A stretch of DNA of 36,614 nt from positions 1-36,614 of the forward strand of contig JAUYPV010000031.1 of assembly GCA_030697555.1 (NCBI GenBank), in the 5' to 3' direction. The position numbers were made by a program, and so were the translations under genes. The notes beneath the pieces are model-generated. The model saw nothing but the letters and a program-made list of their open reading frames with translations, ran no database searches and was not told the origin of the DNA. This document shows, piece after piece, positions 1 to 36,614 of the stretch. Each line of letters opens with the position of its first letter. The stretch's first letter is position 1. The DNA is from Hyphomonadaceae bacterium. Lineage in GTDB: Bacteria; Pseudomonadota; Alphaproteobacteria; Caulobacterales; Hyphomonadaceae.

Positions 1-74
1 TTGACCTCCCTATCGATGATAGCTAGCGTCTCCCACCACAAGAAGACCAGCAAGAGACTACGGGGAGAGAAGTC

Positions 75-1709
75 ATGTACGCTCGCGTGATCGCCGGCGT
101 TGCCGCGATAGTCCTTGTCTGGTCCTGCACTAGTTCCGCCCCGCCCGTCTCGCTCGCCGACGCATCCGCCGTCGCCCCTGTTGTCATCACCAGGCTCGGC
201 GCCGTCGAGGGCGCGCGCGAGGACGGCATCGCCGTCTTCCGTGGCGTGCCCTTCGCCGCTCCACCGGTCGGCGCCAACCGCTGGCGCGCCCCACAGCCGG
301 CAGCCCGCTGGGACGGCGTCAAACAGGCGACAAAATTCGCATCCGCCTGCTTCCAGGCTTCCGGCGCAGCCGCCGGCGGCGTCGCGCAGAACCAATCGAA
401 CGAGGACTGCCTCTATCTCAACGTCTGGACGCCGGCGAAGACGTCGGCCGAAAAACTGCCGGTGATGGTCTGGATCTATGGCGGCGGTTTCTCCGCCGGC
501 GCTACGTCCACGCCGCTTTATAGCGGCGAAAAGCTCGCCGAGCGGGGTGTGGTCGTCGTCTCCGTCGCTTACCGCGTCGGCCCGATGGGCTATCTGGCCC
601 ATCCCGAACTCAGCGCTGAATCTCCCAGCCGCGTCTCCGGCAATTACGGTCTCCTCGACCAGATCGCCGGACTTGACTGGGTGAAGGCCAACATCCGTTC
701 GTTCGGCGGCGATCCCGCCAAGGTCACGATCTTCGGCGAATCCGCCGGCGGCATTGCGGTGTCGATGCTCGCGGCCTCGCCTCTGGCGAAGGGCAAGTTC
801 TCAGGGGCCATCTCGCAGAGCGGCGGTTCCTTCGGCGCCACTCACGCCCCGCCGCTTCCTGGCGAAAACGTCCAGCGCCTCGATCAAGCGGAAAAGGCCG
901 GCGTGGCGTTTGTCGCCAAGCTTGGCGGCGGCATCGCCGCGGCGCGGGCGAAGCCTGCCGCCGAGGTCCAGGCGGCGTCGCGTCCGACGGGCGGTAGCGG
1001 CGAAGTGGACGCCGTGTCATGGCCCGTCATGGACGGCCAAGTGATTCCCGACGACCAGCACCGCCTGTACGAAGCCGGCAGGTACAACGACACGCCTGTG
1101 CTTATCGGCTTCAACTCCGACGAAGGCGCCCTCTTCGGCGGTCCGGTGACGAAGGCCGCGCACGAAAAGACGGTCAAGGACCGCTATGGCCCGTTCGCGG
1201 ACGAAGTTCTCCGCACCTTCCCCGCTGCATCCGACAGCGAGGCCACACAGGCCTCGCGCGATCTCGCCACCGACGTGATGTTCGGCTGGCATACACTCGA
1301 CTGGGCGCGCCTGCAGAACCAGACGGGACGATCGCCGGTCTGGTTCTACTACTTCGACAACAAGCCGCCCTATCCCGCCGGAAATCGTTTGGCCTCCGCC
1401 AAGGGCGCGCCGCATGCCGCTGAGCTTCCCTATGTGTTCGGGCATCTCTCGCAGCAGACCACCATGCCGTGGCGGCCCGAGGATCATGCCATTTCGGATG
1501 CGATGGTCGGCTACTGGACCAACTTCGCGAAGACCGGTGATCCCAATGGCGCGGGCCTGCCCGCCTGGCCGAGATTCACCAAGGCCAGCGAGACCGTTAT
1601 GATCTTCAAGGGGGCGCCCACGCCTGGCGCCCTGCCCGACCCGCAGCATTTCGACGTGCTCGGCCGCTACATGGCCTGGCGCCGCAGCCCGGAAGGCGCA
1701 CGGAAATGA
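75..1709 (+). CDS. Exported type-B carboxylesterase
   Basis: This 544-residue protein is a serine hydrolase of the carboxylesterase type B / para-nitrobenzyl esterase family, which cleaves carboxylic esters. The N-terminus is hydrophobic and ends in a cysteine (residue 18, VWSC), so it is exported and possibly a lipoprotein, although the Trp at -2 makes the lipobox imperfect. The family signatures are all present: the GGGFSAG oxyanion loop near residue 137, the nucleophile elbow GESAGG with Ser223, the acid in NSDEG (Glu350) and the catalytic His447 in GAPHAAELPY. Length is normal for the family. A GGGGAGAG ribosome site lies just before the ATG, and a TTGACC sequence at the first bases of the window may be a -35 element. 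Its stop overlaps the next start by four bases (ATGA), so it heads a translationally coupled group of exported proteins. The substrate is unknown. Confidence 0.9.
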   Translation: MYARVIAGVAAIVLVWSCTSSAPPVSLADASAVAPVVITRLGAVEGAREDGIAVFRGVPFAAPPVGANRWRAPQPAARWDGVKQATKFASACFQASGAAAGGVAQNQSNEDCLYLNVWTPAKTSAEKLPVMVWIYGGGFSAGATSTPLYSGEKLAERGVVVVSVAYRVGPMGYLAHPELSAESPSRVSGNYGLLDQIAGLDWVKANIRSFGGDPAKVTIFGESAGGIAVSMLAASPLAKGKFSGAISQSGGSFGATHAPPLPGENVQRLDQAEKAGVAFVAKLGGGIAAARAKPAAEVQAASRPTGGSGEVDAVSWPVMDGQVIPDDQHRLYEAGRYNDTPVLIGFNSDEGALFGGPVTKAAHEKTVKDRYGPFADEVLRTFPAASDSEATQASRDLATDVMFGWHTLDWARLQNQTGRSPVWFYYFDNKPPYPAGNRLASAKGAPHAAELPYVFGHLSQQTTMPWRPEDHAISDAMVGYWTNFAKTGDPNGAGLPAWPRFTKASETVMIFKGAPTPGALPDPQHFDVLGRYMAWRRSPEGARK

Positions 1710-2803
1710 ACCGCATCGCCGCTCTCGCCTGCCTCCTGCTCGCCGCCTGCGCCGCGCCAGCGACCGCGCAGCAACCGCCTTCCGCGCCACAGGCCGCCGC
1801 ACAGGCGGTATCCACCGGTACGACGATCGATGCCGGCAAGACCGGCTGGGCCAACAAGCGCCCCGTCTTCGCTGCCGCCTGCCCGTTCGGCTGTCCGTGG
1901 GGCGAGATCGGCGAGTTCGTCCACGATGCCATGAAGCCCCTGGGCTATGACGTCATCCTCTGCCGCAACTGCAATCGCGACCGCGGACCGCGTCTTGTCT
2001 CCGGCGCCGGGATCCCGCCTCCGCTGGATGCGCTCGACGCCCGCACCGGCACGACGACGCGCTTCGACGCCCCCGCCGATTTCGGCGTCACCGCTTCGGG
2101 CTTCCTCGCCGGCGCGTATCAAGGAACCGGCGGCTACGCCAATGGCGGCCCTTACAAGAACCTTCGTCTCATCACCAAGATCGAGGATCCGATGTTCCTC
2201 CTCATCGCGGCCAAGGAGTCGACCGGCATCACCGATCTCGCGCAGATCAAGGAAAAGAAGATGCCGGTGAAGATCCTCGCCGGCGGCGGCGCGGACACCG
2301 TGCTTGGATACTACGGCATGACGCGGGCGGACATCGCGTCGTGGGGCGGTTCGGTCAACGCATCGATGGGCGCGCGCGAAGCGGCCGAGTTCGACGTCAT
2401 CATCGATGACTCCGCCGGCCCCGCCATGAATCCGGAAAGCTCGCACTGGCCCATCCTCAGCCAGCGCCACAAGCTACGCTTCCTCAGCCTGCCCGAGCCC
2501 CTGATCCAGGAACTCGACAAATCGCCCGGCTACCAGATCGTCTCGACCAAATGGGGCCTGCTGCAGGGGGTCGACCGCAACATCCGCACCGTCGGCCGCT
2601 CGGGCGAAGCCATCTTCGCGCGCGAGGACACGCCTGAGCAGGCCGCCTACGACGTCGCCAAGGCCGTCGATGTGGCGCGCAACGATCTCATCTGGCTCAT
2701 CCGCCGCTATTCGATCGATCCGCGCACCGTCTCCGAGAACCAGGGCGTGCCGCTGCATCCAGGCGCTGCGCGCTACTATCGTGAAATGGGCTACATCAAG
2801 TGA
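1706..2803 (+). CDS. TAXI-like periplasmic binding lipoprotein
   Basis: This 365-residue protein resembles TAXI-type TRAP transporter solute-binding subunits: a type II periplasmic-binding fold with an internal pattern of [27 protein letters not shown] and a helical C-terminus. It probably binds a small organic ligand outside the inner membrane. The leader ends in LLAAC, a good lipobox with Cys15. Two cysteine pairs follow soon after, CX3C (Cys59, Cys63) and CX2C (Cys86, Cys89), which is unusual for this family and may form disulfides or bind metal. No TRAP membrane subunits (DctQ/DctM) lie nearby, so it is an orphan. It overlaps the esterase by four bases and is followed closely by the next hydrolase, which suggests a joint role in handling ester-derived products. 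Family assignment is by overall resemblance and is moderately sure; the function is inferred. Confidence 0.7.
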
Positions 2804-2814
2804 GGGACGCTACG

Positions 2815-3915
2815 ATGATTTCCATCCGAAATTTGGCGATCGGCGCCGCCATCGCGCTGGCCACAAGCTGCGCCACCACGCCGGCCGAACCGGTGCACTT
2901 CAGTGGCGCCGATTGCATGCGGCCTCCCGTGCTACACTGTCCCGACGCCGACTGCCCCGGCACGACCGTCACCAACGGCGGTCCCGTCGTGGAGCCGAAA
3001 ACAGGCCGCACCTACTTCCTCGACTATCCCTGCGACCTGAAGCCCGGCGAGAAGGTGACCGTCGTTCTGTCTCTCCATGGCGGCGGCAGCTACGGCAACT
3101 GGCAACGCCACTACTTCCCGATCCTCGACCAGGTCGACAAGCATCGGCTGGTCGTCGCCACGCCCTATTCGCCCACGCGCTTCTGGGCGCCGAGCGACGA
3201 CGTCTATCTGCAGAACATCACCTCCTCTGTGATCGAGCAGATCGGCGCGAAGAACATCAAATCGTTCTGGCTCGCCGGACACAGCTTCGGCGGCATGACC
3301 TCCAACCGCATCGTCTGCACCGACTTCTTCAAGGACAAGGTCGACGGCTGGCTCTCGCTGTCCGGCGGCCGTATCGGCGCGGCGCCGCTCGCGGCCAATT
3401 TCGGGCCGACACCGGCCGCTGCTCCTCCCGCGTCAACCCCGGCCCCCGCCGCACCTGCGCCGGCGGCGCCCGCAGCCGCAGCCCCGAGCTTCCCGCCGAT
3501 CGACGGCGCCAATGGTTCCGAGCCCGCAAAGCAGGGTGCTGCCGTGACGCCGAAGTGCGACATCAGCTACATCTTCACTACCGGAGAACACGAGATCGCT
3601 GCGCTTCCGGAAAAATCGCCGTGGGCGGACAAGTACCAATGCGGCCCTCGCCGGCGCACCGGAGAAATCGTCGACGCGAAGGCTGGCTATGTCTACAGCT
3701 CCAGCAGCCCGAACAGCACCAGCAAGTCCTGGGGTCTCAAGCCGCGTCCGGGTACGGCCGAGGTGATGGTCTATCCGGGCTGCAAGGGCGGCAAGCTGGT
3801 CGCCGATGTGGTGCGCAAGGATAAAGGCCACACCGAAGGCCTCGAGCCCAATGTCACCGAGGAACTGGTTAGAATGATGCTTTCAGCGCCAGGCGGAAAA
3901 TTGCGCAAAAGCTGA
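2815..3915 (+). CDS. PHB-depolymerase-like alpha/beta hydrolase lipoprotein
   Basis: This exported alpha/beta hydrolase (366 residues from the ATG) is related to the poly(3-hydroxybutyrate) depolymerase / LpqC / feruloyl esterase group. The ATG at 2815 is preferred over the GTG at 2800 because GTGAGGGA sits about eight bases before it and the leader then reads as a lipoprotein signal (LATSC). The N-terminal half has the oxyanion-type [10 protein letters not shown] and the nucleophile elbow AGHSFGG with Ser157. The candidate catalytic His339 is in [10 protein letters not shown]. Between them, around residues 200-230, lies a low-complexity Ala/Pro linker, so an extra segment is spliced into the hydrolase fold. 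Several cysteines suggest disulfides. It follows the binding protein within 11 bases. A polyester, aryl ester or other ester substrate cannot be told apart from sequence. Confidence 0.8.
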
Positions 3916-4264
3916 GCCAGCAGGGTCCCAGGCTTCTGGAACATGAAAACCATGGTCTGCAAGCTGCGTCCGGCGTTGCCGACCTAAGCGCCAATCCCGC
4001 CCGGGGGTCGATTCCCGAGCCTGAATTTGCGCAGGAACTCTGATCGCCAGCGGCCTGCGGACCAGGCGTTGCCTGGCCAACCTGCGGCGCCCAGCGATGC
4101 GTGCGCCGCACAGTCTTTCCGCACATCGGTTCAAACGCCGCTTAAAACGCCTGCAGCATGCACACATTCGAAGAATAACCGCCGGGCGCCCGTCTGGAAC
4201 CTTGAGTGGTCGATCATGGCGACCTCACGCTGCGCTGGGTTGGCATGAAGCCAAGGTGCGGCGT
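3916..4264. other. Intergenic region with one hairpin
   Basis: No coding sequence is supported in this 349-base gap between the hydrolase and the sigma factor gene. It contains a perfect short hairpin, CCAGGC-GTT-GCCTGG at 4062-4076, which has no T-run and could be a weak terminator. A second GC hairpin surrounds GGGGTCGATTCCC near 4001. Open frames that run through the gap are extensions of the sigma factor frame and carry no conserved motif. Confidence 0.5.
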
Positions 4265-4840
4265 GTGAGCAGTGCTCCCTACAGATCCAACGCTGGCGCC
4301 GGCACGGCTGACCCGGGTGAAAGCCACGTCCGCTTGACACCGGGCGCCAGCATCGAAGCGCTCTATCGCGACTACTGGATGGAGCTTTGCCGCCAGCTGC
4401 GGCGCTCGTTCGGGTCTGGACCGCCGGAGCCGGAGGATGTCGTTCAGGCGGCGTTCGCGAGGCTGGCGGCGCTCGACGATCCAGGGCGGGTCCACAATCC
4501 CCGCGCCTTCCTGTTCGCGACCGCCCGCAACATCGTGCTCGATCACAAGCGCCGGCAGAGTCGCTACTTCGCCTACGCCCAGGATGTTCTCTCCACGCAT
4601 TCGACATTGAGTTTGGATGAATTGTCGCCCGAGCGCGTCTATCTCCACAAGGAGCGGTTCGACATCATCCGGCGCACGATCGAAAAACTGCCGGAGAAGC
4701 AGAGAGTCGTTTTGAACCTTCATAGAAATCAGGGATACACCTACCAGCAGATAGCGAATGAAACGGGTTGGTCTTATGGTGACGTCTATCGCCAGATGGA
4801 AGCTGCGTTGGCGACGCTGTCAGACGCTCTGAAACGCTGA
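4265..4840 (+). CDS. ECF sigma factor, FecI-like
   Basis: This 191-residue protein is a group IV (extracytoplasmic function) RNA polymerase sigma factor. Region 2 is visible around ALYRDYWMELCRQLRR through PEDVVQAAFARLAAL and the RAFLFATARNIVLDHKRR motif. Region 4, the -35-binding helix-turn-helix, is EKLPEKQRVVLNLHRNQGYTYQ and on to the end. I chose the GTG at 4265 because AAGG lies eight bases upstream and everything before it lacks sigma-factor similarity; the open frame itself extends back to 4097. The gene is followed 18 bases later by a FecR anti-sigma gene and then by an STN-containing TonB receptor, the classical FecI-FecR-FecA arrangement of cell-surface signalling. It probably activates the downstream receptor operon when the receptor is occupied. 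The start codon is the main uncertainty. Confidence 0.9.
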   Translation: MSSAPYRSNAGAGTADPGESHVRLTPGASIEALYRDYWMELCRQLRRSFGSGPPEPEDVVQAAFARLAALDDPGRVHNPRAFLFATARNIVLDHKRRQSRYFAYAQDVLSTHSTLSLDELSPERVYLHKERFDIIRRTIEKLPEKQRVVLNLHRNQGYTYQQIANETGWSYGDVYRQMEAALATLSDALKR

Positions 4841-4858
4841 AGGGTTTGGAAATCCGTC

Positions 4859-5890
4859 ATGCGCGAAGCGGAGCGGCGCCAGAGTATTGAACAGGCGGCC
4901 CGTAGATGGGTCGTGTATCTTCATTCGGGCGACATCGATCCGCAGGTTCGAAGGACGTTCGAGGCCTGGCTGATTGCCGATCCCGCCCATGCGCGCGCCT
5001 ATCGCGATCACGAGCAGCTGATGGGGGATCTCAGTCTCATCGATGTGCGGTCCGACAGGACGGTGGGCCAGCCCGCGAATGACACCGGCGCGCCCGCCTC
5101 TTCGAGCCGCACTCCTTCCTTGTGGAGACAGGCGGCGCCGATCGCTGCGGCGCTGGTCTTCGGGATTGTCTGCCTCGCGGCGCTTGGCGTCTGGCGGCCA
5201 TTCGGCGAAGGCGCATCCCTGCCCGCAGTCGAGACGCAGATCGCCGAGATCCGGACCGTCACTTTGCCGGACGGAAGTAGCGTAACCCTCGGAGCGCGTT
5301 CGAAAATTCAGACACGCTTCACGGACGGGATAAGGCTTGTGACACTGTCGGAGGGCGAAGCCTTTTTCGATGTCACGCCCGACCCGTCCCGGCCTTTTTA
5401 TGTCGACGCCGGTGACCGCCTGATCCGCGTCGTCGGCACCCGCTTCGACGTCCGGCGCGGAGACCAGAAGATCAAGATCTCTGTCGTCGAAGGCGTGGTC
5501 GAGGTCATGCGAGCCGACAACCCGGTAGTCGCCGAGACGACGCACTCCGCGCTTGCGAAAGAAGTGCTTCGCGCAGGCGATCAGGTCGTCACCTCGATCG
5601 GCGCCGACGATGTGCGCTGGTCTGCGGTCGAGCCGGAAAAGGCCGCATCCTGGCGGCGTGGATGGCTGACCTACGAGAATGCAAGCCTGTCCGAGATCGT
5701 CGCCGACGCAAACCGGTACAATCTCCGGCAGATAGAACTTGAGTCCGACGAGCTGAAGAACATCCGCATCACCGCTGCGTTCGGCACGGACCAGATCGAG
5801 CAGTTTGTCGCGGGGCTGGAAGCCAGCCAGCCGATATCGGCGGACAAATCCAACCCCGACCACATTGTATTGCGCGCCCGCGACCCGTGA
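4859..5890 (+). CDS. FecR-family anti-sigma factor
   Basis: This 343-residue protein is a FecR-type inner-membrane sigma regulator. The N-terminal cytoplasmic part (about residues 1-60) matches the DUF4880-like domain, with RRWVVYLHSGDIDPQVRRTF and the ADPAHARAY motif typical of these proteins. A single transmembrane helix lies near residues 93-115 (IAAALVFGIVCLAALGVW). The periplasmic FecR domain follows, with the hallmark VTLPDGSSVTLGARSKI, LSEGEAFFDV and VVGTRFDVR stretches. The C-terminal part (TYENASLSEIVADANRYN) matches the DUF4974-like domain that contacts receptor STN domains. It sits directly after the sigma factor, so the two are co-transcribed. By family knowledge it holds the sigma factor inactive, or acts as its co-activator, until the receptor signals. 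Confidence 0.92.
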   Translation: MREAERRQSIEQAARRWVVYLHSGDIDPQVRRTFEAWLIADPAHARAYRDHEQLMGDLSLIDVRSDRTVGQPANDTGAPASSSRTPSLWRQAAPIAAALVFGIVCLAALGVWRPFGEGASLPAVETQIAEIRTVTLPDGSSVTLGARSKIQTRFTDGIRLVTLSEGEAFFDVTPDPSRPFYVDAGDRLIRVVGTRFDVRRGDQKIKISVVEGVVEVMRADNPVVAETTHSALAKEVLRAGDQVVTSIGADDVRWSAVEPEKAASWRRGWLTYENASLSEIVADANRYNLRQIELESDELKNIRITAAFGTDQIEQFVAGLEASQPISADKSNPDHIVLRARDP

Positions 5891-5910
5891 TCCGCCGGCG
5901 CGCAGCGTTT

Positions 5911-5918
5911 GGAACTTT
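5911..5918 (+). promoter_or_regulatory. Possible ECF-type -35 element for the receptor operon
   Basis: GGAACTTT lies in the 135-base gap between the FecR gene and the receptor start. It matches the GGAAC core common to many ECF sigma -35 elements, and it is where a sigma-dependent promoter for the receptor would be expected. A further GGAA occurs at 5921. I could not identify a convincing -10, so this is a weak call. Confidence 0.3.
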
Positions 5919-6025
5919 GGGGAATTTGGAAAGAACCAAAAAATCTTGGACGATTTCGAGTCACCCGTCGTCTTCATCCCGAGAGCGCCCGATCTCCCGA
6001 GGCGCCGCAACGTGGGGACGACCTG

Positions 6026-8875
6026 ATGCATAGCGCGGCTAGAACGATATCGAAGGCACGTTGGGCCCGAGCGGTCTCATTGACCGCTCTCTGTCTTGGC
6101 GCCCTGCCCGCCTTCGCCCAGGAAAAACCACCGGAGAGCTTCCGCATCGACGCCCAGCCGCTGCAGAAGGCGCTGGTGAAGTATTCGGAACAGTCCCGCA
6201 CCGTCATCGTGGCGCCGGCCGAACTTCTGGAAGGCAAGCGGTCTTCGGCGGTGGGAGGCGACCTGACCGCGAATGAAGCGCTGGCGACCCTTCTGAAAGG
6301 GACCGGGCTGGTTCCACAGCAGGACACAAGCGGCGCCCTGACGCTCAAACTGGCGACAACCGGTGCGGAGGCGCAAACAGACCCCGTCCCTTTTCTGATA
6401 GCCGCGACTGAAGCTCCGGATCAGGAGCCCCAGGCTGCGGCGGGGCCTACGGCCGACGGGAACGAGCGCGACATCGTGGTCGTCACCGGCACGCGCGGCA
6501 AACCGCGTTCCATAATCGACAGCCCGACGCCGATCGACGTGTTCTCGGCCGAAGAGATCAACCAGGGCAGCCCGACCGGCGTGTTCGAGTCACTGCGCTT
6601 CCTGGTGCCGTCCTTCAACCTGCCGACGCGCGCTGGCGGCGGCACGGCCACTATCATCGCGACGGGCGGCCTTCGCGGCCTGAACCCTGACCAGACGCTG
6701 GTTCTGGTGAACGGCAAGCGCCGCCACAAGACGGCGCTGATCAACTCCGTGTCGGCCCTCTACAACGGCGCGGCGGGCGTCGACCTCAACATGATTCCGT
6801 CGTCGGCGATCGCCCGGATCGAAGTGCTCCGCGATGGCGCCGCGGCGCAGTATGGTTCGGACGCCATCGCCGGGGTCATCAATATCATTCTCAAGGACAA
6901 CGCCAGCGGCGGCGACGCTTCGGTCAGCTACGGCCAGAATTTCGACCTTGGTGATGGGCAATACACGACGGCCTCCGTGAACCAGGGCGCCTCGCTCGGC
7001 GATGCCGGCTTCGCGAACCTGTCCTACAGCTTCATGGACCGCGACAGCTCCAACCGCGCTGTTCCCATAGCCAGCACGGTCAACCTGTTCCCACTGCTGC
7101 CGGGCGGGGTCCGCGATCCGCGCGAGGCGTCGATCGACCGCCTGGTCACCAAAAACTACGGCTCCATGCCGCAGGTCTCCCACACCTTCGGCGCCAACGT
7201 GGGCTACGAGATCAACGGCCTGGAACTCTACGGCTTTGCGACCTACGGCGCCCGCGAGTCGGTGCTCAACTGGTCCTACCGAGCGCCCAACAACATAGCG
7301 ACACTTCCGGAGGTCTATCCGTTCGGCTTCCGCCCCCGGCTGACCATTCTCGAGGACGACTACGAAGTTGCCGGCGGCGTACGCGGAGCTTTCGACGGCT
7401 GGGACTGGGACGTCTCCTCCAATTTCGGATCCGACATCACCGACTGGGAAAACACGAACGGTCTCAACCCCAGCCTTGGACCGGCAAGCCCCGTCTTTTT
7501 CGAAGTGGGGCGCCTGATCTCGTCGGAATGGGTGAACTCCATCGATATCACGAAACCCTTTGCATTGAATGGAGCCGGCGAACTGCAGGTCTCCTTCGGC
7601 GCCCAGCACCGTTGGGAGAACTACAAGGTCGAACAGGGCGACGACGCAAGCTGGGCCGCGGGCACATATCGCCGTCCCGCCGGACAGGTCGGCGCTGGCC
7701 AGCTCCAGGCGCCCGGCGCCCAGGCGACGCCGGGCTTCCGTCCCGACGATGTCGCCGATGCCGAGCGCGTGAACCTCAACACCTATGCGGAACTCGGCTG
7801 GACACCCAACGAGAAGGTCTATCTCGGCGGCGCCGTCCGTTACGAAGACTTCGATGACGCTGCAGGCGATACCGTGATCTACAAAGTCAACGGCCGCTAC
7901 GAATTGCTGGACTGGCTTGCCGCGCGCGCATCCTACAACACCGGCTTTCGCGCTCCGACCCTGGCCCAGCAGGCCTATTCCTCCACCACCAGCCAGTTCC
8001 GCGACCTCGACGGCGATGGCGTTGCCGAACTTGTCCTGCTCAAGAACCTGCCCGTGAACTCGCCGGCCGCGGTTGCGCTCGGCTCCACGCCGCTCGTGCC
8101 GGAAGAGTCGAAGAACATCAGCGTCGGCTTCACAGCTACGCCGTTCGACAACTTTACACTCACGATCGATGCCTACCAGATCGATGTCGATGACAGGATC
8201 GCCGTCACGTCCACCTTCTCGCCTCTGGATACCCGCGCCTCGGCCACGCCCGGCGTGACGGTCGGCCAGCAGATCCAGGCGATCCTCGTCGCCAATGGCC
8301 TAAGCCCGGAAGTCAGCGGCCAGTACTACACCAACGCCATCGACACGCAGACCAAGGGCGTCGACGTGGTGGCCACTTACCGCATCGACACCGACGCGTT
8401 CGGCGATTTCGACTTCAACGTTGGATACAACGTCAACGAGACGGAGATCACGGGCATCATCGACAACCCGCCCGAACTCGCAGCTCTTGGTCCCATCGTC
8501 ATTTTTGACCGCGGCAAGCAGGGTTCTATTTCAGATTCGATCCCCGACTCGAAGATCACGATCAGCACAGGCTGGAAATTCGGCGCCTTCTCGGCCGATC
8601 TGCGCGGTACGCGCTTCGGAACCTACACCTCGCGGAACGCCACCAACGCCGCCGCCGATTTTGACGTCGAAGCGGAATGGATCGCCGACCTCGAACTCAG
8701 CTACCGGCTCACGGACGCGTTCACGATCTACGCGGGCGCCAACAATATTTTCAACACCTATCCCGAACAGATCAACCCGCCGGGCGCGACCGACGGCTCG
8801 AACATGTACAACACGCTGGCGCCGTTCGGTTTCACGGGCGGCTCCTGGTATCTGCGGGGAACCTTCAAGTGGTAA
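6026..8875 (+). CDS. TonB-dependent receptor with STN signalling domain
   Basis: This 949-residue outer-membrane receptor imports a ligand using TonB energy. The ATG at 6026 gives a clear signal peptide (ending LPAFAQ); the frame is open upstream but has no leader there. Domains in order are: an STN domain (about 35-115, FRIDAQPLQKALVKYSEQS), a TonB box-like DIVVVTG at 149-155, the plug domain (SPTPIDVFSAEEI through IARIEVLRDGAAAQYGSDAIAGVINI), then a 22-strand-type beta-barrel. The chain ends in an aromatic residue (GTFKW), as required for BAM assembly. The STN domain ties it to the FecR and sigma genes upstream, so receptor occupancy should regulate the locus. The ligand is not deducible. 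The downstream acylase suggests an acylated organic compound rather than only a siderophore; that is inference. Confidence 0.93.
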   Translation: MHSAARTISKARWARAVSLTALCLGALPAFAQEKPPESFRIDAQPLQKALVKYSEQSRTVIVAPAELLEGKRSSAVGGDLTANEALATLLKGTGLVPQQDTSGALTLKLATTGAEAQTDPVPFLIAATEAPDQEPQAAAGPTADGNERDIVVVTGTRGKPRSIIDSPTPIDVFSAEEINQGSPTGVFESLRFLVPSFNLPTRAGGGTATIIATGGLRGLNPDQTLVLVNGKRRHKTALINSVSALYNGAAGVDLNMIPSSAIARIEVLRDGAAAQYGSDAIAGVINIILKDNASGGDASVSYGQNFDLGDGQYTTASVNQGASLGDAGFANLSYSFMDRDSSNRAVPIASTVNLFPLLPGGVRDPREASIDRLVTKNYGSMPQVSHTFGANVGYEINGLELYGFATYGARESVLNWSYRAPNNIATLPEVYPFGFRPRLTILEDDYEVAGGVRGAFDGWDWDVSSNFGSDITDWENTNGLNPSLGPASPVFFEVGRLISSEWVNSIDITKPFALNGAGELQVSFGAQHRWENYKVEQGDDASWAAGTYRRPAGQVGAGQLQAPGAQATPGFRPDDVADAERVNLNTYAELGWTPNEKVYLGGAVRYEDFDDAAGDTVIYKVNGRYELLDWLAARASYNTGFRAPTLAQQAYSSTTSQFRDLDGDGVAELVLLKNLPVNSPAAVALGSTPLVPEESKNISVGFTATPFDNFTLTIDAYQIDVDDRIAVTSTFSPLDTRASATPGVTVGQQIQAILVANGLSPEVSGQYYTNAIDTQTKGVDVVATYRIDTDAFGDFDFNVGYNVNETEITGIIDNPPELAALGPIVIFDRGKQGSISDSIPDSKITISTGWKFGAFSADLRGTRFGTYTSRNATNAAADFDVEAEWIADLELSYRLTDAFTIYAGANNIFNTYPEQINPPGATDGSNMYNTLAPFGFTGGSWYLRGTFKW

Positions 8876-8944
8876 CTATCGCGACCTGATACGTCTGCGG
8901 AGCGATCCGCGCCAAAAAAGCCGAAAGAACGAAGGGGTGGAAGC

Positions 8945-11104
8945 ATGATGAATACGAAACGCGGCTTCGCGACGCTGCTGGTCGCAGCTTTCGCCGGTCT
9001 GATCTCCTGCACCACTGCGCCAGCGACGGTGGTGCAGACGGCGCCGGCGAAAGACGAACTCCTTTGGGATACCTACGGGGTTCCGCACGTCTACGCGAAG
9101 ACCGAGGCTGGGACCTTCTATGGCTTCGGCTACGCACAGGCGCAGAGCCATGCCGACGAGATCCTCCGGCTCTATGGCGAATCCCGCGGCCTCGGCGCCG
9201 AGTATTGGGGCAAGGCCTACGAGGACACCTCGATCTGGCTCATCAAGAACGACGTCCCGGCGCGCTCGAAGGTCTGGTACGACGCGCAGGAACCCAAATT
9301 CAAGGCTGACCTCGATGCGTTCGCCAAGGGCATCAACGACTACGCAGCCGCCCATCCCGATGCGATCGGCGCCGACGTGAAAGTCGTGCTGCCCGTCAGC
9401 GGGCTTGACGTGGTGGCGCACGCCCACCGCTTGATGAACTTCGTCTACGTCGCTTCCCCCGGTCGCGGCGGCGAAGGCGATGCGTCCGACGAAGACTTGG
9501 CCCTCCAGGCGCAGCAGGACGTTTATGTCGGCGAGGACGGCTCCAACACCTGGGCGGTCGCCGGATCAAAAACCGCCAGCGGCGCCACCATGCTGCTGCA
9601 GAATCCTCATCTGTCGTGGAGCACAAACTATTTCACGTATTATGAGGCCCACCTCACCGGCCCTGACTTCGAGATCTACGGCGCCACGCAGATCGGACTG
9701 CCGATCATCCGTTTCGCCTTCAGTCAACAAATGGGCATTTCCAACACCGTCAACGGCATGGTCGGCGCAACCAGCTACAGGCTGACGCTGAGGGACGGCG
9801 GCTATGTCTTCGATGGCAAGGTCCTGCCCTTCCAGGTGCGCAACACCAGCTACAAGCTGCGCCAGCCGGACGGCTCGGTCGTCACCAAACCGCTGGAGAT
9901 CAAGTCGACTGTCCACGGCCCCGTCTTCGATCGTCCTGACGGGACAGTGACAGCCTTGCGTGTCGCCGGCCTCGACCGGCCCGGCATGCTGCACCAGTAT
10001 TTCGACATGGTGACCGCAGACAGCTATGCAGAGTTCACCGTGGCGATGAAACGGCTGCAGGTGCCGACCTTCAACATCAGCTACGCCGACCGCGACGGGC
10101 ATGTCGAGTACATCTTCAACGGCATCGCGCCCAAGCGAAAATCCGGCGACATCGCCTTCTGGCAGGGCCTCGTTCCGGGCGACACGTCTGACTATCTCTG
10201 GACCGAGGTACACGCCTACGAAGACCTGCCGCGCGTCACCGATCCTGCCGCGGGCTTCATCCAGAACACCAACGATCCGCCATGGTTTCCGAGCTGGCCG
10301 ACGCCGATCAAGGCCTCGGACTACCCGGCCTACATGGCCCCGCAGGGCCCGGAATCCATGCGCGCCCAGAATGCGCTCAAGATGATCGCCGAGAACGAGA
10401 AGATCACGTTCGAGAAATTCATCGAGCTGAAGCTGTCGATGCGCTCGCTGCTGGCCGACCGTGTTCTGCCGGACCTGATCGCTGCCGCGAAATCCGATCT
10501 CGATCCGGAGATGCAGGCGGCCGTCAAGCTGTTTTCCGAGTGGGATCACATCTACTCGCAGGAGACGCGCGCCGGCCTTCTGTTCGAGGAATGGGGCAAG
10601 CTGTTCGCCGGCCCCCGCTTTGTCGACGTGGCCAACTACGCGGCGCCGTTCTCGGGTGACAAAGCGACCTCGACGCCGTCCGGCATCAAGGATCCCGCCA
10701 CCGCCGTAGAGATGCTACGCAAGGCGATCGCGACGACGAAAACCAAGTACGGCGCGATCGACCGCGTGTTCGGCGAGGTCTCCCGGTTCAAGCTCGGCGA
10801 TGTCGATGTTCCCGGTGATGGCAATGTCGGCGGCCTCGGCCCATTCCGTGTCATCACCTGGGGGCCGCTGGATGCCGCCGGCAAACGCTACCCCCAGCAT
10901 GGTGAGACCTGGATGGGCATGATCGAGTTCTCGACGCCTGTGAAAGCTTACGGCCTCATGAGCTATGGCAACTCGCGCCAGAAAGGCACGCCGCACTACA
11001 GCGACCAGATCGAAATGCTCTCGAAGCATCAGTTCCGGGAACTGTGGCTGCAGCGCAGCCAGGTGGAGGCCCACACGGCTGAACGCGTCGATCTCAAGCC
11101 ATGA
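8945..11104 (+). CDS. Penicillin-acylase-family N-terminal-Ser amidohydrolase lipoprotein
   Basis: This 719-residue protein belongs to the penicillin G acylase / acyl-homoserine-lactone acylase / cephalosporin acylase family of Ntn hydrolases. The precursor is cut autocatalytically, and the new N-terminal serine of the beta subunit is the nucleophile. Here the cut is expected just before Ser200 in [11 protein letters not shown], followed by the characteristic [15 protein letters not shown] strand. The alpha part carries [12 protein letters not shown] and the [13 protein letters not shown] motif, and later beta-chain motifs include [23 protein letters not shown] and QNTNDPPW. The leader ends in LISC, so it is a likely lipoprotein. 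It lies 69 bases after the receptor and overlaps the next start by four bases. The acyl-amide substrate is unknown; quorum-signal or acyl-peptide cleavage are both possible. Confidence 0.9.
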
Positions 11105-12675
11105 CCCTCCTCGCGAAAGACATGTCCATGCGGGCTCTCCACGGACTCCTGCCAGCCGCGATCCCATTGATGCTGGCTGGGATGCTGGCTGGGATCCTGG
11201 CCGCCTGTGCGTCCGCGCCTGCCGCCGAGGAGGCGGTCGATCCCGCCGCCGCGACCGTCCCCGTGTTCACCTCGGTCCAGCCGGAGCTGTTCGGTGTCGT
11301 CGGCTCTCTCTCCAACGCGTGGGGGGATTTCGACAATGATGGCGACATCGACCTCGCTGTGTCGCTGAAAAGCGGCGAGGTCCGTCTTTATCGCAACACC
11401 GCCGGCGCCTTCGCCAGCGCCGGCAAGGAGATGGGCCTGCCGCAGTCCGGCCACGAGCTGCGTGGCCTTAGCTGGGGCGATTTCGACGGCGATGGCGATA
11501 TCGACCTGCTTGGCGGATCCACGTCGCCCGACAATCTGACCTACGTTTTCCGCAACGACGGCGGAAAGGCCTTCATCGATGTCGCTGCCGACATCGGATT
11601 GACCATACCCGGCCGCTCCGCCCGCCAGACCAACTGGATCGACTACGACAATGACGGCGACCTCGACCTCTATTCGGGCAACCGGATGGGCGGCAACAAG
11701 CTGTTCAACAACGCCGGCGGCAAGTTCACCGAGCTTCTCGGCAACGGCGGCCCGAGCGACACCCGTCCCACCGTCGGCGCCTGCTGGTTCGACATGGAGC
11801 GCGACGGCGACCTCGACCTCTTTCTCGCCAACCAGTCCGGAGCGACCGACGCCATGTGGCGAAACGACGGCGCGACCTTCGTCGATGTCGCCCCTGCCCT
11901 CGGCATGGATGCTCCCGGACGGACCAGGGAAGAAGGCGGCGTCGGCTGCGCCATCGGCGACTACGACAATGACGGCGACTTCGACGTCTTCGTTCCGTCC
12001 TATGGACACAACCTGCTCTACCGCAACGACGGCGGCGGCAAGTTCACGAGCGTCGGCAAGGAGCTTGGCGTCGGTGTTGAAAACCACGCGGTCGGCGCGG
12101 CCTGGGGCGACTATGACAATGACGGCGACCTCGATCTTTCCGTCATCGCCTACGAAGGTCCAAACAACGCCCAGACGCCGCTCAACAAGCTGTTCCGCAA
12201 TGACGGGGCGGCGGGTTTCGTGGACGTCCTCACCAAGGACAGCCTGATCAATGCCGGCGACCACGGCGTCGAATGGGTCGATTACGACATGGATGGCGGC
12301 CTCGACCTGGCGCTGACCGACGGCTACGGCCCGGATGGCGGGCATTTTGTCTTTCGCAACGACCTGCCGGAACCTGCACGCAAGCGTAGCCTTAGTGTAA
12401 TGGTTCTCGACTCGGCCGGGCATTTCACCCGCGCCGGCGCCGAAGTTCGCCTGCTGGACGCCTCCGGCAAGGTCATCGCCTCTCGCCAGGTCCTGACCGG
12501 CGGCGGCTACAACACGCAGAGCGCCATCCCCGTCTATTTCGGCCTCGCCAAGACATCGCCAGTGACGGTCGAAGTGACGTTCATGGGCCAGAGCGGTCCG
12601 AAGTCGCAGAGAACCGTTGGTGTCCGCCCAGCGAACTATGCGGGGAAAAGTCTGATTGTCCGGCAGGCTGATTGA
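11101..12675 (+). CDS. FG-GAP/VCBS propeller lipoprotein with ASPIC/UnbV domain
   Basis: This 524-residue protein belongs to the CRTAC1-like group, which has FG-GAP/VCBS repeats and a C-terminal ASPIC/UnbV domain. The leader ends in LAAC, so it is probably a surface or periplasmic lipoprotein. Seven copies of a [WI]xDxDxDGDxDL motif can be counted (for example [28 protein letters not shown] and [14 protein letters not shown]), which fits one seven-bladed, calcium-binding propeller. One copy is degenerate ([12 protein letters not shown]) and the last has GGLDL. The C-terminal segment [19 protein letters not shown] to VYFGLAK matches ASPIC/UnbV. The ATG at 11101 overlaps the acylase stop, so the two are translationally coupled; an ATG at 11122 is an alternative start. 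The role is unknown; binding of a ligand or of the acylase is inferred. Confidence 0.88.
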
Positions 12676-12679
12676 CGGA

Positions 12680-12724
12680 GCCGCCACCGGCGGCGAGGCG
12701 CCCTGGACGTCCGTCGCGACGGAC
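12680..12724. terminator. Bidirectional terminator candidate between convergent genes
   Basis: The 50-base gap between two convergent genes holds two hairpins. GCCGCC-ACC-GGCGGC is at 12680-12694, and a perfect 16-base palindrome, GTCCGTCGCGACGGAC, is at 12709-12724. Position and symmetry fit transcription termination from both sides. There is no T-run, so it may be Rho-assisted. Confidence 0.45.
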
Positions 12725-12725
12725 T

Positions 12726-14063
12726 TCAGCGCCTGCGGCGCAGCGGAAATGCGGGCGCCCTAGGCGCAGGGCCTGCGGGTTGCTGTGGAACGTAAGCCGG
12801 CTTGCGCAGGTCTTCCTTCCGGATGGCGCCGATGAAGAACAGGATCGCCGTGCCGGCCAGCTCCATCGCCAGATCGATCTCGGCGTTTGAACGAATGATC
12901 ACCATCAAGCCAAAAATAAGGAAGGCCGCGTTGGGCAGTGTCTGGTTCTTCATCCAGGTTCGGAATATGCTCCACAGCCCCCACGCCGCAATGAAGTACG
13001 TTGCGTAGAAGCCCGGATAGCCAAGCTGCACGCCGTTTTCGATGTAGGAGTTGTGGAAGCTGAACTTCACGAAGTTATCGTAGAAGAAAAATCTGGTGAT
13101 CTGGTTGGCGATACCGAGTTCAGGCCGCCAGAAGCCGCTTGCCCCAACGCCGGTGAACGGATGCTCGTTCATCACGCGATAGCCGATGTCCCAGATGAAC
13201 GTGCGGCCGGTAAGCGTCGAATCCTTGCCGAGCGCGTCGAGCGCCGCGCCGGCGGCGTCGATCTGGAAAAGGCCGAAGAGCAGAAGGCCCGCTATGATGC
13301 CCAGCAGCACGACCGACATTGCGATAAATGTCCGCATGTGAGGAATACGCGCCGCCGGCTGCCACAGGAAGGCGTGCCCGAGGAAGGCCATGGTCGCCCC
13401 GCCCATCAGCACCAGGGTGGTCGCCGACTTGGAGAGCAGGATCAGCATCACCGCCAGCGGGATGAACAAGAGCGTGCTCATCCGTAGCCAGAGGTTCTGC
13501 CCGCGGTCGAGCAGGATCGTGAAAGCGGTCGTGTAGAGAATGAACATGTGGACGGCGAGGTAGTTCTTCTGCACGAACACGCCGGTCCAGTTGCCGTCCG
13601 TGATGTTGGGACTAACCAGGCTCATAAGAGCGCCAACGGTTTCACCGAGGAAGTAGATCGCGATGATCTGACGAACGCTCAGGCGGCTCGCCGCATAGAC
13701 GGCGATGGCGCCGGTCAAGGCCATGAACACGCCCTTGCGGATCGCCTCGTTGGCCGACGGCGCCCAGATCGCCGAAATCACACACATGACCGGGATGATC
13801 AGGGTCGGCCAGCCGCGGAGAAAGGCAGGAAGGGTTTGACGAGCGAACAGCACGAGGCCGCAGCAAAAATAAGCGACGGCGAAGTAGCGCAGCGCAGCCA
13901 TGCCGCCGATGGGAATGGTCACCGACACAACGAAGATCAGCATGACGATGGGGTCTAGATAGGTCATGTAGCGCAGCAGCGAGCGCGGGTGTTCCGGGGT
14001 ATAGGCCGGGCCCGGGTTCATCGGCGCTGCACCGCCTGGCGCGCGTGTCGACATGGTGTTCAT
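12726..14063 (-). CDS. O-antigen ligase / Wzy-like polysaccharide membrane protein
   Basis: This 445-residue polytopic inner-membrane protein has roughly ten to eleven hydrophobic helices. It contains the Wzy_C / O-antigen ligase signature: a periplasmic loop with STLTGRTFIWDIGYRVMNEH followed by PFTGVGASGFW, and FHNSYIENGVQLGYPG. Such proteins polymerise polysaccharide repeats or transfer them to lipid or protein. The N-terminal 30 residues are polar and the C-terminus is a basic Arg/Pro tail, both cytoplasmic. The start at 14063 (MNTMSTRAPGG) has a second in-frame ATG nine bases later. It diverges from a UDP-xylose synthase gene, which suggests that both serve surface polysaccharide synthesis. 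Whether it is a polymerase or a ligase cannot be decided from the family alone. Confidence 0.8.
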   Translation of the reverse strand: MNTMSTRAPGGAAPMNPGPAYTPEHPRSLLRYMTYLDPIVMLIFVVSVTIPIGGMAALRYFAVAYFCCGLVLFARQTLPAFLRGWPTLIIPVMCVISAIWAPSANEAIRKGVFMALTGAIAVYAASRLSVRQIIAIYFLGETVGALMSLVSPNITDGNWTGVFVQKNYLAVHMFILYTTAFTILLDRGQNLWLRMSTLLFIPLAVMLILLSKSATTLVLMGGATMAFLGHAFLWQPAARIPHMRTFIAMSVVLLGIIAGLLLFGLFQIDAAGAALDALGKDSTLTGRTFIWDIGYRVMNEHPFTGVGASGFWRPELGIANQITRFFFYDNFVKFSFHNSYIENGVQLGYPGFYATYFIAAWGLWSIFRTWMKNQTLPNAAFLIFGLMVIIRSNAEIDLAMELAGTAILFFIGAIRKEDLRKPAYVPQQPAGPAPRAPAFPLRRRR

Positions 14064-14406
14064 TCAGGCGATCCCGCCTCCTGGCCCGTCATTGCCGTCG
14101 CGCGATCACGGACGGCAAACACGGGCTCTGGGGCAACTGCCAGCAATCTGCATACCAGAAGATGAACCGTTGAAAGGCTGAACGCCCACCAGGCGAGTCG
14201 GCGCGTTAACCACACCCATCGCGGCAAACTGCCGCCTATGGCCCAGAATGACATCCTGGCCGAACCGGCCCGAATCTCCCTCCTAGCCTTCCTTCCGGTT
14301 TTGACGCGCATTGCGGAACGCGCTTTAAGACCGCGAACGTGTTGGAATCGCAGATACGTCCCCTGCTGGAAGTCGCCCGCCCGATCTGGAATTTGAGAGA
14401 GGACTG
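14064..14406. other. Divergent intergenic region
   Basis: This 343-base region separates the divergent O-antigen-ligase-like and decarboxylase genes and should hold both promoters. The only good promoter-like match is for the + strand gene (see 14301-14329). No gene with recognisable content was seen. Confidence 0.5.
14301..14329 (+). promoter_or_regulatory. Sigma70-type promoter candidate for the UDP-xylose synthase gene
   Basis: TTGACG at 14301-14306 (five of six to consensus) is followed after 17 bases by TTTAAG at 14324-14329 (four of six). This would give a leader of about 70 bases, ending with a GAGAGAGGA ribosome site before the ATG at 14407. Confidence 0.4.
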
Positions 14407-15369
14407 ATGCCCAAGGCCAGCTCACTTCTGGAGGATCGCGCGCTGGTTTCGGGCGGCAGCGGTTTCCTCGGCTCGCACCTATGCGACCGGTTGATCGCGC
14501 GCGGACAGAACGTGCTCTGCGTCGACAACCTGTTCACCGGTCAGAAGCGCAATATCGAGCATCTGCTCGACCACAAGAAGTTCGAATTCCTGCGCCACGA
14601 CGTGACGTTCCCGCTGTTTGTCGAGGTGGACCAGATCTGGAACCTCGCCTGCCCGGCCAGCCCGATCCACTACCAGCACGACCCTGTGCAGACGACCAAG
14701 ACGTCCGTGCACGGCGCCATCAACATGCTCGGCCTCGCCAAGCGGCTGGAAGCCAAGATCCTGCAGGCGTCGACCTCGGAGGTGTATGGCGATCCGACCA
14801 TCCATCCGCAGACCGAAGACTACTGGGGCAACGTCAATCCGATCGGCCCGCGATCCTGCTACGACGAGGGCAAGCGCTGCGCCGAGACGCTGTTCTTCGA
14901 CTATCACCGCCAGCATCGGCTGCGGATCAAGGTGATGCGCATCTTCAACACTTATGGCCCCCGCATGCATCCGAACGACGGGCGCGTAGTTTCCAACTTC
15001 ATCGTCCAGGCGCTGAAGGGCGCCGACATCACGATCTACGGCGACGGCAAGCAGACGCGATCCTTCTGCTACGTCGACGACCTCATCGACGGGATGATCC
15101 GCCTGATGGATACAAGCGATGATGTCACTGGCCCCATCAACGTCGGCAACCCGCGCGAATTCACCATGATCCAGCTCGCCGAGACCGTGCTGAAGCTGAC
15201 CGGCTCGAAGTCGAAGCTTGTCCGCTTGCCGCTCCCCGATGACGATCCCAAGCAGCGCCAGCCCGACATCACGCGCGCGCGCAACACACTGCGCTGGGAG
15301 CCGAAAGTCGGGCTTGAGGACGGGCTGAAGGAAACCATCGCCTATTTCCGGACCATCCTGGCGACCTGA
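14407..15369 (+). CDS. UDP-glucuronate decarboxylase (UDP-xylose synthase)
   Basis: This 320-residue extended short-chain dehydrogenase very probably converts UDP-glucuronate to UDP-xylose with bound NAD+. The dinucleotide-binding motif GGSGFLG is at residues 16-22, and Asp40 (CVDNLFTG) is placed to bind the NAD ribose. UXS-type residues are clear: [17 protein letters not shown], the STSEVYGDP segment with Thr123 and Glu125, and the YDEGK catalytic motif with Tyr152 and Lys156. The substrate region [18 protein letters not shown] and the [13 protein letters not shown] motif also match UXS rather than a dehydratase or epimerase. Length is normal for bacterial UXS. It sits beside a polysaccharide polymerase/ligase, so the xylose is likely to enter an exopolysaccharide or O-chain. 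The next gene starts 13 bases downstream. Confidence 0.9.
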
Positions 15370-15382
15370 CAGGGCCCGACCC

Positions 15383-16723
15383 GTGGCGACAACCGTCGAT
15401 CATCTCTCCGCAGATCACCGCGTCATGGTCATCAAGGACTTTGTCGATGCTCGCGGGCTCAGCGTGCCGGAGGGAGCGAGCGGCCTGATCCGATTCATCG
15501 ACCTCGACCTCAAGGCGATGGAGTTCTTCATCGACTGGGAGCGCGAAGGAAAGACCGAGCGCCTCACCTTCTCGCTCAATGCGAAGGAAGGTCCGCGCAA
15601 TGGCGGCATGAAGGAGTATTTCGAGCTCGGCGAATACGCCCCGCCGCCCCGCCCGCCGAAACAACCAAAGCCCGAAACGCCGCTGAGCCATCCCGAGCGA
15701 GCAATCAAGCGCCCCGAGGCCGCGCTGTCTGTGCACGAGGGCCGGCAACCGCAGCAGGAAATCTGCCTCGACGAACTCACCGTGGCCTGCGGCTGCGGAC
15801 CCGTCTTCCACCGCAGTGTCTATCCCGCAGGTACGCTCGGCGTTCATGCCTGCATGAAATGCGGGGCAGTCACCGTCACGAAGCAGGTCGGCGACGACGG
15901 CCGCTTCACCGGCGACGCCTGGACTGCCTACTGGACTGTCCCAACGCCGCAGGTCGTGGTCGACTGGCTCGGCCGCTTCCCGCGTGTCGCCATTCATTAT
16001 CCGGGCGCGCCGTGGCGCTGGCCGATGTCCGCTTCGCTCGTGCGCTATCCGACCCTGCTCTACCCCTCCGATGTCCGTGTCGCAGATATCGACGAGCTGA
16101 AGGCGCTGGAAGATACGCTGTGGGGGGCGCAGCAACCGATGACGCGCGCCGATCGCCTTCGCTCGGCATGCGGGGACGTTCCGGCCCCGCCCGCAGGTCT
16201 CCCCGACGACTTCAATGGCTTTGTCTGGATCCAGCAGACACTCGACCTTCGGCCCAACGCAAGTTTCCCGACCCTGAAGGCGCTGGCGCATCTCCGGAGT
16301 CCGGCCTGCGAACTTGCAGCCGCGTTGCTCCTGCGCCGACCGGACGCTTACGACCTGATGATGCAGTGGCTGCGTTCGCGCGACGAAGATGAGTTCGGCG
16401 CCGGCATCGCGATGCTGCGCGATTCACGCACGCTTTTCTCCGGCCCAGACGATCCACGTCTGGGGCCAGAGCTTCTGGCGCTCCTTGACACGCTACCGCT
16501 CGGCAAGCTGAAGGACGTCCCCAACCGTGTCGAAAGCTGGTTCAGGTTCGAGGCGCTGCTCGTCGCCACCGCCGACCTCGGCGTGGCGACGTCCCAGATG
16601 CTGGATGGCCTCAACGCCCTGATGAAAAAGCTCGCGAAGAAGGACCCGCACGTCGTCGATGCGATCCGCATCGTCATCAACGAGCTGAACGGTGTCGATA
16701 ACCGGCCGGAAGAGTATCGCTAG
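15383..16723 (+). CDS. Unrecognised protein with CxC/CxxC cysteine cluster
   Basis: I do not recognise this 446-residue protein. It starts at a GTG 13 bases after the UDP-xylose synthase; an in-frame ATG at 15425 is an alternative. The first 80 residues look like a small beta-barrel (HRVMVIKDFVDARGL, ASGLIRFIDLDL). A Pro-rich linker at about 86-104 follows. Cys136/Cys138 and Cys157/Cys160 form a CxC-X18-CxxC arrangement that could bind zinc. A WPMSASLVRYPTLLYPSD segment lies mid-protein. The C-terminal 200 residues are helical and leucine-rich, reminiscent of HEAT-like repeats. There is no signal peptide or membrane helix, so it is cytoplasmic. Codon use looks native. Its stop interlocks with that of the convergent gene. 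Confidence 0.7.
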   Translation: MATTVDHLSADHRVMVIKDFVDARGLSVPEGASGLIRFIDLDLKAMEFFIDWEREGKTERLTFSLNAKEGPRNGGMKEYFELGEYAPPPRPPKQPKPETPLSHPERAIKRPEAALSVHEGRQPQQEICLDELTVACGCGPVFHRSVYPAGTLGVHACMKCGAVTVTKQVGDDGRFTGDAWTAYWTVPTPQVVVDWLGRFPRVAIHYPGAPWRWPMSASLVRYPTLLYPSDVRVADIDELKALEDTLWGAQQPMTRADRLRSACGDVPAPPAGLPDDFNGFVWIQQTLDLRPNASFPTLKALAHLRSPACELAAALLLRRPDAYDLMMQWLRSRDEDEFGAGIAMLRDSRTLFSGPDDPRLGPELLALLDTLPLGKLKDVPNRVESWFRFEALLVATADLGVATSQMLDGLNALMKKLAKKDPHVVDAIRIVINELNGVDNRPEEYR

Positions 16724-17697
16724 GCGGCGGCCATTCCCTTCAGCCGCTTGCCGATGATGTCCTCGGCTTCCGTCATGATGCGGTCGATCAGTTCCTTGAC
16801 CGTCGGCACGTCGTGGATCAGGCCGGCCACCATGCCGCAGCTCCATGCGCCGGCATCCATGTCGCCCTGCTGCATGATCTTCGGATAGACGCCGCCGACC
16901 TGCGCGATGATGTCCTCGAACTTCACGTTCGTGCCTTTTTCCTTTTCCATCGCCAGGATCTTGTCGACGCCAGCGTTGTTCAGCACGCGCTCGGTGTTGC
17001 GCAGCGGGCGCATGATCAGGCGCGTGTCGAGTTCGGTTGCCTTGACCAGCGCGTCCTTCACGTTCTGGTGGATGGGCGCTTCCTTGGTCGCCATGAAGCG
17101 CGTGCCCATGTTCATGCCTTCGGCGCCGAGCGAGAGCGCCGCTACGAGCGACCTGCCATCGGCCATTCCGCCCGATGCAACGAAGGGTATCTTCAGCTCT
17201 TCCGCCGCGCGCGGCAGCAGGATGAAGTTCGGCACGTCGTCTTCGCCCGGGTGACCGCCGCACTCAAACCCGTCGACGCTCACCGCATCGCAGCCGATCG
17301 CCTCGGCCTTCTTGGAGTGACGCACCGACGTGCATTTGTGAATCACCTTGACGCCGGCTTCCTTGAAGAAGGGCATCACCTGGCTCGGGTTGTTCCCCGC
17401 CGTCTCGACGATCTTGATGCCTTCCTGAATGATCGTGCGCACGAAGCCCGGATAGTCCGGCGGCGTGATCGCCGGCAGGAAGGTGAGGTTCACGCCGAAC
17501 GGCTTCGACGTCATCTCCTTGCAGCGGCGAATCTCCTTCCGCAGGTTCTCCGGCGTCCGCTGCGTCAGCCCGGTGATGATGCCCAGTCCGCCCGCGTTCG
17601 ATACCGCCGCGGCCATCTCGGCAAAGCCGACATAATGCATGCCGCCCTGGATGATCGGATGCTCGATCCCGAACATCTCAGTGATCTTCGTCTTCAT
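16720..17697 (-). CDS. Nitronate monooxygenase / 2-nitropropane dioxygenase family
   Basis: This 325-residue FMN-dependent TIM-barrel enzyme belongs to the nitronate monooxygenase (NPD) family, which also includes FabK-like enoyl reductases. Typical features are the N-terminal HPIIQGGMHYVGF, NAGGLGIITGLT, the VSVDGFECGGHPGE segment whose His is the likely catalytic base, and the FMN-phosphate-binding VASGGMADGRSL / GAEGMNMGTRFM loops. It would oxidise alkyl nitronates, but many members have unknown physiological substrates. A GGAGAGGA ribosome site lies before the ATG. It is the last gene of a minus-strand run with a phosphoesterase, an acyl-CoA dehydrogenase and a feruloyl-CoA synthetase, but it is separated from them by 79 bases. 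Its stop codon overlaps that of the convergent gene. Confidence 0.88.
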   Translation of the reverse strand: MKTKITEMFGIEHPIIQGGMHYVGFAEMAAAVSNAGGLGIITGLTQRTPENLRKEIRRCKEMTSKPFGVNLTFLPAITPPDYPGFVRTIIQEGIKIVETAGNNPSQVMPFFKEAGVKVIHKCTSVRHSKKAEAIGCDAVSVDGFECGGHPGEDDVPNFILLPRAAEELKIPFVASGGMADGRSLVAALSLGAEGMNMGTRFMATKEAPIHQNVKDALVKATELDTRLIMRPLRNTERVLNNAGVDKILAMEKEKGTNVKFEDIIAQVGGVYPKIMQQGDMDAGAWSCGMVAGLIHDVPTVKELIDRIMTEAEDIIGKRLKGMAAA

Positions 17698-17776
17698 GGG
17701 TAAAACGTCCTCTCCATACCGGATTTATCAGGATGCGACTGGACTTGCGCCGTCAAGCCCGACGCCACGTAAGGAT

Positions 17777-18571
17777 TCAAATGTCGCGAGTTCGCTCCGA
17801 CAGGGACTTCTTCGGCGTGTAGTAGTCGCGTGCCGCGGCAACGCTCACCAGCTCCCGTTCCGGCCAGCGAAGCGCCGTCAGGCGCCCGCCATAGCAGCAA
17901 CCGCTGTCGAGGCAGATCGTGTTGTTCAGCCATTCGACCGCTGGGGCCGCCACGTGTCCGTAGACGATGGCGGCTGCGCCCGAATACCCCGCCGCCCAGT
18001 TGCGCCGCTCGGGATAGCCGTCCTCGTCGGTCTTGCCCGTCGTGTCGCCATAGAGCGCGAACGACCTCACCTTTCCGTCGTCGCGCCCGATCATGTCCTC
18101 GCGCAACCCCGCATGTGCGACAACCAGACTTCCGCCATCGAGCCAAAGATAGATCGGCAGGCCGGCGATGAACGCTTTCGCCCTCTCCCTGAATTCGCGC
18201 GATTCGGCTTCTACCTGATCGATCGACATCTGCAGGCCGTGGCCCGGCTGAACGTTGGCTCCGTTCAGCCAGCGGCCGAACTTGTTGTCGTGATTGCCTT
18301 CGACGCAAAGCGCTGTTCCCGCCTCGCCCATCGCCATGGCGATGCGCAGCACGTCGGGAATGCGCGGACCCCTGTCCACAAGATCGCCGACAAATACCAG
18401 CGTGCGCCCGCCTGGCGGCGTCACCACGACGCTGCGATCAGCGCTCCATTCCACGCGATAGCCGAGATCGCCGAGCAGCGCCTCCAGCTCGTCGCAGCAG
18501 CCGTGCACGTCGCTGACGATGTCGAACGGGCCGGCAAGCTGGCGAAGATCGAACTCCGGCCGTGCCGCCAT
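17777..18571 (-). CDS. PrpE-like metallophosphoesterase
   Basis: This 264-residue calcineurin-type phosphoesterase resembles PrpE-like bis(5'-nucleosyl)tetraphosphatases and PPP-family serine/threonine phosphatases. The dimetal motifs are visible in order: DVHGCCDEL (GDxHG-like, with Ser in SDVHG), VGDLVDRGP (GDxVDRG) and EGNHDNK (GNHD), followed by VVAHAGL and VYGHV, which supply the late metal-binding histidines. All metal ligands appear intact, so it should be active. Its start lies a single base from the stop of the upstream acyl-CoA dehydrogenase, so the two are likely to be co-transcribed. A functional link between a phosphatase and acyl-CoA oxidation is not obvious. The substrate could be a dinucleotide polyphosphate or a phosphoprotein. 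Confidence 0.85.
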   Translation of the reverse strand: MAARPEFDLRQLAGPFDIVSDVHGCCDELEALLGDLGYRVEWSADRSVVVTPPGGRTLVFVGDLVDRGPRIPDVLRIAMAMGEAGTALCVEGNHDNKFGRWLNGANVQPGHGLQMSIDQVEAESREFRERAKAFIAGLPIYLWLDGGSLVVAHAGLREDMIGRDDGKVRSFALYGDTTGKTDEDGYPERRNWAAGYSGAAAIVYGHVAAPAVEWLNNTICLDSGCCYGGRLTALRWPERELVSVAAARDYYTPKKSLSERTRDI

Positions 18572-18572
18572 C

Positions 18573-19736
18573 CTACAGCGTCCGCGCGATTAGCAGCTTC
18601 ATGATCTCATTCGTGCCGCCGTAGATGCGCTGGATGCGGCTGTCGCGATACATGCGGCTGATCGGGTATTCGTCCATGAAGCCGTAGCCGCCGAACAGCT
18701 GGAGACATCGGTCGACGATTTTGCCCTCGAGGTCGGTCAGCCAGTATTTCGCCATCGATGCGGTGGAGGCATCCAGCTTGCCGGCCAGGTGCACGCCGAT
18801 GCAGTGGTTGACGAAGACGCGCGCGACTGTCGCCTCGGTCTTGCATTCGGCGAGCACGAACTGCGTGTTCTGGAAGTCGATGACCTTCTTTCCGAACGCG
18901 GACCGCTGCTTCACATAGTCGATCGTGAGTTCCAGCGCCCGCTCTATCGTTGCAATCGCCTGCACCGCGATGTTGAGGCGCTCCTGCGGCAACTGGCCCA
19001 TGAGCTGGTAGAAGCCCTTGCCCTCCTCCGCGCCCAGCAGGTTGTCGGCCGGCACCTTCACCTCATTGAAGAACAGCTCGGACGTGTCCTGCGCGTCCTG
19101 GCCCAGCTTCTTCAGGTTGCGCCCGCGCTCGAAGCCTTCGACCTCGTCCGTCTCGACGAACAGAAGCGAGATGCCCTTGGCGCCTTGCGTCGGATCGGTC
19201 TTGGCGACGACGCAGATCAGGTTGGCCGTCTGGCCGTTGGTGATGAAGGTCTTCGATCCGTTGATGACATAGCCATTGCCGGAGCGCTTGGCGGTTGTTT
19301 TCACGCCCTGCAGGTCAGACCCCGCGCCCGGCTCCGTCATGGCGATGGCGCTGATCAGCTCGCCCGAGGTCATGCGCGGCAGCCAGCGCTTCTTCTGCTC
19401 CTCCGTGCCGTAGTGGACGATGTACGGCATGACGATCGCGTTGTGCAGGCTGGCGCCGAAGCCATCGACGCCCTTGAGGCCGAGCTGTTCCATCAGCACG
19501 ACTTCGTGGCGGTAGTCGCCACCCACGCCGCCGTATTCGGCCGGAGTCGAGAGTCCGAGCAGCCCTGCCTCGCCCGCCTTGGTCCATAGCTCGCGGTCGA
19601 CGCAGTGATTGGCGCGCCAGCGGTCTACGTCCGCTGGCTTGGCGTTCTGGTCGAAGAATTTCGCGACGGAGTCCTCGAACATGCGGACTTCTTCATCCTG
19701 CATGAAATCCGGACGCTCGACGTTCAGCACGCTCAT
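18573..19736 (-). CDS. Acyl-CoA dehydrogenase
   Basis: This 387-residue FAD-dependent acyl-CoA dehydrogenase introduces the alpha-beta double bond in acyl-CoA oxidation. I chose the ATG at 19736 (MSVLNVERPDFMQDEE) because a GGGA ribosome site lies seven bases upstream and homologous chains begin here; the frame is open back to 19820. Family signatures are AIAMTEPGAGSDLQGVKT (FAD/substrate loop), FNEVKVPADNLLG, the GKKVIDFQNTQFVLAE helix and the C-terminal QLFGGYGFMDEYPISRMYRD with QRIYGGTNEIMK. The size is that of a short or medium-chain enzyme. It lies 120 bases after the feruloyl-CoA synthetase and one base before the phosphoesterase, which suggests it acts on the CoA thioester made by the synthetase. 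Confidence 0.92.
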   Translation of the reverse strand: MSVLNVERPDFMQDEEVRMFEDSVAKFFDQNAKPADVDRWRANHCVDRELWTKAGEAGLLGLSTPAEYGGVGGDYRHEVVLMEQLGLKGVDGFGASLHNAIVMPYIVHYGTEEQKKRWLPRMTSGELISAIAMTEPGAGSDLQGVKTTAKRSGNGYVINGSKTFITNGQTANLICVVAKTDPTQGAKGISLLFVETDEVEGFERGRNLKKLGQDAQDTSELFFNEVKVPADNLLGAEEGKGFYQLMGQLPQERLNIAVQAIATIERALELTIDYVKQRSAFGKKVIDFQNTQFVLAECKTEATVARVFVNHCIGVHLAGKLDASTASMAKYWLTDLEGKIVDRCLQLFGGYGFMDEYPISRMYRDSRIQRIYGGTNEIMKLLIARTL

Positions 19737-19856
19737 GAAAATTCCCAATTCGTGTTCGATTGGCCTTGTAAACAGGCCTTCCGTGCGCGTCATCCAGCAT
19801 ACGCGCGCGCTCAAGTCCACGTGTACTGTGGAGTTCCCGGGGCCTGCCGTCGCGTC

Positions 19857-21731
19857 CTAGGCGACCTGCACCACGCCCGCGCCCGCCTCCGGTGCAAACA
19901 GCGCCGCCACGTCGCCCGCACGGTGATCCTGCGCCACGCGCTGGTTCACATAGCCCTTGTCGGTGATCTCTCCGGCGTCGAGCGAGGGCGGCGAGGTCAG
20001 CACCCTGAAGCGCGCCACTTTCCGCGACGAGCCCGGCTGCGTTGCGTTGAACGTGGCGAGTTTTTCGGCGATCTCCCGCGTCAGCGCGCCGATCGCCGTC
20101 GGCGCGTCTCCGCCTGCCGCTTCCATTGCGCCCTTCATGGCGACAGGCGATGGCCACACCAGTGCGCCGACGAACGGCTTGTCCTGTCCGCACACCACTG
20201 CATCCGCCACGAGAGGCGCGCATGCCGCCACGATGTCCGGCCGCAGCGTGCCGACCGAGACCCAGGTTCCCGAGTTGAGCTTGAAATCCTCGGTCACGCG
20301 CCCGTCGAATACGAGGCCTTTTTCCGGATGCTCGGGATCGGAGAACCGCACCGCATCGCCGAGGCAGTAATAGCCTTCCTCGTCGAACGCCTGCGCGTTC
20401 TTCTCGGGCAGGTTGAGATAGCCCTTCATCACCGTCGGGCCCTTGACGCGCACTTCCATCTTCGCGCCCGCGGGCACGAGCTTCAGCGTGAGGCCAGGCA
20501 GCGGCAGGCCGACCATGCCGACACGTTCGAGCTGCCAGTGCACCATGGTGACGCCCTGTGTCTCGGTCGCACCATACATGGTGGTGAGCGGGATGCGTAT
20601 GCCGGTTGATGCAATCGCCAGCGCCTGGATGCGGTCATAGAGGTCGTCCGACAGCGTGGCGCCGCCATAGACCATGTATTGCATGCGGCTGAAGAAGGCG
20701 TCGCGGAACTCGGTATCGGCTTCCATCGCCTCGGCCAGCATCGCATAGGCGATCGGCGCCGAGCCGAAATACTGCGGCCGGATTTCGCGCAGGTTCTTCA
20801 TCGTCGTCTGGAACAGGCCGGGCATCGGCTTGCCCTCGTCGATGTGGAAAATGCCGCCCAGCGAGATGCAGCCGTTGAAATTCACATTGCCGCCGGAGAT
20901 ATGGCTCCACGGCATCCAGTCGAGGTTCTGCAGGATCTCGTTTGGGTCATGCTCCGGCCCGCGATCCTCGATCCCGAGGCGGCAGGCGATCTGCGCCGTC
21001 ATGGCGCCTTGCGTCTGCGGCGCGGGCTTCGGCATGCCGGTCGAGCCCGACGTGAAGAGATATTTGCCGACCGAGTCCGGCCCAAGCCAGTCCATCGCCG
21101 TGTCGACCACCGAGGTCGCTGGCGTCTTCGCCAGCTCGTAGAAATCCTCCGAGCGGGGCGTCCCGTCCGCCGAGATCACCGACACTCCCTCTAGCGGCAG
21201 GATCGCCAGCGCCTTGCGGAACGGCTCCATGGTCTGGACGAAGATGGCCTTCGGCTTCACCGCTTCGAAGCAGTGCTTGAGCTTTGCGAAGTCGGTCGAA
21301 ATCACCGAATACGCCATCGAGATCGGCGTCGCCGGTGAGCCGATGCGCTGCGCGGCCAGGGACATCAGAGCGTGTTCGATCGAATTGCCCGACAGGATCA
21401 GCAGCGGCGCGTCGGGTCCGAGGCCCCGGTCGATCAGCGCCTGCGCCAGGCTGCGCGTGATCTGCGCGGCCTCGCCATAGGTCACCTGCCGCCACGGCCC
21501 GTGATTGGCCTCACGCTGCTTCAGCCAGGGCCTGTCGGGATGCTCCGCCGCCTTCTCGTCCAGCAGGTGCGGGATGGATCGCGGAGACGGTCCCGGCGGG
21601 GTTCGCGAAAACAGGTAGACCTCGCCTTTCGCCCCGCGCCGGACCTCGATGTCCGGCCCCTTGAATGGCAGCCGCTTGAACGGCGGAAGCTTTGTCGCGC
21701 TCGCAGCGGCCTGAGCCGTATCGGCAGCCAT
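19857..21731 (-). CDS. Feruloyl-CoA synthetase-like ANL ligase
   Basis: This 624-residue ATP-dependent acyl/aryl-CoA ligase is closest in motif content to feruloyl-CoA synthetase. The A3 phosphate loop is FTSGSTGMPKPAPQTQ, where the usual PKG reads PKP. A5 is TTMYGATETQG, and A7/A8 appear as YYCLGDAVRF and GLVFDGRVTEDFKL followed by NSGTWVSVGTLRP, the latter typical of feruloyl-CoA synthetases. The C-terminal SLDAGEITDKGYVNQR carries the presumed catalytic lysine in the same family. A GGAGGA ribosome site precedes the ATG. With the downstream acyl-CoA dehydrogenase it could activate a hydroxycinnamate or a related carboxylic acid. No enoyl-CoA hydratase/lyase (Ech) or vanillin dehydrogenase is adjacent, so ferulate as the actual substrate is not proven. 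Confidence 0.85.
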   Translation of the reverse strand: MAADTAQAAASATKLPPFKRLPFKGPDIEVRRGAKGEVYLFSRTPPGPSPRSIPHLLDEKAAEHPDRPWLKQREANHGPWRQVTYGEAAQITRSLAQALIDRGLGPDAPLLILSGNSIEHALMSLAAQRIGSPATPISMAYSVISTDFAKLKHCFEAVKPKAIFVQTMEPFRKALAILPLEGVSVISADGTPRSEDFYELAKTPATSVVDTAMDWLGPDSVGKYLFTSGSTGMPKPAPQTQGAMTAQIACRLGIEDRGPEHDPNEILQNLDWMPWSHISGGNVNFNGCISLGGIFHIDEGKPMPGLFQTTMKNLREIRPQYFGSAPIAYAMLAEAMEADTEFRDAFFSRMQYMVYGGATLSDDLYDRIQALAIASTGIRIPLTTMYGATETQGVTMVHWQLERVGMVGLPLPGLTLKLVPAGAKMEVRVKGPTVMKGYLNLPEKNAQAFDEEGYYCLGDAVRFSDPEHPEKGLVFDGRVTEDFKLNSGTWVSVGTLRPDIVAACAPLVADAVVCGQDKPFVGALVWPSPVAMKGAMEAAGGDAPTAIGALTREIAEKLATFNATQPGSSRKVARFRVLTSPPSLDAGEITDKGYVNQRVAQDHRAGDVAALFAPEAGAGVVQVA

Positions 21732-21763
21732 GTTTTCCTCCGCAGTCTTCTCTGTTTGCGGAG

Positions 21764-21792
21764 ACCCTAGCCTTTGTACCGTCCAGTCTCAA
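21764..21792 (-). promoter_or_regulatory. Weak promoter candidate for the synthetase operon
   Basis: On the minus strand TTGAGA (21792-21787) is followed after 17 bases by TAGGGT (21769-21764), 32 bases before the synthetase ATG. The -35 is good but the -10 matches only three of six positions. Confidence 0.3.
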
Positions 21793-21918
21793 ATGCGGCC
21801 GGCTGACTTATCTGCACGGCTTTGTGAGTGGGTGCTCACGGGACGGCGGCCGGGAGAAAATCGTCGTCGTCGTCCGTCCGGCTGGAATCGCCGGCGCCGC
21901 CGGATCCGGCGACGCCGA

Positions 21919-21966
21919 AGATCCGGCCGATGACGTGTTGGCATAGGTGTCGAGCGTGGTCGGACT
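21919..21966 (-). pseudogene. Relic of a ketoacyl synthase III gene
   Basis: Read on the minus strand, these 48 bases encode SPTTLDTYANTSSAGS. This is nearly identical to residues 321-336 of the intact ketoacyl synthase III homologue in this window (29297-30418), including its active-site Asn. By hand alignment, 41 of 48 bases match the intact gene at 29411-29458. The similarity stops abruptly on both sides. Upstream the sequence runs into the hairpin, and downstream the frame continues into low-complexity residues and a stop. No start, catalytic Cys or His remains. This is a non-functional remnant, probably left by deletion of a paralogue. Chance similarity over this length in the same codon phase is unlikely. 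Confidence 0.65.
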
Positions 21967-21975
21967 TGCAAGAAG

Positions 21976-22010
21976 CCTCCTCGAGACCAATCCGGATTGT
22001 CTCGAGGAGG
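21976..22010 (-). terminator. Long inverted repeat, probable terminator of the hydrolase gene
   Basis: CCTCCTCGAGAC (21976-21987) pairs perfectly with GTCTCGAGGAGG (21999-22010), and the intervening bases extend the stem with one bulged C, giving about 17 pairs. It begins 33 bases after the stop of the minus-strand hydrolase and is followed on that strand by CTTCTT rather than a clean T-run. Termination is the likeliest role; an operator or mobile-element end is possible. Confidence 0.5.
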
Positions 22011-22042
22011 TTGTTCCTGGTCAGACGTCCAAGATCTTTAGC

Positions 22043-22720
22043 TCACGCCGCGGCGGCTTCGATGAGCTGAGCTACGACTTCCGGCTTCGAGACGTAGACG
22101 GCGTGGCTGCCGGCCGTTTCCGAGATTTTCGCGCCGGACCGTTCGGCCATAGCGCGCTGCGCGGGCGGCGGGATCATGCGGTCGTCTGAAGCGACAAGAT
22201 ACCAGCTCGGCTTCGCGCGCCAGGCGGGCTGGGTGACGGCGCCGCCCAGAGCGTCGACACCCCAAGGCACTTGGCTGTCGGCCATGAAGGATGCGAGTTC
22301 CGGCTTCACGTCCGCCGCAAAGGAGGCGGCGAACTTTTCCTTGTCGAGGAAGAGGAAGCCATCCTTCGGCGGCAGGATCGGCGGAACCGGCGCGCCCGGA
22401 GGCGGGTTGGCGATGAGCGAGGAAACCGACTCGCCCTTGTCCGGCGCGAAGGCGGCGATGTAGGCGAGCGCCTTCACCTTGGGATCGTTGCCGGCTTCCG
22501 AAATCACCACGCCGCCATAGGAATGGCCGACGAGGACGACGTCGCCCTTGGCCGAGGCGATCGCGCTTTTCGTGGCGGCGACGTCGGCAGCGAGCGAGGT
22601 CGTGGGGTTCTGGACGATGATGACATCGTAGCCATCGCGTTTGAGGATGTCGTAGACGCCCTGCCAACCCGAGCCATCAACGAAGCCGCCGTGGACGAGG
22701 ACGATTGATTTCGTGGTCAT
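22043..22720 (-). CDS. Alpha/beta-fold hydrolase
   Basis: This 225-residue cytoplasmic alpha/beta hydrolase has the oxyanion motif VLVHGGFVDGSGW at residues 7-19, the nucleophile elbow GHSYGG (Ser near residue 67), an acid candidate in VASDDRMIPP and the catalytic His in AGSHAVYVSKP. This is a complete triad with the compact lid of the EstC/salicylate-esterase-like group. No signal peptide is present. It diverges from an OhrR-like MarR regulator, with palindromes between the two genes, so it is the probable target of that regulator and may detoxify a small ester or other organic compound. The hairpin at 21976-22010 probably terminates it. The exact substrate is unknown. Confidence 0.87.
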   Translation of the reverse strand: MTTKSIVLVHGGFVDGSGWQGVYDILKRDGYDVIIVQNPTTSLAADVAATKSAIASAKGDVVLVGHSYGGVVISEAGNDPKVKALAYIAAFAPDKGESVSSLIANPPPGAPVPPILPPKDGFLFLDKEKFAASFAADVKPELASFMADSQVPWGVDALGGAVTQPAWRAKPSWYLVASDDRMIPPPAQRAMAERSGAKISETAGSHAVYVSKPEVVAQLIEAAAA

Positions 22721-22743
22721 GTCACCTTCTCCTATCTGTTTCT

Positions 22744-22760
22744 GCGATAATTATTATCGC
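22744..22760. promoter_or_regulatory. Palindromic operator 1 for the MarR/OhrR-like regulator
   Basis: GCGATAATTATTATCGC is a perfect inverted repeat with seven-base arms and a three-base centre. It lies 24 bases before the hydrolase start on the minus strand, where a bound repressor would block transcription. It shares the GATAA-N3-TTATC core with the second site at 22799-22811. Confidence 0.6.
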
Positions 22761-22791
22761 GATAACTACCGAATAGCGCCGACGATCCTCC

Positions 22792-22819
22792 TTGTCCAGA
22801 TAATTTTTATCGCTATAAT
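22792..22819 (+). promoter_or_regulatory. Promoter of the MarR/OhrR-like gene
   Basis: TTGTCC at 22792-22797 and a perfect TATAAT at 22814-22819 are separated by 16 bases. Operator 2 fills the spacer. The transcript would start about 35 bases before the ATG at 22861. Confidence 0.6.
22799..22811. promoter_or_regulatory. Palindromic operator 2 inside the regulator promoter
   Basis: GATAATTTTTATC has the same GATAA-N3-TTATC core as operator 1. It lies between the -35 and -10 of the regulator's own promoter, so it fits autorepression. Confidence 0.55.
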
Positions 22820-22860
22820 GATTTTTGTCATAACTAGCTGGACTGACGAAGGATTTTCCG

Positions 22861-23301
22861 ATGCCTAAGCCCGAACTCGTGCCGCTGGACGGCCGACTGT
22901 GCTTCTCTCTGTACTCGACCTCGATGGCGATCAACCGTCTTTACAAGCCGATGCTGGACGAGCTGGGCGTCACCTATCCGCAGTATCTAGTGCTGAGCAC
23001 GCTGTGGGAAACCGACGGGCAGACGATTACCGCAATCGCAGACCGTCTGGCGCTGGAGCCGAGCACGATCACGCCGCTGGTGAAGCGGCTGGAACAGGCT
23101 GAGTTCGTGACGCGCGAGCGCAATGCAGAGGACGAGCGGAAGGTTCAGGTCTTCCTCGCGTCGAAAGGAAAGCGCCTGCGTGCGGATTCCGGATGTTTGA
23201 CCGACGCGCTGCTGCGCAATTCGGGACTGACGGTGAAGGAAATGATCGACCTCAACGACCGCATCCAACGGCTGCGCGCTGCACTGACCCGGATGGCGTG
23301 A
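22861..23301 (+). CDS. MarR-family regulator, OhrR-like
   Basis: This 146-residue dimeric winged-helix repressor has the N-terminal LDGRLCFSLYSTS typical of OhrR. Cys14 is at the position of the peroxide-sensing cysteine, and the conserved LGVTYPQYLVLSTLWE supplies the residues that hydrogen-bond it. The winged helix follows as ITAIADRLALEPSTITPLVKRLEQ and the wing as RERNAEDERKVQVFL. By family knowledge, oxidation of the single reactive Cys by an organic hydroperoxide releases the repressor from DNA; a second Cys occurs near residue 119 (SGCLTDA). No ohr gene is adjacent; the divergent partner is an alpha/beta hydrolase. Two related palindromes in the shared promoter region are its likely sites. 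Confidence 0.88.
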   Translation: MPKPELVPLDGRLCFSLYSTSMAINRLYKPMLDELGVTYPQYLVLSTLWETDGQTITAIADRLALEPSTITPLVKRLEQAEFVTRERNAEDERKVQVFLASKGKRLRADSGCLTDALLRNSGLTVKEMIDLNDRIQRLRAALTRMA

Positions 23302-23418
23302 CCGAGGCCTTGGGGCGGCGATCACAGATCGGCGCCGATCTCCGGCGCGGGCAGGCGGTCACGTCCAGGATGGCTCCTTCGCCAGGATCGTCCTTTGCTT
23401 ACACGCGCCGCCTGTTTC

Positions 23419-23436
23419 TTAACGAAGCTCCGTTAA
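23419..23436. promoter_or_regulatory. Imperfect palindrome upstream of the MHYT kinase operon
   Basis: TTAACGAAGCTCCGTTAA has perfect six-base outer arms (TTAACG/CGTTAA) and lies about 80 bases before the kinase start, in its only plausible promoter region. It is a candidate regulator site. The two TTAA units are ten bases apart, not the seven expected for a CtrA box. Confidence 0.35.
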
Positions 23437-23516
23437 ATGTGAGTACGAGCGCCCCGCCACTCGCCTCATTCGGCATGGCCGGACCGGCGAGCAAGACGTC
23501 CGACAGAGGTACTGCA

Positions 23517-25772
23517 ATGCATCACCACTCAATGACGCATGACGGATCGCTGGTTTTCCTCTCCTTCATGGTCGCCTTGTTCGCGTCCTACACTGCGCTC
23601 GACATGGGCACGCGGTTGCGCAGGGCTGCCGGCAAGGCGCGCTTGTTCTGGCTCGGCGGCAGCGCCGTGGTTCTCGGCGGCGGCATCTGGTCGATGCACT
23701 TCGTCGCCATGCTGGCCTTCGACGGCGGCGTTCCGATCGGCTACAATTTCGGCCTCACCGCCCTGTCGCTGGTGATCGCCATCGCGATCGTGGCGGTCGG
23801 CTTCCATATCGTCACGCGCGCCAATCCTTCGATCGTGCGTCAGGTCGCGGCCGGCGCCATCGTCGGGTGCGGCGTCGCCGTGATGCACTATACCGGCATG
23901 GCCGCGCTCGTCCTCGACGGCGCGATCCATTACGATCCAATGCTGGTGGCTGCTTCGATCGTGGTCGCCATCGTCGCCGCCACTGCGGCGCTATGGCTCA
24001 CCTTGAACCTGACGAAGCTCTGGCAGCGCGTGGGCGCCGCCGCGGTCATGGCGGTTGCGGTCTGCGGCATGCACTACACCGCGATGCTGGCCACTTCCAT
24101 CGAGACCCTGCCCGGCGAGATGGCCGCCATCGATCCGCTTTCGCGCTTGATCCTGGCCGCGGCCGTGTCGGTCGGCGTGTTCCTGATCCTCTGTCTTGCG
24201 ATGGTCTGCGTCTTCGTCGACCGGCGCTTCGAACTCCTCGCCGATCGCGAGGCGGAAGGCCTGCGCGCCGCCAACAAGGCCCTCACCGACAGCCAGGGCG
24301 CGATCCGCAACCTCCTGGACAATGCCGATCAGGGGTTCCTCACCATCTCGTCCGATCTGTCGGTGGGCGATCAATCCAGCGCCGCCTGCGAGGCGATCCT
24401 GGGCGAAGCTCCCGCAGGCAAGTCGATCATCGCCCTGCTCTGCCGCAATACGCCGCACGACACGGCCTCGGCGATGCAAGCCACGCTGGAAAGCGTATTC
24501 CGCGACTCCGACGACTTCGCCCGCGAACTCAAGCTCGAACTGCTGCCGACGGAATTCGGCCTCGATGGGAAATCCATCAAGGCCGGTTACAAATTCCTCG
24601 CCGACAGCGGGCGGGTGATGCTCATCCTCACCGACGTCACGCAGACACGGCAACTCGCCGAAGCGGTCGAGCGCGAGGGCAAGCGCCTGGCAATGACGGT
24701 GCTGGCGTTCACCGAGGGCGAGGCTTTCGCCGCCCTGGTCAACGACTACCAGAAATTCCTCGGCGCCGAACTCTCGCCGCTGATCCAGCGCATCGAGATC
24801 CCGGCCGCCGCCGGCGAGCTGCGCCGCCACCTGCATACCTACAAAGGCCTGCTCGCCCAGTTCAGCTTCCACTGCAGCCCGCGCTGCCTGAATGACATCG
24901 AGACGGCGCTGGCCGCCCAACCTTCATGGACCGCCGAGGCCGCCCGCGAAGCGATCAAGCCGCAGCGGCTGACAGCCGAACTGGAACTCGACCTGGCCGG
25001 CGTCACCGACATACTGGGACCGGACTTCGCCACCTCCGGCCGCCGAATCGTCCTGTCGCAACGTCAGTTGCAAGCGATGGAGAAGGTCGCCCGGGCGATG
25101 CTGGCCAGCGAGGAAGGACGCGCCGTATCGCCTCCCCTGCGCCTTCTTCTGCAAACCATCGCCGGCCTCGGCATGCTCGACGTCAAGGCGGCGCTCGCGC
25201 TGCACAGCCGCGGCGCGCCGGCGCTGGCGGACCGGCTCGAGAAGCAGCTGGCCCCGATCAGAGTCAAAGGCGCCGATGTCGGCTTGCCTCCGGAACGCTT
25301 TGGCGAATTTTTCCGCTCGCTGGTCCATGTCTTCCGCAACGCGATCGATCACGGCATCGAAAGACCGGAGCAAAGGCTGCTGGCCGGCAAGTCGCCCGAC
25401 GGGTTGATCCAATGCGATGTACGCGAAGAAAATGGCTGGGTCGAAGTCCTGATCAAGGACGATGGAGCAGGCGTTGATCGCTCCGTGCTGGAGGCCAAGC
25501 TCATCGCCGCCGGCGAGGAGAAATCCAAGGTTGGAAACCTCCCGCTCGTGGATCTTGTGTTCCGAGAAGGACTGTCGTCGCGAGATACGGCCAGCGACAT
25601 CTCGGGGCGCGGCGTCGGGCTTTCCGCAGTGAAAGCCGAGCTGGACCGCGTGGATGGCTCGGTCGAGGTCGAAACCGAACAGGGCGCCGGAACCCTCTTC
25701 CGTTTCCGCCTGCCCGTAGCAGGAACAAGCTCCACCGCTTCCAACGTCTTCGTCACGGGAGTCGCCATATGA
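23517..25772 (+). CDS. MHYT-domain membrane kinase with HPt and CheA-like ATPase
   Basis: This 751-residue membrane signalling protein starts at the ATG at 23517, supported by an AGAGG ribosome site and the immediate start of the MHYT domain; the frame is open back to 23193. The first ~240 residues hold about seven helices with the MHYT-type motifs WSMHFVAML, VMHYTGMAAL and GMHYTAML, thought to bind copper and sense small diatomic molecules. A short coiled coil and PAS-like segment follow (LLDNADQGFLTISSD). An HPt domain carries His440 in RRHLHTYKG. The C-terminal ATPase is CheA-like, with N box HVFRNAIDHGIE, DDGAGVD and SGRGVGLSAVKAEL. No HisKA dimerisation domain is seen, so the HPt His is the likely phosphorylation site. 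It overlaps the next gene by four bases. Confidence 0.88.
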   Translation: MHHHSMTHDGSLVFLSFMVALFASYTALDMGTRLRRAAGKARLFWLGGSAVVLGGGIWSMHFVAMLAFDGGVPIGYNFGLTALSLVIAIAIVAVGFHIVTRANPSIVRQVAAGAIVGCGVAVMHYTGMAALVLDGAIHYDPMLVAASIVVAIVAATAALWLTLNLTKLWQRVGAAAVMAVAVCGMHYTAMLATSIETLPGEMAAIDPLSRLILAAAVSVGVFLILCLAMVCVFVDRRFELLADREAEGLRAANKALTDSQGAIRNLLDNADQGFLTISSDLSVGDQSSAACEAILGEAPAGKSIIALLCRNTPHDTASAMQATLESVFRDSDDFARELKLELLPTEFGLDGKSIKAGYKFLADSGRVMLILTDVTQTRQLAEAVEREGKRLAMTVLAFTEGEAFAALVNDYQKFLGAELSPLIQRIEIPAAAGELRRHLHTYKGLLAQFSFHCSPRCLNDIETALAAQPSWTAEAAREAIKPQRLTAELELDLAGVTDILGPDFATSGRRIVLSQRQLQAMEKVARAMLASEEGRAVSPPLRLLLQTIAGLGMLDVKAALALHSRGAPALADRLEKQLAPIRVKGADVGLPPERFGEFFRSLVHVFRNAIDHGIERPEQRLLAGKSPDGLIQCDVREENGWVEVLIKDDGAGVDRSVLEAKLIAAGEEKSKVGNLPLVDLVFREGLSSRDTASDISGRGVGLSAVKAELDRVDGSVEVETEQGAGTLFRFRLPVAGTSSTASNVFVTGVAI

Positions 25773-26323
25773 AGCCCGACCTGAAGCCCGACCTCAGCCC
25801 GCTGGATCACGAGATCACCGCGGTGCTCCAGGTGGTCGAGCAGCGCACCATTTCGTTTTTCCGGGACGAGCTTGGCCTTGTGTCGAACGGGATCGACCGC
25901 CGCCTGCTTCACGAGGAACGCGTCGTGCTGCGCGCAATGACCGCGATCGTCGCGGTAGGCTCGCGCGCCGGCCTCTATATCGCCTACAGCTACGACGAGT
26001 CGCTCATCCGAGCGATGGCCAGGCGATACACGGAAGGGCTTTCAATCTCTCCCGATGAAGAAGAGCTCTACGTCCGGGAGACCGCTTCGGATGTCGTCAA
26101 CGTCATTGTCGGCAACTGCACGGCCGATCTTGCGCGTCGCGGCGAGACGGTGACCCTGTCGCCGCCGGTGCTGATGGTCGGCGCCCGTACGATCCAGGGC
26201 CGCACCGAGACCACCATTGCGGCGCTCACCCTGCGCTTCCCGGAAGGAGCGCTCGATGTGGCGTTCGTCGGGCCCAGGCTCCTGTTCGACGAGCAGCTGA
26301 ACTACAAGGGAGGACATTCCTGA
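25769..26323 (+). CDS. CheX/CheC-like chemotaxis-type protein
   Basis: This 184-residue cytoplasmic protein resembles CheX, which dephosphorylates CheY-P. The signature helix reads ETASDVVNVIVGNCTADL: Asn111 and the following GN fit the family, but the acid three residues before Asn is Asp108 instead of the usual Glu. A Glu104 sits one turn earlier. The remaining alternating strands (AIVAVGSRAGLYIAYS, SPPVLMVGARTI) match the CheX fold. Both ends overlap neighbouring genes: four bases with the kinase and one base with the receiver (TGATG). It therefore belongs to a strict three-gene operon, in which it would set the lifetime of the receiver's phosphate. No flagellar or MCP genes are nearby, so the link to motility is open. 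Confidence 0.8.
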   Translation: MKPDLKPDLSPLDHEITAVLQVVEQRTISFFRDELGLVSNGIDRRLLHEERVVLRAMTAIVAVGSRAGLYIAYSYDESLIRAMARRYTEGLSISPDEEELYVRETASDVVNVIVGNCTADLARRGETVTLSPPVLMVGARTIQGRTETTIAALTLRFPEGALDVAFVGPRLLFDEQLNYKGGHS

Positions 26324-26706
26324 TGGCGCTCAACATAATGGTCGTGGACGATTCCCTGATCATGGCTCAGAAGCTGAAAGCCATGCTGGGCGAGCTTGGC
26401 CATACGGTCGTGCGCACCTGCAAGGATGGGGCGGAGGCGGTGCGGGACTATCCGCTGGTCAAGCCGGACCTGGTGACGATGGATATCACCATGCCCGGCA
26501 TGGACGGCATCGACACCCTGAAGGCGATCAAGGGCATGGATCCCTTCGCGCGCATCATCATGGTGACATCGCACGGCCAGGAAGCGATGGTGCTGCGCGC
26601 GGTTGAGGCCGGGGCCCTCGGCTACGTGCTGAAGCCGGTCGCCAAGGACCGACTGGCGGCCATGGCTGACCGGGCGATGGTTCGCGCCCAAAAGAGATCA
26701 GCCTGA
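26323..26706 (+). CDS. Single-domain CheY-like response regulator
   Basis: This 127-residue stand-alone receiver domain has all the key residues: acidic pair Asp9/Asp10 (MVVDDS), phospho-acceptor Asp54 (VTMDITMPGMDG), switch Thr82 (IIMVTSHGQ) and Lys104 (GYVLKPV), with Tyr101 at the aromatic switch position. There is no output domain, so it acts by protein-protein contact or as a phosphate shuttle. Its start overlaps the CheX-like stop. Phosphotransfer from His440 of the MHYT kinase and hydrolysis by the CheX-like protein are the expected reactions. The target could be a flagellar switch, a diguanylate enzyme or an anti-sigma system; nothing in the window decides this. Confidence 0.92.
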   Translation: MALNIMVVDDSLIMAQKLKAMLGELGHTVVRTCKDGAEAVRDYPLVKPDLVTMDITMPGMDGIDTLKAIKGMDPFARIIMVTSHGQEAMVLRAVEAGALGYVLKPVAKDRLAAMADRAMVRAQKRSA

Positions 26707-26780
26707 CGCACTGAGGCTCGGGTCGATTTGCTTCGACGCCAAAGTATCGGCGCAACGATTTCATGCAGCGGTGCGGTCCG

Positions 26781-26796
26781 GCGCGCCAAGGCGCGC
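26781..26796. terminator. GC hairpin between convergent operons
   Basis: GCGCGC-CAAG-GCGCGC forms a six-pair stem with a four-base loop in the 122-base gap between the receiver gene and the convergent dehydrogenase. There is no T-run, so termination is only inferred from position. Confidence 0.4.
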
Positions 26797-26828
26797 GGAG
26801 GCCGACGTTTGCGCCCATCACCCTGACC

Positions 26829-29114
26829 CTAGTCGACCGTCAGTGCGACGAACTCTCCGGGATGGCCGGCGAAACCGATGGGGACGATGAGATATTGGCG
26901 GCCCTGCCAGGAGTAGGTCATCGGAACGCCGGTGACGGCACCGTCGAGCGTTGTCTCGAAGACCACGGCGCCGGTTGCCTTGTCGAAGGCGCGGAATTTC
27001 TTGCCGCCTGAGCCGGGAGGATCCTGCGGGAAACCTTCGCCCATGAAGACCAGGCTCTTGGTGACCAGGGGGCCGACGCGGCCGGGCACGCCGAGCGGAG
27101 GAAGATTGAGTCCCTTCAGCGCGGGGTGATCGCGCGGGCCATCGCCATTGGCGACGGTCCATTTGATCTCGCCCTTGTTGAGGTCGATGGCGACGAGGCG
27201 GCCATAGGGCGGCTTGAACAGAGGAAGTCCCTGCGGGCCTTTGACCGGTTCGTAGCGATCGCGCGTGTAGCCCGTGTCGGACCCTTCGGGCGATGGCACA
27301 AGCGAGGCGACGACCGGCGTGTGCGATGAAGGAACGTAGAGCGTGCCTGTCTCGGGATCGAAGGCGGCGCCCGGCCAGTTGGTGCCGCCGTATGAGCCGG
27401 GCATGTGCAGCGAGCCTTGTCTGCCGGCGCCATTGCCCTGATCCTTCATGACGATGGGATAGAACATCGGACCGTAGGCGTAACTCTCCAGCATCGTCAC
27501 GGCTTCGGCGCGAAGCTCGGGCGTGAAGTCGATCAGGTCATCGACGGTGACGCCCTGCTGGTCGTAGGCGAATGGCTTGCCTTGTCCGTTGAGCGGCACG
27601 GGCTGCGTCGGCGCATACCATTCTCCCGGCGCGTCGCCCTTCGGCACGGGGCGCTCCTCGATCGGCCACACAGGTTTGCCGGTCTTGCGGTCGAGCACAT
27701 AGAGGAAGGCCTGCTTCGACGGCTGGGCGATCGCCTTGATCTTCTTGCCCTTGACCGTGATGTCGACGAGCAGCGGCGCGCAGGGCAAGTCATAGTCCCA
27801 CAAGCCGTGGTGCACGGTCTGGAAGTGCCAGACGCGTTTGCCTGTTCGCGCATCGAGGGCGACCATGCTCTCGGCGAACAGGTTGTTCCCCGGACGCTTG
27901 CCGCCATACCAGTCATTGGTCGGCGTGGTCTCGGGCATGTAGACGAGGCCGAGCTCTTCGTCGGCGCTCATCGCGCCCCAGACATTGGTGTGGCCGGTGT
28001 ATTCCCAGGACTTGTCCAGCCAGGTCTCGTTGCCGGCCTCACCGGGGCGCGGAATGGAATGCCAGATCCAGAGCTGCTTGCCCGTCTTCACGTCGATGCC
28101 GCGGACATCGCCCGGTATCGCCGTCTTCAGCTGCGGCCCGCGTGCCGCATTGATATCGCCAACGACAGACCCGACGATGATGACGCCGCGCACGATCACC
28201 GTGGGCCCGGTGCGCCATGTGAAACTTTCCCCGCGTTCCTGGCCCTTGCGCAGATCGACCTGGCCGTCGGCGCCGAAGCTTGCGATGCGCTTGCCGGTCT
28301 TCGCGTTGAGGGCTGTGAGGTAGCGGCCGCCGACGAGGGCGATGATGCGGCCGTCCACGCCGTCGGCGTAGTAGGACAGGGCTCGCGTGGCGCCGCCGGT
28401 CCGCCTTCTGGAATCATCCGCCGAAACGGCCTCCTCCTCGACAGCCGCGGGATCGACATTCCATACGACTTTGCCGGTTGCTGCATCGAGCGCGGCGACG
28501 CCGCCGATGCCGGTGCTGAAGTAGACGAGGCCGCCCACCATGAGGGGCGTCGTCTGGTTGTTACTGGAAGGAGGCGGGGCTTTCACGCCCGGGTCACGGG
28601 GCGCGTCTGGCGTGAGTGACTGGCGCCAGGCGACGTGGAGCGTCTTGACGGTGTCCTTGTTGATCTGGTCGAGCGGCGCGTAACGCGTGCTTGCGTAGTT
28701 GCCATTGTAGGCGCGCCATTCGACCGGCTTGGCGGTTGGGTCGACGGCCCTTGCTGGTGTGGCCGCAGCGGGCATCGAGGGCGATGCAGAAACTGGAAGC
28801 GCTGAGGCGGATGCGCCCAGGTGGGCGGCCAGCATCTGGATGTCGGATTTCGAAAGCCCCGCGGCCATCGGCGCCATCAAGCCGCTTTCGAGCGCGCCGG
28901 AGATCTGCGCCGGCGACATCAGGGCAAGCGTGGCGCGGGACGGAGCGCGCTCGATGTTCGGGTCATGGCAGGATGCGCAGCGGCTCTGGAACAAGGCCTC
29001 GGCCGGCGCTGGGGCTGGGGGTGTCTGCGCGATGGCGAGGCCGGCGAGGAAGACTGCCGCGACAAGCCCGCCTGCAGCCGCCAGCTTCCGCGATGCCGCA
29101 GATTTCAGAACCAT
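26829..29114 (-). CDS. PQQ-dependent dehydrogenase with N-terminal cytochrome c
   Basis: This 761-residue exported quinoprotein oxidises an alcohol or sugar in the periplasm. A signal peptide (residues 1-30, ending AIAQ) is followed by a cytochrome c domain with the haem motif CASCH at 46-50; MAPMAAGLS is a candidate for the axial Met. After an Ala/Pro linker comes the eight-bladed PQQ propeller, with repeats such as ALDAATGKVVWNVDP, ALNAKTGKRIASFG, ALDARTGKRVWHF, AIDLNKGEIKW and AFDKATGAVVFETT. The HHGLWDYDLPCAPLLVD motif and the C-terminal YSWQGRQYLIVPIGF are typical of quinoprotein glucose-type dehydrogenases. The fused haem N-terminus makes it self-sufficient for electron transfer. No PQQ synthesis genes are in the window. 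The substrate is not determined. Confidence 0.9.
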   Translation of the reverse strand: MVLKSAASRKLAAAGGLVAAVFLAGLAIAQTPPAPAPAEALFQSRCASCHDPNIERAPSRATLALMSPAQISGALESGLMAPMAAGLSKSDIQMLAAHLGASASALPVSASPSMPAAATPARAVDPTAKPVEWRAYNGNYASTRYAPLDQINKDTVKTLHVAWRQSLTPDAPRDPGVKAPPPSSNNQTTPLMVGGLVYFSTGIGGVAALDAATGKVVWNVDPAAVEEEAVSADDSRRRTGGATRALSYYADGVDGRIIALVGGRYLTALNAKTGKRIASFGADGQVDLRKGQERGESFTWRTGPTVIVRGVIIVGSVVGDINAARGPQLKTAIPGDVRGIDVKTGKQLWIWHSIPRPGEAGNETWLDKSWEYTGHTNVWGAMSADEELGLVYMPETTPTNDWYGGKRPGNNLFAESMVALDARTGKRVWHFQTVHHGLWDYDLPCAPLLVDITVKGKKIKAIAQPSKQAFLYVLDRKTGKPVWPIEERPVPKGDAPGEWYAPTQPVPLNGQGKPFAYDQQGVTVDDLIDFTPELRAEAVTMLESYAYGPMFYPIVMKDQGNGAGRQGSLHMPGSYGGTNWPGAAFDPETGTLYVPSSHTPVVASLVPSPEGSDTGYTRDRYEPVKGPQGLPLFKPPYGRLVAIDLNKGEIKWTVANGDGPRDHPALKGLNLPPLGVPGRVGPLVTKSLVFMGEGFPQDPPGSGGKKFRAFDKATGAVVFETTLDGAVTGVPMTYSWQGRQYLIVPIGFAGHPGEFVALTVD

Positions 29115-29296
29115 CCGATCCTCCCCGCGTGGGCCACCCTTCGCTCCATCTCAGACCAAAGGAGTGCGAGCTTTCCGCCTGTACCGCGCGATCATCCCGC
29201 CGCGCCTCTTGTCCGGCAGATATGCGCCAACCCTCCGCCCCTGTCATCGTTGCAGCGCGTCAATCCACCCGACGAGGGCTTGGAAGGAGTGTCGGA

Positions 29297-30418
29297 TCAG
29301 GCGGCTTTTTCGACGAACACCGTGCCGGCGGAATAGCCCGCGCCGAAGGAGCAGATGAGGCCCTTGTCGCCCGCGCGAAAATCCTGGCTGTGCTTGTGGA
29401 AGGCGATGATCGAGCCGGCCGAGGACGTGTTGGCGTAGGTGTCGAGCACGGTCGGGCTTTCTTCTTCGCTGGCCTCATGGCCCAGCACTTTTGCCGCGAT
29501 AAGCCGGTTCATGCTGGCGTTGGCCTGGTGGAGCCAGAGCCGCTTCAGGTCCGTGGCTTTGAGGCCGAGCCGGTCCATCTCGCCCTGGATCATGTGCGAG
29601 ACCATGGGCACGACTTCCTTGAACACTTTGCGGCCTTCCTGGACGAACAGCTTGTCCGCCTTGCCGACGCCTTCCGGATCGCCGCGGTTGAGGAAGCCGA
29701 AATTGTTGCGGATGTTGTTGGAGAACTGCGTCTTCAAGTGCGTGCCGAGGATCTGCCAGGCACCCTTCGGCGCAAAATCCTCCGCCTCGATCAGCACGGC
29801 GGTCGCCACGTCGCCGAAGATGAAATGGCTGTCGCGGTCGGTGAAGTTGAGGTGCCCCGAGCAGATTTCAGGGTTCACCATCAGCACGGATCGCGCGTGC
29901 CCTGCCCGCACGAAGTCGGCGCCGGTCTGGATGCCGAACGTCGCCGACGAGCACGCAACGTTCATGTCGAAGGCAAAGCCCTCGCAGCCGAGCGCCGCCT
30001 GCACTTCCACCGCCATTGCGGGATAGGCGCGCTGCATGTTGGAGGCGGCGCAGATCACCGCATCGATGTCCTTCGCCTCGCGTCCGGCTTTCGCCATGGC
30101 TTCCTTCGCGGCGTTGACCGCGATCTCGGCGAGGATGGAAATCTGGTCGTTCGGCCGTTCGGGGATGTGCGGGCGCATCACCTTGGGATCGACAATGCCG
30201 GACTTTTCGACCACGTAGCGCGACTTGATGCCGGAGGCCTTCTCGACGAACTCGACCGACGAATGCAGCTTCGCCTCGGCCCTGCCTGCCTCGATGTCGT
30301 GACGGTGTTCGTTGTTCCAGCGGTCGACCCAGGCGTTGAAGCTCGTGACCAGTTCCTCGTTCGAGACCGAATGCGGCGGCGTGTAGAGACCGGTCGCCGA
30401 GATAACTGGACGCGTCAT
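29297..30418 (-). CDS. Ketoacyl-ACP synthase III homologue
   Basis: This 373-residue thiolase-fold condensing enzyme is related to FabH. The full triad is present: Cys156 in DMNVACSSATFG, His297 in LWLHQANASMNRL and Asn330 in LDTYANTSSAGS. The C-terminal GLICSFGAGYSAG glycine-rich loop is also typical. It condenses an acyl-CoA or acyl starter with a malonyl unit, or acts in a specialised acyl transfer. The gene lies 93 bases downstream of an APH-like kinase gene and shares its strand with an acyl-CoA dehydrogenase, so a special lipid or acyl-CoA function is more likely than housekeeping fatty-acid synthesis. A decayed fragment of a second copy lies at 21919-21966. Length and residues appear normal. 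Confidence 0.9.
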   Translation of the reverse strand: MTRPVISATGLYTPPHSVSNEELVTSFNAWVDRWNNEHRHDIEAGRAEAKLHSSVEFVEKASGIKSRYVVEKSGIVDPKVMRPHIPERPNDQISILAEIAVNAAKEAMAKAGREAKDIDAVICAASNMQRAYPAMAVEVQAALGCEGFAFDMNVACSSATFGIQTGADFVRAGHARSVLMVNPEICSGHLNFTDRDSHFIFGDVATAVLIEAEDFAPKGAWQILGTHLKTQFSNNIRNNFGFLNRGDPEGVGKADKLFVQEGRKVFKEVVPMVSHMIQGEMDRLGLKATDLKRLWLHQANASMNRLIAAKVLGHEASEEESPTVLDTYANTSSAGSIIAFHKHSQDFRAGDKGLICSFGAGYSAGTVFVEKAA

Positions 30419-30511
30419 GACTGCACCTGCTTTGACCCGCAGAGGTTTAGGCCCACGGCGCGATACCGTCGAGTAGGGCTGTGCGGTTCCGCAGCGTCAG
30501 TTGTTGGCAAA

Positions 30512-31918
30512 TCAGCGGTTCATGCATTCGAGCGCGCCGGGATAGCCCGGCTGGTCGATCATGACTTGCGACAGCACGCTGTCGCGAAGATAGGCGTGCA
30601 GGTCCGGCCGCCTGAGATCGATGTCCTCGGCGCGGATCTTCGCACACAGCGCCGCGCGAAGATCGGTCGTGCGCCCCTCCACCCGCCCGAGCAGGGCATG
30701 CAACGCCTGCCGCTCCCACAGCTCGGCGTCGGCCCCCAGCTCCAGCTCGCGCAGAACGATGTCGATCGAGTTTGCCGCCACGCGCGCGAGGAAGCTGTCG
30801 CGCCCCTGCAGTTTCGAGGCGACGTCGTTGCGCAGGAAATCGCGCACGCCAATGAGCAGTTCGTCCGAGCGCGGCAGCTCGGTCGTCGACAGCGTCCGCA
30901 CGACCGATCCGCTGTTCCGCCCCCAGTCGGGGATCAGCATGTTGACGCAATCGATCTGGCATTCGGACGAGCGGCGGCCGATCACCGGCCGCTCCAGGCT
31001 TTTCTCCTGCCCGTCCCGCCAGGATTGCGCCATCGACAGGCATCCCACCGCCCACCAGAAGGAGCCGAACACTTCCCAGAAGCGTACAGCTTCCTCGTCG
31101 ACCCGATGGCCGGTGACCGACGCGTAGCCCTTGAACAGGTCGTTGTAGTCGCCGAAGCCGCCGACGGGTTTGTCCGCGACGCCGAACCGCCACGAGCGCG
31201 TGCAGATCCAGCCGAGATCGCGCATCGGATCGCCGATATGCGCCAGCTCCCAGTCGAGCACGGCGACGACGCCCTTCTTGGGATGCACCATCAGATTCCC
31301 GCTCCGGAAATCGCTGTGCACCAGGGAGAGCTTCCGCTTCTTCGGCAGGTTGTCGAGCAGCCATTTCGCCGTGAAGTCGATCATCGGCTGGGGCGTCTCG
31401 AACTCCAGATAGGCTGCGTGAGTCTTGCGGACGGCATGCTCGGGGGTGAACGATTCGAGATCGCCGTCGAGATGCTCCTCGTCGATGTCGATCGAATGCA
31501 GCCGCGCGAGAATTTCGCCACACTGGAAGGCCAGGGTTTTTCGGGTGTCGGCGAATTCTCCCGAGCGCGCGATCTTTGCGCCCAGGGTCTCGCCTTCGAT
31601 CCATTCCATTACGAAGCCGGAACCGAGCCCGTCGCCCGGCTCGAGCACCAGAAATACTTCCGGCCCCGGCACGCGTGCGCGCAGCGCGGCAGCAAACAGG
31701 CGAGCCTCGACTTCAAGCCCCGGCCCCTGGCCGAGCGCGGACCGGCCATTGTCGGGCGACCAGCGCAGCGCCATCAGCCGCTCGCGGCCGTTCACCTGCG
31801 TCACCAACCGGTATGTCTCGCGGCTCGCGCCCGACGAAAGCCGCTCGCATGTCACGAGCTTCTCGAAGCCCGGCAGGCGGCGCCGCAGAACCTTTTCGAG
31901 GTCGGCCTGGTCCATCAT
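30512..31918 (-). CDS. APH-fold kinase, acyl-CoA dehydrogenase-associated
   Basis: This 468-residue protein has an aminoglycoside-phosphotransferase/choline-kinase fold in its first ~330 residues. The catalytic loop LVHSDFRSGNLMVHPKKG supplies the HxDxxxxN residues, and AVLDWELAHIGDPMRDLGW supplies the metal-binding Asp. The C-terminal ~130 residues are a helical extension of unknown role. Homologous domains are found next to, or fused to, acyl-CoA dehydrogenases (as in ACAD10/ACAD11, which phosphorylate 4-hydroxyacyl-CoA). Here the gene follows a dehydrogenase gene by only 12 bases, which supports the same kind of function: phosphorylating a hydroxyacyl-CoA for further breakdown. Antibiotic resistance is unlikely. 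A 16-base tandem duplication lies at the junction with the upstream gene. Confidence 0.82.
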   Translation of the reverse strand: MMDQADLEKVLRRRLPGFEKLVTCERLSSGASRETYRLVTQVNGRERLMALRWSPDNGRSALGQGPGLEVEARLFAAALRARVPGPEVFLVLEPGDGLGSGFVMEWIEGETLGAKIARSGEFADTRKTLAFQCGEILARLHSIDIDEEHLDGDLESFTPEHAVRKTHAAYLEFETPQPMIDFTAKWLLDNLPKKRKLSLVHSDFRSGNLMVHPKKGVVAVLDWELAHIGDPMRDLGWICTRSWRFGVADKPVGGFGDYNDLFKGYASVTGHRVDEEAVRFWEVFGSFWWAVGCLSMAQSWRDGQEKSLERPVIGRRSSECQIDCVNMLIPDWGRNSGSVVRTLSTTELPRSDELLIGVRDFLRNDVASKLQGRDSFLARVAANSIDIVLRELELGADAELWERQALHALLGRVEGRTTDLRAALCAKIRAEDIDLRRPDLHAYLRDSVLSQVMIDQPGYPGALECMNR

Positions 31919-31948
31919 TCCGAGACGCCCTTACTCCGATACGCCCTT
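31917..31948. repeat. Two-copy 16-base tandem repeat at a gene junction
   Basis: ATTCCGAGACGCCCTT (31917-31932) is directly followed by ACTCCGATACGCCCTT (31933-31948); 14 of 16 bases agree. On the minus strand the repeat spans the end of the dehydrogenase (KGVSE-stop) and the start of the kinase gene, so a small duplication may have shaped this junction. Confidence 0.6.
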
Positions 31949-33244
31949 GGGCGCGCGCTGGCCCATGAAGCCGAACATGTATCCGGCGACACGCCGCATC
32001 TGGATCTCCTCCGACCCCTCGGTGATCCGGTAGCGCCTGTGGTGGCGGTAGATATGCTCGAAAGGCTTGTGACGGGAATAGCCAAGTCCGCCATGCACCT
32101 GCATCGCCTGGTCGGCGGCCTCGCAGCACAGCCGGTTAGCCCAGTAGTTGCACATCGAAACCTTGTCCGAGACGGCGAAGTTCCCGATCGTGTCCATCTG
32201 CCAGGCCGTCTTGTGCACCAGCGCACGCAGCATCTCGCACTGGGTCTGCAGCTCGACCAGCGGGAACTGGATCGCCTGGTTGGAGGACAGCTTCTTACCG
32301 AACGGCGCGCGCTCGTTGGCGTAGGCGACCGACTCGTTGATGCAGAACTGCGCGGCGCCGAGGCTGGAAGCGGCCTGCCGGATGCGGTTCTCGTTGAAGA
32401 AGTGCTGCACGACCTGCAGGCCGCAGCCTTCGCCGCCGAACACTGCGCTGTCGGGCACGCGCACGCCCTTCAGCGTGATGTGGGCGTGGTCGCTCGGCAT
32501 GTTGAACGTCCAGAGATACTCCTCGATCGTGAAGCCCGGCGACTTGATGGGCACGAGAAAGGCCGTGATGCCGTCCCCGTCGCCCGCCTTGCCGGACGTG
32601 CGCGCCATGATCATGTCGTGGCTCGCCTTGTGGACGCCGGTGTTCCACGTCTTTTCGCCGTCGATGATCCAGTGATCGCCGTCGCGGCGCGCCACCGTCT
32701 CCATGTGCGTCGCGTCCGAGCCGTGCTTCGGCTCCGTGATGCCGAAGGCGAAGCCGCGCCGGGCGGCGGAGAGATCGTCTATCCACTCCTTCTTCTGCGC
32801 GTCCGTCCCGTAGTGCCACATCAGCAGCGCGCCGACGCTGTTGCCGACGATGGAGTGTTCGTTCTGCAGGTCGTTGTGGAGTCCTAGGCCACGAGCGGCA
32901 AGGTGCTCGCGGATCACCGCCATGGCGAGATTGCTGCCGGCCCCAACTTCACGTTTCTGGCCGCCCATCTCCTTCGGCAGGGCGAAGCGGAAGTGGCCGG
33001 CCTTGTCGGCGCGGACCTTCGCCTCGCGCAGCAGGTCCTCCCACTCCTCGCGCGGCAGGCCGCCCTTGTCCCAGTCGGTCCGGGCGTGCTCGCGGCGGTG
33101 GTCGAAGAACCGGATGTTGTCGTCCTGCTCCTCCAGCGGGCGAATCTCCGCCTCGATGAAGCGGTCCAGCTCCTTGAGATAGGCGGCAAGCTGTGGCGGC
33201 AGATTGAAGTCCAAGCGGCTCTCTCCCCGAGATCTACCGCTCAT
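31931..33244 (-). CDS. Acyl-CoA dehydrogenase, ACAD10/11-like
   Basis: This 437-residue acyl-CoA dehydrogenase starts at the ATG at 33244 (MSGRSRGESRLDFNLPP), with GGAAGA upstream; extension to 33283 would need a TTG and is less likely. Signatures are RRGFAFGITEPKHGSDATHMET (FAD/substrate loop), KTWNTGVHKASHDMIMART, the APFGKKLSSNQAIQFPL helix, QVHGGLGYSRHKPFEHIYRHHR and ITEGSEEIQMRRVAGYMF. These resemble the ACAD10/ACAD11 branch, which matches the kinase gene that follows 12 bases later. It is likely to be the first gene of a dehydrogenase-kinase-ketoacyl synthase run and to be controlled by the TetR gene that diverges from it. Its natural acyl chain is unknown. Confidence 0.9.
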   Translation of the reverse strand: MSGRSRGESRLDFNLPPQLAAYLKELDRFIEAEIRPLEEQDDNIRFFDHRREHARTDWDKGGLPREEWEDLLREAKVRADKAGHFRFALPKEMGGQKREVGAGSNLAMAVIREHLAARGLGLHNDLQNEHSIVGNSVGALLMWHYGTDAQKKEWIDDLSAARRGFAFGITEPKHGSDATHMETVARRDGDHWIIDGEKTWNTGVHKASHDMIMARTSGKAGDGDGITAFLVPIKSPGFTIEEYLWTFNMPSDHAHITLKGVRVPDSAVFGGEGCGLQVVQHFFNENRIRQAASSLGAAQFCINESVAYANERAPFGKKLSSNQAIQFPLVELQTQCEMLRALVHKTAWQMDTIGNFAVSDKVSMCNYWANRLCCEAADQAMQVHGGLGYSRHKPFEHIYRHHRRYRITEGSEEIQMRRVAGYMFGFMGQRAPKGVSE

Positions 33245-33367
33245 TCTTCCGCCATCGGGGCGGATACGCCAACCGCCCGTCAACCATAACGGGCCATCGA
33301 CAGGCCGGTCCGGCCCTCTATCTCAAGGCTGACAGGGCTCCCGGCATGTGTCACGAATGTCATCGGG

Positions 33368-33379
33368 CTGTCTTGACAG
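33368..33379. promoter_or_regulatory. Inverted repeat, candidate TetR half-operator
   Basis: CTGTCTTGACAG is an inverted repeat with five-base arms in the divergent region between the dehydrogenase and the TetR gene. Its CTTGACA is repeated exactly 21 bases downstream in the larger palindrome, which puts both on the same DNA face. Confidence 0.4.
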
Positions 33380-33392
33380 GCGGGCGGTTTGC

Positions 33393-33407
33393 CTTGACAC
33401 TGTCAAG
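33393..33407. promoter_or_regulatory. Palindromic operator candidate for the TetR regulator
   Basis: CTTGACACTGTCAAG is a perfect inverted repeat with seven-base arms around one C. It ends 16 bases before the TetR start codon and lies in the shared divergent promoter region, so it could control both directions. Confidence 0.55.
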
Positions 33408-33423
33408 TAATATTGGGGAATAA

Positions 33424-34035
33424 ATGACAGTAGCGACTAAATCCGCCGGCAGGGACGATGTCCGCGCCGGCATCCTGCAGGCCAGTCTCGCCCTGATGAA
33501 TGAGGGCGGCCTCGGCGCCCTCTCGATGCGGGAGGTCGCGCGCCGCGCCGGCGTCAGCCACCAGGCGCCGTATCACTATTTCGACGACCGCGAGGCGATC
33601 CTGGCCGAACTGGCCGGCGACGGCTTCGACAAGCTCTACGACTACATGGTCAGCGCGCTGGGCCACGCCCGCGACAGGCGCAGCCGCGCCCAGGCGATCG
33701 GCGAGGCCTATATCCGCTTTGCGCTGAACCATCAGGAAGTCTTCAAGCTGATGTTCCGCTGCGAGATGTGCGACCTGTCGCGCTATCCCGATGCGAAGGC
33801 AAAGGCCGACCGCTGTTTCAACGCCGTGGTCACTGCGCTCGACGCCCATGGCGCTGCGACCGACAAGGCCAATCCGGATCTCGTGCCGGTCATCGCCGCC
33901 TGGTCGACCGCTCACGGCCTCGCGACCCTGCTGCTCGAAGGCAAGCTGGGCATGGCGTTCGGCGACACGCTCGACCAGCGCGAAGCCGCCGCCAACCGCG
34001 TCATCGCCTTCTTCGCCGACCGCTTCGCGAAGTAA
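33424..34035 (+). CDS. TetR-family regulator
   Basis: This 203-residue TetR-type repressor has an N-terminal helix-turn-helix (about residues 15-60): ILQASLALMNEGGLGALSMREVARRAGVSHQAPYHYF, cut here into its two halves at the turn MREVARRAGVS and recognition helix HQAPYHYFDDREAIL. The C-terminal ligand domain contains AWSTAHGLATLLLEGKLG, the WHG-type pattern of TetR_C_13-like proteins. A GGGGA ribosome site lies six bases before the ATG. Palindromes at 33368-33407 in the upstream region are its probable operators. Divergence from the acyl-CoA dehydrogenase gene suggests it represses the dehydrogenase-kinase-synthase run and responds to an acyl-CoA or related lipid; that ligand is inferred. Confidence 0.88.
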   Translation: MTVATKSAGRDDVRAGILQASLALMNEGGLGALSMREVARRAGVSHQAPYHYFDDREAILAELAGDGFDKLYDYMVSALGHARDRRSRAQAIGEAYIRFALNHQEVFKLMFRCEMCDLSRYPDAKAKADRCFNAVVTALDAHGAATDKANPDLVPVIAAWSTAHGLATLLLEGKLGMAFGDTLDQREAAANRVIAFFADRFAK

Positions 34036-34327
34036 TCGCCCTCTCCATATGCCAGACGCCCGTCCGAAGCGCGCGATTTCCATACGCTTGAGCTGGGTGC
34101 TGCGCGGCCTCAAGCAGGTGGCGGGGTCAGCGGGCTGACCCAGACAGCTTGAGTGACTGTTTTGGATCGGAAAGCCGTGATGGTCGGTTTTTCTGGAAGG
34201 TGCGGGAAATCGCCGGAAGGCGACACTCGTAATCTCTGGCGCTTTCCGGGTTGGTTGATCAGCCGGCGACGCGCTCATCAAGCCGCAGCGCGACAAGCCC
34301 ACATCAGGACAAGACTGCAACTTGGTG
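34036..34327. other. Intergenic region after the TetR gene
   Basis: No gene is supported in these 292 bases. They contain the palindrome at 34124-34141 and two copies of GCTTGAG flanking it (34086 and 34147). The rest has no recognised content. Confidence 0.5.
34124..34141 (+). terminator. Perfect hairpin downstream of the TetR gene
   Basis: GGGTCAGC-GG-GCTGACCC gives eight-base arms with a two-base centre, about 90 bases after the TetR stop and 187 bases from the convergent gene. A short TGTTTTGG follows some 16 bases later. It may terminate transcription, but it is not a textbook terminator. Confidence 0.35.
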
Positions 34328-35722
34328 CTAGGCCGGCGCCGGGACGAGGTCGAAGGCGAAGGTCAGGCGCTTCTGGTCGCCGGTGAACGGCACGGTGCCG
34401 TGCCACATGTAGGATGGGAACAGCGCCAGCAGCCCCGGCTCGGGCTTTACGAAATGCTCGGCCGCTAGCTTCTGGGGTGTCTTCACGCCCGGCTCGCCGA
34501 ACTGAAGCCAGCCTTCATGACCGGCATCCTTCACCGTCTCGACATAGCAGGCCGAGGAGAGCCAGCCCTGCGGATGCACGTGGTTCACATGATAGCCGCC
34601 GGCATGGAGCTGCACCGACCATATGCCCTTGTTCCTGTGGCCGCCGGTGTTGCGGGACCGCACCGGGTCGTCGCCGCGTCCCAGCTTCTGGAGATGCCGC
34701 CGGATAGGCCCATCCATCGCCTGGGGCAGGGCGCGCAGGGCGCGATGTGGCGAATGAAGGATGTCGGTCGCCTGGCCGCCATGCCGCAAGGACTGACTGA
34801 AGGGCTGGGCGCGAAAGAGATGGATGGCTTTCAATCCAGCCGCCACATCGGCGAGGTACGTCGCCAGGTCCGGCCAGCCGGGGGGTACGTCGAGCTGGTA
34901 CGTCCCGACGAACGCTTCGTAGTCGTAGAGCCGTTGGTAGCGCGGATCGCTCAGCATCCGCCAGGCGATCGCCTTCAGGGCAATGACGTGCTGGTCCTCG
35001 GGCGCGAGACTGCCAACGTCCTCCGCCAGTTTCGCTGCGCGCTCCGGGTCTCCACAGGCGAGGCAAGCCTCCACCAGCGTGATCTGGGCGCCGATCTCGC
35101 GCGGCGCTCCGGCGAGCCCGCGCTCGGCCAGTTCAAGCGCTTTGGCGTTCTCGCCGGCGGCTCTGGCGACTTGCGACGTCATGACGGCCAGGAATGCATC
35201 GCGCGGCGACGCGTCAGCCAGACGAGCGAGAAAGGCGAACGCGTCGCTAGGCTTCTCCGCGCTCATCAGCGCCTGCACCTTGATCACCGCGAGATTGATG
35301 TCGCCCCGATAGGTTCCGATCGCGCGGTCGAGTTCGGTCAGCATCGCACTCGCATCGCCGGTTCGCATCCAGCGCAGCTGCGCCAGCTCGCGATGGGCGT
35401 CGTGATAGGCTGGCCTGCGTTTCAGGGCCTCCCGGAAAGCGTTGTCCGCTTCGTCGAGCCGTCCCAAAGCCTGATGGCATCTCGCCAGCCTCAGCCAGGT
35501 CTCCGGCGCATCGATCCCCTTCACGAAAGCTCGGTGCAGGTGCAGCTCGGCCTCGGCCCAGCGGCCGGTGTCGCCGAGCGCGCCGGCAAGATTGTGTTCG
35601 GCGGCGCCGCTTGCCGGATTGGCCGCCAACGCCTCGCGATAGCGTTCAACCGCGTCGTCGAGCCGTCCGGCAGCCCTCAGCGCTTGCGCGTCCCGAACAA
35701 GGGCGGCGTAGTCTGCCGTCAC
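34328..35722 (-). CDS. TPR protein with C-terminal 2OG-Fe(II) oxygenase domain
   Basis: This 464-residue cytoplasmic protein has two parts. Residues 1-260 are tetratricopeptide repeats, seen as repeated motifs such as AAGRLDDAVERYREALAANP, AEHNLAGALGDTGRWAEAEL and LARCHQALGRLDEADNAFREAL. Residues ~360-464 match the 2OG-FeII_Oxy_5-type dioxygenase: HAGGYHVNHVHPQGWLSSACY supplies the first metal His residues, GWLQFGEPG follows, and PGLLALFPSYMWHGTVPFTG brings the second His, with the KRLTFAFDLVP end that binds 2-oxoglutarate through its Arg. Such TPR-dioxygenase fusions hydroxylate proteins or small molecules, and the TPR part may present a partner. It stands alone between the TetR gene and the small downstream genes. 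Confidence 0.85.
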   Translation of the reverse strand: MTADYAALVRDAQALRAAGRLDDAVERYREALAANPASGAAEHNLAGALGDTGRWAEAELHLHRAFVKGIDAPETWLRLARCHQALGRLDEADNAFREALKRRPAYHDAHRELAQLRWMRTGDASAMLTELDRAIGTYRGDINLAVIKVQALMSAEKPSDAFAFLARLADASPRDAFLAVMTSQVARAAGENAKALELAERGLAGAPREIGAQITLVEACLACGDPERAAKLAEDVGSLAPEDQHVIALKAIAWRMLSDPRYQRLYDYEAFVGTYQLDVPPGWPDLATYLADVAAGLKAIHLFRAQPFSQSLRHGGQATDILHSPHRALRALPQAMDGPIRRHLQKLGRGDDPVRSRNTGGHRNKGIWSVQLHAGGYHVNHVHPQGWLSSACYVETVKDAGHEGWLQFGEPGVKTPQKLAAEHFVKPEPGLLALFPSYMWHGTVPFTGDQKRLTFAFDLVPAPA

Positions 35723-36038
35723 AAGCTTGCCCTTTGTAGCCCGAACCGACGCGCCTTATAGCGTCTGGCGGCGCAACATGACAGCGCGTACTCAGCTCGC
35801 TCGTAAGGACAGCCAGGCCATCCTGAAACCCGCTCAATCGCGCGAGATGCGGTCGGAGCTACGTTTTCGCATTGAGTTTTGGACCGGTAGAACGGCTGCT
35901 CTGGGCCAGGTAGCGTCGTAGCGGGCGAACATGACCAACGGCAGGGCCGCTCCAAAGCCGACGTAGGCTGGCGGCCAGGCCGGCGGCTCGATCTCGCCGA
36001 GAGCAGACACCGCGTCTGGATCACGCTAGCGTGCTACA
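35723..36038. other. Intergenic region with a doubtful short frame
   Basis: This 316-base gap shows no recognised gene. On the minus strand a 58-codon frame from a GTG at 36010 to 35834 has a hydrophobic stretch (YVGFGAALPLVMFARY), but it has no clear ribosome site and no known family; it could be a decayed gene end. No strong hairpin was seen. Confidence 0.4.
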
Positions 36039-36464
36039 ATGACCGACTATCTTCATGTCTTGCAATACGCGGCCTCGGGCGCGACGTGTTCCGTCGCCAA
36101 GCGGGAGTCTGATTGGCTCTTCACATTCGCGGACGCCGTGACCCTCAATGTTCAATGTCCATGGCGCGTCATTACCGATGAAGGAATCGCCGTTGCCGAC
36201 GAAGACGATGGTCAATTCTTCGGCCTGAAAGATCCTGTGAGTGCGGCAGTTCGGGCAAACGCGCTCCTTGCGGGAAAAGGCCTGACCGCCTTCGACGTAG
36301 AGATAAAGACCGCCGACTTGCGCCTGTCATTCGAAGGCGGCGTTCAGCTTCAGGTGTTCAACAACTCTTCAGGATACGAGGGCTGGCAGGCTCGTTTCAG
36401 ATACGGCGAAAAGACCATCGCGGCGGTCGGCATGGGCGGCGGCGACGTGAATTTTTGCGAATGA
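36039..36464 (+). CDS. Small orphan protein, possibly DUF6188-like
   Basis: I do not firmly recognise this 141-residue soluble protein. It has an alternating strand pattern with WLFTFADAVTLNVQCPWRV, a middle acidic loop (AVADEDDGQF) and a C-terminal LRLSFEGGVQLQVFNNSSGYEGWQ, followed by a glycine-rich end. The PWR and NNSSGYEGWQ motifs recall DUF6188-type small proteins, which often appear as orphan or immunity-like genes; that match is from memory and unsure. No toxin partner is adjacent, and the next element is a transposase, so it may be accessory DNA. No signal peptide or membrane helix is present. Confidence 0.6.
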   Translation: MTDYLHVLQYAASGATCSVAKRESDWLFTFADAVTLNVQCPWRVITDEGIAVADEDDGQFFGLKDPVSAAVRANALLAGKGLTAFDVEIKTADLRLSFEGGVQLQVFNNSSGYEGWQARFRYGEKTIAAVGMGGGDVNFCE

Positions 36465-36614
36465 CTGCTCTGGGCGGTGATCTCAATCGGTGAGCGCAAC
36501 ACGTACCTTGATAGGAGGACGTGGAGCGATGGCGATGAAGAGAAAGTATTGCAGGACTAGGGTTACGGCGGCCGAGAGCGCCGAGCTGTGGGAGCGCTGG
36601 AAGAAGGGCGAAGG
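36465..36614 (+). mobile_element. Left part of a probable IS30-family element
   Basis: The window ends inside a probable insertion sequence. The transposase gene starts at 36529, so the left terminal repeat should lie between about 36465 and 36528. I cannot define it without the other end. Confidence 0.45.
36529..36614 (+). CDS. IS30-family transposase, 5' end only
   Basis: The first 28 codons of a transposase are present before the window ends; the frame is open at the edge. The sequence MAMKRKYCRTRVTAAESAEL continues with WERWKKGE, a beginning I know from IS30-family transposases, where a helix-turn-helix would follow. An AGGAGG ribosome site lies 10 bases before the ATG. Only the N-terminus is visible, so the family call is moderate. 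Confidence 0.6.
   Translation, partial: MAMKRKYCRTRVTAAESAELWERWKKGE

Follow-up and report, generated by a model that had tools for sequence, protein, structure and literature searches.

A three-gene signalling system in the genome of a Hyphomonadaceae bacterium (GenBank assembly GCA_030697555.1) is probably a self-contained phosphorelay of CheA descent, in which the kinase's own sensor replaces chemoreceptors and CheW. The genes lie on contig JAUYPV010000031.1, whose 36,614 nucleotides were analysed as a whole (the window), and encode a sensor kinase, a CheX-like protein and a single-domain receiver (Table 1). Sequence comparisons support the assignment of the kinase as a CheA-type core that has its own membrane sensor and an internal HPt domain, and that lacks both a HisKA domain and the P5 domain. 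The preliminary description had placed the three genes at 23517-26706 and described them as locked together by overlapping start and stop codons. We confirmed these coordinates, as well as the overlaps, which are 4 bases between the kinase and CheX genes and 1 base between the CheX and receiver genes.

Table 1. Features of the three-gene system, with positions numbered along the window
Feature	Position	Strand	Basis or remark
MHYT-PAS-HPt-P3/P4 sensor kinase, 751 aa	23517..25772	+	
MHYT sensor, residues about 10-234	23544..24218	+	Pfam, 3 stretches; M-H-F/Y motifs; model
PAS-fold segment, residues 264-379	24306..24653	+	
HPt four-helix domain, residues about 401-500	24717..25016	+	Profile matches and model helices
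His440 codon, predicted phosphorylation site	24834..24836	+	Invariant in 10/10 aligned kinases
CheA-type P3-like/P4 core, residues 512-737, without P5 after it	25050..25727	+	
ATGA, kinase stop/CheX start overlap	25769..25772	+	Same in L108 and L003
CheX-fold protein, 184 aa	25769..26323	+	Pfam; fold match to CheX structures
D108-x-x-N111, counterpart of the CheX E-x-x-N motif	26090..26101	+	
Single-domain receiver, 127 aa; D9, D10, D54, T82 and K104 present	26323..26706	+	Pfam and residue check
Asp54 codon, predicted phosphorylation site	26482..26484	+	

Domain anatomy of the kinase

The domain order proposed earlier for the kinase (MHYT, PAS-like segment, HPt and CheA-like ATPase) is supported by Pfam, profile and fold matches. 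The Pfam scan recovered MHYT, in three stretches, and HATPase_c. The M-H-F/Y motifs of the MHYT part, at residues 60, 123 and 185, correspond to membrane-helix repeats, and the predicted structure, which is of low confidence, has seven helices in this part. In NCBIfam, the MHYT part was best matched by a T2SS_HK model and the C-terminus by CheA models, with every match far below its curated cut-off.

The internal HPt domain with His440, another element of the preliminary description, agrees with several profile comparisons and with the invariance of this residue in the aligned kinases. PF01627 (HPt) matches 10 of 10 kinase homologues, the match of the window kinase itself being below the Pfam cut-off, and a profile of the domain matches six P1-type HPt segments with a probability of 96.2. 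CheA P1 structures were among the best matches in a profile search of the PDB (2ld6, 1e-6; 1tqg, 1.9e-6), in which a designed protein ranked first. The model has helices at residues 401-424, 429-448, 453-466 and 482-500, and the H-T-x-K-G/A motif is present. Fold comparison of the whole kinase returned hardly any HPt rows, and absence there is uninformative.

These helices could alternatively be the dimerisation domain of an orthodox sensor kinase whose HisKA went undetected, an arrangement for which helical segments of suitable length exist in the model (residues 375-399 and 515-549) and with which some of the Foldseek matches, being HisKA kinases, would be consistent. We rejected this explanation because the Pfam profile search found no HisKA in the kinase up to an E value of 0.1, in agreement with the earlier claim. 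The HPt motif, the homologues that score above the HPt cut-off, and the core, for which CheA P3-P4 gave the best matches in both fold and sequence (the P3 part matching weakly), also argue against it and leave it next to no probability. We therefore retain the CheA-type assignment.

The window kinase stops where the CheW-binding P5 domain of CheA would start: only 11-14 residues follow P4, and the Pfam scan found no CheW domain in the protein. Among 65 P4 matches in the loci analysed, the tail after P4 is 1-37 aa in 14 (13 distinct kinases, L104 and L109 being one contig) and at least 137 aa in the other 51. Tail length, not domain detection, served as the criterion for absence of P5, because a single CheW query recognised the CheW domain in only 10 of the 51 long-tailed rows. 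In a tree of 36 rows, comprising all 13 short-tailed kinases and 23 long-tailed ones that we chose, ten short-tailed kinases, whose N-termini are MHYT, multi-PAS or short, are united in a supported clade (98/95) apart from the sampled CheAs. Within the same tree, the window kinase groups at 99/98 with the kinases of a second trio in the host genome (L003) and of a Caulobacteraceae MAG (L108). The kinases of L105-L107 are also short-tailed and fall elsewhere, so either P5 was lost or lacking at least twice in this phylogeny, or the branching in that part is imprecise. L105 encodes, at 4678-7209, a kinase of separate lineage with 4HB_MCP, HAMP, HPt and ATPase domains and without P5; near it, at 8520-9500, is a CheX-domain protein whose N-terminus by eye resembles a receiver.

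The CheX-like protein and the receiver

Pfam and fold matches both assign the second protein of the trio to the CheX fold and PF13690. An acidic residue and an Asn occur on one of its helices; compared with the E-x-x-N motif of CheX, the Asn is kept and the Glu is replaced by Asp. All five members of the window's CheX subfamily have Asp at this acidic position, and all 19 other CheX sequences that were read have Glu. Such a conserved difference might mean that catalysis was removed or weakened, and that the protein is not a phosphatase of the phosphorylated receiver but its output or a partner that binds it, a role that would also suit a trio with no other output. We consider this unlikely, given that the position is still acidic, that the Asn is retained and that CheZ has Asp at the corresponding position, and we favour a phosphatase function. 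The receiver has a complete acidic pocket together with the Thr and Lys.

Genomic context in the host

Profile searches of the host genome, the assembly of which has a stated completeness of 99.45% and a stated contamination of 0.41%, returned no match for the CheW domain and none for the MCPsignal domain. The trio thus does not belong to a classical chemosensory array in this host, for which we also rejected membership in a chemotaxis cluster. The genome has 89 receiver-domain matches. The independence from chemotaxis genes that had been proposed for the trio therefore stands for the window and the host genome, but is qualified by one named MHYT relative, L108, in which the trio adjoins a single CheW gene. 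This gene is convergent with the trio, and the MAG holds four CheW domains, so a link to chemosensing may exist in that relative. The same two features would fit a trio that assists a conventional chemosensory pathway by supplying phosphate to its CheY or draining phosphate from it. However, the window's genome yielded neither CheW nor MCP domains, and the other neighbours of the trio differ between the window and L108; we regard this role as very unlikely and prefer the self-contained phosphorelay.

By sequence, the CheX protein of the window occurs in its own genome only, both among 61 genomes (its own, 14 from its genus, another 22 from the family and 24 from the order) and among 385 genomes of the class. 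Plasmid-borne spread was rejected, as the protein had no match in the plasmid collection. Inclusion of the upstream MarR gene in the trio is unsupported, since L108 has no MarR gene at this place. The MarR gene and the trio may be co-transcribed, because no promoter-like site is listed between MarR and the kinase. The left part of the window (4859-15369) includes a FecR-like gene, a penicillin amidase, a Wzy_C ligase and a GDP-mannose/NAD epimerase gene. Elsewhere, the host genome encodes a second MHYT protein of 701 aa (L073, 5140-7245), which combines an MHYT part with a match to the receiver domain.

The second, diverged trio is on contig C172 of the same genome. This locus (L003; 6,559 bases) encodes the receiver, the CheX protein and the C-terminal 445 residues of the kinase, with the same two overlaps as in the window; the N-terminal sensor of the kinase lies beyond the contig end. 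Identity to the window trio is 83% for CheX and 70% for the kinase part. We rejected the idea that these are two strain copies of one trio, considering this divergence and the contamination given for the assembly. The second trio is followed in the same orientation (L003 2-4060, minus strand) by genes for a Wzy_C ligase, a glycosyltransferase 2 and an FkbM methyltransferase; these polysaccharide genes are the only hint, a weak one, at an output.

Recurrence of the module

The preliminary description had suggested a search for the same trio in other genomes. Besides the second copy in the host, the whole trio with MHYT, and with the same overlaps as in the window, was found in L108. MHYT is known in the kinases of the window and L108 only, that of the second trio being cut by the contig end. 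A scan of named genomes with two patterns gave three loci (L108, L109 and L110), and earlier N-terminal patterns gave none. The module is a rare variant of chemotaxis-type signalling, a rarity that partly rests on the limited patterns. It is in none of the open-licence PMC papers that were searched, among which we found no paper covering both MHYT and CheX, and it may be in print elsewhere.

Related gene groups have other sensors. At L109 (the same contig as L104, to judge from its length and identical proteins) and L110, the genes for CheX and the receiver are followed by a kinase with several PAS domains. PF13690 matches occur in 16 of the 385 class genomes, and we inspected stretches of all 15 besides the host's own (G296 by one of its two contigs). 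Five of the 15 (G276, G277, G440, G365 and G174) have the order receiver, CheX and kinase, with a short-tailed HPt kinase and, in G276, one extra reading frame within the group. CheX and receiver genes at L065, L067 and other loci are beside a hybrid kinase in which an H-box-like motif was recognised by eye. The order of the genes varies, and the company of CheX, receiver and kinase stays. Three class genomes carry a receiver-CheX-kinase trio (L060 4206-6995, L061 4892-7542 and L062 4527-7381) that, judging its neighbours by eye, seems to lie between secY/adk-like and ribosomal-protein-like genes.

Proposed mechanism

Anatomy, conserved catalytic and phosphorylation positions, gene coupling and recurrence are observed, as is the lack of CheW and MCP matches in the genome; for the trio we infer the signal, each of the enzymatic reactions and the output. 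The MHYT part would sense a membrane-level cue, which could be a diatomic gas and/or copper by analogy with CoxC, and the signal would pass through a helix and the PAS-fold segment. P4 would then phosphorylate His440 of the HPt domain with ATP, and the phosphoryl group would be transferred from His440 to Asp54 of the receiver. CheX could strip the phosphate from the receiver, which would let the receiver track the momentary state of the signal, and output might occur by protein contact with a partner encoded elsewhere.

A broader scenario, which we consider quite improbable, is that CheA-lineage kinases were repeatedly freed from receptor arrays by acquiring their own sensors (MHYT, PAS or 4HB-HAMP) while CheX and CheY were retained as a minimal core that resets quickly. 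Here, CheX with its changed catalytic acid would be a reader or gate of the phosphorylated receiver and not a plain phosphatase, in a gas-responsive switch of surface polysaccharide.

The trio family seems to reuse chemotaxis chemistry for a non-swimming purpose. A supported clade of kinases that keep the HPt and P3-P4 of CheA without P5, each having a sensor of its own and linked to CheX and a receiver, would show a chemosensory core turning into a free-standing relay. With its three proteins, the trio is also compact enough that MHYT sensing, phosphorylation of the HPt and resetting by CheX could be reconstituted, and the conserved Glu-to-Asp exchange is a natural experiment on the role of the acidic residue.

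Comparison with known systems

Beyond the preliminary description, the analysis added the second trio, the missing P5, the module's recurrence with different sensors, the Glu-to-Asp exchange in CheX and a genome free of CheW and MCP matches. CheA operates together with MCP arrays of the same cell and, to our knowledge, is held to sense only via dedicated chemoreceptors and CheW. The window kinase resembles CheA of E. coli and Thermotoga maritima (P1-P5) in its HPt, P3-like and P4 domains, with P4 about 30% identical, and in having a separate receiver partner. In contrast to CheA, it has its HPt inside the chain, behind MHYT and PAS; P2 was not seen and a P5/CheW domain is missing; it has its own membrane sensor, and MCP and CheW domains were not found in the host genome. 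A survey of CheA reports the P5 (CheW) domain in 100% of surveyed CheA (PMC10542144).

The CheX protein differs from the CheX phosphatases of T. maritima, Borrelia burgdorferi and Desulfovibrio in having Asp for Glu and in being coupled to a sensor kinase and not to chemotaxis genes, and it is 8-16% identical to the solved structures. As compared by description, the receiver is like the MrrA-type single-domain receiver hubs of Caulobacter, which are also without an output domain. The seven-helix MHYT sensor and its three Met-His motifs are shared with CoxC, the CO sensor of Afipia carboxidovorans, which instead carries a LytTR DNA-binding domain as its fusion partner and lacks a kinase. The MHYT of CoxC senses CO with copper (PMC11347149), and by analogy the MHYT of the window kinase may sense a gas or copper.
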